Assembly (NCBI RefSeq): GCF_021298855.1
Contig: NZ_JAJTHI010000034.1
Location: forward strand, 1 to 64,000
Reading direction: 5' to 3'
Length of the DNA stretch: 64,000 nucleotides
From: Gemmatimonas sp.
Lineage (GTDB): Bacteria > Gemmatimonadota > Gemmatimonadetes > Gemmatimonadales > Gemmatimonadaceae
Shown piece by piece: positions 1-64,000 of this stretch; the first letter of the stretch is position 1; each line of letters starts with the position of its first letter. The notes beneath the pieces were generated by a model that saw only the letters and a program-made list of their open reading frames with translations, did no database searches and was not told where the DNA came from. A program made the translations under genes and the position numbers.

Positions 1-1
1 C

Positions 2-148
<147 letters not shown>

Positions 149-181
149 CGGGACTACGCGCCGGCGCCGTACCTTCTGCCG

Positions 182-1414
182 ATGACCATGCTCCCGTTCG
201 GCCGCCCCGGGTTCCGTCCCTTCATGGCGCTCGGGCTATGCGTGGCCGCAAGCGCCGCCGTGGCCTCGCAAACCAGCGCCCCCCGCGTCTTTGCGCGCGT
301 GCTGTTGCTCGAGACGACCAGCGAAACCTCCGCCAGTGTCAGCCTCGGCGATATCGACAACAACGGTACGCTGGACGTGGTCCTCGCCAAGGGGCGGCAT
401 TGGCCGCTGGTCGACCAGATCCTGCGCAACGACGGCAGGGGGCACTTTTCCACCCAACCGCTGGCCGACTCCGCCGATCGCACGTACTCAGCGGCGCTCG
501 CCGACCTCGATGGCGATGGCGATCTCGATATCGTGGCGAGCAACGACAAGCCCGACCGGAAGCTCATCTACCTCAACGATGGGGCGGGGCACTTTCGCGT
601 TGGCGGCACCTTTGGCGAGGCCGCGTGGAACACGCGCTACGTCACCGTGGCCGACGTGAATGGCGACCAGCGCCCCGACTTGATCGTGGCCAACCGGAGT
701 GCCAACCCGGCAGTTCCCCGGCCAAGTTTTGTGTGCCTCAACCGTGGCGCGGGCACATTTGATACGTGCGCGCCGCTCGCCACCCAGTCGGCCACCATTG
801 TGGTGGCCAGTGATCTCGACGGTGACGGCAAGACGGATCTTGTGGTGCCGCACCGCGACGGTGGCCAGAACCTGATCTTCTGGAACGACGGCACCGGCGT
901 GTTCCGTGACCCGCCAACACCACTTGGCCCGCCCACGTCGCAGATCCGTGCCGCCGCCGCGGCCGACATCAACGGCGACCGCGTGATCGACGTGGTGGTG
1001 GGCGATGAACGCAACGGACTCTTCGTGTACATGGGCGCGGGGTCGCGCGCGTTCGATGCGCCGGTTGCTCTGCCCTCGGCAGGCGGGGCGCCCTATTCGG
1101 TTGCCATTGCCGATATGAATCGCGATGCGAAGCCCGACCTCGTGGTGGGGCGGCAGGAGGCGGTAGGGTCGGTGCTCTTCAACACCGGTGGGGCGCGTGT
1201 ACCGCGCTTTACCGATACGCCGTGGGGCGACGGCAAGGGTTCGGTGTACGGCGTGGCGGTTGGGGATTTGGACGGCGATGGCTGGCCGGATATTGCGGCG
1301 GCGCGTTCAGAGGCGCCGAACGCGGTGTGGTTCAGCGGCGCCATCCAGCAGCGTACGCCGAAGCGCAGTTACCAGTGGTTGCAACAGGTGAGCAAGAGCG
1401 GGGTGGTCCGATAA
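182..1414 (+). CDS. Secreted FG-GAP/VCBS repeat beta-propeller protein
   Basis: A 410-residue protein with an N-terminal signal peptide (hydrophobic core about residues 14-28, alanine-rich cleavage region near ASQTSA). The rest is built from about seven FG-GAP/VCBS repeats, each carrying a calcium-binding-like D-x-[DN]-x-[DN]-G-x-x-D loop: DIDNNGTLD, DLDGDGDLD, DVNGDQRPD, DLDGDGKTD, DINGDRVID, DMNRDAKPD and DLDGDGWPD. Seven blades are typical of an integrin-alpha-like beta-propeller. Likely extracytoplasmic, possibly binding polysaccharide or protein; the ligand cannot be told. The start is the first ATG pair after the asparaginase stop. Its 3' end overlaps the next gene if that gene starts at its nearest GTG. 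Confidence 0.85.
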   Translation: MTMLPFGRPGFRPFMALGLCVAASAAVASQTSAPRVFARVLLLETTSETSASVSLGDIDNNGTLDVVLAKGRHWPLVDQILRNDGRGHFSTQPLADSADRTYSAALADLDGDGDLDIVASNDKPDRKLIYLNDGAGHFRVGGTFGEAAWNTRYVTVADVNGDQRPDLIVANRSANPAVPRPSFVCLNRGAGTFDTCAPLATQSATIVVASDLDGDGKTDLVVPHRDGGQNLIFWNDGTGVFRDPPTPLGPPTSQIRAAAAADINGDRVIDVVVGDERNGLFVYMGAGSRAFDAPVALPSAGGAPYSVAIADMNRDAKPDLVVGRQEAVGSVLFNTGGARVPRFTDTPWGDGKGSVYGVAVGDLDGDGWPDIAAARSEAPNAVWFSGAIQQRTPKRSYQWLQQVSKSGVVR

Positions 1415-2469
1415 TCCGCGTCGCGCTCATCGGGTTCGGTCCCGGCGGGGCATACTTTCACGCGCCGCTCATTGCGACGACGCCGGGGCTGACGCTCCGC
1501 GTTGTGGTCACAAGCGACGTGGGGCGTCGCGCGCAGGCGCTGCGCGACTATCCCGGCGTTCACGTGGTCGCCTCGGCGGCAGCGCTGTGGGATCGGTCGA
1601 GCGAGATCGACCTCGTGGTGATTGCCACGCCAAACCGCAGTCATGCCCCGCTCGCCTTGGCGGCGTTTGCCAACGGCATTCACGCGGTCGTCGACAAGCC
1701 GTTCGCCGTGAGCGCAGCGGAGGGACGGGGCATGGCCGGTGCCGCGCGCGCTGCCAACCGGCTGCTGATTCCCTACCAGAACCGGCGTTGGGATGGGGAC
1801 TTCCTCACGGTGCGCGCGTTGCTCGCACAGGGAGCGTTCGGCACGGTCCATGGCTTCGAGAGCCGATTCGACCGCTGGCGTCCGCAGCCAACCGGCTCAT
1901 GGCGTGAGTCCGGCGAACCAGGCGTGGCTGGTGGGTTGCTCTACGATCTCGGGAGTCATCTCATTGACCAGGCGCTGCTGCTCTTCGGACCCGTGGCCGC
2001 GGTGTACGCCGAATTGGACACACGGCGCCCGGGCGTGACGGCGGAGGATGACGTGTTCGTGTCGCTCGCGCACGTAAGCGGTGTGCGGTCGCACCTCCAT
2101 GCCAGCGCGCTCGCGGCGCAGGCCACGCCACGCTTCCGTGTGAGCGGTTCGGCGGCGTCATTGGTGAAGTGGGGCCTCGATGTGCAGGAGGTAGCGCTCA
2201 AGGCGGGAGAGAAGCCCGGCGGTGCCGCGTGGGGCCACGAGCCGCCGGAGCGGTGGGGCATGCTTGGCAGCGAGACCGCGAAGGTGCCGGTGCCAACGCT
2301 CCCCGGCGACTATCCGGCGTTCTATGCGGGGGTCGCCGCCGCCATTCGCGGTGACGCGCCGCCGCCCGTGCCAGTGGACGAGGCCATTGCCATGCTCGAT
2401 GTCATCAACGCGGCGCAGCGCTCGGCGCGTGAGCGTCGCGTGGTGGAGCTGGCACCCGCGCGCACGTAG
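1375..2469 (+). CDS. Gfo/Idh/MocA family NAD(P)-dependent oxidoreductase
   Basis: About 364 residues. The N-terminal Rossmann fold has the dinucleotide motif VALIGFGPGG and the family segment VVIATPNRSH, followed by the DKP motif (VVDKPFAVSA, equivalent to the EKP catalytic lysine region). The C-terminal half carries the YQNRRWDGDF and GGLLYDLGSHLIDQALLLFG segments typical of the alpha/beta domain that binds a sugar or cyclitol. It likely oxidises or reduces a sugar-type substrate in the cytoplasm; substrate unknown. The start is uncertain: homology begins just after 1408, where only ATA/ATC occur in frame. The nearest standard start is GTG at 1375, overlapping the upstream gene by 40 nt. A much earlier ATG at 1222 would add residues without similarity to the family. 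Confidence 0.85.
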   Translation: MVATGEQERGGPIIRVALIGFGPGGAYFHAPLIATTPGLTLRVVVTSDVGRRAQALRDYPGVHVVASAAALWDRSSEIDLVVIATPNRSHAPLALAAFANGIHAVVDKPFAVSAAEGRGMAGAARAANRLLIPYQNRRWDGDFLTVRALLAQGAFGTVHGFESRFDRWRPQPTGSWRESGEPGVAGGLLYDLGSHLIDQALLLFGPVAAVYAELDTRRPGVTAEDDVFVSLAHVSGVRSHLHASALAAQATPRFRVSGSAASLVKWGLDVQEVALKAGEKPGGAAWGHEPPERWGMLGSETAKVPVPTLPGDYPAFYAGVAAAIRGDAPPPVPVDEAIAMLDVINAAQRSARERRVVELAPART

Positions 2470-2486
2470 CGAGCGCGTAGCGTCCG

Positions 2487-3341
2487 TCAGCCACGGCTGG
2501 CGATCGCCATCTCCAACGCCTCGGCCACCCCGTCCGCCTCCACGTCGGCCACGATATGCGCGGCCAGCGCCTTGGCCACCGGCTCGGCGTTGCCCATGGC
2601 CACGGGCCACCCGACGATGCCGAGCGCCGGGGTGTCGTTGAATCCATCGCCGACGTACATGACCTCGTCGAGTGCCACGCCATACTCGGCGGCGATCACG
2701 CGCAGCGCATACCCCTTGTCCACACCACGACGGGTGAGGTTCACGAAGACGTGCTCCGGAAGCGCCGGACCCGTTGCCGGCGAAACTTCCAGCCCATCGT
2801 GCGGCTCGGCGACGAGGGCGTTCAGCTCGTGGTGCGGCACGATCCACTGCGCGCGCACGATGGGCGGGGGAAGCGCTTCGTACCGTTGCGGCGCGTAGGG
2901 CAGGCCGAGCACTTCGGCATGCACGCGTGCCACACGCGTCTCGCTTTCCGTGACGTAGTGCGTATCGGTATAGAGTTCGAGCAGGCGATTCGTTTCGCGG
3001 GCGCGCGCAACGAGCCTGCGGATGATGTCGTCGTCCAGCACCGCCGACTGCGACTGGCCGTCGTGCAGGCGCACGATGCTGGCGCCGTTCTGGAAGCAGT
3101 GCCATCCCGTGGCGTTCACCCGGTGCGCCAACTCGCGCGTGACCCCAAAACCCGGACGTCCCGAGCACATGGTGAGCTGGATGCCGGCACGGCGCGCCAT
3201 CTCCACCGCGTGCCAGACCGCATCGCGCACCGTACCGGACGCCCCGAGCATGGTGCCGTCCACGTCGAGGCACACCATGCGCACCGGGCGGCGTGAGTCG
3301 AGACCGATCGCCCCGGCCCGCTGCTGTTGCACGTTGCTCAC
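2487..3341 (-). CDS. HAD-superfamily phosphatase, Cof/YidA-type
   Basis: A 284-residue haloacid-dehalogenase-like hydrolase. Motif I is LDVDGT (nucleophile Asp26, acid/base Asp28). An SGR motif follows near residue 61, then a cap domain, and motif IV is [10 protein letters not shown] near the C-terminus. The layout is that of IIB-cap Cof-type sugar-phosphate phosphatases. The start codon overlaps the stop of the PTS permease by 4 nt (ATGA), so it is probably translated from the same mRNA. This suggests, without proving, a role in dephosphorylating an intermediate of the imported sugar. Met22 just before motif I is an alternative start. Confidence 0.85.
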
Positions 3342-5146
3342 CGCGCTGCCGACACGGAGGGGGCCATGGCCGCCGCGATCCCGGCGGCGTCTTCGCCAAC
3401 GATGAGGTGTACCACGCCACCGTCCAGTGGCATCACCCCGCGCACACCGGCCGCCGTAAGCGCAGACTCATTGCGTCGTGACGCATCGTGCAACACGACG
3501 CGCACGCGAGTGAGTGCCACGATGTCGGCCTGGGTGATGTTGTCGGTGCCGCCGAGGGCGGCGGTGATGGCGGTCGCGCGGGTGCGATGCCCGTGTGTGA
3601 TGACGACTGTTGGTGCGCCGAGGATGGCCGCCGATGCGACACGGGGTCCGCGTGCAGACGCCAGTGGCATCGTGCGCATGAACTCTTCCATGTCGGTCTT
3701 GAGGTTCTCCGACCGGGTCCCGAAGATGGCCTGCATGCCGTTGCCCACCTGCATTACGCCGGATGCGCCCAACCCCTTGAGGGCCGCGGCACTGGCGCGC
3801 GAGACGTCGTGCAGGTCCACCCGCAACCGGGTGATGCAGGCGTCGAGGTTGCGGATGTTGTCCGGGCCCCCGAAGGCCGCCACCAGTTGTGCCGCAAGGC
3901 TGCCGGGCGTGGCCGCGCCGGTGCCCGAGGGTTGCTCACCGTTCGCGCTCTCGTCGGGCACCGCGGCACTGTCCTCCACCTCGCGCCCCGGCGTCTTGAG
4001 GTCGCGCTTGAGGATCATGGTGCGGAACAGCGCGAAGTACATGGCCGCCCACAGGGGACCAAGCCAGAGAAACCACAACCCGCGCGTGGAGTTGGGAAAG
4101 AGCACGATGTAGTCGATCAGCCCGTGCGAAAACGTGGTGCCATGCCGAATGCCCAGCTCCACCGCCACGAAGTACGCCGCGGCCGCGAGCAGCGCATGCA
4201 TGGCATAGAGCAGCGGCGCCACGAACATGAACGCGAACTCGATGGGCTCCGTGATTCCGGTGAGGAACGAGGTGAGCGCCGCCGAGATCATGATGCCGCC
4301 GACCTTCGTGCGATGCTCCGGCCGCGCGGTGCGCCACATGGCGAGGGCAGCGGCGGGGAGTCCCCACATCTTGAAGAGGTAGCCACCGGCGAGATAGCCG
4401 GCGGTGGGATCACCGGCCGCAAAGCGCGGGATTTCTCCGGTGAGCACCTGCCCCGTGGCCGGATCGGTGAACTGTCCCACCTGGAAGAAGAACGGCACGT
4501 TCCAGATGTGATGCAGCCCGAAGGGAATGAGTGACCGTTCCACGACGCCGTACACGGAGAACGCCAACGCGGGGTTGCTGCTGGCGGCCCAGTGCGAGAA
4601 CAGGTCGATCTGGTGCCCAATGGGCGGCCACACCACGCTGAGCACGATGCCGGTCACGACCGCGGCGAGAGCGGTGAGAATGGGCACCGACCGCTTGCCG
4701 GCAAAAAAGCCCAGATACGACGGCAGCGTGATGCGATAGAACCGATTGAACAACAGCGCCGCGATGGTCCCGATGAGGATGCCGCCGAACACGCCCGTCT
4801 CGATGGACGGCATGCCCATGATCTGCTTGGGCTCATAGCCCACCAACGGAGCCATGACGCCCATGGTCGCCACCATGACCGCGAACCCCACCACGGCGGC
4901 CAGCGACGCCACGCCATCGTTGCCGGTGAGACCCAGCGCGACCCCGATGGAGAAGATCAACGGCAGGTTGCCAAAGATGGCTCCGCCCGCCTGCGCCATC
5001 ACGCTCGACATGGCGGCCGGCAGGATGCTGAACTTGGCGCTGCCCACGCCCAGCAAGATGCCCGCGGCCGGGAGCACCGACACGGGAAGCATGAGCGACT
5101 TGCCGATCTTCTGCAGCCACCCGAAGGCGGCGCGACCCTGACTCAT
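3338..5146 (-). CDS. PTS permease EIICB with an extra degenerate EIIB domain (GlcNAc/glucose family)
   Basis: 602 residues. Residues about 1-370 form a multi-pass EIIC domain of the glucose/N-acetylglucosamine family ([17 protein letters not shown] start, several membrane helices). An EIIB domain follows with phosphorylation-site Cys437 in the context [10 protein letters not shown] third block (about residues 520-595) repeats the EIIB fold, with VALTRVRV and VMPLDGG segments, but has Ala544 where the cysteine should be. The protein should import and phosphorylate a hexose or amino sugar using phosphate from the fused EIIA-HPr-EI encoded 28 nt upstream. The start was placed at the Met beginning the EIIC domain; a longer open frame upstream runs into the previous gene. 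The similarity favours GlcNAc, but specificity is inferred. Confidence 0.88.
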
Positions 5147-5174
5147 CTGGATGTGCTCCTCTTGGAGAGCCGCG

Positions 5175-7733
5175 TCATGAGTGACGCTGCGTGACGATCG
5201 CCCGCACCTCGGTACCATCGCCTGCCTCGAGGGCCAGGCGCGCCGTCTCCCGGCACTCGGCCAGCGAGAGCGAACGCACACGCGCCTTGACGGCCGGCAC
5301 CAGCGGAATGTCGGCGCTGAGTTCGTCCACGCCGAGTCCCACGAGGATGGGCACGGCATGCAGGTCACCCGCCAACGCGCCGCAGACGCCCACCCAACGC
5401 CCGTGGGCGCGGGCGCCCGCCACGGTGCGCTCGATGAGCCGCAACACCGAGGGGTGCAGTGCGTCCACCTGCGGGGCGAGGCGCGGGTTGGTGCGATCCA
5501 TGGCCAGTGCGTACTGCGTGAGGTCGTTGGTGCCGATGGAGAAGAAGTCGGCCTCGCGTGCAAACTGCTCGGCGATGAGCGCGGCGGCGGGGATCTCCAC
5601 CATGATGCCCACGGGAATGGGCGCCACGCCCAGCGCCTCACGCTCACGCTCCACGAGCGCCTTCGCGGCCCGCCACTCCGCCAGCGTGGCGATCATGGGG
5701 AACATCATCGCCACCTTGCCGGACGCCGACGCCCGCAGAATGGCGCGCACCTGCGTGCGAAACAGCTCGGGACGCGCCAGCGTGAGACGAACGCCCCGCT
5801 CTCCAAGGAAGGGATTCAGTTCCACGGCGACATCGAGGTAGGGCAATGGCTTGTCCCCCCCCCCATCGAGCGTGCGAATGACGAGGATGCGCTCGGGACC
5901 CAGCGCGCGGGCCACGGTGCGATAGCTCTTGGCCTGTTCGTCCTCGTCCGGAGCCGTGCGCCGGTCCATGAAGAGGAACTCGCTGCGCAGCAGCCCCACC
6001 CCTTCGCCGCCAACGTCGGCGACGCGCGCACCCTCGCTCACGGCCCCGATGTTGGCCACCACCTCGACGCGATGCCCGTCGGTGGTGGTCGCGGGCTCGC
6101 GGGCCACGGCGAGCTCCCGCCCGCGGCGTTCGTCGTCCACCGCCTGCCGCGCGACGATACGGCTTTCGTCGTCGGCGCTGGGCGTGGTGTTCACGGTGCC
6201 GCGGTCGCCGTCCACCACTACCCGCGTGCCGGCCGGCAGGGCGAGAATGCGGGGATCCACGCCGGCTACGGCCGGCAGTCCCAGCCCGCGGGCGAGGATG
6301 GCCACGTGCGAGGTGGCGCTCCCCATGGTGGTGCAGAGCGCGCGCACCTTGGTGCGGTCGAGCGCGGCGGTGTCCGACGGGGTGAGGTCTTCGGCCACGA
6401 CGATGGAGTCGGCGGGAACGTCCACCGGCGCCGATCCGCCAACGAGCAGGTGCAGCACCCGGCGCCCGACATCGCGCAGGTCGGTGGCACGGCCGCGCAT
6501 GACCGCATGGGAAAGCGCCGAGAGCCGATCGGCCTGTGAGGTGTAGGCCTGTTGCCACGCCCAGGCGGCGGAGTCGCCCGCGCGCACCTGCGCGGCCGCG
6601 CGGTCGAGTACTTCGGGGTCCTCCAGCAGTTCCTGATGCGCCGCGAAGATGGCGGCGTGGTCGGCGTCGGCTTCCTCGATGAGGCGTTGCCGCAACCCGT
6701 CCAGCTGCAGATGCGCGGCACTCAGCGCCGACTCCAGTGCCCGCTGCTCCTGCATCGGGTCGGCCCCCCGCTGCTCGACTACCGCATCGTCGTGGCGCAG
6801 GTGGAAGACGTGCCCGATGCCCAGCCCCGGCGACGCCGCCACGCCGCGCAGCACCCCTTCGGCGACCGGCTCGGTGGTGGGGAGGGTGACAGGCATGGGG
6901 GCCGCGGGGGCAGGTTCCCCGTGCGTGGCGTCGGCACCCGCATCGAGATCCGTCGCGAGCAATCCGACCAGCGCCTGAATGGCCTCCGCGGCGTCGCTGC
7001 CGCGCCCAACCACCGTGAGGGTGTCTCCGCCGCCCACTTCGAGTGCCATGATGGAGACGACACTGCGCGCGTTGGCTTCCTGCCCGTCTTTGTGCAGACG
7101 CAGGTCGGCGGCAAAACGCCGAGCCGCCGCCGCGACCACCGCGGCGGGACGCGCGTGCAGTCCCGTGCGCGCCCCCACGACGACCGGGGGGGAGGTGATG
7201 GCCGTGTCCGCGGAGGCCGGCGCGGCGGTGGTGCCCGGGTCGGTCGTGAGTTCCACCTCGAAGAGCACGTCGTGGCCCGCCACCACCATTCCCGAGCGCG
7301 GCCGCAGCGTGGCTACGCGGTCCATGTTGGAAACGATCACCTCGGTGAGCAGCGAGCGGGCGCGCCGGGCGACGGCGTCGATGTCGAAACGGAGGAGCAC
7401 CTCACCAGCGCGCACCGGCTGGCCGGCCTTGACCGCGGGGTGGAACCCGGCCCCCTGCAGCAGCACGGTATCCAGCCCTACGTGGATGACGATCTCCAGG
7501 CCGGACGCTTCGAGGGTCACGGCGTGCGAGGCGCGATGGACCTGCCGCACCACGGCATCGCAGGGGGCGACCACCTCGCTCCCGAGTGGGTCGATCGAGA
7601 GCCCGTCGCCGGCGAGCCGTTGGGCAAAGACCGGGTCGGGCACTTCGTCGAGGGGGACGATGACGCCCGAGACGGGGGCGAGCAGCGCGAGCGTCGCGCG
7701 ACCGGTGGTCAACGCCAGGGGGGACTCCGGCAT
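5175..7733 (-). CDS. Fused PTS phosphotransferase EIIA-HPr-EI
   Basis: 852 residues carrying the three soluble phosphotransfer modules in one chain. The EIIA(Glc)-type domain spans residues about 1-150, with His84 in [10 protein letters not shown] and the partner His70. HPr spans about 184-270, with His193 in [11 protein letters not shown]. Enzyme I spans about 295-852, with His476 in [12 protein letters not shown] and the PEP-binding C-terminal barrel. It takes phosphate from PEP and relays it to EIIB of the adjacent permease. The same fusion accompanies GlcNAc permeases in Caulobacter-like systems. It is the first gene of a three-gene minus-strand operon. The open frame extends 57 codons further upstream, but that stretch has no EIIA similarity and runs into the divergent CIA30-like gene. 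Confidence 0.93.
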
Positions 7734-7842
7734 CAGATGGACGTGGCGGTGAGGGGCGAGGGCGGGCAGGAATCGTCGCTCCGATCGCAGCCGCACGGAA
7801 GGGGTTGGGAACCCGGTCCATCTGGTGCCGCTTTCTCGCTGT

Positions 7843-8583
7843 ATGCATGCCGCGATGTGCTCACTCCTCCTGTCCCTGCCCTCCCTGTGGCTGGTGCTCG
7901 GCATATCTGCCGGGCTTCACGTTGCCAACAAGGAACCCGTGCCCGTGTCCGCACCAGTCACACTCTTCACCTTCGACCGCGCCGACGAGGCCGAGTGGAA
8001 CGTGGTGAACGACGGCGTCATGGGTGGTCGCTCGGCGGGTTTCGTGGCCGTTGAGCAGGGCACCCTGCGCTTTACGGGCACGCTGGTCACGCAGGGCGGC
8101 GGGTTCACCTCGGTGCGGGCGCGACGCGCGGTGGACCTTACCGGTCAGCTGGGGATCGAGCTGCGCGTCCGCGGCAGTGGACGCCAATTCGAGGTGGAGC
8201 TCGACGACGGCGAGCGCGCCTATGGTCGCACCGTCTCGCGGCGGGCACCGTTCGCGACGTCGGCCGAGTGGACGGTGGTGCGCGTGCCCTTCAGCGCGCT
8301 GCGCAGCACGATTTTCGGGAGAGCGGTGAACGCCCCGTTCATTGACGTGGCGCGCATTCGTGGCATGGGGCTCTACATGGCCGACGGGCAGGACGGGCCC
8401 TTTCGCCTCGAAGTGGACTACGTGCGGTCGTACGGGGCGGGTCGCGATACAGCCCGCGTGTCGCAGCGGTACGCGCGCCAGCGTACCGGGGACACGACCC
8501 TGCGGCCGGTGTCTGCCGATGACGTCTCGGCATCGCCGCCCGCGCGCAGTACGATGTGTTGCCGGACGGCCAGCGCTTTCTGA
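7843..8583 (+). CDS. CIA30-family (complex I intermediate-associated 30-like) protein with signal peptide
   Basis: About 246 residues. A hydrophobic N-terminus (about residues 5-25) looks like a signal peptide or anchor. The body matches the CIA30/NDUFAF1-like jelly-roll fold: FDRADEAEWNVVNDGVMGG, GGFTSVRARR, and a C-terminal IRGMGLYMADGQDGPF-type strand. In bacteria these are usually extracytoplasmic carbohydrate-binding-like proteins of unknown role, not shown to assist complex I. The start may be GTG 7825, ATG 7843 or ATG 7855. The last 20 or so residues (from about 8520) run out of frame through a relic of another gene, so the natural C-terminus may have been altered. Confidence 0.75.
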   Translation: MHAAMCSLLLSLPSLWLVLGISAGLHVANKEPVPVSAPVTLFTFDRADEAEWNVVNDGVMGGRSAGFVAVEQGTLRFTGTLVTQGGGFTSVRARRAVDLTGQLGIELRVRGSGRQFEVELDDGERAYGRTVSRRAPFATSAEWTVVRVPFSALRSTIFGRAVNAPFIDVARIRGMGLYMADGQDGPFRLEVDYVRSYGAGRDTARVSQRYARQRTGDTTLRPVSADDVSASPPARSTMCCRTASAF

Positions 8584-8663
8584 TGATGCGCCACCGCTCG
8601 GCCTCGCCGGGGGTCTACGTCGAGAACGGGTTCGCCGAGTTGCTGGCGAAGGCGAAGCCGTAG
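8544..8663 (+). pseudogene. Relic: C-terminal tail of a TolB/PD40-type beta-propeller protein
   Basis: In the frame ending at TAG 8661-8663 a 39-residue stretch reads YDVLPDGQRFLMMR and ends VENGFAELLAKAKP. This is the characteristic ending of TolB-like/WD40 propeller modules attached to serine/threonine kinases and related proteins (DVSPDGQRFLM...NWFEELKAKVP). There is no start codon or preceding propeller in this frame; it overlaps the 3' end of the CIA30-like gene in another frame. It is best read as the remnant of a gene deleted or replaced by rearrangement. Confidence 0.65.
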
Positions 8664-8675
8664 CCTTTGTTGACC

Positions 8676-9407
8676 ATGCATGGCAGCCCCTTCCTGACAC
8701 ATCTGTCGTTACACCATGACCGTGTGCAGCCCGATCAGCATCCGTTCACGATCCCGCTGATCGAAAACGGGCTGTCACTGTCATTCACGACACCCGTGAC
8801 CTTTCTCGTGGGCGAGAACGGCTCCGGCAAGAGTACCGTACTCGAGGCGCTCGCGTGGGCCACGGGTTTCGGGATGTACGGCGGCAGTCGCGACCATCAG
8901 TTCGTGAGTGGCGACGAGGGGCACGCCCTCGGGCGCGCACTCCAACTCACGTGGCGACAGCGCGTGACCGACGGGTTCTTCCTGCGCGCCGAAACGTTTC
9001 ATCAGTTCTCGAGTCACCTCATCGATCTCGAGAGTACGTTTGCGCGCTACGGTGGCCGCTCGCTGCACGAGCAGTCGCACGGTGAAGCGTTTCTGTCGTT
9101 GTTCGAGAACCGCTTCGAGGATGGGTTGTACATTCTCGACGAACCGGAGGCCGCGCTCTCGCCACAGCGTCAGCTGGCGTTCATGCAGATTCTGCACAGT
9201 CTGGCCGGACAGGGGATCGCGCAGTTCATCATCGCGACCCATTCACCAATGCTGCTGTGTCTGCCGGGTGCACGTGTGCTCGAGCTCGAGGACGGCCACG
9301 TAACGGAGGTGTCGTATCGCGAGACCGAGCACTATCGGTTGTCGCGCGATTTTCTCAACGACCCCGATCGCTATCTGCGCCATCTGCTGGCCGACGACGC
9401 GTCGTAG
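8676..9407 (+). CDS. Small AAA/ABC-like ATPase (COG3910-type predicted ATPase)
   Basis: 243 residues. The Walker A motif is GENGSGKST (about residues 44-52) and the Walker B/signature region is GLYILDEPEAALSPQRQ, followed by the switch histidine segment IIATHSPMLLCLP. The N-terminal lead (FLTHLSLHHDR, then IPLIENGLSLSF and TPVTFLVGENG) matches stand-alone SMC/ABC-like ATPases of the COG3910 group. Function is unknown. No nuclease or TOPRIM partner lies next to it, so an OLD-type defence pair is not supported. ATG 8676 is chosen; TTG 8667 is possible. The last 53 nt overlap the convergent zinc-ribbon gene. Confidence 0.85.
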   Translation: MHGSPFLTHLSLHHDRVQPDQHPFTIPLIENGLSLSFTTPVTFLVGENGSGKSTVLEALAWATGFGMYGGSRDHQFVSGDEGHALGRALQLTWRQRVTDGFFLRAETFHQFSSHLIDLESTFARYGGRSLHEQSHGEAFLSLFENRFEDGLYILDEPEAALSPQRQLAFMQILHSLAGQGIAQFIIATHSPMLLCLPGARVLELEDGHVTEVSYRETEHYRLSRDFLNDPDRYLRHLLADDAS

Positions 9408-10404
9408 CATCGGGCAGTCTCTGCTGGATCCACGCCGGGAGCAGCAGGTTGTCGGCAATGGCGGCAATCTCCTCCGCTTGTGCCCACGCGCGCTCGAGCG
9501 CCGCGAGGTCGCCCTCCAGCGCGGCCCGTTCGGTGTCTTCGTGGAGGGCCATTTCGAGGGCGAGATGCTGGTCACGGGTGCCCTCCTTCCACGAGCCGGA
9601 GAAGACACCCTTGCCCGTCCTGATGTACTGCTGAATGAACGCGTCCGCCGAGCCGGCCTCGGCGAGTCGCGTCACGGCTGAACGGACGGTGTCGGCGGAA
9701 CCGCCTTCTTCGTTGGTGACCGTCAGCAACTTCCCCATGAGGCGCTTCGCCTCGTCACCCGTGACGATGCTGCGCCCCGACTTGTGCAGCACGTTGAGCT
9801 GCCAATCGCCGCTCGCGGCAGCACCAGCGCTGACCGCTTCAAGTTTCACGTTGCCGATGTCGGAGCGCCGCAAGGTGACCAGTTCGTTGCGGTAGGGTAC
9901 GCGCGCCACGCGCTTGAGATGCAATCGGTACAGGTTCCAGTAGTTCAATGCACCAGGGATGACCCCGGCGAGCGGAATGGCGCCATGCAGCGAGGGGTTG
10001 ATCCACTTGAGCCCCGTGAGCCCAATCATCAGGGCGGCGCTGCCACCGTAGATCGCCCACGTCCTGATTCGACGACGCTGGAGCTCGCCGCCGTACCGCC
10101 ACGCCGCAAACTCGGGTCGGGTGGGTTGTCCCACCCGCACCAGCTGCAGCCCCTCACTCAGCTTGGCAAGGCCGATGTTGTCGGTGCTCGCCTTGAGGGG
10201 CGTGTCGCGATAGAGACGCTCACAGGTCTCGATGGCCTCCCACCGCTCTTCGAGCGGCGAGAGGTTCCACCGTGTGCAGCGAGGGCACACCGCCCACAGC
10301 CGCCCGCGTGCCGCGTCGAAGGCGAGCTTGCGCCCCACGGGGAAGTGCTCGACCACCTCATTGGCGCCCAGCGCGCCGTGGCAATAGACACAGGTGGCGT
10401 ACAT
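9355..10404 (-). CDS. Zinc-ribbon membrane protein of unknown function
   Basis: 349 residues. The N-terminus holds a likely zinc ribbon (CVYC near residue 5, CPRC near residue 40). Two hydrophobic segments follow (about residues 128-145 and 152-168), then a soluble C-terminal part rich in charged helices. The ending is strongly basic (TTRRRPADGADSDRGR). The family is not recognised. The fold suggests a cytoplasmic metal-binding head anchored in the inner membrane. Its 3' end overlaps the convergent ATPase gene by 53 nt, so the two are unlikely to be co-expressed as an operon. Confidence 0.7.
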   Translation of the reverse strand: MYATCVYCHGALGANEVVEHFPVGRKLAFDAARGRLWAVCPRCTRWNLSPLEERWEAIETCERLYRDTPLKASTDNIGLAKLSEGLQLVRVGQPTRPEFAAWRYGGELQRRRIRTWAIYGGSAALMIGLTGLKWINPSLHGAIPLAGVIPGALNYWNLYRLHLKRVARVPYRNELVTLRRSDIGNVKLEAVSAGAAASGDWQLNVLHKSGRSIVTGDEAKRLMGKLLTVTNEEGGSADTVRSAVTRLAEAGSADAFIQQYIRTGKGVFSGSWKEGTRDQHLALEMALHEDTERAALEGDLAALERAWAQAEEIAAIADNLLLPAWIQQRLPDATTRRRPADGADSDRGR

Positions 10405-10439
10405 GCGCCGAACTTAACACGGAAGCGAGTGCGGACGGT

Positions 10440-10475
10440 GTGGTGTCCGCCCGGCGGAGTGCGGGCGGACACCAC
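10440..10475 (-). terminator. Hairpin terminator after the thi operon
   Basis: A perfect 13-bp inverted repeat, GTGGTGTCCGCCC at 10440-10452 and GGGCGGACACCAC at 10463-10475, with a 10-nt loop. It lies 6 nt beyond the SDR stop codon and 35 nt before the start of the next minus-strand gene. No T-run follows on either strand, so it is a stable stem rather than a textbook intrinsic terminator. Confidence 0.55.
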
Positions 10476-10481
10476 GCCACG

Positions 10482-11246
10482 TCAGCCGAACACCAGGCCG
10501 CCGTCTACGATGAGGTTCTGCCCGGTCACCGATCGGGCCCACGGGCTCGCGAAGAACAGCACCGTGTCGGCCAGCTCGTCGGGGGTGGTGACCCGCCGCA
10601 GCGGCGTGTTGGCGGCAATGAGGTCGAACACCACGTCGGGGGTGGCGGCGCTGGCATCGGTGGTCCGGAGCAACCCGCCCGACACCATGTTCACGGTAAT
10701 GCCACGCGGCCCGAGTTCGGCCGCCGCCGTGCGGGTGAACGCCAGCAGGGCGCTCTTGGCCGCGGTGTAGTCGTGGTAGGGCACCACCGGGTTCTGCACC
10801 AGGTTGCTGCCAATGGTGATGACGCGCCCGAAGCCGGCCTGCGCCATCGCCGGCACGGCGCGCTGCAGCAGGGTGAGCGCGCCCACACAGGCCGTGTTGG
10901 TCTGCTCGAGCAGCTTGGCTGGCGTGAGGGTGGCGATGGTGTCGCGGGCGTCGCCGTTGAACCGGTAGTCGGCAAGCGCATTGTGAACGACGGTCGTGAC
11001 GGGGCCCATGGTGCGCTCGACGGTGTCGAACATCGCGCCCACCTGCGAGGCGTCGCGCACATCGGCCTGCAGCGCCACTGCGCGCGCCCCCAGCGTGGCC
11101 GCCAACGCCTCGGCCTGGGCCCGACTGGCGCGATAGTTCACGACGACCTGCGCGCCCTCGCGGGCGAACGCGGTGGCAATGGCGGCACCCAGTCCGCGAC
11201 CGGCACCGGAGACAACGACGACCTGCTCGGAGAGAGAACGGGACAT
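10482..11246 (-). CDS. SDR-family oxidoreductase (FabG-like), last gene of the thiamin operon
   Basis: 254 residues of a classical short-chain dehydrogenase. The glycine-rich NAD(P) motif is SGAGRGLGAA (residues 13-22). Catalytic Ser147 (IGSNL), Tyr160 and Lys164 (YTAAK) are present, and the C-terminal ASPWARSVTGQ and VDGG segments fit FabG-type enzymes. The structural NNAG motif is HNAL here. Its ATG lies 2 nt after the thiD stop, so it is almost certainly in the TPP-controlled transcript. No thiamin-related SDR function is established, and the substrate is unknown. Confidence 0.88.
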   Translation of the reverse strand: MSRSLSEQVVVVSGAGRGLGAAIATAFAREGAQVVVNYRASRAQAEALAATLGARAVALQADVRDASQVGAMFDTVERTMGPVTTVVHNALADYRFNGDARDTIATLTPAKLLEQTNTACVGALTLLQRAVPAMAQAGFGRVITIGSNLVQNPVVPYHDYTAAKSALLAFTRTAAAELGPRGITVNMVSGGLLRTTDASAATPDVVFDLIAANTPLRRVTTPDELADTVLFFASPWARSVTGQNLIVDGGLVFG

Positions 11247-11248
11247 GA

Positions 11249-12064
11249 TCAGACCTGCCAGAGCGCGTGGAAGTGGTGGGTGGGACCGTGGCCGTGTCCC
11301 ACGGTGAGCTGATGCGCCGCCGTAATGGCGGCCGTGACGTACGCCTTGGCGGTGTGCACCGCGTCGGGGAGTGCGGCGCCGTGGGCGAGTTGTGCGGCAA
11401 GCGCGGCCGACAGCGTGCACCCCGTACCGTGCGTGTGGGTGGTGGCCACGCGCGGCGACTCGAACCAGTGCACGCCGCCGTCGACCACCAGGCAGTCCGG
11501 GCTGGTGTGCGTTGCCAGGTGCCCCCCCTTGAGCAGCACCGCGCTGGCCCCCGCCTCACGCAGGGCTCGGGCCTGCTCCACCATGGCGTCGCGTGTTTCG
11601 GCAACGGCCGTGCCCGCGAGACGCGCGGCCTCCGGCAGGTTGGGCGTGATCACGGTGGCCAGCGGCACCAGGCGCGTGCGCACCGCGTCGATGGCGTCGT
11701 CGCGCAGTAGGGGGGCTCCTCCCTTGGCGATCATCACCGGGTCGAGCACGATCGGCACGCCGGGGTGCGCCTGCAGCACATCGGCGACCGCGTGGGCAAT
11801 CTCGGCGGTGGCAATCATGCCGATCTTCACGGCGTCCACGCGAATGTCCTCGAAGATCGCCGCGAGCTGCTGCTGCACGAACGCCGGCGGTACCAGATGC
11901 ACCCCCGACACGCCGCGCGTGTTCTGGGCCGTGAGCGCCGTAATGGCGGCCATGCCGTAGCACCGCTGGGCGGCGAAGGCCTTGAGGTCGGCCTGAATGC
12001 CCGCGCCACCGGAGGGATCGGAGCCGGCAATCGCCAGCACGTTGGGAATGCGGGAGTGGGTCAC
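11249..12064 (-). CDS. thiD: Hydroxymethylpyrimidine/phosphomethylpyrimidine kinase ThiD
   Basis: 271 residues of the ribokinase-like HMP/HMP-P kinase family. Recognisable segments are AIAGSDPSGGAGIQADLK at the substrate/ATP site, KIGMI, VLDPVMIAKGG, VITPNLPEA and the anion-hole motif THGTGCTLSAA. It phosphorylates HMP twice to give HMP pyrophosphate for ThiE. The start is GTG at 12064, which overlaps the thiE stop as GTGA, implying coupled translation. No longer start fits because the upstream frame lies inside thiE. Confidence 0.95.
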   Translation of the reverse strand: MTHSRIPNVLAIAGSDPSGGAGIQADLKAFAAQRCYGMAAITALTAQNTRGVSGVHLVPPAFVQQQLAAIFEDIRVDAVKIGMIATAEIAHAVADVLQAHPGVPIVLDPVMIAKGGAPLLRDDAIDAVRTRLVPLATVITPNLPEAARLAGTAVAETRDAMVEQARALREAGASAVLLKGGHLATHTSPDCLVVDGGVHWFESPRVATTHTHGTGCTLSAALAAQLAHGAALPDAVHTAKAYVTAAITAAHQLTVGHGHGPTHHFHALWQV

Positions 12065-12723
12065 GATGAGGTCCCCGTGGGTGATGCCGTTCGGCGCGCC
12101 ATGGCCATAGCCAGCGCGTGCGTCGCGGCGTGGACATCGGGCTGCCCGCAAATGGCGGACACCACGGCCACCCCGTCCACACCGGTGGCCAGCACCTGCT
12201 CGAGGTTCACGGCGTGCACCCCACCAATGGCGACGGCCGGCAACGGCGTGGCGGCCCGTGCGGCGGCCAGGTCGGCCAGCCCCATGGCCGCGGCGTGATC
12301 GGGCTTGGTGCTGGTGGCGAACACGGGGCCGAGGCCAACGTAGTCCAGCACCGACCGGTCGGCCGCCGCCGCGTGGGCGACTGTTTCGCACGAGAGGCCC
12401 ACGATCGCGTGCGGGCCAAGGCGCGCGCGCGCCCGGTGCGGCCCCACATCCGATTGGCCCACGTGCACGCCGTGGGCGCCAATGGCAACCGCGGCCTCCA
12501 GGTCGTCATTGATCACCAGCGGGACGTTGGTCCCGGCCAGCACCTCCATGAGCGCTCGCCCCAGCGCCACGCGCTCCGCCGTGGTGGCGTCCTTGTCACG
12601 GAGCTGCACCATGGTCACCCCGCCACGCACGGCGTCGCGCACCGTGTCCACGACGCCCCGCGCCGCACAGAGCACCGGGTCGGTCACGAGATAGAGACGC
12701 AGCTGTGGGGTGATCACCCCCAT
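12061..12723 (-). CDS. thiE: Thiamine-phosphate synthase ThiE
   Basis: 220 residues of a TIM-barrel thiamine phosphate synthase. Signature parts are LYLVTDP at the N-terminus, VQLRDKDA, NDDLEAAVAIGAHGVHVGQSD, the GLGPVFATSTK phosphate-binding segment and AIGGV near the C-terminus. It joins HMP pyrophosphate to thiazole phosphate (supplied by ThiM) to make thiamin phosphate. ATG 12723 overlaps the 3' end of thiM by 10 nt; upstream in-frame codons belong to thiM. Confidence 0.95.
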   Translation of the reverse strand: MGVITPQLRLYLVTDPVLCAARGVVDTVRDAVRGGVTMVQLRDKDATTAERVALGRALMEVLAGTNVPLVINDDLEAAVAIGAHGVHVGQSDVGPHRARARLGPHAIVGLSCETVAHAAAADRSVLDYVGLGPVFATSTKPDHAAAMGLADLAAARAATPLPAVAIGGVHAVNLEQVLATGVDGVAVVSAICGQPDVHAATHALAMAMARRTASPTGTSS

Positions 12724-13514
12724 GTGACACGCTCGGTGGCGGCGAGCTCCGCCGGGGAGGTTGCCGCCAGGGCATCGAGGAAGCGCCACCCGAACGATCC
12801 CGGGCCTTCTGCCTCGCGCCCTGCGCGTTCGCCCGCGTGGGCGAAAAGCACCAGCGCCGACACCGCCGCCTCGAATGGTGCGGCAATGGCGGCGTAGGAG
12901 CCAATGAGACAGGTCAGCGAGCAGCCGAGCGCCGTGACCTGCGGCATGAGCGGCGAGCCTCCCGTGATGGTGGCAACCCGGGCGCCATCGGTGACGAGGT
13001 CGATGGCGCCCGTCACCACCACCACGCCCCCCGTCTGCTGGGCGAGGGCGCGGGCGGCCGGTTCGGCGGCCATGACCGGATCGGCCGCATCGACCCCGCG
13101 CGCCGTGGTGTCGCCGCCGGCCAGGGCGAGGATTTCACTGGCGTTGCCACGCAGAATGGTGGGGCGCAGCGCCAGCAGCTCGCGCGCGGCCTGCGCCCGG
13201 TACGGCGACGCGAAGTGCGCCACGGGATCGAGCACCCACGGCGTGCCCACCGCGTTCGCCGCGGTGGCGGCGGCCAGCATGCCCTGCACCCACGCGGGGG
13301 AGAGCGTGCCGATGTTGATGGTCACGGCCCGCGCGATGCGCGCGAAGTCGCCACTTTCCTCCACGGTATGCACCATGGCCGGCGCCGCGCCCGCGGCGAG
13401 CAGCGTGTTGGCGGCGATGTTCATCGCCACGTAGTTGGTGATGCACTGGGTGAGCGGCGCTGCGGCGCGCAGCGCGCCGAGCGCGTCGGCCGGAGACAAG
13501 GTGGGTCGTGGCAT
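12714..13514 (-). CDS. thiM: Hydroxyethylthiazole kinase ThiM
   Basis: 266 residues matching ThiM. The N-terminus PLTQCITNYVAMNIAANTLL binds the thiazole. The middle carries INIGTLS and WVLDPVAHFASPYR, then ILRGNASEILALAG and the ATP-site segments VVVTGAIDLVTDG and LGCSLTCLIGSYAA. It phosphorylates hydroxyethylthiazole for salvage into thiamin. It is the first gene after the TPP riboswitch; together with thiD and thiE this makes a salvage operon, with no thiC or thiG alongside. In the anion-hole region a Leu-Thr-Cys sequence stands where many homologues have a G-x-G-C motif. Confidence 0.94.
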   Translation of the reverse strand: MPRPTLSPADALGALRAAAPLTQCITNYVAMNIAANTLLAAGAAPAMVHTVEESGDFARIARAVTINIGTLSPAWVQGMLAAATAANAVGTPWVLDPVAHFASPYRAQAARELLALRPTILRGNASEILALAGGDTTARGVDAADPVMAAEPAARALAQQTGGVVVVTGAIDLVTDGARVATITGGSPLMPQVTALGCSLTCLIGSYAAIAAPFEAAVSALVLFAHAGERAGREAEGPGSFGWRFLDALAATSPAELAATERVTWG

Positions 13515-13575
13515 GTGGCCTCGGGCGGCGCAGGCCGCCGCGCGCGCCGGGCTGCACCTGCGCCCATGGCGATCG

Positions 13576-13652
13576 CGACTCCCTCCGCCAGCATGATCTG
13601 GGTCAGGTTCAAAGGGTGCTTCTCAGCCCCGCGCAATACGGGACGCCCCTGT
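13576..13652 (-). promoter_or_regulatory. TPP (Thi-box) riboswitch
   Basis: Read on the minus strand, the leader contains GGCTGAGA (13622-13629), then ACCCTTTGAACCTGACCCAG and GATCATGCTGGCGGAGGGA. These are the conserved elements of the thiamin-pyrophosphate aptamer, in the right order and spacing, closed by the outer stem near 13579 and 13650. It lies about 60 nt upstream of thiM and should reduce expression of thiM-thiE-thiD-SDR when TPP is plentiful. No strong terminator stem was seen between aptamer and thiM, which favours control at translation initiation. Confidence 0.95.
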
Positions 13653-13731
13653 CGTGTACCGGGAAGGTAATCACCCGGTGCGCCGGGATCGACCCGGCGG
13701 GTGGAAACTCTCCCTGTCCCGTGGCGTAAGG

Positions 13732-13773
13732 GCGGTCTTCCGGGTTAGCTCTCGGAAGACCGCTTCCCTTTTT
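13732..13773 (+). terminator. Intrinsic terminator hairpin directly before the ABC exporter operon
   Basis: A perfect 11-bp inverted repeat GCGGTCTTCCG (13732-13742) / CGGAAGACCGC (13753-13763), with a 10-nt loop, is followed on the plus strand by TTCCCTTTTT. A second hairpin, CGCCGGG-ATCGA-CCCGGCG (13681-13699), lies upstream. No plus-strand gene precedes it, so it should terminate a short RNA started between the divergent TPP riboswitch and here, or attenuate the exporter operon. The GTG start of the exporter is only 2 nt beyond the T-rich tract. Confidence 0.8.
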
Positions 13774-13775
13774 CC

Positions 13776-14720
13776 GTGACCGTGGCCGCTCCTCTCATCA
13801 CCGCGCGTTCGCTGACGCGCCGTTATGGCGCCGTAACGGCGCTCGATGCGCTCACCGTGGCCATCGAGCCCGGGATCACCGGCCTCGTCGGCGCCAACGG
13901 CGCGGGCAAGAGCACCTTCGTGAAGATCCTGCTCGGCATCGTCGACCCGTCGGAGGGGGACGCCGAGGTCATGGGGTACGATGTCGTGCGTGAGCGCGCG
14001 AACATCCGGGCGCTGGTGGGCTACATGCCCGAACACGACTGCCTGCCCCCCGACATGAGTGCCACCGAGTTCGTGAGCTTCATGGCGCGCTGCAGCGGCC
14101 TGCCGGTGACCGCTGCCCGCGAGCGCACCGCCGAGGTGCTGCGGCACGTGGGGCTGTTCGAGGAGCGCTACCGCCCCATGGGCGGCTACAGCACCGGCAT
14201 GGCGCAGCGAGTGAAGCTGGCCCAGGCGCTGGTGCACGACCCCCGGCTGCTCATTCTCGACGAACCCACCAACGGTCTCGACCCCGAGGGGCGTGACGAG
14301 ATGCTGGCCCTCGTGAGTCGCACCGGTCGCGAGTTCGGCATCTCGGTACTGGTGTCGTCGCATCTGCTGGGTGAGCTCGAGCGCATCTGCGAACGCATCG
14401 TGCTGATTGAACAGGGGCGGCTGTTGCGCGCCGAGCAGGTGGGGGCGCTCACGAGCGAAACGGCCACGCTGGTGGTGGAGCTCGATGGCGATGAGGCGGC
14501 GCTGGCGGCGTTCGTGGCGCGGGTGTCCGCGGCGGGGCTGCTGGTGCAGGCCGAGCGGCAGCGCGTGCTGGTGGAACTGCCCGATACGGCCGCACCGGCA
14601 GCGCTGGATGCGGCCTACGATGCCGTGCGCGACGCCGCGGCCATGTCCGACACGGGTGTCCTGCGCCTCGAGCGCCGGCGCGGGCATCTGCAGGATCTGT
14701 TCACGGGGGCGGGCGCATGA
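13776..14720 (+). CDS. ABC transporter ATP-binding protein (ABC-2 exporter, subunit 1)
   Basis: 314 residues. The nucleotide-binding domain has Walker A GANGAGKST (near residue 46), signature STGMAQ and Walker B LLILDEPTNGLDP, followed by the H-loop SSHLL. A C-terminal extension of about 90 residues is typical of ABC-2 drug/antibiotic/natural-product exporters. First of four genes joined by 1-4 nt overlaps. The start is GTG 13776 (or GTG 13782); no ATG and no Shine-Dalgarno sequence is available because the terminator T-tract occupies that position. Confidence 0.9.
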   Translation: MTVAAPLITARSLTRRYGAVTALDALTVAIEPGITGLVGANGAGKSTFVKILLGIVDPSEGDAEVMGYDVVRERANIRALVGYMPEHDCLPPDMSATEFVSFMARCSGLPVTAARERTAEVLRHVGLFEERYRPMGGYSTGMAQRVKLAQALVHDPRLLILDEPTNGLDPEGRDEMLALVSRTGREFGISVLVSSHLLGELERICERIVLIEQGRLLRAEQVGALTSETATLVVELDGDEAALAAFVARVSAAGLLVQAERQRVLVELPDTAAPAALDAAYDAVRDAAAMSDTGVLRLERRRGHLQDLFTGAGA

Positions 14721-15586
14721 GTCTCACCGACTCCACCATTCACGACCTCGGCTACCGCCGCTACGACGGTGAGCGTGAGGGGGCGCGCGGGGCATTCCGC
14801 GCGCTGTTCTGGCAGGGGTTCCGCGCCATGTTCGGCCTGGGGCGCCCCATGAAGACCAAGGCGGTGCCGGTCTTCGTGAGCGTCGTGACGATGCTGCCGG
14901 CGCTCGCCAGCGTGGCGGCCAGCGGCGCCACGCAGGGACAGCTGCCCATTACCTACGCGAATGTCATCGGGGCCCAGGCGCTGCTGTTCCTGTTGTTCAG
15001 CGCGGCGCAGGCGCCGGAGATGCTGTGCCGCGATCAGCATCATCGCGTGCTGCCGCTGCTGTTCACCCGCGACGTGACGCGCACGCACTACGCCCTGGCG
15101 CGGCTGCTGGCCCTGTTCACGGCCATGTTCCTGGTGGCCCTCGCCCCGCTGCTCATTCTTTATATCGGCGAGATCGGGGTGTCCAAGGACCCGGGTGCCA
15201 CCTTCGCGAAGATGGGGAACAAGCTGGGGCCAGTACTGCTCTTCGCCACGCTGCTGGCGTGGGTGATGAGCACGGTGAGTGCGTTCCTGTCGAGTCTCAC
15301 GGCGCGTCGTGCGTACGCCACGGCAGCCGTAATCGGTGGCTTTCTGGGCACGGTGGTGATCTCCCAGGGGCTGCAGGATTTGGCGGGCATGTCGGAGGCG
15401 GCGACCAAGATGCTCGACCCCATCGAAACGCTGCGGACCACGGCCATGCAGCTGTTCGGCGAATCGACGCGCTGGATGGAACTCACGCCGCCCCCGCCGG
15501 TCTGGGTGCACGTGACGGAGCTTGCGGCGCTTGGCCTCGTGGCCGCAGCGGCGCTCGTCTGGCGCGTGCGGCGGGTGTCCGTATGA
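14717..15586 (+). CDS. ABC-2 type transporter permease (subunit 2)
   Basis: 289 residues, ATG overlapping the preceding ATPase stop (ATGA). A soluble N-terminal lead (HDLGYRRYDGEREG) is followed by about six hydrophobic segments. The pattern fits the ABC-2 membrane family in which the first cytoplasmic segment ends in RRYDG. It should form the membrane channel energised by one or both ATPases of the operon. Substrate is unknown. Confidence 0.82.
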   Translation: MSLTDSTIHDLGYRRYDGEREGARGAFRALFWQGFRAMFGLGRPMKTKAVPVFVSVVTMLPALASVAASGATQGQLPITYANVIGAQALLFLLFSAAQAPEMLCRDQHHRVLPLLFTRDVTRTHYALARLLALFTAMFLVALAPLLILYIGEIGVSKDPGATFAKMGNKLGPVLLFATLLAWVMSTVSAFLSSLTARRAYATAAVIGGFLGTVVISQGLQDLAGMSEAATKMLDPIETLRTTAMQLFGESTRWMELTPPPPVWVHVTELAALGLVAAAALVWRVRRVSV

Positions 15587-16524
15587 GCGCGCCCGCGCTG
15601 TCCACCACCTCCGTGGCGCTGGTCTTCGACCACGTGTCGCATTGGTACGGCGACGTGGTGGCCGTGAACGATGTGACGGCCGAGGTGCAGGCGGGGATTA
15701 CCGGCCTGCTGGGGCCCAACGGGGCGGGGAAGACCACCCTGCTGCAGCTGGCGGCGGGATTGATGGCACCGAGCGGGGGGACGGTGCGCGTGTTCGGCGA
15801 GACCCCGGTGCGCAACCCGGAGATCTTTCGCCACGTGGCGCTCGTGCCGGAGCGTGAGGCGCTGCCGGGGATGCTGTCGGCGCGTGCCTTCGTGGAGGCG
15901 CGCGCTACGCTGCTCGGGCTGCGTGACCCGCGCGCGGCGGCCAGGGCGGCGCTCGAGATGGTGGAGATGGACACCGTGGCCGATCGCGCGGTGTCCGGCT
16001 TCTCCAAGGGAATGCGCCAGCGTACGAAGCTGGCGGCGGCGCTCGTGCAGCAGCCCCGGCTGGTGCTGCTTGACGAGCCGTTCAACGGACTCGATCCGCG
16101 GCAGCGGCTGCACATGATGCAGCTGCTCGAGGCGCGCGCCGCCGACGGCACGGCGGTGCTGCTGTCGAGCCACATCCTCGAGGAGATCGAAGGGGTGGCG
16201 TCGCGCATCCTGGTCATGATTGCGGGGCGCCTCGCCGCCAGCGGCGACCATCGCACGCTGCGGCGCCTCATGACCGACCGACCGCACTCCGTGCGGATTC
16301 GCGCCAGCCATGCGCGCGCGTTGGCCGCGCAGCTCGTCGTGCTGGCGCCGGTGGTGAGTGTGGAGGTGGACGGTGCCGACGCCCTCACTGTGCGGACCAC
16401 CGACTACACCGCCTTCTCACGTCTGCTCGTGCAGTGTGCGCGCGGCGCTGCGGTGACGCTGTACGACGTACAGCCCACCGACGAGTCGCTCGAACATGTG
16501 TTCGCCTACCTGGTGCAGCGCTGA
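15583..16524 (+). CDS. ABC transporter ATP-binding protein (ABC-2 exporter, subunit 3)
   Basis: 313 residues. The nucleotide-binding domain has Walker A GPNGAGKTT, signature FSKGMRQ, Walker B LVLLDEPFNGLDP and H-loop SSHIL, with a C-terminal domain of about 95 residues. The ATG overlaps the permease stop by 4 nt. Its divergence from the first ATPase suggests either a heterodimeric motor or two paired transporters sharing one transcript. Larger open frames that start upstream belong to the permease region and were not used. Confidence 0.9.
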   Translation: MSAPALSTTSVALVFDHVSHWYGDVVAVNDVTAEVQAGITGLLGPNGAGKTTLLQLAAGLMAPSGGTVRVFGETPVRNPEIFRHVALVPEREALPGMLSARAFVEARATLLGLRDPRAAARAALEMVEMDTVADRAVSGFSKGMRQRTKLAAALVQQPRLVLLDEPFNGLDPRQRLHMMQLLEARAADGTAVLLSSHILEEIEGVASRILVMIAGRLAASGDHRTLRRLMTDRPHSVRIRASHARALAAQLVVLAPVVSVEVDGADALTVRTTDYTAFSRLLVQCARGAAVTLYDVQPTDESLEHVFAYLVQR

Positions 16525-17315
16525 TGCCCCCCGTCGCCGCTTCCGCTGCGCCGCCGTTCGGGCGCGTGTCGTTTCCGCGCACGGCCCTGGTGCTCATGCG
16601 CCTCGCGTGGGCCCGCACGGGGTCGCCGCTGCTCATGCTGGGCGTCGTGGCGCTGCTGTGTCTGCCGGTGCTCTTCGCGCTCATGTTCGCGAGTCGCGGT
16701 GCCCTGTCCGGCGATCCCATCGACTTCCTGCTGGCGCGCTACGACACCATCGTGGCGGGGCTGGCCACACCGCTCATTGCGCTGCTGCTGGGCACCAGTG
16801 CGTTCAGCGCCGAAGCCGACGACGGTACGCTGCTCTATCTCGTCACCACGACCACGCCCCGCTGGTGGATCGTGATGGCGCGGCTGCTGTTCGCGTCACT
16901 GTTGACCGGGGTGCTCACGAGCCTGTCGGTGTTCGCCTCCGGCTTCGTGGCGGTGGGGCTGAGTGACCCGGAGGGGATCGTGACGGCGTACACCGTGGCG
17001 GTGTTCTACGGCGGCGTGACGTATGCCGCGCTGTTCACGATGCTGGCCCTGCTGACGCGGCGCTCGCTGGTGGTGGGGCTCCTCTACGTGCTCTTCTGGG
17101 AAGGGGCATTGAGCGACACCTTCCAGGCCATCCGCTATCTCAGCGTACGCCAGTGGATGAACGCCGTAGCCGAGCCGATGATCGCGGGCGCTGGTGACGG
17201 CGTCGGACCGTCGGCCACGTACGCGCTGGTGGGTGCGGCCGTGGTGGTGGCACTCACGGTGTACGTGGGCGGTCGTCGGTTGCACGAGCCGAGAATGGGG
17301 CGCATCGGGTCGTAA
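16524..17315 (+). CDS. ABC-2 type transporter permease (subunit 4)
   Basis: 263 residues with about six hydrophobic segments (from about residue 35 to the C-terminus). The central FSAEADDGTLLYLVTTTTPR motif is the typical cytoplasmic loop of ABC-2 permeases, where E-x-x-x-GT-L-x-x-L-x-T precedes the substrate-path helices. The start overlaps the preceding stop as TGATG. The last gene of the exporter operon; downstream lies a repeat-rich gap. Confidence 0.85.
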   Translation: MPPVAASAAPPFGRVSFPRTALVLMRLAWARTGSPLLMLGVVALLCLPVLFALMFASRGALSGDPIDFLLARYDTIVAGLATPLIALLLGTSAFSAEADDGTLLYLVTTTTPRWWIVMARLLFASLLTGVLTSLSVFASGFVAVGLSDPEGIVTAYTVAVFYGGVTYAALFTMLALLTRRSLVVGLLYVLFWEGALSDTFQAIRYLSVRQWMNAVAEPMIAGAGDGVGPSATYALVGAAVVVALTVYVGGRRLHEPRMGRIGS

Positions 17316-17340
17316 CCGGCGGGAGTTCGACAGGCGTTCC

Positions 17341-17392
17341 ATCGGCACCGGGCCACGGCACCGGGGCACGACACCGGGGCACGACATCGGGC
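17341..17392. repeat. 13-bp tandem repeat, about four copies
   Basis: Imperfect 13-bp units in tandem: one diverged unit at 17341-17353, then CACGGCACCGGGG (17354-17366), CACGACACCGGGG (17367-17379) and CACGACATCGGGC (17380-17392). It lies in the non-coding gap after the ABC operon and immediately left of the nested palindrome. Confidence 0.75.
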
Positions 17393-17397
17393 CTGTT

Positions 17398-17523
17398 TGC
17401 GACTGACGGTGACTCCCGTTCAGGGTCGGTGGTCGGGAGTACAGGGTTTGGGGTGAACGGTACATCTCCCCATAACCCTGTACACACGACGCGTTACGCT
17501 GAACGGGTGTGCTGTCAGTCGCA
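17398..17523. repeat. Nested three-step palindrome (126 bp) between convergent genes
   Basis: Three perfect inverted repeats lie one inside the other: TGCGACTGAC (17398-17407) with GTCAGTCGCA (17514-17523); CCCGTTCAG (17415-17423) with CTGAACGGG (17499-17507); GTACAGGGTT (17439-17448) with AACCCTGTAC (17474-17483). A TGGGG/CCCCA match sits further inside. The unpaired spacers are almost equal on the two sides (7/6 and 15/15 nt), so the whole can fold into one long rod with internal loops. No T-tract flanks it. It fills the gap between the ABC operon and the convergent Lon-like gene. Confidence 0.8.
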
Positions 17524-17549
17524 CACGCCCAAGCCATGGCGGCCACGGC

Positions 17550-18185
17550 TCAACTCTGTTTCCTCAGTGCGGCCTGCAGTTCCAACTCCGGGATGGCCTT
17601 GCGCAACACCGCGTCGATCGCGGTGAGCCGCGCCGCGGGATCACGCTCGGCGAGCAGCTTGTAGCGCGCGTCGAGATCGAGATCGATCATGGCGGCAATG
17701 GTCCACGCGAGTTGCGCCGGGTCGTCGGGGAGTGGTGGTACCGGACCGGTCTGCCCGTTGATGGCGTGGACCGCCTTGACCACCTGCGTGAAGTGCTGGA
17801 CCACATCATCGCTGGCGACTGCCAGCGCCACGGCGTTCAGCGAGCCCTGGTCGGGAACGGCCGTCACGGCGGCCACGTGATAGGGGGTGTCGCTCTCGAG
17901 GAACTGCCCCAGGGCAAAGCGCTCGCGTCCCACGACGACGATGTTGGAGCGGCCGTCGGGCATCATCTCCACCTCCGTGACTTCGGCCACACACCCCAGG
18001 CGTCCCGGGGGAAGATCACGTTCAGCCACCCCGCTCATGGCGGTCAGGATGCCGAAGCGGGAGTCCCCGGCGCGCACATCGGTGAGCAACTGCCGATAGC
18101 GGGGTTCAAAGAGGTGCAGCGGGAGCGCCGTGCCCGGGTAGAGCACGACGCCCAGCGGAAAGATGGGAAGGGGCGGCAGCGGCAT
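17550..18185 (-). CDS. Lon N-terminal substrate-binding domain protein
   Basis: 211 residues matching the stand-alone LON substrate-binding (LAN) domain: LPIFPLGVVLYPGTALPLHLFEPRYRQLL at the start (residues 6-34, seen in pieces), the FGIL strand, and LGCVAEV. There is no AAA+ or Ser-Lys protease domain, and the length agrees with single-domain relatives. These proteins have a pseudobarrel thought to bind peptides; the cellular role is not established. The gene converges on the palindrome that separates it from the ABC operon. Confidence 0.9.
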   Translation of the reverse strand: MPLPPLPIFPLGVVLYPGTALPLHLFEPRYRQLLTDVRAGDSRFGILTAMSGVAERDLPPGRLGCVAEVTEVEMMPDGRSNIVVVGRERFALGQFLESDTPYHVAAVTAVPDQGSLNAVALAVASDDVVQHFTQVVKAVHAINGQTGPVPPLPDDPAQLAWTIAAMIDLDLDARYKLLAERDPAARLTAIDAVLRKAIPELELQAALRKQS

Positions 18186-18313
18186 CAGCGAAATGTGGCG
18201 ACGCGATCGACGGCGTGCCGGTGTGAGCGGACCCCGTCGTCGACCTGAAGGCCCAGCATGGCGATGGGGCTCGCCTTCCGGTCGGCCGGCAGATCGGAGT
18301 GCACCACCCGATG

Positions 18314-18799
18314 TCAGCTACCGGAGCTACCGGAGCTGTCGGAGTTGCCGGGGCAGTTGCGGCGGACTCCCTGAAGCAGCTGCAGCAACTGCTGGCGCTC
18401 GGCCTCGCCGAGTCCCGCGAAGACGGCCTGCTCCGCATTCGCGACAGTGGGGCCGGCGGCGGCGATGAGCACCCGCCCCTGGTCGGTCAGCCGGGTGTGC
18501 ACGATTCGGCGGTCGAGCTTATCTCGGTATCGACTCACCAACGCAGCAGCATCGAGCCTGTCGAGCATTCTGGTGACATCGGGGCCCGGCACGGCAAGGT
18601 GCCGCCCCAGCTCGCTGCACCCCGCGCCGGACTCGGCGAGCCGGTCGATGACGAGCAGCAGCTCGAACTGCGCCGCCGTGACGCCGAAGGGCTCGAGCAC
18701 CCGCGAGAGGGTGCGCTCCACATGGGCGGCCGCAGCACGCAGCGCGAATACGGTGCTGCTGAGACAGACCGCTGACCGCGTATCGGATGACGGGTGCAT
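18314..18799 (-). CDS. MarR-family transcriptional regulator
   Basis: 161 residues with a MarR winged helix: helices around residues 15-70, the recognition region ELGRHLAVPGPDVTRMLDRL, and the wing with DKLDRRIVHTRLTDQG. It should act as a dimeric DNA-binding repressor, possibly ligand-responsive. ATG 18799 follows a good promoter-operator. The last residues (DSSGSSGS) are encoded by a 9-bp tandem repeat (18316-18351, four units of AGCTACCGG or variants), so the tail length may vary between strains. The upstream open frame has no regulator similarity and lies antisense to the tRNA. Confidence 0.9.
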   Translation of the reverse strand: MHPSSDTRSAVCLSSTVFALRAAAAHVERTLSRVLEPFGVTAAQFELLLVIDRLAESGAGCSELGRHLAVPGPDVTRMLDRLDAAALVSRYRDKLDRRIVHTRLTDQGRVLIAAAGPTVANAEQAVFAGLGEAERQQLLQLLQGVRRNCPGNSDSSGSSGS

Positions 18800-18807
18800 C
18801 TTGCCAC

Positions 18808-18837
18808 CAATATCATTGTTAAAACGAATATTGTCAA
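18808..18837 (-). promoter_or_regulatory. Promoter with overlapping palindromic operator for the MarR gene
   Basis: On the minus strand TTGACA (18837-18832) is followed after 17 nt by GATATT (18814-18809), 9 nt before the marR start codon. The same stretch holds the palindrome CAATAT-N14-ATATTG (18808-18833), overlapping both promoter boxes. It is markedly AT-rich against its surroundings. The arrangement suggests autorepression by MarR and a very short leader; both are inference. Confidence 0.6.
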
Positions 18838-18939
18838 GAAACTCAACGCGACAAAACGCCGTCTCCGCTACCCATGACTGTCCCGGCGCCATACATTGCG
18901 TCTCCTCGACGGGCGCCGGTCCGGGCCGTCGAATGGCAC

Positions 18940-19010
18940 GGCGCCGTCGCCAAGTGGTAAGGCAGGAGACTGCAAATCTCCCACCGTCGGTTCGATTCCG
19001 ACCGGCGCCT
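18940..19010 (+). tRNA. tRNA-Cys (GCA)
   Basis: A 71-nt cloverleaf: acceptor GGCGCCG / CGGCGCC, D-arm GCC-AAGTGGTAA-GGC, anticodon arm GGAGA-CTGCAAA-TCTCC with anticodon GCA, and T-arm GTCGG-TTCGATT-CCGAC. The discriminator base is T (U), as expected for cysteine tRNA. The 3' CCA is not encoded. An intrinsic terminator begins 9 nt downstream. Confidence 0.97.
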
Positions 19011-19018
19011 CTCGACCA

Positions 19019-19053
19019 CCCGTCGCCCCTTCGCGGGGCGACGGGTTTCGTCT
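19019..19053 (+). terminator. Intrinsic terminator of tRNA-Cys
   Basis: A perfect 11-bp stem CCCGTCGCCCC (19019-19029) / GGGGCGACGGG (19035-19045) with loop TTCGC is followed by TTTCGTCTTT. It lies 8 nt past the tRNA 3' end and 23 nt before the start of the methyltransferase gene, so it separates the two. Confidence 0.85.
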
Positions 19054-19075
19054 TTCCCCCGCCGAGTCGCCCGCC

Positions 19076-19777
19076 ATGCCCAGCCCCGACGAGCAGATTC
19101 TCCGGACGTGGGAGGCGAATGTGCGTCCCTGGACCCAAGCCGTGCGCGCCGGAGCCATCGCCAGTCGCGTGGCGGTGACGAATGAGGCGGTGCTGGGCGC
19201 GGTGCGGGCGCTTCAGCCGCGCCGGGTGCTCGACCTTGGTTGTGGTGAAGGGTGGATGTGCCACACCCTTTCGACGGAGGGCGTCCACTGCGTGGGCGTC
19301 GACGCCATCGCCGGCCTGATCGAGGCGGCGCGGAGCGGTCACCCGGCCAGCGGCACGCCGGCCACCTACGCGGCGGTCCCGTACGCCGCCGTGGCCGCCG
19401 GTGCCCTCGCGGAGCGCCATGCCGGCGCCTTCGATGTCATCGTCTGCAACTTCGCCCTGTTCGGTGCCGAATCGGTGGAAGCGCTCGTGGCGGCCCTCCC
19501 GGCGCTGCTGACGCGGGATGGCCACTTCGTCGTTCAGACGCTGCATCCGGTCGCGGCGAATGCCGGCGCTCCGTACGCGGATGGCTGGCGCGACGGCTCA
19601 TGGGCGGGCTTCAGCAGTGACTTCCGCGATCCGGCCCCCTGGTACTTCCGCACCATCGGCAGTTGGGTGGCGCTGCTCCACCGGTGTGGCTTTCAGCTGC
19701 GCGCGCTGCAGGAACCCGTGCATCCGCTGACCGAGGCCCCCGCGTCGCTGCTGCTGGTGGCCGCCCCCCGCCCCTGA
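19076..19777 (+). CDS. Class I SAM-dependent methyltransferase
   Basis: 233 residues. The Rossmann-type SAM site has motif I VLDLGCGEGW (about residues 52-61), motif II GVDAI and a motif IV-like DVIVCNFALFG, which is the arrangement of UbiE/Methyltransf_11-type enzymes. Small molecules are the usual substrates of this group, but nothing nearby indicates which. ATG 19076 is the first start after the tRNA terminator. Confidence 0.88.
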   Translation: MPSPDEQILRTWEANVRPWTQAVRAGAIASRVAVTNEAVLGAVRALQPRRVLDLGCGEGWMCHTLSTEGVHCVGVDAIAGLIEAARSGHPASGTPATYAAVPYAAVAAGALAERHAGAFDVIVCNFALFGAESVEALVAALPALLTRDGHFVVQTLHPVAANAGAPYADGWRDGSWAGFSSDFRDPAPWYFRTIGSWVALLHRCGFQLRALQEPVHPLTEAPASLLLVAAPRP

Positions 19778-19932
19778 CGTACGACGTCCGGATCGGCGTG
19801 GCGTGGCGGCCGCCGGTGCCACGGAATTAGCGCGGCGCCCAATTGCTCCGATTGCCGGGTCCAACTAGCGTCCGCACACAACTCGTTCTGCAGTTCCCTC
19901 CCGACGAGTGTCCCCCTCCTCGGAGCGTGTGC

Positions 19933-22900
19933 ATGCTCTTCCGATCGGTTCTGGGCCGCCTGGCCGTTCAAGGCGCCCTGCTGACCATACCCGTCGCCGG
20001 CCTGCCGGCGTTACTCGCGGCGCAGGCCGTGGCCCCAACGGGCACGGTGCGAGGCCGCGTGACCGACGGCGCGACCGGCCGCCCGCTGGCCGACGTGCAG
20101 TTGCTCGTCACCGGCACCCGCGTTGGCGCCGTGACCAACGCCAGCGGGGACTTCACCCTCGTGGGGGCGCCCACCGGCCCGCGCACCGTGGTGCTGCGCC
20201 GGATCGGCTACCAGCCCGTGACGCGCGCCGTGACCGTGAACGCCGGCGGTACCACCACGCTCGACGTCACGCTCACCGTGAGCGCGGTCAATCTGAGTGA
20301 AGTGGTGGTGACCGGCTCGGCGGCGCCCACCGAGAAGCGCAAGGTGGGCACGAGCATCGCGTCGCTCGACAGCACCATGATCAGCCGGGCGCAGGCGGTC
20401 ACGGTGGACCAGGCGCTGCAGGGCAAGATCGCCGGTGCCCAGATTTCGCAGAACTCGGGTGGCCCCGGTGGTGGTGGCATTTCGGTGCGCCTGCGCGGCA
20501 CCAACTCCTTCATTTCCGGGTCCGACCCGCTGTACATCATCGACGGCGTGATCGTGGACAACGGGTCGGGGCAGCTGGCCGACCTCGGGGGCCGCTCGAA
20601 TCCGCAGAATCGCCTGGCCGACCTCAACCCGCAGGACATCGAGCGGGTGGAAGTGATTCGTGGCGCGGCAGCGGCGGCGCTGTATGGATCGCGCGCCAAC
20701 AACGGCGTGGTGCAGATCTTCACGAAGCGCGGCAGCATCGGCAAGCCGCGCTTCTCGCTCAACACCCGCTACGGGATCAACGAACTGCGCGAACAGCAGC
20801 CGTTCAACCTGTACCCGTTCGACGTGAACGGCCTGCCGGTGTCGCGCTTCAACTATCAGGACGACATCTTCCGCCGCTCGCCCAGCTCGGAGCAGAATCT
20901 CACGATCGAAGGCGGCAACGACCAGACCCGGTATTTCATCAGCGGCAACTACGCCGATGACCAGGGGATCCTGCGCTCCACCAGTTCGCAGCGCACGGGC
21001 GCGCGCATCAATCTCCAGCAGCAGCTGGCGAGCAATCTGGTGGCCAACGTCACGTCGAACTTCGTGACCACGAACAACCAGTTCCAGGCGTTCGGCGAAC
21101 AGAACGACTACGGCATCATGGGGTCGCTCTTCTTTGCCCCCACGAACGTGAACTTCCGCCCGGTCAACGGCGTGTATCCGCTGCCGCCGTCGCTGGGCAC
21201 CAACCCGCTGCTCGCCATCGATCGGATCCGCAATCCGCAGACGATCAACCGCTTCATCGGCAGCACGAAGCTCACGTGGACGCCGCGCAGCAACCTGCTG
21301 CTCGACTACACGCTGGGTGTCGACAACTCGAGCTTCGAGCAGCGCCAGTTCGTGCCGCGCAACGCGGTGCTGGGCACGAGCCCGTTGGCGACCGGCCGGT
21401 CGCAGTCGGTGTTCCAGGACACGCGCGTCATCAACCAGGACGGCGTGGGTTCGTACAGCTGGCGTCTGGGTGACAACATCGGCCTGCGCACCACGGCCGG
21501 CTTCAACTACACCTCCCAGCGGCTCCGCACCACGGTGGCCACGGCCAACGGCCTCGCCCCGGTGGGTGAGCTGGTGAGCGCCGGCTCGGTGTTCGCCGCC
21601 GGCCAGACGGACATCGAGCTGCGCACGCTCGGGTTCTATGCGCAACAGGAAGTGGATTGGGCCAACCGCCTCTTCTTCACGGGCGCGGTGCGCTACGACG
21701 CCTCCAGCACCTTTGCGCCCAGCGAGCGTTGGCAGGCCTTCCCCAAGCTGTCGCTGTCCTATGTGGCGCTCGAGAACCGCGCGGGCCTGGTGAACAGCCT
21801 GCGCCTGCGCACGGCGCTGGGGTGGGCGGGTTCGCAGCCCGGCATCGTGAACGCCTACTCGCAGTACATCACGTATGCGCAGCTGCCCTTCGCCGGTCGT
21901 CCCGGTTTCGTGAACGACGTGACCTTCGGCAACCCCACGCTGCGCAACGAGCGCGCGCGCGAGGCCGAAGTGGGCGCCGAGGCCGGCTTCCTGAACGGCA
22001 AGGTGGGCGTGGAAGCCACCTACTACGACCGGCAGGTCAACGACCTGCTCTTCTTCCGCCCGCTGGCCACCAGCACCGGGTTCTCGCGCCAGTTCGCGCC
22101 CATCGGCGCGATGAGCAACAAGGGCCTGGAGCTGCTGGTGCGCACGGTGAATGTGGATCGCAAGAACCTCAAGTGGGAATCGACGATCACCTACACGCGC
22201 AACCGCAATCTCGTGGAGCGCCTGAACATCCAGGACTTCCAGTCGGCCGGCGGGTATCCCAACCGCATCCGGGTGGGTGAGCCGGCCGGTGTGTTCTACG
22301 GGTCGTACGCGGCCCGCGACTGCGTGACGGGCCGGCTGCTGGTGGACTCGCTCGGGCGGTATCGGCGCAGCAACCAGGCGGCCGACATGGGCGCCACGCT
22401 TGCGCAGCGCCGCGCGATCAGCAACGGAACCTGCAACGACTCGCTCAACGCGGTGATCGGCGATCCGAATCCGGACTGGATGGGCTCGTTGCTGAACGAG
22501 TTCACGATCGGCCGCAAGCTGCGCGTCCGCGTGCTGCTGGACGGCGTGTTCGGCAACGACGTGATGAATCTCTCCACGCGCGCGCAGAACGCCGGCATTG
22601 CCAGCAACTCGAAGACGTTCGAGAACGAGCTGCTGCCGTACGGCGACCCGCGCAAGACGGCGCCGGGGTTCAACGCCCGCACGCAGGGGATCTTCGAGTA
22701 CTGGGTGGAAGACGGCAGCTTCGTGAAGCTGCGCGAGCTCTCGGCCACCTACGCGGTGGAGTGGGCGCCGTTGCGCCGCGTCTTCAAGGAAGGGGTGGAT
22801 CTCACGCTCTCCGGCCGCAACCTCGCGGTGTGGACGAGGTACAGCGGCTACGACCCCGAGATCAACCTGTTCGGCACGAATGCCGGCGGCGTGGGCAGCG

Positions 22901-22989
22901 GGCAGACGACGGCGGCCGACCGTGGCTTCGACTTCGGCGGGTATCCCATTCCGCGCACGTGGTCGCTCAGCGCCCGCTTCACCTACTGA
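19933..22989 (+). CDS. SusC/RagA-family TonB-dependent outer-membrane receptor
   Basis: 1018 residues. A signal peptide (about 1-32) is followed by a carboxypeptidase-regulatory-like domain (GTVRGRVTDGATGRPLADVQ), then a SusC-type plug with the marker segments VRLRGTNSFISGSDPLYIID and LNPQDIERVEVIRGAAAAAL. A long beta-barrel ends in an aromatic residue (SLSARFTY). With the SusD-like lipoprotein 19 nt downstream it should form a lidded, TonB-powered importer of a glycan or peptide. No glycosidase lies nearby, so this is not a full polysaccharide-utilisation locus and the ligand is unknown. ATG 19933 is chosen because the signal peptide begins there; the open frame extends 30 codons upstream without signal features. 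Confidence 0.92.
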   Translation: MLFRSVLGRLAVQGALLTIPVAGLPALLAAQAVAPTGTVRGRVTDGATGRPLADVQLLVTGTRVGAVTNASGDFTLVGAPTGPRTVVLRRIGYQPVTRAVTVNAGGTTTLDVTLTVSAVNLSEVVVTGSAAPTEKRKVGTSIASLDSTMISRAQAVTVDQALQGKIAGAQISQNSGGPGGGGISVRLRGTNSFISGSDPLYIIDGVIVDNGSGQLADLGGRSNPQNRLADLNPQDIERVEVIRGAAAAALYGSRANNGVVQIFTKRGSIGKPRFSLNTRYGINELREQQPFNLYPFDVNGLPVSRFNYQDDIFRRSPSSEQNLTIEGGNDQTRYFISGNYADDQGILRSTSSQRTGARINLQQQLASNLVANVTSNFVTTNNQFQAFGEQNDYGIMGSLFFAPTNVNFRPVNGVYPLPPSLGTNPLLAIDRIRNPQTINRFIGSTKLTWTPRSNLLLDYTLGVDNSSFEQRQFVPRNAVLGTSPLATGRSQSVFQDTRVINQDGVGSYSWRLGDNIGLRTTAGFNYTSQRLRTTVATANGLAPVGELVSAGSVFAAGQTDIELRTLGFYAQQEVDWANRLFFTGAVRYDASSTFAPSERWQAFPKLSLSYVALENRAGLVNSLRLRTALGWAGSQPGIVNAYSQYITYAQLPFAGRPGFVNDVTFGNPTLRNERAREAEVGAEAGFLNGKVGVEATYYDRQVNDLLFFRPLATSTGFSRQFAPIGAMSNKGLELLVRTVNVDRKNLKWESTITYTRNRNLVERLNIQDFQSAGGYPNRIRVGEPAGVFYGSYAARDCVTGRLLVDSLGRYRRSNQAADMGATLAQRRAISNGTCNDSLNAVIGDPNPDWMGSLLNEFTIGRKLRVRVLLDGVFGNDVMNLSTRAQNAGIASNSKTFENELLPYGDPRKTAPGFNARTQGIFEYWVEDGSFVKLRELSATYAVEWAPLRRVFKEGVDLTLSGRNLAVWTRYSGYDPEINLFGTNAGGVGSGQTTAADRGFDFGGYPIPRTWSLSARFTY

Positions 22990-23008
22990 CAACCGGAGAC
23001 TCCACCTC

Positions 23009-24367
23009 ATGCGCATGACATCTTCGCGCGCGGTGCTCTCCACCGCGCTTGCTTCCCTGGTGCTGGGTGCCTGCAGCCTCGATCTGCAGAACCCGAACTC
23101 CCCCACGGAAGTGCAGGTCACCACGAGCGCCGACGGCGTGATCGCCCTCGCCACGGGGCTGCAGGGGCGCTTCGCCGCCTCGTACGGCAACTTCGCGTAC
23201 ATGGCCGGCCTCGTGACCGACGAGTTCGCCTCCACCAGCGCCGCGCTCATTTCCATCAGTGATGCCGAGCAGGGTGCCGTGGCACCCGGCACCGGCATTG
23301 CCGACAACGTGTTCAACTCGGTGTATCGCACCGTGCGCACCGCCGACGACCTGCTGGCAGGCGCCAATGCGCTGTCGTCGCAGTTCGATCCGGGCACGCG
23401 CAGCGGACTGATCGCGCTGGCACAGGCGCTCAAGGCGGAAGCCATTGGCGAGGCGCTGCAGAGCTACCAGCGCGTGCCGATCACCACGTTCGGGCAGACC
23501 ACGCCGCAGTACGTGGCGCGCGCGGAGGCGCTGCCCTACGTGCGGGCGCTGCTCGATTCGGCGAACGCGCAGATCACGGCCACCCCGCCGAGTGCGTTCT
23601 TCACCAGCAGCATCCTCACCCCGGGGGTGAACCTCAACGGCATGATCCAGCTGTTCCGCGCGCGCTATGCGCGGATGGCGAACGATCATGGCAATGCGGT
23701 GACCTTCGCCAACCTCGTGCCGCGCACGGGGCCGGCCGCGTTCTCGCTGCTGCAGTTCCCGGCTCCCACGGTGAACTTCTACGCGAATGTCACCGGCGGA
23801 ACGAACGGCATTGCGCCGCGCCGGCAGTGGCGGACCGGCATGGCCTCGGGGGATCAGCGCTTCACGTGGTTCGTGGCGCCGTCCACCACGCTTTCCGGGC
23901 GTGTGGGGGCGCTGCTGGACAACTGGAACCGCTACGCGAACGCGCAGGCGCCGTTGCCGGTGTACTTCCCCGACGAGGCGTTGCTGATCAAGGCCGAAGG
24001 GCTGGCCCTGCAGGGGCAGCCTGCGGCAGCGCAGGCGGCGCTCGACTCGGTGCGCACCGATTGCACCGGCGGCCGCGGGCTGGATGATCCCAAGGCGTGC
24101 CTGGCGCCACTCACGGGCGCACTCACGCAGGCGCAACTGCTCGACGAGATCTACGTGCAGCGTCGCTACGAGCTGTTCGGGACCGGGCTGCGCTGGGAAG
24201 ACGCCCGCCGTCGCAACGCCGTGCGCGGTCCCGTCGCGGCGCCGAGCGTGCCGCTGGACGGTCAGCGGTGCTGGCTGCCGTACGCCATTGGCGATCGCAA
24301 TGCCAATCCGAATGTGCCAGCCGACCCGACGGAACCGACGTCGTTCCCCACCGGCTGCCAGCCGTGA
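23009..24367 (+). CDS. SusD/RagB-family surface lipoprotein
   Basis: 452 residues. The lipoprotein signal ends in LVLGACSLDLQNPNSP (lipobox LGAC), followed by a helix-rich body with TPR-like repeats and the C-terminal SusD signature region (DEIYVQRRYELFGTGLRWEDARR). It acts as the hinged lid over the SusC barrel and captures substrate. The start is preceded by a GGAG Shine-Dalgarno sequence about 12 nt upstream. Two cysteines besides the lipid-bearing one appear in the C-terminal third and again near the end, which may form disulfides. Confidence 0.92.
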   Translation: MRMTSSRAVLSTALASLVLGACSLDLQNPNSPTEVQVTTSADGVIALATGLQGRFAASYGNFAYMAGLVTDEFASTSAALISISDAEQGAVAPGTGIADNVFNSVYRTVRTADDLLAGANALSSQFDPGTRSGLIALAQALKAEAIGEALQSYQRVPITTFGQTTPQYVARAEALPYVRALLDSANAQITATPPSAFFTSSILTPGVNLNGMIQLFRARYARMANDHGNAVTFANLVPRTGPAAFSLLQFPAPTVNFYANVTGGTNGIAPRRQWRTGMASGDQRFTWFVAPSTTLSGRVGALLDNWNRYANAQAPLPVYFPDEALLIKAEGLALQGQPAAAQAALDSVRTDCTGGRGLDDPKACLAPLTGALTQAQLLDEIYVQRRYELFGTGLRWEDARRRNAVRGPVAAPSVPLDGQRCWLPYAIGDRNANPNVPADPTEPTSFPTGCQP

Positions 24368-24378
24368 GGCCGCTTACC

Positions 24379-25164
24379 ATGACCAGACCTGCCATGATGA
24401 AGTCTTTCCGTCCCGCGCTGATGACGGCGCTGGTGTCCCTGACGGCGGCGCTGGCTGCCTGCGGCACCACCGACGCCGCCGACCCGCTGGCCCCCACCGG
24501 CCCCACGGGGCGCGTGCGCTTCGTGAACGTGATCACCGATACCACGCGCGGGCGGGTGAACGCGATTCTGGAGAACGTCCCGTTCGGGGTGAACCTGACG
24601 TACACCCAGAGCACGCCCATTACGCTCGCGGCGCCCAACACGGCCAACTACTCGCCCATTCTCGCGGGGAGTCGGACGCTGGTGCTCAAGCGCACGGCCG
24701 ACACGAACACCGTGGTGGCCACGATCGGCTTCACGGTGACGGGCGGCCAGGATCAGACGATCTACGCCACCGGCGGCGCCGGCGCATCGGCCATCGGCAA
24801 CTACATCACCACCGATGACAACGCGCTGTCGGCCACGCAGGCGCGGGTGCGCGTGGTGCACCTGAGCCCCACCGCCGGCGCGGTGGATGTGTTCGTCACG
24901 GCGCCGGGCGCCGACCTGGCGGCCGCCACGCCGACGCTGTCCAATGTGACGGTGCGGAGTGCGTCGGCGTACCTCGCGGTCAACCCCGGCACCTACCAGG
25001 TGCGGGTGGTGCCGGCTGGCACGCCGCCGGCGGGACGCGCGGCCGCCGTGGCCATCAACGTGGCGTCGTTGGCGCTGGTGGCCAACACGGTGCGCACGAT
25101 CGTGGCGGCCGACAACAACGTGGGCGGCGCGCCGCTGCGCGCGTTCGTGCTGCTCGATCGCTGA
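24379..25164 (+). CDS. DUF4397-domain lipoprotein, third gene of the SusCD operon
   Basis: About 261 residues. The N-terminal signal ends LAACGTTDAADPL (lipobox LAAC). The body carries two DUF4397-like beta-sandwich units, the first beginning RVRFVNVITD and the second RVRVVHLSPTAGAVDVFVT. Such modules are surface- or periplasm-exposed and of unknown function. It lies 11 nt after susD and before a strong terminator, so it probably shares the transcript and may be an accessory surface component. The start could be ATG 24379 or ATG 24394/24397. Confidence 0.85.
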   Translation: MTRPAMMKSFRPALMTALVSLTAALAACGTTDAADPLAPTGPTGRVRFVNVITDTTRGRVNAILENVPFGVNLTYTQSTPITLAAPNTANYSPILAGSRTLVLKRTADTNTVVATIGFTVTGGQDQTIYATGGAGASAIGNYITTDDNALSATQARVRVVHLSPTAGAVDVFVTAPGADLAAATPTLSNVTVRSASAYLAVNPGTYQVRVVPAGTPPAGRAAAVAINVASLALVANTVRTIVAADNNVGGAPLRAFVLLDR

Positions 25165-25180
25165 CGGCGCTCCACACGCG

Positions 25181-25226
25181 ACACGGCGGCCCCCCGGAGA
25201 GACTCTCCGGGGGGCCGCCGTGTTTG
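25181..25226 (+). terminator. Strong terminator after the SusCD operon
   Basis: A perfect 20-bp inverted repeat (25181-25200 with 25204-25223; arms begin ACACGGCGG and end CCGCCGTGT) with a 3-nt GAC loop, followed by TTT. It lies 16 nt beyond the DUF4397 stop codon. It is the strongest hairpin noted in the window and, being symmetric, may also stop transcripts from the convergent gene. Confidence 0.85.
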
Positions 25227-25269
25227 CGCAACGGCGCACGGCACCGTCGCTCACGCAACCGTTTCGCGA

Positions 25270-26199
25270 TCAGTTCCAGAACGCGCTGAGGTCGTAGAAG
25301 CTGGCGCCGCCTTGCGGATCGTAGATGCGGATGACGGCGGTAAAGTTGTTCCAGGCCGATGGCTGCTGCACGACCTGCACGTTGCCACGGCCGCTATGAC
25401 GATCGACCGTAATGGTGAGATCGCGAGCCGGCAGGCCGTTGCCGCGCACATTGCTGTTCACGTCTTCCACTCGGCGCCCGCTGCGGGTGATGGCCTCCAC
25501 GCGGCGGCCGTTGATGCGCAGTTCGACCAGGTCGTCGACGCGACCGCTCCAACGCAGCATGCCGCCGTCGTCGCGATCATCCCATCCCCCGCGATCGTGG
25601 CGATCACGCGCGTCGTTGCCGCGCCGCGGCCGGTCGTCGCAGTCGTCGCGGCGCCCGCCACGACCCCACCCCCAGCCGCTGTTGCCCCGGCCGCAGTCGT
25701 CGCGTTCCCAGCGATCATCCCGATCACGGTCTCGGTCACGGTCGCGCCCGTCGTTCCAGTCGTCACCCTGCCAGAAGGCGACCACCCGATAACTGTCGGC
25801 ACCGCCGCGCGGGTCGGTAATGCGGATGGTCGTGGTGAAGCCGTTGCGAGCGGAGGGCTGCTCCACGACGCGCACATCCCCGCGACCGTCGAGCAGACGC
25901 ACCACCACATCCCCACGATTGCGTGGCAACCCTTCGTTGACGCGCGCGCGGTTGGGCATTCCCGCATCGATGCCGCGCGTCCGCACATCACGCCCGCGCA
26001 TGGTGATGAACACCTCGCGGTCCACTCGCCCGGTCCAGGTGAACAGCTGTCGATCCACCGGCGCCGTGTGCGCGGTGGCGACCTGCGCCGTGGCGGCAAC
26101 GAGCAGTGTCGTGGCGGCCAACGCACTGGCCGCAAGCAGGAGACGGGAACGGCCTGCGGTGGACGCGGGAACGGCGCGGGTCGAACGATGCACAGTCAT
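25270..26199 (-). CDS. Secreted protein with two homologous domains joined by a D/R-rich linker
   Basis: 309 residues. The signal peptide (about residues 15-43) is followed by two domains of about 90 residues that clearly match each other. Both run from [TW/RW][ST]GRVD, through QPSA[RW]N[GN]FT[TA][TV]IRI[TY]DP[RQ]GGA, to AFW. Between them is a low-complexity segment with repeated Asp-Arg dipeptides, glycine and tryptophan and a few cysteines. The family is not recognised; the fold is probably all-beta and extracytoplasmic. ATG 26199 is chosen because the signal peptide follows it; the frame remains open to 26301. Confidence 0.75.
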   Translation of the reverse strand: MTVHRSTRAVPASTAGRSRLLLAASALAATTLLVAATAQVATAHTAPVDRQLFTWTGRVDREVFITMRGRDVRTRGIDAGMPNRARVNEGLPRNRGDVVVRLLDGRGDVRVVEQPSARNGFTTTIRITDPRGGADSYRVVAFWQGDDWNDGRDRDRDRDRDDRWERDDCGRGNSGWGWGRGGRRDDCDDRPRRGNDARDRHDRGGWDDRDDGGMLRWSGRVDDLVELRINGRRVEAITRSGRRVEDVNSNVRGNGLPARDLTITVDRHSGRGNVQVVQQPSAWNNFTAVIRIYDPQGGASFYDLSAFWN

Positions 26200-26460
26200 G
26201 GTGTCCTCGTGGTGACAGGTGCTCGTCGGTAGCGCATCGGCAATGCCATGCAGGACCGGTTGCTGGCCGTGTGGGTGCGCGACCCGCCCGTGCGAGGGCA
26301 AGCGCCTGTCGTTTCAATCGGTTACGCGTCACATGGGAGCGCGTAGCCGTGACTGACGTGTGCGGATCGACCGGCTGCGCTGTCCGGGATTGCGGACACT
26401 TGCGGCGAGCCAACGCGGACGATCGTGACCGCTCACCCGCGGCTCATCCCCGCGCCGGTC
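26200..26460. other. Intergenic gap upstream of the duplicated-domain gene
   Basis: 261 nt between the start of the duplicated-domain gene and the stop of nhaA, both on the minus strand. A slightly AT-richer patch (GTTTCAATCGGTTACG, 26309-26324) could hold a promoter for the left gene, but no convincing pair of boxes was found. No hairpin with a T-tract is seen after nhaA. Confidence 0.4.
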
Positions 26461-27651
26461 TCATCCCACAGCGCTCACCACCGCCGCGGCGGACCGACGG
26501 GCCTGGCGCATGAGCACGGCCGCGCCAAGGATGCCGGTCAGCAGGGAGCCGCTCAGCACGCCGATCTTGGCGGCATCGAGCTGGGGACTCTCGCCGAACG
26601 CAAGACCGGCGATGAACAGGGCCATGGTGAAGCCGATGCCGCCGAGTATGGCGACGCCGAAGAGGCCGCCCCAGGTGCAATCGGCCGGCAGGTCGGCCCA
26701 GCGCGCCTTCACGGCAATCCACGCCGCGCCGAAGATGCCCAGGGGCTTGCCGATGAGCAGGCCGAGCATGGTGGCCGTGACCGCAGGCTGGGTGGCGAAC
26801 GCGGCAACGTCCGAGGGGAGGGTGACGCCGGCGTTGGCCAGCGCGAAGATGGGCACGATGCCGAAGTTGACCGGGCGTGCGAGCACCTGTTCGATGCGGT
26901 GCTGCACGCTGTGCTCGCCGCGCGACGGAATGGTGAAGGCCAGCAGGACCCCGGCGATACTGGCGTGCACCCCGGATTTGTACACGGCGATCCAGAGCAG
27001 CAGCCCGCCCAGCAGGTACGGCCACACGGCGTGGACCTGTCGCTTGTTGAGCCAGAAGAGCACCAGCATGATGATCACGATGGCGGCCAGGGCGAGGGTG
27101 GCCACGCTGGGCGTGTAGAACACGGCGATCACGAGGACGGCGCCGATGTCGTCGGCAATGGCGAGCGCCGCCAGGAAGATGCGGAGGGCGGCGGGGACGC
27201 GATTGCCGAGCAGGGCGACGATGCCGAGGGCGAAGGCAATGTCGGTGGCCATGGGAATGCCCCAGCCGCGAGCGGCCGGGGTGCCCATGGCCACGAGCGC
27301 GTAGATGGCGGCGGGGAGGAGCATGCCGCCGGCGGCGCCAACCACCGGCAGCGCCGCCTTGCGCACGGAGGAGAGCGCCCCGTCCTGCAGCTCGTGCTTG
27401 ATTTCGAGGCCGACGAGCAGAAAGAAGACGGCCATGAGGCCGTCATTGATGAAGTGCAGCGCCGACCACCCGGCCACCTCGGCATGGAGGAGCCCGTGAT
27501 AGCTGGCTTGCGCCGACGAGTTGGCCCAGACGAGGGCCACCGCCGCGCACAGCAGCAGCAGCAGCCCGCTCAGCGCCTGACTTGGCGGCGGCGCCTTTTC
27601 GGAAACGTAGCCTTCCTCGATCACGTCTTCGGCAGCATCATGCATCATCAC
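26461..27651 (-). CDS. nhaA: Na+/H+ antiporter NhaA
   Basis: 396 residues with the usual 12 membrane segments. Hallmarks are the N-terminal ALVWANS helix, FFLLVGLEIKHEL, ATDIAFALGIVALLG, and LAALAIADDIGAVLVIAVFYT, in which the paired aspartates match E. coli Asp163/Asp164 of the transport site. It exchanges sodium for protons across the inner membrane for pH and salt control. Length agrees with the family. It stands alone, divergent from the S41 protease gene with about 137 nt between starts. Confidence 0.95.
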   Translation of the reverse strand: MMMHDAAEDVIEEGYVSEKAPPPSQALSGLLLLLCAAVALVWANSSAQASYHGLLHAEVAGWSALHFINDGLMAVFFLLVGLEIKHELQDGALSSVRKAALPVVGAAGGMLLPAAIYALVAMGTPAARGWGIPMATDIAFALGIVALLGNRVPAALRIFLAALAIADDIGAVLVIAVFYTPSVATLALAAIVIIMLVLFWLNKRQVHAVWPYLLGGLLLWIAVYKSGVHASIAGVLLAFTIPSRGEHSVQHRIEQVLARPVNFGIVPIFALANAGVTLPSDVAAFATQPAVTATMLGLLIGKPLGIFGAAWIAVKARWADLPADCTWGGLFGVAILGGIGFTMALFIAGLAFGESPQLDAAKIGVLSGSLLTGILGAAVLMRQARRSAAAVVSAVG

Positions 27652-27788
27652 AACCTATCCTTGCACGCGGCCGCCGCCCATGGCGCGGTTGACGGATCTC
27701 CGCGTCGTGCGTTTGGTATGTACAGGTTCCCGCGCGGAATCAATGAGCGATTTCCGCCCTCCGGTTCCGTGTCACGAGTGCTCCCGCG

Positions 27789-29309
27789 ATGTCGCTGCGC
27801 CGCCTCACCCACCCGCTGGTTCGTGTTCCGCTCGCCGTCGTGGCGATCGGCGGTGCGTTCGCGGGCGGTATCCGGTATGAGCGCGAGGCCACCCGGTCGC
27901 GTGACGAATGGGCAGACGCCCGCCTGCTGTCCACGGCCATCGATTCCGTGCGCGCCAACGCGCTCGATTCCCTCCCCAGCGACGAGCTGATCCGCCGCGC
28001 CGTCTCGGGGATGTTGCGGGAGTTGCAGGATCCCTATGCGGCCCTGCTGAGGCCCGACGGTTATGCCCGCTACCAGGGAACGCTGCAGGGCACGGGGCAG
28101 GGCATGGGACTGGTCATGCACCGTGACGGGGGCAGCTATCGGGTGACCCGCGTCGCACCGGGATCGCCGGCGTTGGCGGCCGGCGTGCGCGCGGGTGATC
28201 GCGTTCTGGCGGCCGACGGAGTCCCGGTCTCGGCGGCGCGTGACAGCAATGGCCGGGTGGGCGACAGTACGCGCCTGTCCGCGCAGCGGGTGCGGCTCAC
28301 CCTCTGGCGCGCGCCGCACGGCGACACCGTGGACGTCATCGTGCAGCGCGGCGCGTGGCATGTGCCGGCCGTGAGTGAGCAGGGCATGCTGGCCGACTCG
28401 GTGGGGTACGTGCGGCTCGCAACCATCACCGCCGGGGCGGCCGACGAACTCGAGCAGGTGGTGGATGGGCTGCGCCACCGCGGCGCGCAGGCACTGGTGC
28501 TCGATCTGCGTGGCAACACGGGCGGACTTTTCGAGGACGGGGTGCGCGCCGCCGGCCTGTTTCTGCCGCGCGGCGCACTCGTGTCCTCGCTGATCGGACG
28601 CGGCGGTGCCGACGCGCAGCCATACCGGGTGCGGCATTCGCGCTGGAGTGAGCTCCCGCTCACCGTCCTGGTCGATGGCCGCACGGCAAGCGCGGCGGAG
28701 GTCATTGCGGCGGCGCTGCAGGATCACGGGCGCGCCCTGCTCGTGGGCGCCCCGACGTACGGCAAGGGACTCGTGCAGCGTGTGGTCCGGTTGTCGCCGG
28801 AACTGGCGCTGCGTCTGACCACCGCGCGGTGGCTCACGCCACGCGGGGTGGCGCTCGAGCGGCGCACGGGCAAGGGCGCAGCGGCCCGCGGCGGTCTCGC
28901 GCCCGATGTGCTGCTGGATGATGCGTCGCGGGTCGATCCGGCCGGGATGCCGGTCGGGTGGAGCGCATCGGCCTCGCGCCGGGCCCAGATGGTGGCTGAT
29001 ACGCTCGCCATGCGCGCCCTGCGACACGGGTGGGCCACTCGTCCGGCGCCGCTGCTGGAAGCGCACCTGCGTGATTCCATCATGACCATGGCACCGGCTC
29101 CCCGGCCTCTGCGCGCGGGCCGACAGGCCACGGCGCGTGCCGCCGCCTACGCGGAGTGGCTGGGCGTGACCACGCGGATGGCGATGGTGCGGGTGCTCGA
29201 AGTGCAGCGCGAGAGCGAAGCGCTGCTGCGGTATGCCGTGCGCGAGGATGCGGCGCTGCGCGCGGGGCTGGACGTGGTGGCGCCCGGCCTTACCCTGTCG
29301 CGACGATGA
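27789..29309 (+). CDS. S41-family C-terminal processing peptidase (CtpA-like)
   Basis: 506 residues. An N-terminal membrane anchor (about 12-30) is followed by a PDZ domain with MGLVMHRDGGSYRVTRVAPG and GDRVLAADG. The S41 core has catalytic Ser301 (GRTASAAEV) and general-base Lys326 (TYGKGLVQ), 25 residues apart as in CtpA. It should cleave C-termini of exported proteins in the periplasm. A C-terminal extension of about 130 residues has no recognised domain. First gene of a plus-strand run in which neighbours overlap by a few bases, leading into an outer-membrane barrel gene. Confidence 0.92.
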   Translation: MSLRRLTHPLVRVPLAVVAIGGAFAGGIRYEREATRSRDEWADARLLSTAIDSVRANALDSLPSDELIRRAVSGMLRELQDPYAALLRPDGYARYQGTLQGTGQGMGLVMHRDGGSYRVTRVAPGSPALAAGVRAGDRVLAADGVPVSAARDSNGRVGDSTRLSAQRVRLTLWRAPHGDTVDVIVQRGAWHVPAVSEQGMLADSVGYVRLATITAGAADELEQVVDGLRHRGAQALVLDLRGNTGGLFEDGVRAAGLFLPRGALVSSLIGRGGADAQPYRVRHSRWSELPLTVLVDGRTASAAEVIAAALQDHGRALLVGAPTYGKGLVQRVVRLSPELALRLTTARWLTPRGVALERRTGKGAAARGGLAPDVLLDDASRVDPAGMPVGWSASASRRAQMVADTLAMRALRHGWATRPAPLLEAHLRDSIMTMAPAPRPLRAGRQATARAAAYAEWLGVTTRMAMVRVLEVQRESEALLRYAVREDAALRAGLDVVAPGLTLSRR

Positions 29310-29818
29310 TCCGACGCCGGCTCTCCGGGGCGCTCCTCTGGGGTAGCCTGATATTGCCGGCTGCGGGGCCCGCACACGGGGGGAGTGACCGTCTCGATGC
29401 GTGGATCGTGACCCGCTATCGCGGGGCGCAGCTGTTCCCCGATGCGGAGTTCACGGCCACGTCGCTGGCCACCAGCGGCCCACGGCCGCGCGTCGAAAGC
29501 GTGATGGCTGGTGGTCGTACGGACACCCTGCTGGCGGTGCATTTCAGCGCCATGTGGGCGGCACCCGCGCTGGGCAAGGCGGTGCGGGTCCAGCTGGCCG
29601 GCCCGTCGGGCATGCTCACTCCGGTCACCGCCCGCATCGTGGGACGGCGCGCCTTCCGGGCACCGCGAACCCCCGGCCCCTCCACCCTGCGCCCGGACTC
29701 CAACTGGCGCTATGGCTGGGCCTATCTTGCGATCATGCCGCACGACCCGACTCGCCCCGTTGCCCGACTGCGCGGCTGGCTGCTGCTCGAGCCTTCCTCT
29801 TCCGCGTCGACTCCCTGA
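29306..29818 (+). CDS. Secreted protein of unknown function
   Basis: 170 residues, starting at ATG 29306, which overlaps the protease stop by 4 nt. A likely signal peptide (MIRRRLSGALLWGSLILPAA) precedes a small beta-rich domain with no recognised family. The tight overlap with the protease and the zero-gap junction with the next gene suggest that it works with the outer-membrane barrel or is processed by the protease, but this is context only. Confidence 0.75.
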   Translation: MIRRRLSGALLWGSLILPAAGPAHGGSDRLDAWIVTRYRGAQLFPDAEFTATSLATSGPRPRVESVMAGGRTDTLLAVHFSAMWAAPALGKAVRVQLAGPSGMLTPVTARIVGRRAFRAPRTPGPSTLRPDSNWRYGWAYLAIMPHDPTRPVARLRGWLLLEPSSSASTP

Positions 29819-32074
29819 ATGTGTGACCCGAAGCTTCCCGCGCGCCGGGTCTCGCTCTCCGGAAGGCGAGTACGCGGGGTGCGACAGGCGCTGCTGGCCT
29901 GTGTCCTCTCGGTCGTCGTCGCGCCCGAGGCCGCCGCACAGGAGGCGGGCGCGGCGCCGTCGTCGCGCGTCGCCGGCGGCGTCTGGCGTGACCCGGCCGC
30001 CGATTCGCTGGTGGCGCGCGCCATCGCGCGGCGCGGACGACAACTCGCCGACAGCACCCTGCTCAGCTACCAGGCGGACGCCCGCGGCTTTCTCGCGTTT
30101 CTGGCGCAGCTTGGGGAGGGCGTGGTGATTCCGCCGCGCGTGGTCCAGAGCGAGCAGCTCGCCCTGAAAATCTCGTGGTGGCAGCCGGGACGCAGTGCGC
30201 AGCGACTGGTGGGACGCCGAGATACCACGCTGCTTCCCGCCGATGTGGGCTACTACCGCGATCGCTACGGGGTGGTGCTCGACAACCTGCCCGATCGCAT
30301 TCGTCTGGGTGACGGACAGGATGTGCGCGATGTGGCGCATCCGCTGGGAGCCACGGCGCCGCAGCAGTACGAGTACACCATGGGCAGCGCGGTGCGCATC
30401 GGCTTGCAGGGGCGCGACATTCTGGTGGACGAGGTCAAGTTCCGGCCGCGCGACGGCACGTTGCCCGGCGCGATCGGTTCGGTGTACCTCGATCGCGAAA
30501 CGGCGGCGGTGGTTCGCCTGTCCATGACGTTCACGCGCGCGGCCATTCTCGACAAACGGATCGAGACCCTGGTGGTGACGCTCGAGAACGGTCTCGTGCG
30601 CGAGCGGTACTGGCTGCCGCGCCGTCAGGAAGTGGAAGTGTCACGCGGCAGCACCTGGTTCGACATTCCGGCGCGCGGCATCGTGCGCGGCCGGTGGGAG
30701 ATTGCCAACTACGACGTGAACGAGCGCATCCCACCCGAAACCATGCTGCTGCCACGCTGGAGTTCGGTGCCGCGGGATTCGCTGCGGGCGCACCCGTTCG
30801 AAGGGCGGGTCGTGGACGCGTTGCCTCCCGAGATCCAGATGGCCAGCAGCGAGGAGGTGGTGCGCGCGCGTGTGGAGGCGGAACACGCCGTGCGCGCCGC
30901 CATGCTGGTGCGTCCCGCCACGGCATCGGTGACCGGGCGCGGTATCAGCGACTTCGCGCGCTACTCCCGCGCCGAAGGACTTGCCCTCGGCGTGGGCGGC
31001 GCGCACACAACCCGCTCGGGGCTGCTGCTTCAGGCGCGTGTCCGCGTGGGGTTCAGCGACGAGCAGCTCAAGGGGCAGCTCAGTCTGGCGCGCGTGCCTA
31101 CGTTCGGGCGCGTTCCCCCGTGGCAGCTGTTCGTGGAGCGCGAGTATCGGGATCTCGCCTTCGCCGAGCGCTCGGGGGTGGCGAACTCTCTGGCGGCAGG
31201 GCTCTTCGGCAGCGACTTCACCAACCAGGTGGATACGTGGGCCGCCGGTGTGCAATGGCGCACGCATCCCGCCAGCCGGTTCACGTGGCGCGTAGCGGCC
31301 GAGCGAGATCGCGCCACCGATGTCTGGTCATCGGGCCCGCTCCGCGGACGCTTTGAACCGACGCTCAAGGCCTGGCCGCTCACGGGTGCTCGCGCCGAAG
31401 TGCGTGGAAGTGGGGGATGGGTGGCGGCCGAGCCCATGGGGTGGCGCGGTACCTGGCAGCTCCTGGCAAGTGCCGGCGCGTATCGCGGGCGCTTCACCAC
31501 CATGCGCTCCACGGTGCTCGAGGCGCAGACGCGCACCGTGGAGCCGGTGGTGGGCCGGGTGCAGGGGCTGCTGCAGCTGACCCGGCCGCTTCCCCACGAT
31601 CAGGCGCTCTTCTTCCAGAGCTTCGCCGGCCTCGGGGGTGGTCAGGTCGTGCCGCCGCAGTGGCGGCTGTTTGCCGGCGGCCCATGGTCGGCGCCAGGAT
31701 ACGAGTACCTGTCGTTCTCGTCGGGGGCCATGGCGTCGCAGCGCGTGGAGTGGCGTCTGCCGGTGTGGGGGCCGTCGATTCCGCTGGGGCGATTCGGCAA
31801 GAGCCCGCCTCGCGTGGTGCTGGCGCCCTACGCGCAACTGCTCGTCACCGCGCGCACGCGCGTCTTCGATGCCGGTGACCCGTCGTTCCTCGTCACGCCG
31901 CAGAGCGGCGGGCCGGCGCTGCGTACGCCGCGCCCTGCCGGTGGGTACGGGTCTGTGGGACTCGGCGCGCTCTTCTTCTACGACCTCGTGCGCGTGGATG
32001 TCGCGCGCGGACTTCGCGGCGGGACATGGCGCTTCAACGTCGATATCGATCGCAGCTTCTGGGGCATGCTGTGA
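29819..32074 (+). CDS. Outer-membrane beta-barrel protein
   Basis: 751 residues. The signal sequence ends APEAAAQ. A periplasmic domain of about 330 residues has strands resembling outer-membrane lipoprotein-sorting or DUF5686-type folds (VYLDRETAAVVRLSMTFTRA). The C-terminal half has the alternating pattern of a large barrel, ending GTWRFNVDIDRSFWGML. The ending and the late FAGGPWSAPGYEYLSFSSG segment resemble BamA/TamA-like surface-antigen barrels, but no POTRA repeats were recognised. The start is ATG 29819 immediately after the preceding stop; GTG 29879 would also keep a signal peptide. Confidence 0.75.
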   Translation: MCDPKLPARRVSLSGRRVRGVRQALLACVLSVVVAPEAAAQEAGAAPSSRVAGGVWRDPAADSLVARAIARRGRQLADSTLLSYQADARGFLAFLAQLGEGVVIPPRVVQSEQLALKISWWQPGRSAQRLVGRRDTTLLPADVGYYRDRYGVVLDNLPDRIRLGDGQDVRDVAHPLGATAPQQYEYTMGSAVRIGLQGRDILVDEVKFRPRDGTLPGAIGSVYLDRETAAVVRLSMTFTRAAILDKRIETLVVTLENGLVRERYWLPRRQEVEVSRGSTWFDIPARGIVRGRWEIANYDVNERIPPETMLLPRWSSVPRDSLRAHPFEGRVVDALPPEIQMASSEEVVRARVEAEHAVRAAMLVRPATASVTGRGISDFARYSRAEGLALGVGGAHTTRSGLLLQARVRVGFSDEQLKGQLSLARVPTFGRVPPWQLFVEREYRDLAFAERSGVANSLAAGLFGSDFTNQVDTWAAGVQWRTHPASRFTWRVAAERDRATDVWSSGPLRGRFEPTLKAWPLTGARAEVRGSGGWVAAEPMGWRGTWQLLASAGAYRGRFTTMRSTVLEAQTRTVEPVVGRVQGLLQLTRPLPHDQALFFQSFAGLGGGQVVPPQWRLFAGGPWSAPGYEYLSFSSGAMASQRVEWRLPVWGPSIPLGRFGKSPPRVVLAPYAQLLVTARTRVFDAGDPSFLVTPQSGGPALRTPRPAGGYGSVGLGALFFYDLVRVDVARGLRGGTWRFNVDIDRSFWGML

Positions 32075-32694
32075 GCACGACCGGCGCAACCAAGGCGTAC
32101 GACCAGGCCTACTTCGACAAGTGGTATCGCCATCCGCGGCACCGGGTGAAGTCGGCAGCGGAGCTGGCGCGTCAGGCCGCCTTCGTGCTGCGCACGGCGG
32201 AGTTCGTGCTGGGGCGCCCCGTGCGCACTGTGCTCGACGTGGGCTGTGGCGAAGGGCAATGGCGCGCGGCGCTGCGCCGGCATCGTCCATCGGTGCACTA
32301 CGATGGGGTGGATCCCAGTGCGTATGCGGTGGCACGCTACGGCGCGCGTCGCCGCCTGCAGCTGGGGGGGATCGAGTCGCTCGACACGTTGGCGCTGCGA
32401 AACGAATACGACCTGGTGATCTGCTGCGGCATGCTCAACTACCTCGACGCCGCCGCGCTCACTCGCGGGGTGGCGCAGGTGGCGCGCCGCACCGGTGGGG
32501 TGGCCTACCTGGAGCTGTTCGCCCGCGAGGATGCATTCGAGGGGGATACCGACTGGCCGGCGCCGAAGCCGGCGCAGTGGTACCGCGACCTCATGCACGA
32601 GGCGGGGCTGCTGGCCATCGGTATGCAATGCTACGTGACCCAGGCGGCACGCGACCGGGTGTCGGCGCTGGAACACCTCGAGACGTCGGCGTGA
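32071..32694 (+). CDS. Class I SAM-dependent methyltransferase
   Basis: 207 residues. The SAM-binding motif I is VLDVGCGEGQW (about residues 52-62), followed by DGVDPSAYAV and the motif IV-like segment YDLVICCGMLNYL. GTG 32071 overlaps the barrel stop as GTGA, so translation is probably coupled. The target is unknown. Its position between an outer-membrane protein and cysteine biosynthesis genes does not identify one. Confidence 0.87.
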   Translation: MSTTGATKAYDQAYFDKWYRHPRHRVKSAAELARQAAFVLRTAEFVLGRPVRTVLDVGCGEGQWRAALRRHRPSVHYDGVDPSAYAVARYGARRRLQLGGIESLDTLALRNEYDLVICCGMLNYLDAAALTRGVAQVARRTGGVAYLELFAREDAFEGDTDWPAPKPAQWYRDLMHEAGLLAIGMQCYVTQAARDRVSALEHLETSA

Positions 32695-32696
32695 CC

Positions 32697-33530
32697 ATGC
32701 AGCACGATGCACCGTCGTGGCGCGATTTCCTGGCGGCGCGCAAGGCCGAGCGTCAGGCCTGCGACGCGCCGCGTCCGTTGCGGGCGCTGGCCGAGGAGTT
32801 CGCCTTTCGCACGCTCGCGCTCCTGTTCCCGCAGTTCGCGCATCCGTCGCGGCTGGGCGCCCACGGCGTGGATGACGAGGCCGCGCATCTGGAAGCGCTG
32901 CTGCGGGCCGCCATCACGCCGCTGGTGCCCCACGCCGAAGGCGTGGTGGACACCGTGCTGTCGCGGCTGCCCGCGGTGCACGCCGCGCTGGTGCTGGATG
33001 CCGAGGCCATCCTGCGCGGCGACCCGGCGGCAGAGAGCCTCGAGGAGGTCATCGTGGCGTATCCGGGCTTCCTGGCCACGGCGGTCCACCGGGTGGCGCA
33101 CGAGCTGTACCGGCTCGACGTGCCGTTGTTTCCGCGTGTGCTGTCGGAGTGGGCCCACCGGGAAACCGGCATCGACATTCACCCCGGGGCGCGTATCGGC
33201 ACCGGGTTTGCCATCGACCATGGCACCGGCGTGGTGATCGGTGAAACGAGCGAGATCGGTGATCGGGTGCGCCTGTATCAGGGCGTCACGCTGGGGGCGC
33301 TGGCCGTGAGCAAGAAGCTGGCGAACCGCAAGCGGCATCCGACGATCGGTCACGACGTGGTGATCTACGCCAACGCCACGATCCTGGGGGGCGACACGGT
33401 GGTCGGCGAAGGGTCGGTGATCGGCGGCAACGTGTGGCTCACCACCTCGGTGCCGCCGCGCAGTGTGGTGCAGTTCAGCAGCCGCGTCGAGCAGCGCGGC
33501 GGTGATGATGGATTGGAGTTCCACATCTGA
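32697..33530 (+). CDS. cysE: Serine O-acetyltransferase
   Basis: 277 residues. The N-terminal helical domain is followed by a left-handed beta-helix of hexapeptide repeats ([20 protein letters not shown], then [20 protein letters not shown], in sequence), with the catalytic Asp-His pair in IDHGTG. It acetylates serine for cysteine synthesis and is followed at 28 nt by cysteine synthase, its pathway partner. The C-terminus ends EFHI; an isoleucine at this end is typical of transferases that dock in the active site of cysteine synthase. ATG 32697 is chosen; GTG 32691 would overlap the methyltransferase stop. Confidence 0.94.
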
Positions 33531-33558
33531 CGGACCACCTGCGACGCGGGGCCACGTG

Positions 33559-34476
33559 ATGAAGGCACACACCATTCTGGAGACGATCGGCCAGACGCCG
33601 CATGTGCGGTTGCAGCGCCTGTTCGATGCACGCCTCGAGGTGTGGATGAAGCTGGAGCGCGCCAATCCCGGCGGCAGCATCAAGGATCGCATTGCCCTGG
33701 CGATGATTGAGGATGCCGAACGCCGGGGCGTGCTCACGCGGGAGAGCGTGATCATCGAACCCACGTCGGGGAACACGGGGATCGGTCTGGCCATGGTGGC
33801 GGCGGTGAAGGGGTACCGGCTCGTGCTCGTGATGCCGGACAGCATGAGCATCGAGCGTCGGCGCATCATGGCGGCGTACGGCGCCACGTTCGACCTCACG
33901 CCGCGCGCGAACGGCATGAAGGGGGCCATTGCGCGCGCGCACGAGTTGGTGGCGCAGACGCCGGGGGCGTGGATGCCGTCGCAGTTCGACAATCCGGCCG
34001 CCGTGCGGGTGCATGCCGACACCACCGCCCGGGAGATCGTGGCCGACTTTCCGGAGGGCTTCGACTACCTCATCACGGGGGTCGGGACCGGCGCACACAT
34101 CACGGCTGTCAGCGAGGTGCTGAAGGCGCAGTGGCCCTCGCTGCAGACCCTGGCCGTGGAGCCTGCGAAAAGCGCGGTCATCAGCGGGGGCGCGCCCAGC
34201 CCGCACCGCATTCAGGGCGTGGGAGCGGGATTCATTCCGGGCAATCTGCGTCTGGACACATTGAATGGCACCGTGCCGGTGAGTGAGGAAGACGCGTTCA
34301 CGTACGCCCAGCGGGCCGCGCGGGAAGAGGGGCTGTTCATCGGCATTTCGAGCGGCGCCTCGCTGGCCGCCGTGGCGCAGAAGGCGCCAGAGATGCCGGA
34401 TGGTGCGCGCGTGCTTACGTTCTGCTACGACACCGGGGAGCGGTATCTGTCCATCGAGGGCCTCTTCCCGGCGTGA
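33559..34476 (+). CDS. cysK: Cysteine synthase (O-acetylserine sulfhydrylase)
   Basis: 305 residues of fold-type II PLP enzyme. PLP-binding Lys42 is in GGSIKDRIA, the substrate loop is PTSGNTGIG, and the phosphate-binding loop is GVGTGAHIT. The late GISSGAS segment matches CysK. It converts O-acetylserine and sulfide to cysteine. Pairing with cysE immediately upstream supports a complete two-step pathway and probably a complex between the two proteins. GTG 33556 just before the ATG is an alternative start. Confidence 0.95.
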
Positions 34477-34952
34477 TCCCCACTCCGGTCGTCGATGCCG
34501 TCGTAATGCCCACTGCCCAGCACCAGCTCGATACGTTCCTCGACAAGTTCGCCCCGGAGATCGCCGCGCATGCGCGCGCGGTGCTCGACCGTGCCCGGTA
34601 CTTCGTCCCCGGCGCCATCGAGTTGATCTATGACAATTATCATGCGCTGGTGGTGAGTTTCGGGCCCACGACGCGCGCCGCCGACGCGGTGCTGTCGGTG
34701 GCCGTGTATCCGCGGTGGGTCACCCTGTTCCTCATGCATGGCGCGGCGGTGGACGATCCGTTTCGTCTGTTGCACGGGACGGGGAGCGCGGTGCGCGGGG
34801 TGCGCATCAAGTCGCTGGCGCAGTTCGACGACGAGCACTTGCAGATGCTCGTGGAAGCGGCGGTTGCCATGGCCCCCAAGCCCATCGACGAGACGCGGGA
34901 GCGCCTGCTGGTCATCAAGTCGGTGTCGGACAAGCAGCGGCCGCGTCGCTGA
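34473..34952 (+). CDS. DUF1801 (YdhG-like) domain protein
   Basis: 159 residues resembling the DUF1801 alpha/beta fold: [36 protein letters not shown] and a later [13 protein letters not shown] strand are the recognisable parts. GTG 34473 overlaps the cysK stop as GTGA; ATG 34506 is an alternative. Function is unknown. The coupling to cysK may only reflect gene crowding. Confidence 0.75.
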
Positions 34953-35000
34953 GATCGCTGCCGCGCGGCGCGGCTTTTGTCCGTCCGGCGTGTAGACTGC

Positions 35001-36152
35001 ATGCCCATGGACACACTCTCTGCCCTGCTGTTGGTGGCCTCAGGCGCGCTGGCAGGCGCGCTCATCGCGTGGATCGTGACCCGGCGCATTGCCGGGGCTG
35101 AGCAGGCGCGCGCGCTGAGTGAGGCCGAGGCCAGGGCGCGGTCGGAGGAAACCGTGCTGCGAGAGCGGCTCGCCCGTCACGAAGCGGAAGCGGCGCTGAC
35201 GGCACGCCACGGCAATGTCGCGGAGCTCCTGGCGCCCATTCGTGACACGCTGATGCGCTACGACGAAGCCCTCGGGCAGCTGGGGCGTGCGCAGGCGCAG
35301 GTCGCCGGCCAGATCGGCGAGCGACTCGAATCGGTGGTGCTGTCGGGCGAGCAGCTGCGCCGCGAAACGCAGCAGCTGTCGCAGGCACTCCGTGCGCCAA
35401 CGGTACGTGGGCAGTGGGGGGAGTTGCAGCTCCGCCGGGTGTGCGAGCTGGCGGGCATGCTGGCGTATTGTGACTTCGAGCCGCAGGTCACCGTGCGGGG
35501 AGACGACGGCGCGCTGCGCCCCGACCTCATCGTGCGACTACCGGGAGCGCGCCGCCTGGTGGTGGACGCCAAGGCACCTCTCAGCGCGTATCTGGAAGCG
35601 TCGGCGGCGGCCGACGAGCGCACCCGGGCGGCGCGGTTGAGTGAGCATGCGGCGCACGTCAAGAGTCACGTGCAGAAACTCAGCGCGAAGCGGTATTGGG
35701 CGCAGTTCCCTGATGCGCCCGACTTCGTGGTGCTGTTTCTGCCGGGCGAGGCGTTCTTTGCGGCGGCACTCGATGCCGACCCCACGTTGCTGGAGAGCGC
35801 ACTGGGTGAGCGCGTGCTGCTGGCCACGCCAACCACCCTCATTGCCCTGCTCAAGGCGGCCGCCTACGGATGGCGTCAGGAGCGGATCGCCGAAGAAGCG
35901 GAGCAGGTGGCGCTGCTGGGGCGTGAGCTGCACGATCGCCTGGCCGTGTTTGACGACCAGTTGATGGAGCTCGGCAAGGGGCTGCAGCGCGCCGTGGCGA
36001 GCTACAACCGCGCCCTCGGCAGTCTCGAGACGCGGGTGTTGGTGACCGCGCGCAAGCTGGGAGAGCGCGCGGGGGTGGCGTCTGCGCTCGCGCCACTGGA
36101 GCCGCTCGATGTCGACGTGCGCCCCCTCGGGGAAGAGCGCCACACCCCCTGA
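35001..36152 (+). CDS. rmuC: RmuC-family DNA recombination protein
   Basis: 383 residues. One N-terminal membrane segment (about 5-25) is followed by a coiled coil (about 28-130) and the RmuC nuclease-like domain: [42 protein letters not shown] (PD-(D/E)xK-like core) and [13 protein letters not shown]. coli RmuC limits recombination at short inverted repeats; the exact biochemistry is not settled. ATG 35001 is preferred; ATG 35007 also fits. Length is somewhat below the 450-500 residues of many homologues. Confidence 0.92.
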
Positions 36153-36221
36153 ACACCGGGGCACTCGGCGAAGCCGATGCCGGTCTGCACGCTCGGCACG
36201 GCGTCGTTCCGAGGTGCGTGT

Positions 36222-36851
36222 TCAGAGCGAACCGAGCAGATCGTCGATGGCCTTGCGGTCGGCATCCTCCAGCGATTCGGCGCCGTGAATGATGCGCTGC
36301 AGGATGTCCACGGCTTCCGCGGCCAGATCATCCGGGTGACGGCGATCCTTGGCAAAGCGCACGATATGGCCGAGCAGGATCGTTTCGAAGGGCGTCTCCT
36401 CTCCCTCCTCGTCCTCGTCGTCCTCGTTCCCGTCGTCCTCGTCGTCGTCCTCGTCGCCGGCGCCCAGTGACGCCTCATAGCTGGGCACGCTTTCCTTCCA
36501 CGGCTCGGCGTTGTGCACGTCGGACTCGAGCAGTGAGCGCGGCACGAGAGCAAAGAGCCGGCACTGCAGCCCCGGGGCTTCTTCGTATGCGAAGAGGCCA
36601 AGCGGTACCGGCTCATCGAAGAGCCGCAGTTCCACGAGGCGGGCGATCGCCTCGGCCGGCATGGCGCTGCGCGCCACCATACGGCCATCGATGTACGCCG
36701 CGAGTGCAGACGACTCGGGCGCACGCGCATCGTCGAGCTGGGCGATGCTCACCGACACGGGTTCGCGCGTGGTCACGAAGACCGCGGGGCGGGCTTCACC
36801 TTCATCGGGCGCGGGGAGGTCGTCGGCGGGATCGAATTCGTCAGCGGACAT
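36222..36851 (-). CDS. Hypothetical acidic protein
   Basis: 209 residues with no recognised family. The N-terminal part is acidic. The middle (about 25-125) looks like a mixed alpha/beta domain (VSVSIAQLDDARAPESSALA). A run of Asp/Glu follows at about residues 133-152, and the C-terminus is helical (AVDILQRIIHGAESLEDADR). It is probably cytoplasmic. It stands between the convergent rmuC and the start of another minus-strand operon. Confidence 0.65.
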   Translation of the reverse strand: MSADEFDPADDLPAPDEGEARPAVFVTTREPVSVSIAQLDDARAPESSALAAYIDGRMVARSAMPAEAIARLVELRLFDEPVPLGLFAYEEAPGLQCRLFALVPRSLLESDVHNAEPWKESVPSYEASLGAGDEDDDEDDGNEDDEDEEGEETPFETILLGHIVRFAKDRRHPDDLAAEAVDILQRIIHGAESLEDADRKAIDDLLGSL

Positions 36852-36940
36852 CGGCAGAGAGCGTCACAAGCGCGGGAATACCAGTTACTGCCGCAGGTTA
36901 GATACCTGACCGGCGCCCCGGAAGGGGACTTCACGCGGCC

Positions 36941-38695
36941 TCAGGGGGCCGCGGCCACCTCGTTCACATCAGTCTGCTCGAACACCGTGCCCAGCCATCG
37001 CAGGACGGGCCACAGCTCCACGGCGATGATCGTTGCCGCGAGCGTTGTGGCGGCGAGGACTGACCAGCCGCCCCAGTCGTTGGCCAGCCAGAGGACGAGC
37101 GCCCCGGCCCCCACCGGAAAGACCAGCGCAACGGCGGCCACCAGCGTGGTCGCCGCGGTGGTGAGCAAGTTCTGCCCCATGGTTTCGAAGCCGCGACTCT
37201 CGGTGCCAAGGCGCACCCAGGCAGGGAACAACAGCGCCGTCCCGTTCTGGATGGTGAACATGAGCGCGTTGAACGCCGGCACGCCCACCATGACGGAGAC
37301 GAGCATGGGCACCGTGGCGCCGCTTTGGACCAGCAATCCCGGGTCCTGCAGGAACATGACCACCGGTACCAGCAGCAATGCCCAGATGGTGATGGAGTGC
37401 AGTACGGTTACGGCCGCGATTTCTGCCGCGACAATACGCCACCCGTCGAGCGGATAGGTCTTGAGGACGGCGAGCCGGGGAAGGTCGAGCCGCAGGTCAA
37501 AGCGCATCCAGAGGGGGCCGATGAAGAGCAGCATGGCCCCCCACCCGATGGCTACCCCCATGAAGGCATCACCGGCGCGCGGGGAGGCTTGCCGGGTGAT
37601 CAGGGCGAGTGCCGTGAGCCCCACCACGAACGTGATCAGCTGGGTCTTCCACGCGCCCCCGCGCAGGGCGGCGGCGACGTTCTTCCAGGCGATCGCCACT
37701 TCGGGACGACCGTGCAGCGCCAGCGCGGGGACTGCGACCAGCGTGCCCTTCCGGGAGCGCGCCTGGCCCATCTGCGAGGCGCGGAAACGCTCCAGGCGGG
37801 CCGCCCGGTGTTGTGTGGCCTCCAGCGCCGCTTCCTCGAAGGCGGAATCGAGACGCACGAGCCACAGGTAGTGCCCCAGCGCGATGAGCGTACCCCAGAG
37901 CAGCGCCACCGACCACGCCGGCGTACCGGCGCGTACGATGGGGTCGATGAGCAGGCGAACCGGAAACAACGCCGCTGCCGGAATGGGCGACTGCAGTGCG
38001 TCGGTGAGGGTGCGCATGACCACCGCGATGCCGCCGTCGCCGGCATCACGCAGATCGGGGATGGCGGTCACGATCCCGAAGACCACGGCCCCCACGAGCC
38101 CTGCAAAGATGATGCCGGGGACCAGCACACGACGCCAGCCGGCACGTCCATGCTCGACGGCGCTCGCGCGCACGATTGACGCCCCCACGCGGTGCATGGA
38201 GAGCGTGGAGAAAAGCAGCCACCACCCCAGTGCGCGCTCCCAGGTCGCCAGCTCACCGGCATTGCCGCGGAAGATGACGCTGAAGACGATGGTGTTCACG
38301 AAGATGGCCAGCTGCATGCGCAACAGCTTCGTGTGCACGAGACCGCGCCGACTGATGGGGGCAGGAAAGAGGAACTGCACCTCGGACGGTGTGAAGGCGA
38401 GCACACTGCGATCGGCACCGAAGAGCCACCAGCGTGCCGACGACAGCAGCACCAGGGTACTCACGAGGACCACCGTGGTATCGGCACGCAGCAGCTGCGT
38501 GAGCGAGGGCCCGTTGGCCTGCGTGTTGCGAAAAAGCGCCCAGTACAGATACAGCACGCCCAGCACGACGGCGACGATGTAGCGCGGACTCCGGATGCGC
38601 GCCGCCTGGGAACGCGCCCGGTTCACGAAACTGCGCGCATACAGGAAGAGCAGGGCCGCCGCGGGGGCGGGGTGACGCTGGCGCCCGTCGATCAC
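36941..38695 (-). CDS. Putative ABC exporter membrane protein
   Basis: 584 residues with about 12 hydrophobic segments, including FIVAVVLGVLYLYWALF-like and WLFGADRSVLAFTPSEVQFL regions. The latter matches the cytoplasmic loop of the large two-module 'putative ABC exporter' permeases. Its start overlaps the stop of the ATPase gene upstream by 4 nt (ATGA), so the two form one transporter. Substrate unknown. Confidence 0.8.
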   Translation of the reverse strand: MIDGRQRHPAPAAALLFLYARSFVNRARSQAARIRSPRYIVAVVLGVLYLYWALFRNTQANGPSLTQLLRADTTVVLVSTLVLLSSARWWLFGADRSVLAFTPSEVQFLFPAPISRRGLVHTKLLRMQLAIFVNTIVFSVIFRGNAGELATWERALGWWLLFSTLSMHRVGASIVRASAVEHGRAGWRRVLVPGIIFAGLVGAVVFGIVTAIPDLRDAGDGGIAVVMRTLTDALQSPIPAAALFPVRLLIDPIVRAGTPAWSVALLWGTLIALGHYLWLVRLDSAFEEAALEATQHRAARLERFRASQMGQARSRKGTLVAVPALALHGRPEVAIAWKNVAAALRGGAWKTQLITFVVGLTALALITRQASPRAGDAFMGVAIGWGAMLLFIGPLWMRFDLRLDLPRLAVLKTYPLDGWRIVAAEIAAVTVLHSITIWALLLVPVVMFLQDPGLLVQSGATVPMLVSVMVGVPAFNALMFTIQNGTALLFPAWVRLGTESRGFETMGQNLLTTAATTLVAAVALVFPVGAGALVLWLANDWGGWSVLAATTLAATIIAVELWPVLRWLGTVFEQTDVNEVAAAP

Positions 38696-39438
38696 GCGGC
38701 GGAGAGGTCGGTGCTCGCGGTATCGCCGGTGAGCGCGATGAAGATCTCCTCCAGCGTGCGGCCGGCCAGCTCGGGGCGCTCGGCGACGATGTCGGCGATG
38801 GTGCCCAGCGCGACCATCTGCCCGCGGCGGATGACGAGGAGGCGCGTGCAGAGCTCCTCGACCAGGTGCAGGAGGTGGGAGCTGAGAATGACCGCCGTGC
38901 CTTCGCGCGCCCGCGCCGTGATGGTCTCCTTCATGCGGCGAATGCCCACGGGGTCGAGCCCGGTGAGCGGTTCGTCGAGCAGCAGGGCCGCTGGCCGATG
39001 CAGCAGCCCGCAGGCAATCGCCAGCTTCTGCTTCATGCCGCGCGACAGTTCGGGCGGGAGGGCGTCGCGCTTGCCGGAGAGTTCGAGTTCCTCGAGCAGC
39101 AGCGGAATCTGCGGCGCCGCATCGGGGACGCCGTAGAGGCGTGCCACGAACTGCAGGTGTTCGGTGACGGTGAGATAGTCGAACAGCTGCGGTTCATCGG
39201 GGATGAACGCGAGCCGGGCCTTGGCGGCCACCGGATCACGCTGCAGGTCGATGCCGTCAACGGCGATGCACCCCGAGGTGGGCTGGAGGATGCCCGCCAG
39301 CGCACGCAAGGTGGTGGTCTTGCCGGCCCCGTTGGGCCCCACCAGTCCCAGCACATCTCCGGGCGCCACCTGAAACGAAAGCGACTGCACCGCCACGGTG
39401 TCGCCGTAGAGCTTCGTGTACCCGGAAACGTCGATCAC
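38692..39438 (-). CDS. ABC transporter ATP-binding protein
   Basis: 248 residues. Walker A is GPNGAGKTT (near residue 35), the Q-loop is followed by ELSRGMKQKL (signature) and ALLLDEPLTGLDP (Walker B), with the H-loop SSHLLHLVEEL. The form is of ABC-2-type exporters. It pairs with the 12-segment permease encoded next. Confidence 0.92.
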   Translation of the reverse strand: MIDVSGYTKLYGDTVAVQSLSFQVAPGDVLGLVGPNGAGKTTTLRALAGILQPTSGCIAVDGIDLQRDPVAAKARLAFIPDEPQLFDYLTVTEHLQFVARLYGVPDAAPQIPLLLEELELSGKRDALPPELSRGMKQKLAIACGLLHRPAALLLDEPLTGLDPVGIRRMKETITARAREGTAVILSSHLLHLVEELCTRLLVIRRGQMVALGTIADIVAERPELAGRTLEEIFIALTGDTASTDLSAA

Positions 39439-39473
39439 TTAGAAGAGACGGCGGAGGGGAGCCCGGCAACGAC

Positions 39474-40436
39474 TCATGGGGCGGGCGGCAGCGACACCGG
39501 CGACGAGAGGGTGGCGGTCAAGGTAGCGCCTGCGGCGAGGCATCGCTCGGTGGTTCGGGCGCGGGCGGCCATGACGGTACCGGCCGCGGCACCACCGGCC
39601 GCCCCGATGACGGCACCGCGCGCCCCTCCTCCCATGACCCGCCCCATGATGCCGCCGATGATGGCCCCCGTAATGACTTTCCCCTTGTCGCTGCCCCCCG
39701 TGGAGACCTGCCGCTCGGTGACACTCGACGTGGTCACGCGCACCGAGCCGTCGGCGGGAATGAATTCGCCCTGGAGCTGCAGCCCGCGCAGCCGGAACTG
39801 GACTTCGCCAGTGAGTGAATCGACGCGGGCGATTTCCACCAGCACCGGCGTGCCGGCGGCCAGCGACACGCCGTCTGGGGACGTGACCTCCTGACCCAGC
39901 GACATGACGAGGCGATCGCCGCGGCGATAGGTCATGGTGCAGATGGCTTCCCGGGTGGCGCCGGTCAGCTCCGTGCCCGCCGCCAGTGTGCGCCCACGGC
40001 CGGCGGGCGCCGGCGTGTCGGTGGCACCGCCGCCGTCCATTGGTGCGGGTGCCGCCGCCGCCGGCGCGGGTGCCGCCGCCGGCTGGGGCACAGGCTGGGG
40101 TACAGGCTGGGGTACCGGCTGGGGCACGGAACGCGAGGGCGCCGCGACGGGGGCTGGCGCCGGTCGTGGTGTCGCTGCGCTGGCGGGAGCCGGCGCCGGC
40201 CTCATGGGCGCGGGGCTGGACACCGCAGTATCACCGATGGCGACGGTCGAGGTGGTCGATGCCGCCAGCGTGAGGTCGCGCGCGAGCGCCGTATCAATGG
40301 CGGCGGCGTCCGCAGGGGGCGACTCGCCACACCCGGTCAGCAGGATCCACCCCAGCAGGGGGGTGGCCGCGCGGTGGAGGATTCCGCCGCGCCATCGGCC
40401 GCCACGCACGCCGCGCCGAAAGTGAAGTTGCGCCAT
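39474..40436 (-). CDS. Lipoprotein with proline-rich linker and glycine-zipper segment
   Basis: 320 residues. The lipoprotein signal ends ILLTGCGES (lipobox LTGC). A proline/alanine-rich stretch follows (about 65-135), including four PQPV units encoded by a 12-bp tandem repeat. A beta-rich region (about 140-240) leads into a glycine-zipper hairpin (GAIIGGIMGRVMGG, then GAVIGAAGGAAAG), as in outer-membrane-associated SlyB/17-kDa-like proteins. It probably spans from the outer membrane into the periplasm. ATG 40436 is the last start before the signal. Confidence 0.75.
   Translation of the reverse strand: MAQLHFRRGVRGGRWRGGILHRAATPLLGWILLTGCGESPPADAAAIDTALARDLTLAASTTSTVAIGDTAVSSPAPMRPAPAPASAATPRPAPAPVAAPSRSVPQPVPQPVPQPVPQPAAAPAPAAAAPAPMDGGGATDTPAPAGRGRTLAAGTELTGATREAICTMTYRRGDRLVMSLGQEVTSPDGVSLAAGTPVLVEIARVDSLTGEVQFRLRGLQLQGEFIPADGSVRVTTSSVTERQVSTGGSDKGKVITGAIIGGIMGRVMGGGARGAVIGAAGGAAAGTVMAARARTTERCLAAGATLTATLSSPVSLPPAP
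40081..40128. repeat. 12-bp tandem repeat inside the lipoprotein gene
   Basis: Four units of GGCTGGGG[CT]AC[ACG] (40081-40092, 40093-40104, 40105-40116, 40117-40128). In the minus-strand gene they encode a PQPV repeat, so unit-number changes would alter linker length without shifting the frame. Confidence 0.85.
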
Positions 40437-40525
40437 ATGGAAGACGATAGTCGAAACATGGAGTGCCGCGCCACCGCTTCGTACGCCCGGGCGCGGCTTG
40501 CGTTCCCCCAGCCCTATCCCGGTTG

Positions 40526-41785
40526 ATGCCGTCCAGCTCTGTCGACGAGACACCGCGCACCGCCGTGCAGCAGGTCTTCGTTGCCCGCCAGCCGATCTTC
40601 GACGTTCAGGACACCCGCGTGGCCTACGAACTGCTGTACCGGGCCACCCGCGAGGCGACGCACGCGCATGAGGGGGCGCCGTCCCAGACCCTCCTGTGCG
40701 GGGATACCGCCCTCCATTCGATGCTGTCCATCGGCCTGGAGCGACTGACGGGCGGAACGACGGCCTTCGTCAACATGACCGAAGCGCATCTGCTGGGGGG
40801 GCTGTACAAGATCTTCGAGCCGCGCACGGTGGTGCTCGAGTTGCTGGAAACGGTGGACGGGACGCCGGAGGTCGTGGCGGCCTGCGAGGCCGCGGTCGCC
40901 GCGGGGTACACCCTCGCGCTGGATGACTACGACGGACGGGCGTCCCTGGACGTCCTGCTGCCATTCGCGACGATCGTGAAGGTGGACGTGCTGAACCGCG
41001 ACCTGCACGCGCTGGCTCCCATGATCCGGGGCTTGCTGGGGCGCGGCCTCGTGGTGCTGGCGGAACGGGTGGAGTCGCGGGAGGTGCTGGCGACGGCGCG
41101 CGAAATCGGCTGCACCCTCTTTCAGGGGTACGTGTACAGCCGGCCGGAGACGCTCGATGGGCGCACCGTCAACGTGCACCAGGCAGCCGTCTTCCAGATC
41201 ATGGCCCTGCTCAACAAGCCGGAGACCCCCGAAGCGGCGCTGGATGAGGCGTTTCGCAGTCACCCATCGCTCTCCCTGTCGCTCCTGCGCATGGTCAACT
41301 CGGCGTCGTTCGGCGGGCGGGGGGTGGATTCCATTCCGTACGCCCTCCGCGTCGTGGGACGCGAAGTGCTGTCGCGCTGGATGCTGGTCATGCTGGCGGT
41401 GAGCGTCAGCAGCCGCAGCGCGGTGGCCCACGAAGCCGTCCTGCAGGCCCTGGTGCGCGGACGGTTTTGCGAATTGATCACCGCGCGCAGTGCCACCGGT
41501 GACCCGGGAGCGCGCTTCCTGGTGGGGTTGCTCAGCCGCATGGATGCGCTGCTGGGCCTCCCGATGGATCAGGTGCTCGACCGCCTGCCGGTGAGCGACG
41601 AGGTGCGCGCAGCGCTTCTGGAGCGGACCGGTATCCATGCCCCGACGCTCCGGCTGGCCGACGCCTATCAGAACGGCGAGTGGGCGGTGGTGGACGCGCT
41701 CGGCGGGGACGCGGCGCTTTCCGGTCTCTACGCGGAGTCGGTCCTCTGGGCGCACGACCGCCTGTCGCCAGGGACGCCGTCGTAA
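40526..41785 (+). CDS. EAL-HDOD signalling protein with degenerate EAL domain
   Basis: 419 residues. The EAL-like domain (about 20-210) has AYELLYR in place of the EAL motif, DDYDG in place of the usual DDFG, AERVES, and QGYVYSRP. The HDOD domain (about 220-390) has SLSLLRMVNSASF. This is the YuxH/CdgJ layout. Several metal- and cyclic-di-GMP-contacting positions differ from active phosphodiesterases, so it is more likely a binder or scaffold than an enzyme. The neighbouring motAB genes suggest a link to motility. The start is ATG 40526; the frame is open further upstream without domain similarity. Confidence 0.88.
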   Translation: MPSSSVDETPRTAVQQVFVARQPIFDVQDTRVAYELLYRATREATHAHEGAPSQTLLCGDTALHSMLSIGLERLTGGTTAFVNMTEAHLLGGLYKIFEPRTVVLELLETVDGTPEVVAACEAAVAAGYTLALDDYDGRASLDVLLPFATIVKVDVLNRDLHALAPMIRGLLGRGLVVLAERVESREVLATAREIGCTLFQGYVYSRPETLDGRTVNVHQAAVFQIMALLNKPETPEAALDEAFRSHPSLSLSLLRMVNSASFGGRGVDSIPYALRVVGREVLSRWMLVMLAVSVSSRSAVAHEAVLQALVRGRFCELITARSATGDPGARFLVGLLSRMDALLGLPMDQVLDRLPVSDEVRAALLERTGIHAPTLRLADAYQNGEWAVVDALGGDAALSGLYAESVLWAHDRLSPGTPS

Positions 41786-41797
41786 CGCGCCTGATCA

Positions 41798-41815
41798 GCC
41801 CCCTGCCTGGGGGGC
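41798..41815. terminator. Hairpin between the convergent EAL-HDOD and motB genes
   Basis: GCCCCC (41798-41803) and GGGGGC (41810-41815) form a 6-bp GC stem with loop TGCCTG in the 48-nt gap between the two convergent stop codons. No T-tract follows, so it is only a possible bidirectional terminator. Confidence 0.4.
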
Positions 41816-41833
41816 GCCCTCGTCACGCGTCCG

Positions 41834-42703
41834 TCAGAACGCCTTCTTGAGGGGGGCCGTCAACGAGGTGACCAGCGAGTCGCGCTTCTGCGTGGCCAAG
41901 GCCTCGGCACTGGGAGCGCTTTCGGGCGTTTGGGAATACGGCAACAGAATGGAGATGCGGCGGTTGCTCGGGGCCATGCGATCGTCCGGCACCCGCGGGT
42001 GCGTGTCCGCGTAGCCGCGCACTTCCACCACCCGACCGGGCGCCACGCCCGCGGCCTGCAGGACGCGACGTGCGGCATTGGCGCGGTCGGTCGAGAGTTC
42101 CCAGTTGGTGTACGCCGCATCCTGCCCGAACATCGCCCCGTCGGTGTGTCCCTCCAGCACCACCGGATGGCCGCTGGCCCCCAGTTCCGTTCCCACCAGC
42201 TGCAGCGCGAGCATGGTGGCGGCATTCATGCGCGCCGAGCCGAGCGCAAAGTACACGTCGCCGCGGCCCGATTCCACCAGCTCGATGCGCAGCCCCTCGC
42301 GGGTCACCTGCACATCCACCACCGCATTGAGCTGCCTCATTGAATCGCTGGCGGCCAGCTTGTCGAGGATCGTCTTGCGCAACTGCTCGAAGGTGCGCTG
42401 CTCGGTGGTGCGCAGCATCATGCGCATGGGCGTGCGCTGGATGGGTGAGGGCGCCGTGCCGACGCTGAGCGGACTCGACCCCGAGCCGAACCCCTTCTTG
42501 TAGCCGACGGGGTTGGAGAAGTAGCCCTCGACGGCCTGCTTCGTCTTCTCGTCCATGCCCAGGATCCACATCACCATGAAGAAGGCCATCATGGCCGTCA
42601 CGAAGTCGGCGTACGCGACCTTCCACGAGCCGCCGTGATGCCCGCCGCCGCCGGCGACCTTCTTCTTGACGATGATGATCTTCTTGCCACCGCGTGCCGC
42701 CAT
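41834..42703 (-). CDS. motB: Flagellar stator protein MotB
   Basis: 289 residues. The basic N-terminus is followed by the single membrane helix YADFVTAMMAFFMVMWI with proton-accepting Asp33. A plug region, then an OmpA-like peptidoglycan-binding domain (LEGHTDGAMFG, WELSTDRANAARRVL, VRGYADTHP), follows. It anchors the stator to the cell wall and conducts ions with MotA. It is encoded 3 nt after motA. The aspartate alone does not settle proton versus sodium use. Confidence 0.95.
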   Translation of the reverse strand: MAARGGKKIIIVKKKVAGGGGHHGGSWKVAYADFVTAMMAFFMVMWILGMDEKTKQAVEGYFSNPVGYKKGFGSGSSPLSVGTAPSPIQRTPMRMMLRTTEQRTFEQLRKTILDKLAASDSMRQLNAVVDVQVTREGLRIELVESGRGDVYFALGSARMNAATMLALQLVGTELGASGHPVVLEGHTDGAMFGQDAAYTNWELSTDRANAARRVLQAAGVAPGRVVEVRGYADTHPRVPDDRMAPSNRRISILLPYSQTPESAPSAEALATQKRDSLVTSLTAPLKKAF

Positions 42704-42706
42704 GAC

Positions 42707-43564
42707 TCAGGCCACCCGCTTGCGCGTGAGTTCCTCGAGCTCGGCGAAGCTGGGCCGCTCATGGGGCTCGATGTTGCGGCGCGAGAACTCCACCGCCGTC
42801 ATGGGCGCATCGCCACGCGCAAACGACAGCAGTGCCGTGCGGATGCACAGCATGTAGTCATGCTCCGCGTGGATGCGGGTCTCCATGGCCTTGGCGATGG
42901 GGCCGAACACGCCGTAGGCCAGCAGGATGCCGATGAACGTGCCCACGAGCGCCGCGGCCACCTTCTCACCGATCTCAGAGGCCGCGCCGCCGATCGAGCC
43001 CATGGTGATGATGACGCCGAGGACGGCCGCGACGATGCCGAACCCCGGCATGGCGTCGCCCACGGTGGTGATGGCGTGCGGTGCCAGCATCTGCTCGTGG
43101 TGATGCTTCTCCAGATCGACGTCCAGAATGTCCGCGAGGTTGTGATCTTCCACCGTGCCGGTGAGCAGCACCTTCAGTGTATCGCAGAGCAGCGCCGTGG
43201 CGTGGTGATTGGCCAGGAAAGAGGGATACCGCTGGAAGATGTCGCTCTTCTCGGGCTCCTCGATGTGCGCTTCCAGGCCCACCAGACCGTCCTTGCGCAC
43301 CTTCTGGAAGACCTCGTAGAGTACCTCCAGCAATTCCGCGTACGCTTTGGAACCATACGGGTTGGGCTTGAGCAGCCCCAGCAGCTGCGCCACGCACGCT
43401 TTCAGCACCGCCGGTGGGTTGCCAATGATGAGCGTCCCCAGTCCCGCGCCGCCGATGATGATGAACTCGGTCGGCTGCCAGAGCACCGCGACTTCGCCAT
43501 GGTGCATGACGTAGCCACCGATGACTGAGCCGAAGACGATCACCAAGCCGATGATGACGAACAC
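42707..43564 (-). CDS. motA: Flagellar stator protein MotA
   Basis: 285 residues with four membrane helices. The N-terminal IIGLVIVFGSVIGGY and the later pair GDAMPGFGIVAAVLGVIITM (with the conserved prolines) and VGTFIGILLAYGVFGP fit MotA of the longer, E. coli-like type. A cytoplasmic loop with charged residues contacts FliG. Its start lies only 15 nt from that of the divergent histidine-kinase-like gene, so the two promoters must overlap one another or the opposite gene. Confidence 0.96.
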   Translation of the reverse strand: MFVIIGLVIVFGSVIGGYVMHHGEVAVLWQPTEFIIIGGAGLGTLIIGNPPAVLKACVAQLLGLLKPNPYGSKAYAELLEVLYEVFQKVRKDGLVGLEAHIEEPEKSDIFQRYPSFLANHHATALLCDTLKVLLTGTVEDHNLADILDVDLEKHHHEQMLAPHAITTVGDAMPGFGIVAAVLGVIITMGSIGGAASEIGEKVAAALVGTFIGILLAYGVFGPIAKAMETRIHAEHDYMLCIRTALLSFARGDAPMTAVEFSRRNIEPHERPSFAELEELTRKRVA

Positions 43565-43579
43565 GCGAACGATTCCGGG

Positions 43580-44266
43580 GTGCGGGTGAAGGGGGCAGAG
43601 AGCGTCGTGCCCGATCCGGAAACCGGGGCCGAGCGCTGGCTCTCCATTCAGGACGAATTACTGCGCAGTCTGGCACACACGATCAGCAACCGGCTGGCGA
43701 CGATCAGCGGCATGGCCGGTCTGCTCGAGGGCGGCGAGGTGCCGGAGGCCCGGATGCTCGATGGGCTGCGGCAGGCGGCGGAGCGGCTCGAGCATGCGCT
43801 GCAGCAGCTCCGGCGGTTACCGCGCCGTCCGGACGCCGCGCCCGAGCCCATGCTGCTGGCCGATGGTCTCGACGCGGCGCTGGAACTCGTCGCGGAGCAT
43901 CCGCTGCTGCGATCGCGCGCCGTGGGCCGGGAGGTCGTCGGGGACGTCCTGCCGGTGCGGGCCGAACCCCAGGCGGTGGTGCACGCGGCGTGCGTGGCGC
44001 TGCTGGCGGCGGCCAGTCGTGGTCCCGGGGCGCTGGTCGTGTCGCTGGAGACGGTGGCCGATCGTGTGTACCTCAGGGTGCGGCGTGAGGGGCCGGCCGA
44101 CGCCGACCTGGCCGTCCCAGAGGGCGAGATCGATCCGGCGCCGCTTACCGATGCCGGCGTCCTCGCCTGGTTGCTGGCAGCCAGCAATGGCCACGCGGTG
44201 GCCGTGCCCCACGGCTGCGGGTTTTCCCTCCCCACGTTGGCGGCAGCACGGCGACGCGGGGGGTAA
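43580..44266 (+). CDS. Histidine-kinase-like or phosphotransferase protein (ChpT-like layout)
   Basis: 228 residues. A two-helix dimerisation domain has an H-box (LRSLAHTISNRLATISG, His33). It is followed by about 150 residues where an ATPase domain would be, but N-box and glycine-rich ATP-lid motifs are not recognisable; only a late GHAVAVPHGCGFSLPTL strand recalls the domain's end. Size and layout resemble ChpT-type histidine phosphotransferases. The alternative is a degenerate kinase. No transmembrane or sensor domain is present. The start is GTG 43580, 43586 or 43607. It converges tail to tail with csrA (2-nt gap). Confidence 0.6.
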   Translation: MRVKGAESVVPDPETGAERWLSIQDELLRSLAHTISNRLATISGMAGLLEGGEVPEARMLDGLRQAAERLEHALQQLRRLPRRPDAAPEPMLLADGLDAALELVAEHPLLRSRAVGREVVGDVLPVRAEPQAVVHAACVALLAAASRGPGALVVSLETVADRVYLRVRREGPADADLAVPEGEIDPAPLTDAGVLAWLLAASNGHAVAVPHGCGFSLPTLAAARRRGG

Positions 44267-44268
44267 CA

Positions 44269-44541
44269 CTACGCCGTGGTCCCGGGATGGGCAGCGGGCC
44301 CCGGGGGGACCGCCGCGCCCGGTGGACCGAGAGTGGCGAGCCACGCCTCGGCCCCCGAGACACTCGCGGCACGCTGGTTCTGCTGTGCCACCTGCTGGGC
44401 GATCTCGCCGCGGAGAATCTTGACGTCGGCCGGGGCCTCGATGCCCAGGCGCACCCCGCCACGATCGCACGACACGACCACGATGCGGATGCCGCCGTCG
44501 ATCAGAATCGCGTCGCCCTCACGCCGTCCGAGAATGAGCAT
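44269..44541 (-). CDS. csrA: Carbon storage regulator CsrA with long C-terminal tail
   Basis: 90 residues. The first 50 match CsrA: MLILGRREGDAILI at the start and RLGIEAPADVKILRGEI, with the RNA-binding basic strand and GIEAP. A C-terminal extension of about 30 residues, rich in Ala, Gly and Pro, is beyond the usual 60-75 residues. CsrA binds GGA motifs in mRNA leaders and in many bacteria controls flagellin translation. It is the last gene of the flg block, 2 nt after flgK. No fliW is seen beside it. Confidence 0.95.
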   Translation of the reverse strand: MLILGRREGDAILIDGGIRIVVVSCDRGGVRLGIEAPADVKILRGEIAQQVAQQNQRAASVSGAEAWLATLGPPGAAVPPGPAAHPGTTA

Positions 44542-44543
44542 CG

Positions 44544-45992
44544 TCAGACCAGATTGACCAGCGTATCCAGCATCTCTTCGGCGACCTTGATCATCTTGGC
44601 CGCCGCCTGAAAGGACTGCTGGGCACGCAGCATCTTCACGAGCTCCTCGTCGGTGCTCACGCCGCTCACGGCCTGCCGGCGCAGGTCGGCCTGATCCGTG
44701 AGGGTCGTGGCCACGGTGGCCTCGTCGGCGGCCGACGCGGTCTGCAGGCCAACCCGTGTCACGAGGCCGCGGAAGAACCCGACGAACGAGCCGGTCTCCG
44801 TGGCGCCGGTGGGCGTGGTAAAGGAGACCGTGTTCTCCGCGGTGCGCAGCGCCGAGAGCGCCTGCGCCACCGTGTTGTCGGTCGGGGCGTTGGCGTTGCC
44901 GGAGGCCGCGATCCTCGACGGATCGGCGATGATCGTGCTGTGCAGCTTCAGGGTGGCGGCCGAGACCGGCACGGCCAGGGTGCCGGGGTCGAAGAAGTTG
45001 CCGGCGGCGACGCCGGGGATCGCGCTGCCGGTGAACGTGAAGCCCCCGCTGTGCGCCGTGTTCACGGCGCTCACCAGCTGGCTGGCCATGGCGTCGAGCC
45101 GATTGCGGACGCCAGGGATCTCGGTGTTGATCACCGTGGCCATGGCCTTCAGCTCACCCGCCAGCGGGAACAGCCGGTCGGGGGGATTCCCGAGGCGGAT
45201 GCGGACCGGCAGGTCGGTGAGCGGGGTCGCCGGCAGCGGGTCGGGGATCTCCAACTCCATGGACACCGCCACCGCGGTCGCGCCGTCAACGAGCGTCGAG
45301 TTGCCGATCAGCACCGACACCGTGCCGTCGGGCTGCGGCAGGGCCCGCGCCCCCGCGAGCTTCGAGAGCTCGTCGAGCTTCAGATCGCGCAGGTCGCGCA
45401 GGTCATTGGCGCTGTTGCCGCTCGACTCCGCACCCACGATGCGCACATTCAGGTCGGCCACCTGGGTGGCCAGCGCCGAGATGCGCTCCACCGTGTTGCC
45501 GAGCCGTTCGAGGGTGCTCGAGCGCAGCGTGGTGAGCTGCGTGTCATAGCCATTGAACAGCTGGCCCAGCTGCCGACCGCGCTGCTGCACGACGGCGCGC
45601 GCGGCGAGGCTGCTCGGCTGGGCCGAGAGATCGCTCCACGCGTTCCAGAACTGGTCGAGCGCGTTGGTCATGCCGGCGTCGCTCGGTTCGCCAAAGACCG
45701 CCTCGAGCTCCTGCATGAGGTCACGGCGCATCCCGGCATCGCCCGCCTGCCCGTTGGCGGTCCGGAAGGACTCGTCGAGGAGGATGTCGCGCTTGCGGAC
45801 TACGGTGGACACGTTGACGCCGGTGCCCACGTTTCCGTAGGGCATGCGCAGCGGCGTGTTCGCCGTGAGCACGGCCTCCTGACGCGAGTAGCCTGGCGTC
45901 TCCGCATTCGCGACGTTCTGCGCGATGGTCTGGAGCGCGGTCTGGTGCGCGACGAGCGCGGAGCGGGCGATGCTGAGCAGGCCGGTGTTCAT
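44544..45992 (-). CDS. flgK: Flagellar hook-associated protein 1 FlgK
   Basis: 482 residues. The N-terminal rod-like motif (HQTALQTIAQNVANAETPGYSRQ) and the C-terminal helix (SVDEELVKMLRAQQSF-like; here GVSTDEELVKMLRAQQSFQA) are both present. It forms the first junction ring between hook and filament. It starts 3 nt after flgN, whose product is its export chaperone. The usual partner flgL is not next to it; csrA follows instead. Confidence 0.95.
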   Translation of the reverse strand: MNTGLLSIARSALVAHQTALQTIAQNVANAETPGYSRQEAVLTANTPLRMPYGNVGTGVNVSTVVRKRDILLDESFRTANGQAGDAGMRRDLMQELEAVFGEPSDAGMTNALDQFWNAWSDLSAQPSSLAARAVVQQRGRQLGQLFNGYDTQLTTLRSSTLERLGNTVERISALATQVADLNVRIVGAESSGNSANDLRDLRDLKLDELSKLAGARALPQPDGTVSVLIGNSTLVDGATAVAVSMELEIPDPLPATPLTDLPVRIRLGNPPDRLFPLAGELKAMATVINTEIPGVRNRLDAMASQLVSAVNTAHSGGFTFTGSAIPGVAAGNFFDPGTLAVPVSAATLKLHSTIIADPSRIAASGNANAPTDNTVAQALSALRTAENTVSFTTPTGATETGSFVGFFRGLVTRVGLQTASAADEATVATTLTDQADLRRQAVSGVSTDEELVKMLRAQQSFQAAAKMIKVAEEMLDTLVNLV

Positions 45993-45995
45993 GGG

Positions 45996-46541
45996 TCAGG
46001 CTCGGCGATTGACGAGCACGCCGCGCGGCGCGCCCGGCCCCGGGGGCACGAGCCCCTCGGTGGCATAGGTGGTCGGACTGGCAGGCCCGCCGACGAGCGT
46101 CTGGACATGCTGGTCGGTGCTGGTGAGCGCCTCCCGCAGCAGCTGGCGGTTCATGCTCACCTCCCGGGTGAGGGTGTCGGCGGCCTGCTGCAGGCGCTGC
46201 CGCGCCTCGTGGAACTGCTCGTCCACCAGGTCGCCGAGCACATCCTCCACCTCGCGCAGGGTCATCTCCTCGGAGCCCCCGACCAGCACGTTGAGCTGGC
46301 GGCGGCGCTGCCGGGCCTGGCCGAGGGTGGCGAGGATGCGGTGGGTGGCGAAGGTGCTGTCGTCGACCCCCTGAATGTCGTCGGCGCTGACGGCGGCCCG
46401 TTGCCGGCGCATCTGCGCGATGAGCTCATCGAGCAGGCGCCGTTCGCTGACCAACGCATCGTGCAGCGCGGCGAGCAGTGCCGAGGCCTGCAGTCCGGCG
46501 CGGGGCGCGGTTTCCTGGGCGTACATGGTCGAGAGCGACAT
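45996..46541 (-). CDS. flgN: FlgN-family flagellar export chaperone
   Basis: 181 residues, mostly helical: SALLAALHDALVSERRLLDELIAQMRRQRAAV and HRILATLGQARQRRRQLNVL form the antiparallel coiled coil of FlgN. It keeps FlgK (and FlgL) soluble until export. The start ATG overlaps the stop of the rod-binding protein gene by 1 nt (TGATG). Assignment is by helical pattern plus its place directly before flgK, since sequence conservation in this family is low. Confidence 0.8.
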   Translation of the reverse strand: MSLSTMYAQETAPRAGLQASALLAALHDALVSERRLLDELIAQMRRQRAAVSADDIQGVDDSTFATHRILATLGQARQRRRQLNVLVGGSEEMTLREVEDVLGDLVDEQFHEARQRLQQAADTLTREVSMNRQLLREALTSTDQHVQTLVGGPASPTTYATEGLVPPGPGAPRGVLVNRRA

Positions 46542-46888
46542 CAGCGGATCGTGGAACTGGAAGGCGATGGGGAAGGCGCGGCCGCCAGGCGACCACGCAG
46601 TTGGCGATATACGGACTCGGCGAGCCCGCCCTCCCATTGGTTGGGAGTCTCGGCAGCCAGATGCTGATCCATCAGTCCCGTGAACATGTCTTCGCCGGCG
46701 TTGGCCGAAACGATGCCGTCCTGCTGGGGAACGGTCTCGCGCATCGCCTTGAAGAGCTGTTGGACGAACAGGCCCTCGAGCTGCTTGGCGGTCTCGCGCA
46801 GCGCCCGATCGGTGGCCGGCGCGATCGGCGGGGCCACGGGGGGCGTGACCGTCACCACGGAGGCCCGGGGGCGTACGGGATCGGTCAC
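46541..46888 (-). CDS. flgJ: Rod-binding protein, FlgJ N-terminal domain only
   Basis: 115 residues with the rod-binding segment ALRETAKQLEGLFVQQLFKAMRET and the downstream MFTGLMDQHLA motif. It corresponds to the rod-capping half of FlgJ; the muramidase half found in enterobacteria is absent, as in many other phyla, so wall opening must rely on another enzyme. The start overlaps the flgI stop by 4 nt. Confidence 0.9.
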   Translation of the reverse strand: MTDPVRPRASVVTVTPPVAPPIAPATDRALRETAKQLEGLFVQQLFKAMRETVPQQDGIVSANAGEDMFTGLMDQHLAAETPNQWEGGLAESVYRQLRGRLAAAPSPSPSSSTIR

Positions 46889-47979
46889 CGGACGATGATC
46901 TCCGCGCGCACAGCGCCCACCTCGCGCAGGGCGGCAAAGATGGCCGCAATCTCACTGGCCGGGGTCTGTACCGCGTGCAGGGCCGAGGCCACGCGCTGGA
47001 CCGGGATACCGGCGGGCAGGCGCACGCTGCCCGGAATGGCCGCCGTGTCGTTGGGCTCGAGGGCGCCGATGGCGAGCGTGATGGCGCCGTGGCTGATGGT
47101 GGCGGCGCCCACCACCATATCGCCGCCCGCCACCACGGTGCCGTCGCGCCCGTCGATAATGATGCGGGCCCGGGCTTCCGGGGCCACGGCCAGATCCCGG
47201 ATCCTGGCCATGGCAACCGGCTTGGCCACCGAATCGGCAAGGGTGACGATCACGGACCCCTCGTCCTCGACGACGGCAGTCTTCTCTCCCATCGCGCCGT
47301 TGATCGCCGTGGCAATGCGGCTGGCCAACCCCAGATCGGGCTCGCGCAACAGGAGCCGCGAGGTGGCGCCGATGGTCGGACGGGGCAGGTCGGCCTCGAG
47401 GACACCGCCCGTGGGAATCCGCGCGGCGGTCTCGTGCGTTGGCGCGAAGCGCGTCGTGCTGCCGCCCTGACTGATGAGGAGGGCGCCCTGCGCGCTCGCG
47501 AGCGGCGGTCCGTTCGGGTCGGCCACGAGCGGCGTCATGAACAATGTCCCGCCCTTGAGCGAGCGCGCATCCCCCATACTGGACACCTGGACCTCGAAGC
47601 GTCCCCCGGCGCGGAGAAACGGAGACACCTCCGCCGTCACGAGCACCGCCGCGACGTTGCGCATGCGAATGAGGTCGGCCGGCACTTCCACGTTGAAGCG
47701 GCGGAGAATGTTGATGACACTCTGCACCGTGGGGCCGCCGGTCTGTCCCCCGATGGCCCGGTCACCGGTGTTGTCGAGCCCTACCGCGAGCCCGTAGCCC
47801 ACCAGGCGCACCGGCAGGGCCCCTTCGGCCTGGGTCAGGTCCCGGATCTTGACGTCGTTCTGGGCGACGACCAGTGACGGCGTGAGGAGCAGCAGGGCGA
47901 TGGCCGCTGCGACGGTGCGGAGCAGGCGGACGGTGTCGTGGGCCACCACGCGGCCCCTGCGCGAGCGGAGCAGCAACAT
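46885..47979 (-). CDS. flgI: Flagellar P-ring protein FlgI
   Basis: 364 residues. The signal peptide (about 15-37) ends VVAQ, followed by the family opening VKIRDLTQAEGALPVRLVGYGLAVGLDNTGDR (in pieces) and TGGPTVQSVINILRRF. The C-terminus ends EVGAVRAEIIVR. Length agrees with the family. It polymerises in the periplasm around the rod as the P ring. ATG 47979 lies 2 nt after the flgH stop. Confidence 0.96.
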   Translation of the reverse strand: MLLLRSRRGRVVAHDTVRLLRTVAAAIALLLLTPSLVVAQNDVKIRDLTQAEGALPVRLVGYGLAVGLDNTGDRAIGGQTGGPTVQSVINILRRFNVEVPADLIRMRNVAAVLVTAEVSPFLRAGGRFEVQVSSMGDARSLKGGTLFMTPLVADPNGPPLASAQGALLISQGGSTTRFAPTHETAARIPTGGVLEADLPRPTIGATSRLLLREPDLGLASRIATAINGAMGEKTAVVEDEGSVIVTLADSVAKPVAMARIRDLAVAPEARARIIIDGRDGTVVAGGDMVVGAATISHGAITLAIGALEPNDTAAIPGSVRLPAGIPVQRVASALHAVQTPASEIAAIFAALREVGAVRAEIIVR

Positions 47980-47981
47980 GT

Positions 47982-48662
47982 TCACGGCCACACCATCCCG
48001 AGGACCTTGCTGATGATGCCCTGCTTGGGTTTCCCGAGCGGGCCCGGCGAGGCGTAGCCCAGTTGGGCGTCGGCCACGCGGCTCGACTCGATGAGGTTGG
48101 TGACGGAGACGTCCTGCGCCCGCACCCACCCGGTGAAGACGATGTCCTGCATGGCCCGGTCCACGTCGATCTTCTTGGTCCCCTTCACCTGCAGCAGGCC
48201 GTTCGGCCCCACCGCGACCACGCGCACACTCATTTCGTTCTGGAACCGGTTCTCGCGCCGCGCCTGGCCGCGCTGCGTCTGGTCGGCGTTGTTGCGGGCG
48301 TCGATGTTCGCGGATTGGCTGCTGCCGGGGATGCGCGCGTTCAGTCCGAAGCCGCGGTTCCGCAAGTCCTGGTTGAGGTTCTCCTTGACCGCCGTGCTGA
48401 TCGTGTAGTCGTCGATGAGCACGGTGATGATGTCGCCGACCGCAAACTGGCGACGGTCGCTGACCCAGGCGTTGCGCGGCGGAGGAGCGGTGATGACCGG
48501 GGCGTTGGCTGCCGGGGCGTTGGCTGCCGGGGCCGTGGCTGCCGGGGCCGTGGCCCCGGCGGCCTGACCACTGGGGGGTTGGGATGCCGCCTGCGCAGAC
48601 ACCGCGAACGGGGCGAACGCGAGAGCGGCGGCGAGGGCGCGCGGTGAGCGCTGACGGGACAT
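47982..48662 (-). CDS. flgH: Flagellar L-ring protein FlgH, lacking a lipobox cysteine
   Basis: 226 residues. The signal-like N-terminus is followed by an alanine/proline repeat stretch, then the FlgH core: VGDIITVLIDDYTISTAVKE, GFGLNARIPG, and FTGWVRAQDVSVTNLIESSRVADAQLGYA (in pieces). It forms the L ring in the outer membrane. FlgH is normally a lipoprotein, but this sequence contains no cysteine at all. The Ala/Pro stretch is encoded by a 15-bp tandem repeat (48499-48555, nearly four copies). Confidence 0.93.
   Translation of the reverse strand: MSRQRSPRALAAALAFAPFAVSAQAASQPPSGQAAGATAPAATAPAANAPAANAPVITAPPPRNAWVSDRRQFAVGDIITVLIDDYTISTAVKENLNQDLRNRGFGLNARIPGSSQSANIDARNNADQTQRGQARRENRFQNEMSVRVVAVGPNGLLQVKGTKKIDVDRAMQDIVFTGWVRAQDVSVTNLIESSRVADAQLGYASPGPLGKPKQGIISKVLGMVWP
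48499..48555. repeat. 15-bp tandem repeat within flgH
   Basis: Nearly four copies of GGGGCGTTGGCTGCC or GGGGCCGTGGCTGCC (48499-48513, 48514-48528, 48529-48543, partial 48544-48555). In flgH they encode APAAN/APAAT units near the N-terminus of the mature protein. Copy changes would keep the frame. Confidence 0.85.
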
Positions 48663-48670
48663 GGGGAGTC

Positions 48671-49210
48671 TCAGCGAAGGCGAACGGTATTCGGCGCCAC
48701 GGCGATGCCGTCGAGCCGGCGGGTGCGATCGATGCGGACGCCCACGGGGGCGCCAAGGGCGGCGGTATTGGTGGCGACGCCACTCAGGACGAGCGTAAGC
48801 GGCCCATCCTGCCAGACGGCGGTCACGGTCGTGCCACTCGCAATTACAGGCGGCGGCGTAACGGCCGGGGCACGGAGCACGTCGCCGACGGCGATGGGCC
48901 GCCGTGCGATCCACCCGACCTGTGCCCGCGTGGTGTCGGGGGCGATGCCGTTCCAGCGCCAGGTGATCACGGTGTCCGCCACTCCGATATCCTCCGCGCG
49001 CAGCGTGTCCCCCCGCCCGAGCGGGCGGAGCGCAACCGCGACGGTTACCCGGCGCTGGTCGGCGCGCAGCGCGCCGGCCATGTCGGGCCGCGCGCGTGGC
49101 GCCTGGGCCGCGAGCCCCATGGGCAGCAGCCCCGCGAGTCCCGCGACCGCGAGGAGCGACCGCCGGGACGCGGCGGCGCGCGTGGTCGGGCGATGGGTTG
49201 GCGAGTGCAT
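48671..49210 (-). CDS. flgA: Flagellar basal-body P-ring assembly chaperone FlgA
   Basis: 179 residues. The signal peptide (twin-arginine-like ASRRSLLAVAGLAGLLP region) is followed by a SAF domain: VAVALRPLGRGDTLRAEDI, GWIARRPIAVGDVLRAPAV and VGVRIDRTRRLDGIAVAPN. FlgA escorts FlgI monomers in the periplasm. It lies between flgG and flgH, 24 nt after flgG. Confidence 0.88.
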   Translation of the reverse strand: MHSPTHRPTTRAAASRRSLLAVAGLAGLLPMGLAAQAPRARPDMAGALRADQRRVTVAVALRPLGRGDTLRAEDIGVADTVITWRWNGIAPDTTRAQVGWIARRPIAVGDVLRAPAVTPPPVIASGTTVTAVWQDGPLTLVLSGVATNTAALGAPVGVRIDRTRRLDGIAVAPNTVRLR

Positions 49211-49234
49211 CAGAACGTCCGTGTCCCGTGCGGC

Positions 49235-50023
49235 TTAGTTCACGATGTTGTTGGCGATCTGGCCCATCTCGTCGGCCGTCTTGATGGACTTGGAGTTGAT
49301 CTCGTATGCGCGCTGCGCGGCGATCATCTCCACCATCTCCTGCACGATTTGCACATTCGAGCCCTCGAGGCTTCCCTGCTGCAGGCGCCCCATGCCGTCT
49401 TCATTGGCGAAGCCGAGGATCGGCTGGCCCGAGGCCGTCGTGGCCATGAGCATGTTCTGGCCGAGGTTGAGCAGGCCGCTCGGATTGGCGAAGCGCGCCA
49501 GTTCAATGCGTCCCACCTCGGTGGGCAGCAGCTCCGTTCCCCGCTTGACGCTCACCACCCCCGCGCCGGAGATGGTGAGCTCGCTGCTGTCTACCGGAAT
49601 GCGTACCGGGGGCTGAACGGCGTAGCCGGCGCTCGTGACGAGGACGCCCTGGTCGCTGATCTGAAAGCTGCCGTCGCGCGAGTACCCGAGCTCGCCGTTG
49701 GGCAGCTGCACCTGGAAGAAGCCCTCGCCTTCGATGGCCACGTCAAGGTTGCGCCCGGTCTGTTCGATGGGGCCCTGCTCGTGCAGTCGCTGGACGCCGG
49801 AGAGCCGGGTGCCGCGGCCGACCTGGATGGCCGGCAGCGTCTCCGCTTCCGTGCCGCCGATGACCTGCTGTCCCTGAATGGTCTGGTAGAGCAGGTCCTC
49901 GAACTGTGCCCGGCTGCGCTTGAAGCCGGCCGTGTTCACGTTGGCGAGGTTGTTGGCGATGACTTCGGTGCGGGTCTGCTGCGCCATCATGCCGGTCGCG
50001 GCGGCGCGAAGTGCGGGATTCAT
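49235..50023 (-). CDS. flgG: Flagellar distal rod protein FlgG
   Basis: 262 residues, the standard FlgG length. The N-terminal rod motif is MMAQQTRTEVIANNLANVNT, the middle has GEGFFQVQLPNGELGYSRDG, and the C-terminus has GSNVQIVQEMVEMIAAQRAY. It forms the distal rod passing through the P and L rings. It follows flgF with a 37-nt gap. Confidence 0.97.
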   Translation of the reverse strand: MNPALRAAATGMMAQQTRTEVIANNLANVNTAGFKRSRAQFEDLLYQTIQGQQVIGGTEAETLPAIQVGRGTRLSGVQRLHEQGPIEQTGRNLDVAIEGEGFFQVQLPNGELGYSRDGSFQISDQGVLVTSAGYAVQPPVRIPVDSSELTISGAGVVSVKRGTELLPTEVGRIELARFANPSGLLNLGQNMLMATTASGQPILGFANEDGMGRLQQGSLEGSNVQIVQEMVEMIAAQRAYEINSKSIKTADEMGQIANNIVN

Positions 50024-50060
50024 GGATCAGGTCTCCGGTGCGTGCTCGTGGCGGGCGTGC

Positions 50061-50768
50061 TTAAACGGGCTTGGCGAGGTCGGTCACGGCGATACCGCGC
50101 ACCGCATCAATGGTGGACAGCGTTTTCTGCGCGGCCTGATAGCGGTGCAGCACGCTCAGCATGTCGGTCATGGCCGCCATCGGGTTGACGTTCGACTCCT
50201 CGAGGAATCCCTGCTGCACCCGGCGTTCGGCGGGTGGGATGGCTTGCCGGGAGGCCTCGGGCACGAACAGGCTGCCTCCCTCGTGCTGGAGGTCGGTGCC
50301 ACTCGGCACCCGCTCGAGGCGCAGGCGGGTGAGCGGCTTGCCATTCACGGCGATCTGACCGGCGGCGTCGATCTCCACCACGCCGCTGGGCGGAATGGTG
50401 ATCGGTCCGTCTTCGCCCAGAACCGGATTGCCGCGGCTGTCGACCAGCTGGCGTTCGGGGCTGAGGCGGAAGCTGCCGTTGCGCACGAACCGTTCCCCCC
50501 CGGGCGTGTTCACCACGAAGAATCCGTCACCCTCGACCGCGAGGTCGAACGGGTTGTGGGTCTGGGTGAGCGTACCGGCCGTGAGGTCCACGGCGGTGTC
50601 GGTGGCCGCCAAGGCGTTGTCCATGAGCCGCGAGAAGGCCATTTCCGCCTTGAAGCCACGGGTGGACGCGTTGGCGAGGTTGTTGGCGAGCACCGCCTGC
50701 CTGCGCTCCAGCATCTGGAGCGCCGCCGCCGCACTGCTCAATCCGTTGGTTTGGACGGGACCTGGCAT
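50061..50768 (-). CDS. flgF: Flagellar proximal rod protein FlgF
   Basis: 235 residues. The N-terminus has LQMLERRQAVLANNLANAST, followed by VEGDGFFVVNTPGGERFVRN, and the C-terminal ESNVNPMAAMTDMLSVLHRY. It shares the FlgG fold but is shorter, as expected for a proximal rod protein. ATG 50768 is chosen because the coding similarity begins there; the longer open frame upstream reads through the intergenic palindrome. It is the first gene of the flgF-flgG-flgA-flgH-flgI-flgJ-flgN-flgK-csrA block. Confidence 0.93.
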   Translation of the reverse strand: MPGPVQTNGLSSAAAALQMLERRQAVLANNLANASTRGFKAEMAFSRLMDNALAATDTAVDLTAGTLTQTHNPFDLAVEGDGFFVVNTPGGERFVRNGSFRLSPERQLVDSRGNPVLGEDGPITIPPSGVVEIDAAGQIAVNGKPLTRLRLERVPSGTDLQHEGGSLFVPEASRQAIPPAERRVQQGFLEESNVNPMAAMTDMLSVLHRYQAAQKTLSTIDAVRGIAVTDLAKPV

Positions 50769-50979
50769 GTCGTAGTCGGTAAGGGGACACGAACTCGCCA
50801 CGGAGAAAAGCAATGGTCGGGCCACGAGGGCCCGACCTGAGGAATTGACTGTAAGCTATTGAAATACAACAGCTTGAAGTTCTGCTGGGTTCGGGTGGCG
50901 GCGGCGCTGGACCAACCGCCGGCACGGCAATTCATGCCGGCACCCGGTGGGGGCGGCTGCTATTGCCGTGCGGCAGGCG
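50769..50979. other. Intergenic region before flgF, with two inverted repeats
   Basis: 211 nt without a gene. It holds GGTCGGGCC (50815-50823) / GGCCCGACC (50829-50837), a perfect 9-bp stem with a 5-nt loop, and GCCGGCA (50918-50924) / TGCCGGC (50935-50941). Between them is an AT-rich patch (about 50838-50876) that could hold the promoter for the minus-strand flgF block. The second repeat may end the transcript of the upstream membrane/HTH gene. No clear sigma-28 or sigma-54 boxes were recognised. Confidence 0.5.
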
Positions 50980-51420
50980 CTACCGTGCCGCGAGGGGGCC
51001 GCCGTGGATCTCGAGCAGCATCGAGACGGCGTCGAGCGGCAGGCCGGTTTTCCTCGCGATCTCGGCCGGGGCGGCGCCAGCGGCGGCCAGCGCCCGCACG
51101 GTGCGCGGTGTCTTACCGACCCGTCCGCCGCGCAGGGAGATCGTCGGGGGCGCGGCCGTGGCCGGGCGCGGTGCGCCATGGTGCGCGTGCGCCAGCGCAG
51201 TGCGGCGTCCCCGCCGTTTCCGGAGGGCGCTCCCCATGTGGCGCAGCGGTTCGGCGAGCAGCGCGGCGGCGGTCGCCGCTGCCAACGTGGCGAAGGCCGC
51301 GAGCCGCTGGTCCGGCGACACGCTGGGCGACATCAGGAACGCGCCGATGGCCAGCCCGATGATGCTGACGCCGACGCCGAGGGCGGTCATCTGCAGGGTT
51401 TCCTTCCAGACCTTCGACAT
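50980..51420 (-). CDS. Membrane protein with C-terminal HTH-like segment in the flagellar cluster
   Basis: 146 residues. Two hydrophobic helices (about 9-28 and 37-55) are followed by a basic region and a C-terminal helix-turn-helix-like stretch (RTVRALAAAGAAPAEIARKTGLPLDAV, seen in pieces). Small membrane proteins with this kind of 'LAxxGxxxxEIARxxGL' ending are found in flagellar loci of several phyla near the sigma-28 gene, with no established function. It lies between fliA and flgF. The start is ATG 51420 rather than the earlier in-frame ATG. Confidence 0.7.
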   Translation of the reverse strand: MSKVWKETLQMTALGVGVSIIGLAIGAFLMSPSVSPDQRLAAFATLAAATAAALLAEPLRHMGSALRKRRGRRTALAHAHHGAPRPATAAPPTISLRGGRVGKTPRTVRALAAAGAAPAEIARKTGLPLDAVSMLLEIHGGPLAAR

Positions 51421-51481
51421 GCGGAGCCTCAATGGTAGGGTCGGGCCGTGCGCGGCAGGCGCCGGCATCGGGGGTCGTGCG

Positions 51482-52231
51482 TCAGACGTCGCGAAGTGGC
51501 TTGAGCTCTACACGCAGCTTGCTCAGCGCCTTGCTGCGAATCTGCGAGACGCGGCTTTCCGTGAGCTCGAGCACCTTGGCGATCTCGTGCAGCTTGAGCT
51601 CCTCGAAGTAGTAGAGCGAAAGGACGATGCGCTCCTGCTCCTTGAGCCGGAGGATCGCGTCCTTGAGATGGGCGACCTCCTGCTCGTGCGTGAGTGACGC
51701 CTCGACGTCGCTCGCCTGCTCACTGGTCAGAGTTTCCGCCGGCACGGGCGCCGTGCTTTCCCGGTCGCCCGGGGCCCGGTCGAGCGGCACGTGATGGGCG
51801 CCTTCGACGTCGGCCTGCCATCGCCAGAGCGTGTCCACATCCACGCCCAGCTGGGTGGCCAATTCGCGGTCCTCTGGTGCGCGGCCATGCGCCCGCTGAA
51901 AGGCTTCCCGGGCGCCGGTGATTTCGCGGGTTTTGCGCCGGACGGAGCGCGGCACGTGATCCTGCTTGCGCAGCTCGTCGAGAATCGCACCACGAATGCG
52001 TGGCGCCGCGAAGGTGCTGAAGGCCAGGCCGCGGGTGGCATCGAAGCCTTCGAGGGCGGTCATGAGGCCGATCGTCCCGGCGCTCACGAGTTCGTCGAAG
52101 TCGGTCCGCACGGCGAGCGTGCGCGAGACTTGCCGGGCCACGTGATGCACGAGACCGAGGTGCTCTTCGAGCAACCGGTCGCGGGCAACCGCGTTCCCTG
52201 CCTGATAGGATTGCCAGAGATTGGCGTTCAT
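51482..52231 (-). CDS. fliA: Flagellar RNA polymerase sigma factor FliA (sigma-28/WhiG family)
   Basis: 249 residues. Region 2 (RDRLLEEHLGLVHHVARQVS, DELVSAGTIGLMTALEGFDA, FSTFAAPRIRGAILDELRKQD) is intact. Region 3 (REAFQRAHGRAPEDRELA) and region 4 (LKEQERIVLSLYYFEELKLHEIAKVLELTESRVSQI, in pieces) follow. It directs RNA polymerase to late flagellar promoters. No flgM is seen nearby. ATG 52231 is chosen; a GTG at 52264, 2 nt after the flhG stop, is an alternative that would add 11 residues. Confidence 0.95.
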   Translation of the reverse strand: MNANLWQSYQAGNAVARDRLLEEHLGLVHHVARQVSRTLAVRTDFDELVSAGTIGLMTALEGFDATRGLAFSTFAAPRIRGAILDELRKQDHVPRSVRRKTREITGAREAFQRAHGRAPEDRELATQLGVDVDTLWRWQADVEGAHHVPLDRAPGDRESTAPVPAETLTSEQASDVEASLTHEQEVAHLKDAILRLKEQERIVLSLYYFEELKLHEIAKVLELTESRVSQIRSKALSKLRVELKPLRDV

Positions 52232-52266
52232 GGCCGTGGAACCGGAGGGAGCAGCGAAAGACACGA

Positions 52267-53142
52267 TCAGGTACCGGGGCGGGAGAGGGGTCGTTCGGCC
52301 AGCACGCGCATCACGACGTGGTGTGCGGCGGTGGCGGCCGGCGATCCGGCGGCGGCGTCAGGAAAGGGCATGCCCGCGCGCAGCGCGGCATCGAGGGTGG
52401 GGTCGGCCGGAATGGCCCCGGCCAGGCGTGGCGTGAGTCCGAGGAACTGCCGGGCCCCGGCGTCGATGGCATCAAAGCAGCGAGCGGCCTCGCTCCCTTC
52501 ATGGCGGTTGACGAGCACCTCGACCGGCAGGGCCGGGCGGGAAAGCCCGACGGCCTTGCAGAGGGCATAAGTGGCCGCGAGGCCCACGGGATCACTGCCG
52601 GCGGAGACGGCCATGAGCCGCTCGCTGCCAGTGGGTGTGACGGCCCCGAGCACATGATCGAGCCGGGCGCCGCAGTCGATGACCACGAGGTCCATGGCCT
52701 CGGCGAGCGTGCTGACCCGGCGCATGCAGGCCTTGCGTTCGGCGGCGCTCATTGGCGCTGCGGTGCGCGGGGCGTCGGCCAGCCGCGGGGGACCGCCGGC
52801 GACCAGGGTGAGAGTTGCACTCACCGGGGTGGCGACATCCGCCGGCGCGGCGCGCCCGGCGCGCAAGTCGGTCCAGCTGCCACGCGGGGAGATGCCAAGG
52901 GTCAGCGCCAGCGCCCCCACGAAGTCATCGGCGTCCACCAGCAGCACGCGCCGCCCTTCGCCGGCGGCACTCATGGCCAGCAGCGCCGACAGCAGCGTGG
53001 CCCCGGCCCCGCCGCGCCCGCTCGCGACGAGCAGCGTCGGCGCCGCCCCGCTGCGGGCGCCGCCGGCGCTCCGCGCGCTGCGCACGCCGTCGGCCTGCGT
53101 CGGTGGTACCGCTCCGCGCGGCACGGTCATGAGCAGCGACAT
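52267..53142 (-). CDS. flhG: FlhG/MinD-like ATPase with degenerate P-loop
   Basis: 291 residues, directly after flhF (TGATG, 1-nt overlap) and before fliA, the canonical place of flhG. The MinD fold is visible: VLLVDADDFVGALALTLGI, LVVIDCGARLDH and a C-terminal helical part. The deviant Walker A, normally KGGxGKT, reads GRGGAGAT (residues 42-49), with Arg43 and Ala48 in place of both lysines. It is therefore probably unable to hydrolyse ATP in the usual way. Intact FlhG sets flagellar number and stimulates FlhF. Confidence 0.82.
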   Translation of the reverse strand: MSLLMTVPRGAVPPTQADGVRSARSAGGARSGAAPTLLVASGRGGAGATLLSALLAMSAAGEGRRVLLVDADDFVGALALTLGISPRGSWTDLRAGRAAPADVATPVSATLTLVAGGPPRLADAPRTAAPMSAAERKACMRRVSTLAEAMDLVVIDCGARLDHVLGAVTPTGSERLMAVSAGSDPVGLAATYALCKAVGLSRPALPVEVLVNRHEGSEAARCFDAIDAGARQFLGLTPRLAGAIPADPTLDAALRAGMPFPDAAAGSPAATAAHHVVMRVLAERPLSRPGT

Positions 53143-53999
53143 CAGGCCGGCGCCCAGTCGGATTCGGCGTCGGCTGTCAGCCCCCACGAGCGCAGCAGCC
53201 GCGGCACGCCGGGCTTGAGATCGGCGGGCACGTCCTGACCGTCGGTGATCCAGCGCGTGGGCAACTCGAGCGACAGCGCCAAATCGGTGACCCCCGATTC
53301 CCGCGGCACCTCGTCGAGCTTGGAGAGCAGCAGGTGCGTGGCGCCACAGTGGGTGCGCGACGTGGCGTAGGCGCGGGCGATGTCCACGGCGAGGTCGGCG
53401 CGCAGACTCGCCGGCAGGACCAGGTGCACCTCGTCGGGGGCGATGACGTCGAGCAGCGTACGCCAGCGCTCCGTGAGCTCCGTGCTTGCCGGGCTGCGCC
53501 CCGGCGTGTCGATCAGAATCACGTCACAGTCGGCCGACAGTCGCTTCATGGCGGCGTCGATCTCCCGGGCCTCGTAGATGACTTCGAACGGGATGTCGGC
53601 GAGCTCGGCGTAGGTGGCCAACTGCTCCATGCCGCCCACCCGATAGGTGTCGAGCGTGAGGAGACCCGGGCGCGCGGCCCCGAACATGCCGCGGCGCACC
53701 GCGAGCTTGGCGGCGGTGGTCGTCTTGCCAGCCCCGGTGGGGCCCACCAGGGCGATGCCGTAGGGGCGGCCGTCGGCCTTGCGCAGCGTGGGTGGCAACG
53801 GCGCCGCGTCGAGGCGCGCGCGGACGGACTCGAGGGCGTGGCTCGGCGTCGCGAGCACCTCCACCATCGGTACCCCGCCCTCGCGCACGGTGCGCGTGTG
53901 GAGAATCATCACATCGTCGCCCAGCGTGCGCCGCGCGCGATCGGCCACGCGCGACAGGTCGACACCACGGAATCGTTCGACGGGCAGCAGACTAGCCAT
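53142..53999 (-). CDS. flhF: SRP-like GTPase FlhF (short form)
   Basis: 285 residues. A short N-terminal part (about 1-70) is followed by the NG GTPase: P-loop GPTGAGKTTTAAKLA (86-100), LLTLDTYRVGGMEQL, VILIDTPGRSP and SKLDE. It places the flagellum, usually at a pole. Many homologues exceed 350 residues; the difference is in the N-terminal basic/linker region. The start overlaps the 3' end of flhA by 8 nt. Confidence 0.93.
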   Translation of the reverse strand: MASLLPVERFRGVDLSRVADRARRTLGDDVMILHTRTVREGGVPMVEVLATPSHALESVRARLDAAPLPPTLRKADGRPYGIALVGPTGAGKTTTAAKLAVRRGMFGAARPGLLTLDTYRVGGMEQLATYAELADIPFEVIYEAREIDAAMKRLSADCDVILIDTPGRSPASTELTERWRTLLDVIAPDEVHLVLPASLRADLAVDIARAYATSRTHCGATHLLLSKLDEVPRESGVTDLALSLELPTRWITDGQDVPADLKPGVPRLLRSWGLTADAESDWAPA

Positions 54000-56085
54000 T
54001 GGGCATCTCCCAGGTAGCCACGCTGCTCAGCGTGATCTGCGCGGGGAGCTCGGCGAGCGAGACCACCGGCAGGCTGGGCAGCACGGGTTCAATCAGGCGC
54101 CGCACGCCCACGCGCAGCGACGGCGGTGTGATGAGCGGCAACGGACGGCCATCCACCGCATAGGTGGTGGCGAGATGGTTCAGATCCCGCAGCATGCCCG
54201 CGAGGGATTCGGGGGTGAGCATCGGCGTGGCCGCCTGGGCGGTGCGCGGCGAGAAGAGCCCCAGCAGGGCGCTCTCGAGGCGTGCCCCGATGGTGATCCC
54301 GCGCACGGTGCCCGTGGGGTCGGCGAAGAGCCGGGCGATGACGTTGGTGAGCGCCTTGCGGACCACTTCCGTCAGCACCTCGGGATCCTTCGTCGCCTCC
54401 GCGCCGTCGCCGACGGCTTCGAGGATGGTGACGAGGTCGCGAATGGGGACGCGCTCGCGCAGCAGGCGCTGGAGCACGCGGTGCAGCACGCTCAGCGACA
54501 CTTTCCCGGGAATGATCTCCTCCACCAACGCCGGGTGCGACTTCTTGAGCGTCCCCACCATCTCCTGCACTTCCTGGCGACCGAGGAGCTCGGCCGCGCT
54601 GCCCTTGAGCGTCTCGAGCAGGTGCGTGGCAACCACGGTCGTGGGCTCCACGACCACGTAACCCAGCGCTTCCGCCTCGGCGCGGCGAGAGGCCGCGACC
54701 CAGCGCGCCGGCATGCCGAAGCTCGGGTCGATGGTGTCCATGCCGTCGATCTCCGCCACCACCCCGCCGGTGTTGAGGGCCATCATGAAGCGCGGCAGCA
54801 CCTCGGCGCGGGCAACCTCGCTGCCGCGCAGTTTGATCACGTACTCGTTGGCCGGCAGCCGGATGTCGTCGCGGATGCGAATGGGCGGCACGAGGATGCC
54901 CAGCTCGAGGGCGGCCTGCTTGCGCAGCAGTGAAATGCGCTCGAGCAGGTCGCCGCCCTGCCCTTCGTCCACGAGCGGGATGAGGGCGTAGCCCACCTCC
55001 AGTTCGATCGGGTCGATCTGGAGCAGATCCTGCATGGGATCGGGGGTCCCCGCGCCCTCCGGGGCGTCACTCACCACCGGGGACAGCACCAGCGCCTCGG
55101 CAGCGCGCTGCGCCTCGGCCTGCGCCGACAGCTTCGCCAGCACGGCGGCCCCCGCGGCCATGGTGAGGAAGGGGAACATCGGGAGCGCGGGAATGAGCGA
55201 AAAGGCGCCAAGCACGCCCGCCACCATCCACATGGCGCGCGGATGGCCGCCGAGCTGGCGGCTGAGCACGGTGCCGATCCGGTCGGTGCTCGTCGCCGCC
55301 GTGACCATGATGCCGGCCGCGGTGGAGATGATGAGCGCCGGGACCTGGGACACGAGCCCGTCACCCACCGTGAGGATGGTGTACGTGCTCGCCGCCTTGC
55401 CCACATCCATGCCGCGCTGAATGACGCCGATGAAGATGCCGCCCACGATGTTCACGATCACGACGAGGATGCCGAGAATCGCGTCGCCCTTCACGTACTT
55501 CGAGGCCCCATCCATCGCGCCGTAGAAGTCGGCGGTGCGGGCGATCTCGTCGCGGCGGGTGCGGGCCTCCTTCTCGTCGATCAGGCCGGCCGAGAGGTCG
55601 GCGTCGATCGCCATCTGCTTGCCGGGCATGGCATCGAGGGTGAAGCGCGCCGCCACCTCGGCGATGCGACCGGCACCCTTGGTGATGACGATGAAGTTGA
55701 TGCCGATCAGGATGAGGAAGATGACGATCCCGACGGCGTAGTTGCCGCCGATGACGAACTGACCGAACGCCTCGATGACCTTGCCCGCGTGCGCCTCGGT
55801 GAGGATGAGGCGCGTGGACGACACATTGAGGCCGATGCGGAAGAGCGTGAGCAGCAGGAGCAGCGCGGGGAAGCTGCTGAAGTCGAGCGGGTTCGTGGTG
55901 TACAGCGCGACCAGCAGGACGACCAGCGAGGAGCCGATGCTGGCGGCGAGGAACAGGTCGAGCAGCACCGGTGGCAGCGGCACGATGATGAGCGCGAGGA
56001 TCATCACCACGACGAGGGCGACGGCGATCTCGGCGAGGCGCATCTTCGGCGCGCCGGGGCTGAGGGGCAGGGCAGCGGACGTCAT
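53992..56085 (-). CDS. flhA: Flagellar export gate protein FlhA
   Basis: 697 residues, the standard length. The N-terminal membrane part has about eight helices (MRLAEIAVALVVVMILALII start, the FHIPEP-type segment FPALLLLLTLFRIGLNVSSTRLIL in pieces). The cytoplasmic ring-forming domain (about 350-697) has the late LPVVSLAELP segment. It forms the nonameric cytoplasmic ring of the export gate and uses the ion gradient. It follows flhB with a 10-nt gap. Confidence 0.97.
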   Translation of the reverse strand: MTSAALPLSPGAPKMRLAEIAVALVVVMILALIIVPLPPVLLDLFLAASIGSSLVVLLVALYTTNPLDFSSFPALLLLLTLFRIGLNVSSTRLILTEAHAGKVIEAFGQFVIGGNYAVGIVIFLILIGINFIVITKGAGRIAEVAARFTLDAMPGKQMAIDADLSAGLIDEKEARTRRDEIARTADFYGAMDGASKYVKGDAILGILVVIVNIVGGIFIGVIQRGMDVGKAASTYTILTVGDGLVSQVPALIISTAAGIMVTAATSTDRIGTVLSRQLGGHPRAMWMVAGVLGAFSLIPALPMFPFLTMAAGAAVLAKLSAQAEAQRAAEALVLSPVVSDAPEGAGTPDPMQDLLQIDPIELEVGYALIPLVDEGQGGDLLERISLLRKQAALELGILVPPIRIRDDIRLPANEYVIKLRGSEVARAEVLPRFMMALNTGGVVAEIDGMDTIDPSFGMPARWVAASRRAEAEALGYVVVEPTTVVATHLLETLKGSAAELLGRQEVQEMVGTLKKSHPALVEEIIPGKVSLSVLHRVLQRLLRERVPIRDLVTILEAVGDGAEATKDPEVLTEVVRKALTNVIARLFADPTGTVRGITIGARLESALLGLFSPRTAQAATPMLTPESLAGMLRDLNHLATTYAVDGRPLPLITPPSLRVGVRRLIEPVLPSLPVVSLAELPAQITLSSVATWEMPNG

Positions 56086-56095
56086 GCGGGTCTCC

Positions 56096-57193
56096 TCAGG
56101 CGGCGGCCGTGCCGCGCCAGCCGGCGCCATGGCGCTGCTTCTCGCGCATCACGAAGGCCAGCACCTCCGCGATGGCCAGGTACATCTCCACCGGAATCAT
56201 CGTTCCCACCTTGGCGACCTTGATGAGGGCCCGGGCAAGCGGCTTGTTCTCGATCACCGGCACGCCGTGCTGAAAGGCGAGTTCCTTGATGCGCTGCGCG
56301 ATCTTGCGTTCGCCCAGCGCGACGATGTACGGCGCCGGCGCCACGGCCGGGTCGTACTTGATGGCGATCGCGATGTGGGTGGGGTTCACCAGCACCACGT
56401 CGGCGGTCTTCACGCTCGCGAACATCGTGCGCCGCACCCGCTCGCGCGCGATCTGGCGGCGACGCCCCTTCATTTCGGCGTTGCCTTCCTGCGACTTCAT
56501 TTCCTCCTTGACCTCCTGCTTCGTCATCTTGAGGTCTTCATTCGTCTTCCAGCGCTGGAAGCCGTAATCGGCGAGCGCGAGGACGAGGAACATGAGGCCG
56601 GTGTTGCGGAGCAGGGCGAAGCCGTAGGCGTTCACGAGCTCCATGAGGGCCATCGGGGATGGCGACAGCGCGAGCGCGAGAACGTCGGCCCACGCGTCCT
56701 CGAGCGTGGCGTACACGGCGTAGCTCACGATGCCCATCTTCAGCAGTCCCTTCGCGAGCTCCACCCAGCCCTGCAGGCCGAGCATGCGCTTGGCGCCGTT
56801 GATCGGGTTGAGACGCTCGAACTTGGGCTCGAGCGTCTTCGTGGTGAGGAGGCCCCCGGTCTGCAGCGCCTGCACGGCAATGGCGATCACGGCGAGCGAC
56901 GCCATGGCCGACACGGTGCTCACGATGACGCGGAAGCTGAGCGCCTGGAGATACGTGATGAGTCCGACGCCCTCGTAGGCACCATCGCCTGCCGTGGCGA
57001 GGGTGCGGCCGACGGTCTCCACGAGGAAGCGCCACAGCGGCGGCCCCGCGAAGGAGAACACCATGAGGGAGCCGAGCAGGAAGGCGGCGGTGACGAACTC
57101 GGGGCTCTTGGCGATCTGCCCCTTCTCCCGGGCTTCATCGAGGCGTTTGCCAGTGGGTTCTTCGGTCTTTTCGCCGGACTCGTTTTCCGCCAT
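56096..57193 (-). CDS. flhB: Flagellar export switch protein FlhB
   Basis: 365 residues. The N-terminus GEKTEEPTGKRLDEAREKGQ is characteristic, four membrane helices follow, and the cytoplasmic domain has the autocleavage motif NPTH at residues 270-273 (E. coli 269-272). Cleavage switches export from rod/hook to filament substrates. It lies 6 nt after fliR in the export block. Confidence 0.97.
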   Translation of the reverse strand: MAENESGEKTEEPTGKRLDEAREKGQIAKSPEFVTAAFLLGSLMVFSFAGPPLWRFLVETVGRTLATAGDGAYEGVGLITYLQALSFRVIVSTVSAMASLAVIAIAVQALQTGGLLTTKTLEPKFERLNPINGAKRMLGLQGWVELAKGLLKMGIVSYAVYATLEDAWADVLALALSPSPMALMELVNAYGFALLRNTGLMFLVLALADYGFQRWKTNEDLKMTKQEVKEEMKSQEGNAEMKGRRRQIARERVRRTMFASVKTADVVLVNPTHIAIAIKYDPAVAPAPYIVALGERKIAQRIKELAFQHGVPVIENKPLARALIKVAKVGTMIPVEMYLAIAEVLAFVMREKQRHGAGWRGTAAA

Positions 57194-57199
57194 CGGTCG

Positions 57200-58024
57200 T
57201 TATCGCGACGCCCCCATCGCCGGCGCCGGGGCCACCTGGGCCGCCCGCGCAAAGGAGTCGAGGGTCTGATGGTACGGCGTGGTCCAGCCACCGAGCGCCT
57301 GCACCACGAGGCCGATGGAGCCGGCGAAGGTGAGCAGGCCGACGCCGATCTGCAGCGGGAAGGCGAGACTCATGACCTGCAGCTGCGGAGCCGCGCGCCC
57401 GAGCACGGCCAGCGCGAGGTTGGTCAGCAGGATGGCGGCAATGACGGGCGCGGCGAACTGCAGGCCACTGGCGAAGAGCTGCGCACCCGCCTTCACCAGC
57501 GGCAGGAAGCCGCGATCGAGGGCGAGCGGTCCGCCCAGCGGCATCACGGTGAAGCTCTTCGCCACGGCCTCGATCATGAGCAGATGACCGCCGGCGAGCA
57601 GCAGCAGCGTGACGGCGAGCAGTTGCAGGAAGCTCGCGAACAGCGCGCCCTGCGTGTTGCCGAGCGGGTCGAAGATCGCCGCGCCGGAGAGACCGATGGT
57701 GTTCGTGGCGAGTTCCCCCGCGAACTCGACGCCGGCGACGACCAGTGCGGCCGCGAACCCGAGCGCGAAGCCCACGACCGTCTCCGCGAGAAACGTGGCG
57801 GGGGTGATCGCGAGTCCCGAGCGATCGGCGGATTCGAGCGCCGCGGGCAGCAGCAGGACCGCGAACAGCACGATGAGCGCTGCGCGCAGTCGCATGGGTA
57901 CCGACTTGGCCGACCAGGCGGGTGCCACCAGCAACAGCCCGCCCACGCGCAGTGCCGTCAGCACCAGGGCGGTGGCGACGCCGGGCGCGAAGACGTCGGG
58001 CAGGCCGAAGATCAGCGAGTGCAC
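57200..58024 (-). CDS. fliR: Flagellar export gate protein FliR
   Basis: About 274 residues with six membrane helices: VLTALRVGGLLLVAPAWSAKSVPMRLRAAL (in pieces), LGFAAALVVAGVEFAGELA, and GLSGAAIFDPLGNTQGALFAS. It forms the export pore complex with FliP and FliQ. GTG 58024 is taken as the start, 25 nt after the fliQ stop. The long open frame upstream reads back through fliQ and is not used. Confidence 0.94.
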   Translation of the reverse strand: MHSLIFGLPDVFAPGVATALVLTALRVGGLLLVAPAWSAKSVPMRLRAALIVLFAVLLLPAALESADRSGLAITPATFLAETVVGFALGFAAALVVAGVEFAGELATNTIGLSGAAIFDPLGNTQGALFASFLQLLAVTLLLLAGGHLLMIEAVAKSFTVMPLGGPLALDRGFLPLVKAGAQLFASGLQFAAPVIAAILLTNLALAVLGRAAPQLQVMSLAFPLQIGVGLLTFAGSIGLVVQALGGWTTPYHQTLDSFARAAQVAPAPAMGASR

Positions 58025-58049
58025 GGGCCAGTCGTCGGTCGGAGACGGC

Positions 58050-58319
58050 TCAGGCGACCATCGCGGGAATCCCGCGGATGATCGAGGACGTGAACTTGAT
58101 GAGGATCTGGAGCAGCCACGGCATGCCGACGATGAAGGCCCCACCCACCAGAATGAGTTTGGGCACGAACGTGAGCGTCTGTTCCTGGATCTGCGTGACC
58201 GACTGCATGATCGAGACGACGAGCCCAACCCCCAGGGCAATGAGCAACAGGGGGGCCGCGATCATGAGGGCGGTCATGATGGCGTCGCGGGTAAGGTCGA
58301 TGACGAGTTGATGGGACAC
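58050..58319 (-). CDS. fliQ: Flagellar export gate protein FliQ
   Basis: 89 residues, the usual size, with two membrane helices (DAIMTALMIAAPLLLIALGVGLVV and KLILVGGAFIVGMPWLLQIL) joined by SIMQSVTQIQEQTLTFVPK, the family hallmark loop. It begins 293 nt after the fliP stop, an unusually long gap for this pair. Confidence 0.96.
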   Translation of the reverse strand: MSHQLVIDLTRDAIMTALMIAAPLLLIALGVGLVVSIMQSVTQIQEQTLTFVPKLILVGGAFIVGMPWLLQILIKFTSSIIRGIPAMVA

Positions 58320-58612
58320 GGGCGCTGGGCTTCAGGAGTCGGACGAGGCTGCCGACACCTCCCCGTGCAGGGATGGTGCCAGCATCGTGGTGCGTCGGAG
58401 ATCGTGCGTATCTGTTTCTAATTCAATGCGTTACGTGATCGCGAGCGGCGCGGCTCGAGGCTTGGCCCCCGGCAAGTGTTGCCGGGCGTGATGCACCGCG
58501 CGGGGCCTACCAGACGGCGGACGGCAATTGCTGCACGGCGCACCCGCCGCCGCGCGGCACGACCGGCGGCCTGTCCTCGCGCGGCCCGGTCCCGGGGCGC
58601 GCCCGGATCGGG
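58320..58612. other. Intergenic gap between the fliO-fliP gene and fliQ
   Basis: 293 nt without a supported gene. It contains a perfect 8-bp hairpin CCCGGCAA-GTG-TTGCCGGG (58468-58486). An AT-richer patch at about 58403-58437 on the fliQ side could hold a promoter for fliQ-fliR-flhB-flhA-flhF-flhG-fliA. Minus-strand frames here are arginine-rich and without similarity, so they were not called. Confidence 0.5.
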
Positions 58613-60385
58613 CTACTTGAAGCTCTGCACCAGGCTCGTGATGGTGAGACTCCACCCGTCGACGAGCACGAAGAGCAGCAGCTTGAAGGGCAGCGAGATC
58701 ATCGCCGGGGGCAGCATGAACATGCCCATGCTCATGAGCACGCTCGCCACCACGGTGTCGATGATGATGAACGGCAAGTAGATCGCGAAACCGATCTGGA
58801 AGGCCGTGCGCAGTTCGCTGGCCACGAACGCGGACATCAGCACGTGCAGCGGCACGTCGTCCACGGTGGCGGGTCGTGGCAGGCGACTCAGTTCGACGAA
58901 GGTCTTGACGTCGCTCTCCCGCGTCTGCCTGAGCATGAAGGCGCGCATCGGTTTCACGCCCTCCGTCATCATTTCCACCTGGGTCATCTTGCCGTCCAGC
59001 CAGGGCGTGATGGCCGTGCGGTGCATTTCGGCGAGCGTGGGCCCCATGACGAAGCCGGTCAGCAGGAGCGCCATGGCCGCGAGCAGCTGGCCGGGTGGCG
59101 CACTCTGGGTGCCCATGGCCTGCTTGAGGAACTGCAGCACGATGAGGATGCGGGTGAAGCCCGTCATCATGAGCAGCAGCGTCGGCAGCAGCGTGAGCAG
59201 CCCCATCATGATGACGATGCCCACGGTGCCGTTCAGGCGCAGTCCGCCATTCTCGGCGTCGCCGCCCACCTGGACATCCATCTGCGGCATCATGCGCATG
59301 ATGGCCTCATCGGCGGCGATGGGCGCGGGGGACGCGCTCTGGGCCTTGGGTGGCACGTCGGTGGCGCTGTCCACGACCACGCGGTTCATGGGCTGACGGG
59401 GCGCGGTACCCTGTGCCGTCACGGCAGCCCCGTTGCCCGGGCGCGGAACCGGCGGCTGGGTGGCGGGCCCGACGGCGCGGGAGGGCGTGAGGCGCGGGGC
59501 CGGGCGCGGCGGCGCGGCCGGCGGCTGGCCAACGGTGATGGGGACGAGCGGCGCGAGATCGAGCTTCGGCACGTCGATCACGAGCGGCGCGGTTGCCGGG
59601 GTCGCCGGACGGATGGTCGTGGGGGGCGCCGAGGCGGGCGTTGGCGGCACCACCGGCGGCTGCACCACGGGTGGCTGCGTCGCGGGGGTCTGGGCCACGA
59701 GCGTCGAGGCGGACGTCATCGTGAAGACGGCGAGCATGGCGGCCAGTCGGGCGGTCCCCCCCAACGCCAGGTCGAGCATGGGCCCGAACCCGCGAGCGGC
59801 CGACGTCGGTCGGATGGGCGTCGGGTACGTCAGCGGGGTCCCACGGCTCGTGGTGAGGGGCGCGGTGAGAAAGCGCGGGATCTCGGCGCGCTCGGTGAGG
59901 GACAGGGGCGCGAAGGATGCCGCCGCCACCGGCGCCGCCGCCACCGGCGCCGCCGTGCCGGGTCGCGCCACCTCGTGCGCGGGGCCAGCCTCCGAGCGGA
60001 GCTGCTGGCCGAGCAGGCGCCCGAACGGGCCGGCGAGGGATGCCGGCACGAGCGGGCGGTACGCGGCCGCCGCCTGGGCGCTCGACCGGTGCGGCACCGG
60101 CACGGCGCTGCTCGCCACCACCTGCTGGCGATCACGCTCGTCGAGCTCGAAGAGCGTGGTGACCCCGCCTTCCCCCACGGCGAGCGCCACGACCTTTTCG
60201 CCGACGCGCACGACGGTGAGCCCGGTCTTCGGGCCCAAGGGGACCCGCTGCACCACTTCCACGGGGAGACGCACCGTGGCCGACAGGGACCCCATGCCCC
60301 AGCGCTTCAGTGCCCACAGGCACACGGCCCCGAGGCCGAGGACGAAGGTGAGGGCAGCGATCACCCCGAGTGACGCAATCAGCAT
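58613..60385 (-). CDS. Fused FliO-FliP flagellar export protein
   Basis: 590 residues in a single frame. Residues about 1-110 match FliO: one membrane helix, then VVQRVPLGPKTGLTVVRVGEKVVALAVGEGGVT. A linker leads to an internal signal-peptide-like helix (residues 203-232, MLDLALGGTARLAAMLAVFT), then about 130 proline-rich residues. The FliP core ends the protein (about 360-590): GFTRILIVLQFLKQAMGTQSAP, LLLTGFVMGPTLAEMH, VDDVPLHVLMSAFVASELRTAF-like and PFKLLLFVLVDGW. FliO and FliP are normally separate; FliO helps FliP assemble. An internal ATG at 59779 could also yield a 388-residue FliP with its own signal peptide. Confidence 0.9.
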   Translation of the reverse strand: MLIASLGVIAALTFVLGLGAVCLWALKRWGMGSLSATVRLPVEVVQRVPLGPKTGLTVVRVGEKVVALAVGEGGVTTLFELDERDRQQVVASSAVPVPHRSSAQAAAAYRPLVPASLAGPFGRLLGQQLRSEAGPAHEVARPGTAAPVAAAPVAAASFAPLSLTERAEIPRFLTAPLTTSRGTPLTYPTPIRPTSAARGFGPMLDLALGGTARLAAMLAVFTMTSASTLVAQTPATQPPVVQPPVVPPTPASAPPTTIRPATPATAPLVIDVPKLDLAPLVPITVGQPPAAPPRPAPRLTPSRAVGPATQPPVPRPGNGAAVTAQGTAPRQPMNRVVVDSATDVPPKAQSASPAPIAADEAIMRMMPQMDVQVGGDAENGGLRLNGTVGIVIMMGLLTLLPTLLLMMTGFTRILIVLQFLKQAMGTQSAPPGQLLAAMALLLTGFVMGPTLAEMHRTAITPWLDGKMTQVEMMTEGVKPMRAFMLRQTRESDVKTFVELSRLPRPATVDDVPLHVLMSAFVASELRTAFQIGFAIYLPFIIIDTVVASVLMSMGMFMLPPAMISLPFKLLLFVLVDGWSLTITSLVQSFK

Positions 60386-60433
60386 GGACGGCCGTGATTC
60401 AGGTGAGAGGGCGCACGACGACGGTCCGGTGGC

Positions 60434-60874
60434 TCAGGCCGCGCTCGCGGGAGCGGCGGTCGCGGTAGCGCTGGGCGTCGCCAGGACGCGCGTGATGCGC
60501 ACCCCGAAGTGTTCGCCAAGCACCACCACTTCACCCTCGGCAAAGCGACGGTCGCCCACGAAGATGTCGATGGGTTCGCCGGCGAGGCGGTCCAGCTGGA
60601 TGACCGAGCCCCGGCCCAGGCGCAGGAGCTCCTGCACCATCATGCTCGTCCGTCCGAGTTCGATGGAGACGGGCAGCGTGAGATCGAGCAGCATGCTGAT
60701 CGGCACTTCCGTGCCACCCAGCATCGTCTGCTTGAAGTCGGTAAACTGGGGAGCGCGAAACGCCGGTGCGCCGGGGGCCGCACCCGGGTCCTCCATGAGA
60801 GACGAGATCGGCTGCCCGGCGGCCTTGGCGGCCTGCGCGCTCGCGACGAGGGCATCAATTTCGGCGGTGTTCAT
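60434..60874 (-). CDS. fliN: Flagellar motor switch protein FliN
   Basis: 146 residues. The C-terminal SpoA domain has VPISMLLDLTLPVSIELGRTS, LLRLGRGSVIQLDRLAGEPIDIFVG and GEVVVLGEHFGVRITRV (in pieces). The N-terminal 50 residues are alanine/proline-rich. It builds the lower C-ring and docks the export ATPase complex. It starts 11 nt after fliM. Confidence 0.96.
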   Translation of the reverse strand: MNTAEIDALVASAQAAKAAGQPISSLMEDPGAAPGAPAFRAPQFTDFKQTMLGGTEVPISMLLDLTLPVSIELGRTSMMVQELLRLGRGSVIQLDRLAGEPIDIFVGDRRFAEGEVVVLGEHFGVRITRVLATPSATATAAPASAA

Positions 60875-60885
60875 GTGCGAAAGGG

Positions 60886-61884
60886 TCAGAAATTCGACGG
60901 GGGAGAGGGGAGCGCGTCCACGACGCGCACCGCGAGATTGCCGTTCACGCGTCCGGCGTGCCCGATGAAGCGGTCCTGCGTCCCGGCGCGCACGATCACG
61001 CGCGCGTCCTTCGGGATGCCCGTGGGGATGATGCTCCCCTCGATGATCTGCGACAGGTCGCGCAGGCTGAGGCGGAAGTCGGGCAGGCGCGCGGTGATTG
61101 GCACCTTGGTCGCGCGCAGCGCCGCTTCACTTCGCTGACGCGTCTGCTCGCGTTCCCGTTCGTTGGTGGAAAGCAGGGCCAGACGCTGCTGCCCGCTGGA
61201 CGTGAAGAACTTGTCGAGGACGGTCAGGGGCAGGCACAGCAGCAGCAGGCTGCTCACGTTGCCCGTACTGAACTCGAGGTTGGCCACGAGCACCGGATCC
61301 TCGCGGTTCACCACCTGCAGGATTTCCGGCGAGGATTCGAACCCCGTGATGTTGAGGTCCAGGGGCACGTGGTCCTGCCAGATCTCCTGCAACAGCGCGG
61401 TGATCTTGTCGGCCACGCTGCGTACGGCCATGCGCTCGATGGGCGTGAGCACCCGCGTCAGCGACGCGCCGGCTCCCTCCCCACCGAAGAAGCGGTCCAC
61501 GAGGAATGTGCTGAACTCGGGACCGATGTCGAGGACGCCCTTCTGGCCGGTGCCGGTGATGTCGAAGATGTACGAGGTGCAGGGCATCGGCAGCGAGAGC
61601 GTGAACTCGGCGAAGGAAAACTGCTCCACGCTCTGCAGCCGCACCTCGATCTGACCGCGCATGCGCGAAATGAGCCACACCTCGAGCCCCTTCACGAGGC
61701 GTTCGTACATGGCTTCCAACGTGCGCAACCGTTCCTTCGACACCCGGTGCGGACGACGAAAGTCGTAGACCTGCAGATCGAGCGGGGCCGCCGCGAACGG
61801 CGCGTCCGGCGCATCGTCCGCTCGGGTACTGCTCCCGCCGAGCAGGCGATCGATGTCGTTCTGGGAGAGGGCTTCCGTGCTCAT
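60886..61884 (-). CDS. fliM: Flagellar motor switch protein FliM
   Basis: 332 residues. The N-terminal EALSQNDIDRLLGG is the CheY-binding type peptide. The CheC-like middle has YDFRRPHRVSKERLRTLEAMYERL and FDITGTGQKGVLDIGPEF, and the C-terminal SpoA domain follows (PITARLPDFRLSLRDL). It transmits the CheY signal to the rotor. It follows fliL with a 26-nt gap. Confidence 0.97.
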   Translation of the reverse strand: MSTEALSQNDIDRLLGGSSTRADDAPDAPFAAAPLDLQVYDFRRPHRVSKERLRTLEAMYERLVKGLEVWLISRMRGQIEVRLQSVEQFSFAEFTLSLPMPCTSYIFDITGTGQKGVLDIGPEFSTFLVDRFFGGEGAGASLTRVLTPIERMAVRSVADKITALLQEIWQDHVPLDLNITGFESSPEILQVVNREDPVLVANLEFSTGNVSSLLLLCLPLTVLDKFFTSSGQQRLALLSTNEREREQTRQRSEAALRATKVPITARLPDFRLSLRDLSQIIEGSIIPTGIPKDARVIVRAGTQDRFIGHAGRVNGNLAVRVVDALPSPPSNF

Positions 61885-61910
61885 CGCGGTCGAGTCGACA
61901 TGAAGGGCGC

Positions 61911-62474
61911 TTACTGGACGACGAACTGCGGGAAGTAGAGGCTCTTCACGGCCTTCTTGCCGAACTTCGCGTTGATGACGGTCTGCAGCTCGGTCTTGAA
62001 CTGTTCGCGGCGTGCGATCTCCGTCAGTTCCTCCACCGTCTTCACCCCCAGCGAGGTGAGGATGATGTCGCGCAGCTCCGCGTCGCGGGCCGTGAACTCC
62101 TCGCCCGCCTTGGCGCTACCGGGTTCAATCGCCACCGACAACAGCAGGTAGCGGCCACCGCCGCTGGCGGCGGGATTGAGCACGAGGTTCTCGAGCAGCA
62201 GCAGCGCGGGGACTTCTCCCTCCGCCGGTGCTTCGCCGCCCTCGGCGGCTGCCGCTTCTTCGCCCGTGTCGTCACCATGCGCGCTATCGGCGTGTGCCGC
62301 GACAGGGGCGCTCTTGCCCATCTTCTTGGCGACGATCGGGCCGACAAAGGCGGCGCCAGTGCCACCCCCCACCAGCAACCCCACGGCCACCATGCCGATG
62401 AGGACGGGGAGCTTGGGCTTTGCCGGGGCCGCGGCGGTGGCGTCTTCGGGTGCCGGAGTCTGTTGGTTGGCCAT
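61911..62474 (-). CDS. fliL: Flagellar basal-body-associated protein FliL
   Basis: 187 residues. The N-terminal cytoplasmic tail is followed by one membrane helix (LPVLIGMVAVGLLVGGGTGA), an acidic/alanine-rich linker, and the periplasmic stomatin-like domain (LLLENLVLNPAASGGGRYLL, REQFKTELQTVINAKFG, SLYFPQFVVQ). It associates with the stator. It is the first gene after the gap that separates it from flgE. Confidence 0.94.
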   Translation of the reverse strand: MANQQTPAPEDATAAAPAKPKLPVLIGMVAVGLLVGGGTGAAFVGPIVAKKMGKSAPVAAHADSAHGDDTGEEAAAAEGGEAPAEGEVPALLLLENLVLNPAASGGGRYLLLSVAIEPGSAKAGEEFTARDAELRDIILTSLGVKTVEELTEIARREQFKTELQTVINAKFGKKAVKSLYFPQFVVQ

Positions 62475-62846
62475 GGAACGGTGCGGGCGGAGGTGGAAAC
62501 GTCACGCCCAGAGAAAGCAGGGGTCGTGCCACGCGGGTGGACCTGCGCGTGAGACCGCATAACTGCTTATATTGCAGTGCTTTACATTGCTCCGGCCAAG
62601 ATCGGTGGCCGACTGGTTGCTGGGGGATGCACCCGGCAAAAACCGCAAGGCGCCGTCGGGGCGGCAAGAAATTCCGCCTCCGAATCATATTCTGTATTCA
62701 GGAAATCATTCGGCGCCCGACCGTGGTGCCCGCGGCGGAGCGCCAACCGGGTCACCGGAACCGGCCCTCCGCCCCCGCCCCCCAGGGGAGCGGCGGACAG
62801 AGGGCCAAGCGCCTGTCCCGGCTGCCTGCGGCCTACGGCCTACTCA
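62475..62846. other. Intergenic region between flgE and fliL with AT-rich islands
   Basis: 372 nt without a supported gene. Two AT-rich islands stand out. At 62560-62590 the minus strand has two related GCAAT[GA]TAAAGC/GCAATATAAGC elements in direct repeat, plus ACTGC-N7-GCAGT. At 62672-62715 the outer arms CCGAAT (62680-62685) and ATTCGG (62708-62713) frame a segment containing TATGAT on the minus strand, a plausible -10. These are candidates for the promoter of fliL-fliM-fliN-fliOP. No canonical sigma-28 box is evident. Confidence 0.5.
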
Positions 62847-64000
62847 CTACCGCTTCAGGTTGATCAGCTCCTGCAGCAGCTCGTCGCTGGTCGAAACCAC
62901 CTTGCCGTTCGCCTGGAACCCGCGCTGCGCCACGATCATGTTCGCGAATTCCTGCGCCAGGTCCACGTTGGACATTTCGAGGGCGCCGCTGGTGAGCTGC
63001 GACTGTGCGCCCTCGAGGGCGAAGCCCAGCACGCCCGAACCCGAGTTGGCCGATTCCTGGTACATGTTGTCGCCAATGCGGAGCAGGCCCGACGGGTTGT
63101 TGAAGTCGGCCAGCACGATGCGCGCGAGCGGATTCGTGGTGCCGTTCGTGAAGAAGCCGGTGATGAGGCCGAGTCGATCGATCGAGAAGTCCTGCAGGGT
63201 ACCGGCCGTGTAGCCGTTCTGGTCGCGCAACACGGCGGTGCTGGCGGTCGAGGCGAACTGGGTGAGACCGTTCACGCCGCCCCCCAGCTTGAGGTCGATG
63301 CGCACCGCGTTGGCGCCGGGGACCGCGAAATTGAGCGACGCGATGACGTCGGTGTTGAGGATGCCCGCCTGGTCGAAGTTGAACGTTCCGCTGTTCTCGC
63401 TCGGCGTGGCGGTGGTGGGGCTCATGAAGTAGCCCACACGGATCACGGCGTTCGACGGCATGCTGCTCGTGAACTGCAGCGCCGGCGGCGGGCCCGCACT
63501 GAAGGAGAAGTCGGCAGGGGAGTTGTACTCCACCCCCGTCGGGCTGAACACCCGCACGTTCGCGGGCAGGATCTCGTAGCCGGTCGGGGCGACCGGCAGC
63601 TGGATGTCGCCCGGCGGCGAGCTGCCGTTCGTCTCGACCTCGAAGGTCTGCGCCGACGCCTTGGGGTCGATGCGCCAATTCCACGTGTTCGGGCCCGTCT
63701 TCCACATCTGCAGCTTCACGTCGTGCTTCGTGCCCTGTGAATCGAACACGCCGATCTGCGTCTCGGTCCACGCCTTCTCATTGATTGGGTCGGAGCGGAC
63801 CAGCGGATCGTTGAAGTTGCCCTGGAAGATGGTCGCCGAGGCGTTGAGGTTGCCGGCGAGGGTGGCTTCGGTGGTGGGCCTGGCCGACACCCGCTGGCCG
63901 AAGGGCAGCTTGATGTCCTGGATGCCGTCCAGTTGCATGCCGTTCTCGTACATGCGCCCCTGCACGATGAAGCCGTTCGCCGGGCTCACCAGCTGGCCGA
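62847..64000 (-). CDS. flgE: Flagellar hook protein FlgE (partial, N-terminus beyond the window)
   Basis: At least 384 residues, open to the right edge. The conserved SPANGFIVQGRMYENG segment starts near the edge. The D1/D2 region follows (LAGNLNASATIFQGNF, GTKHDVKLQMWKTG), with GVLGFALEGAQSQLTSGALEMSNVDLAQEF (in pieces) and the C-terminal QANGKVVSTSDELLQELINLKR-type helix. It polymerises into the hook. About the first 130-150 residues, including the N-terminal rod-like helix, are missing because of the window edge. Confidence 0.93.
   Translation of the reverse strand, partial: GQLVSPANGFIVQGRMYENGMQLDGIQDIKLPFGQRVSARPTTEATLAGNLNASATIFQGNFNDPLVRSDPINEKAWTETQIGVFDSQGTKHDVKLQMWKTGPNTWNWRIDPKASAQTFEVETNGSSPPGDIQLPVAPTGYEILPANVRVFSPTGVEYNSPADFSFSAGPPPALQFTSSMPSNAVIRVGYFMSPTTATPSENSGTFNFDQAGILNTDVIASLNFAVPGANAVRIDLKLGGGVNGLTQFASTASTAVLRDQNGYTAGTLQDFSIDRLGLITGFFTNGTTNPLARIVLADFNNPSGLLRIGDNMYQESANSGSGVLGFALEGAQSQLTSGALEMSNVDLAQEFANMIVAQRGFQANGKVVSTSDELLQELINLKR

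Follow-up and report, generated by a model that had tools for sequence, protein, structure and literature searches.

In the usual view, FlhG is an ATPase that sets flagellar number through its ATP-bound dimer; the canonical protein alternates between an ADP-bound or apo monomer and an ATP-bound dimer that binds the membrane. The flagellar operon analysed here, from Gemmatimonas sp. (GCF_021298855.1), raises the question of what an FlhG does when the lysines of its nucleotide-binding loop are gone. All coordinates refer to the window, a 64,000-nt stretch comprising positions 1-64,000 of contig NZ_JAJTHI010000034.1. A deviant Walker A motif requires both the signature and the P-loop lysine (KGGxGK[ST]), and the Gemmatimonas FlhG has neither; in place of the canonical SGKGGVGK[ST] it reads SGRGGAGAT, with Arg43 (CGC, 53016-53014) and Ala48 (GCC, 53001-52999) replacing the two lysines. 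An earlier note on this DNA described the gene as an FlhG-like ATPase missing both lysines; its coordinates and residue numbering were correct, and the strand, which it left unstated, is the minus strand (Table 1). The plus-strand reading of 52267-53142 gave nothing FlhG-like. Our literature search turned up no publication on the FlhG of Gemmatimonas and, with the terms used, no report of a lysine-less FlhG.

The gene and its identity

The gene order flhA-flhF-flhG-fliA is conserved, and flhG lies directly downstream of flhF, whose end is overlapped by the flhG ATG. A GTG at 53187 could mechanically serve as an alternative start and would give 306 aa; however, the 15-codon extension that it would add contains an in-frame TGA in several sister species, and the ATG at 53142 is therefore the likely start. 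Two further properties of the operon were observed. A single frame of 590 aa encodes a FliO-FliP fusion (58613-60385, minus strand; FliO, residues 24-127; FliP, residues 393-585). FlhF is short, with 85 residues before the G1 motif (178-286 in Bacillus, Pseudomonas, Aeromonas and Acetoanaerobium; 76-92 in the other Gemmatimonadota FlhF proteins checked, and 146 in one protein of family f2); in this FlhF and the others checked the N-terminal motif is there, but the linker is missing and so, apparently, is the N domain.

Table 1. Positions of the flhG locus features and related flagellar genes in the window
Feature	Position	Strand	Remarks
flhG (lysine-less FlhG)	52267..53142	-	ATG at 53142, stop at 52267 included; 291 aa
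N-terminal enhancer helix (FlhF GTPase activator motif)	53065..53100	-	residues 15-26, TQADGVRSARSA
Degenerate deviant Walker A	52996..53022	-	residues 41-49, SGRGGAGAT
Walker B Asp156	52675..52677	-	invariant in the no-lysine clade
Alpha6-like helix (TYALCK) with invariant Lys196	52540..52590	-	residues 185-201; helix in the model
Phe233 (FLG)	52444..52446	-	with Lys196, the other conserved residue on the putative C-ring-binding face
flhF	53142..53999	-	285 aa; SRP-type GTPase, G motifs intact
fliA (flagellar sigma factor)	51482..52264	-	directly downstream of flhG
flhA	53992..56130	-	directly upstream of flhF
fliM	60886..61884	-	N-terminus MSTEALSQNDIDRLLGG
fliN	60434..60874	-	N-terminus MNTAEIDALV

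The protein is a true FlhG orthologue, and the identity proposed in the earlier note was borne out by profile, tree and fold, which group it with FlhG/FleN and not with TadZ, ParA or MinD. The best phmmer matches in the PDB were FleN (1.8e-15) and FlhG (2.6e-11), and a profile of 26 Gemmatimonadota relatives matched the FlhG/FleN structures with E values of about 1e-46 (6.7e-47 for 4rz2), as against 1e-23 for MinD. With the AlphaFold (AF2) model (pLDDT 89.5, pTM 0.85), the nine best PDB matches in Foldseek were all FleN or FlhG (including 5j1j, 4rz2 and 4rz3). Viral structures, also searched with Foldseek, yielded no useful match. In a tree of 99 rows, the Gemmatimonadota proteins from the flhG operon position formed one clade (support 99) adjoining the canonical FlhG clade (96; Aeromonas, Pseudomonas, Bacillus, Rossellomorea, Azospirillum, Acetoanaerobium and Aquicella); FlhG was placed apart from the TadZ/Ssd-like, ParA-like and BY-kinase rows, the single separating branch being weak (69). 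Profile scores were 130-160 bits for canonical FlhG versus 83 or less for TadZ/Ssd-like proteins. A second FlhG paralogue, for which the earlier note had advised a search, was not found in the genome with the canonical FlhG profile (117 bits for the FlhG studied here, 51 for the next match); the other matches were ParA-, BY-kinase- and Mrp/NifH-like frames.

With FlhG/FleN/YlxH the protein shares the operon place, the fold, the N-terminal FlhF-activating helix with its Gln, the YALxK helix and the Walker B Asp. It differs from them in the absence of the P-loop and signature lysines and in its short C-terminal tail (14-20 residues shorter than in most canonical proteins), where the FFxxL-type amphipathic end of the Aeromonas, Pseudomonas and Bacillus proteins is not obvious and a weakly amphipathic helix remains. 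The shorter tail would fit a loss of membrane cycling, but the f2 proteins, whose lysines are intact, are short as well. The lysine-less loop pattern RGGxG[AT][ST] is shared with TadZ/CpaE/Ssd, the best precedent for the working of such a loop, and a TadZ/Ssd-type protein, with its normal RGGxGxS loop, might have taken over the place of FlhG in the operon; the best NCBIfam match was indeed the Ssd/CpaE model TIGR03815, although its 50 bits are far below the cut-off of 154. Such a displacement, which we regard as extremely improbable, was rejected on the tree and the profiles, and the PDB profile search, the enhancer helix and the fold likewise indicate FlhG. TadZ/CpaE/Ssd branch as a clade of their own, and the receiver domain that TadZ carries at its N-terminus has no counterpart in the protein studied here, where only about 35 residues precede the P-loop strand; the operon and partners of the protein are flagellar.

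Spread and history of the lysine loss

P-loops were read from Gemmatimonadaceae (family f1; 26 from Gemmatimonas and 36 others) and from families f5 (n = 9), f4 (n = 1) and f6 (n = 1). The P-loop lysine was absent from all 73 orthologues, with Thr, Ala, Val or Ser instead, and was present in all 11 proteins of family f2 (in the same order as the genome studied here), in the single f9 protein and in 7/7 proteins from other phyla. The f9 FlhG grouped with Azospirillum in the tree, and its genome (L154, G346) carries an Azospirillum-type flhF-flhG pair, which may reflect horizontal transfer or contamination. When the P-loop and N-terminal columns were excluded from the FlhG tree, the lysine-less proteins were on one side of a branch (support 98), corresponding to one change; the FlhA+FliA tree also gave one change of the P-loop lysine (support 90), and a grouping of f1 with f2 was not rejected (p = 0.34). 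These trees are consistent with a single loss of the P-loop lysine in the ancestor of Gemmatimonadaceae and related families. Loss of the signature lysine came afterwards and occurred several times (9 changes when Arg and other states are counted). Every readable Gemmatimonas copy (26/26) lacks both lysines, with Arg in place of the first and Thr, Ala or Ser in place of the second. The description "both lysines missing" holds for Gemmatimonas and for some other lineages; most of the other relatives lack the P-loop lysine only (KGGVGTS).

The source genome is a draft of 91 contigs, and such a loop might have arisen by an error of sequencing or assembly, or by a recent mutation that inactivated the gene in a single strain. 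However, GRGGAGAT recurs unchanged in the closest genome of the genus (92% protein identity), and the trait is found in all 26 Gemmatimonas copies, those from single-contig genomes included, so that this is no chance misread; an error was rejected on the strength of a whole genus and several assemblies, and its probability is practically negligible. The earlier note had named intact lysines in close relatives as one observation that would count against its reading; the P-loop lysine was found in 0/26 Gemmatimonas and 0/62 family members. The loss is no peculiarity of one gene; it is a trait of a large clade that takes in Gemmatimonas and the majority of the other flagellated lineages in its phylum, and the lysine-less FlhG is a real, old and clade-defining variant, wider than first thought. 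Absence of the ATP-dependent partner FlrA/FleQ was considered as the cause of the loss and set aside as not discriminating. No FleQ was found in the genome studied here; matches to FleQ were weak or absent in both the canonical and the lysine-less groups, and rpoN was present in all 37 genomes tested and does not discriminate either. The missing FleQ thus explains nothing by itself, because it does not separate the two groups. Two database entries require comment: CALQGY020000005.1 (L167), titled Candidatus Kuenenia stuttgartiensis, carries a Gemmatimonas-type flhG locus (66% identity) and is probably a mislabelled or mixed bin, and NZ_AP026896.1 (L240), a 4.9-Mb Aeromonas caviae "plasmid" with a flagellar operon, looks like a mislabelled chromosome.

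Constraint on the lysine-less FlhG

The gene is under purifying selection and is no pseudogene. It might nevertheless be regarded as a vestige, that is, a functionless and decaying FlhG retained through its place in a translationally coupled operon: it evolves the fastest of the four genes compared with the nearest genome (dN/dS of 0.163, versus 0.106 for flhF, 0.053 for fliA and 0.031 for flhA), and it shrinks repeatedly in some genera. Against this, dN/dS is well below 1 in every pair, the reduced "mini" proteins described below included (0.19 between two of them), the lysine at position 196 is invariant, and among the flagellated Gemmatimonadaceae whose flhA-fliA junction could be read, none lacks flhG; we give the vestige little credence. 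Within the gene, residues 201-275 are among the most strongly constrained, and the N-terminus is the weakest.

In other species the Gln of the DQAxxLR helix is co-catalytic in the FlhF GTPase, and FlhG triggers the release of FliG by FlhF to FliM/N (PMC12826062). This enhancer helix is present here in the derived form TQADGVR (helix 16-26 in the model), and Gln16, at the co-catalytic Gln position, is found in 26/26 Gemmatimonas proteins, in which the residues flanking the helix vary freely and the N-terminus is otherwise variable; across the relatives the motif is [ST]QxDxL/VR, the first Asp being replaced by Thr or Ser. The active-site Gln of FlhF (GQ) was present in all 54 rows in which FlhG has its Gln and missing from 8 of the 17 in which it does not, Pseudomonas included. 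Co-evolution of FlhF and FlhG is suggestive only, because the co-variation amounts to 3:0 independent pairs (p = 0.25) and is not significant after correction for relatedness.

In nine Gemmatimonadaceae (G143, G176, G250, G221, G040, G021, G023, G190 and G234), flhF is missing from the operon, and a search of these genomes for FlhF gave just Ffh- and FtsY-sized frames. All nine keep flhG between flhA and fliA, and none has the enhancer helix (0/9). Binding of FlhF therefore cannot be the sole function of FlhG. The "constitutive FlhF binder" of the earlier note survives in part: a role directed at FlhF without normal ATP cycling is plausible, the FlhF-activating helix being kept, and it is not the whole function. 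In four of these FlhF-less genomes (G021, G023, G190 and G234) a mini-FlhG is encoded (L050, L051, L052 and L126; group g4), of 183-184 aa in three, whereas in the fourth 150 aa could be read before the contig ends. The mini-FlhGs lack about 90 residues (about 61-150), those that separate the P-loop helix from the Walker B strand, and retain the P-loop glycines and the Walker B Asp; the ten best PDB matches of a mini-FlhG model (pLDDT 82) were FlhG and FleN.

The lysine of the YALxK helix (Lys196) was present in 91/91 rows with a residue at this column, canonical and lysine-less alike, and the proteins that have it are otherwise lysine-poor (two to four lysines). Phe233 is Phe in 47/51 sampled lysine-less rows. 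The residues K177, R207 and F215 of Geobacillus FlhG, which we take to be those binding FliM/FliY, were located on the 4rz2 sequence with a constant offset of 8 (the Lys of YAMMK, the Arg of FERL and the Phe of RFL) and correspond to Lys196, Ala225 and Phe233; thus, two of the three are kept in Gemmatimonas, and the Arg is not. All three are kept in the mini-FlhGs. In Shewanella the part bound by FlhG is the N-terminus of FliM, and FliM binds FlhG regardless of nucleotide, whereas FlrA binds the ATP-bound dimer only (PMC11236974); in Bacillus the binding of FliY by FlhG is also nucleotide-independent (PMC12327844). As for the partners encoded in the window, the N-terminus of FliN resembles the FliM/FliY N-terminal peptide bound by FlhG in other species, and FliM carries LSQNDIDRLLG.

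Nucleotide pocket and function

The earlier note had proposed an "ATP-dead" protein. The loss of the two lysines is not enough to establish this, and we avoided the label because of the precedent of TadZ and the persistence of the pocket residues. The TadZ of E. rectale was reported to have ATPase activity despite the loss of both lysines, a lysine in a nearby helix compensating (PMC10482377), and CpaE/TadZ has been described as an ATP-binding dimer. In the lysine-less clade Gly47 (52/52), Ser/Thr49 (52/52), Asp156 (51/51) and Asn212 (45/51) are kept, so that most of its members do not have a randomised pocket, and Arg142 is conserved and specific to this clade. The pocket might thus be rewired, with ATP still bound and perhaps slowly hydrolysed by way of the main-chain glycines, Ser/Thr49, Asp156 and a substitute base, and FlhG would then still be regulated by nucleotide. 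However, the P-loop and switch residues decay repeatedly in the clade while the gene persists. The switch residues are conserved in 42/48 (Asp70) and 28/48 (Asp72) rows, a switch Asp being replaced or gone in several lineages; the loop in L044, L048 and L049 is SAATEGAGAT or SAPRRGSGVS with an unrecognisable switch region (these FlhG proteins lack the enhancer helix, and their FlhF partners have altered GTPase motifs: DPDR for DTYR, a changed DTPGR and GPTGGGKTLT); the mini-FlhGs lack residues of about 61-150 altogether; and the protein studied here has only two lysines, 137 and 196. We consider the rewired pocket unlikely, though it is the most serious of the rivals.

On balance we favour another explanation, namely that FlhG turned into a mainly nucleotide-independent activator of FlhF and adaptor of the C-ring after one ancestral loss of the P-loop lysine. 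The lysines have been lost and yet selection preserves the protein, so that it probably serves the growing flagellar motor as a protein adaptor and not as an ATP-driven switch. As a sequence of events, the ancestor of Gemmatimonadaceae and related families would have dropped the phosphate-binding lysine once, and Gemmatimonas would later have dropped the signature lysine too. The resulting FlhG most likely does not cycle between monomer and ATP dimer, or does so weakly; its N-terminal helix would provide the Gln that triggers GTP hydrolysis by FlhF, and its alpha6/Phe face would hold the C-ring proteins FliM and FliN. An FlhG unable to form the ATP dimer is predicted to keep FliM binding and FlhF triggering and to lose transcriptional feedback and membrane cycling, and the activities predicted to be kept match what is conserved in the lysine-less proteins.

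Several points count against the adaptor. The residues of the pocket for ATP use are strongly kept and would be unneeded by a pure scaffold. The Vibrio FlhG P-loop lysine mutant K31A is non-functional and hyperflagellates (PMC7226244), and the lysine-less TadZ is reported to have ATPase activity. The Arg of the presumed C-ring trio is not kept in Gemmatimonas, and the FlhF/FlhG co-variation is not significant. Another laboratory mutant speaks in favour of the adaptor: B. subtilis FlhG D65A, a hydrolysis-dead locked dimer, had no visible effect on hook distribution. K31A and D65A share with the Gemmatimonadota FlhG the alteration of a residue of ATP binding or hydrolysis; unlike theirs, its alteration arose in nature long ago and is fixed in a whole clade. 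A stronger form of the adaptor explanation, in which an ATP switch was converted in one step and clade-wide to a nucleotide-free adaptor of the C-ring and FlhF, with a 184-residue core serving the C-ring alone in the FlhF-less genera, is put forward tentatively, as somewhat short of an even chance.

If true, the functions of FlhG would here have been separated by nature. A clade that does without the P-loop lysine, and in some members without FlhF as well, is a natural experiment on which parts of FlhG are indispensable: selection retains the alpha6 lysine face throughout and the FlhF-activating Gln wherever there is an FlhF. In the lysine-less clade those functions of FlhG that are independent of ATP would become directly testable.
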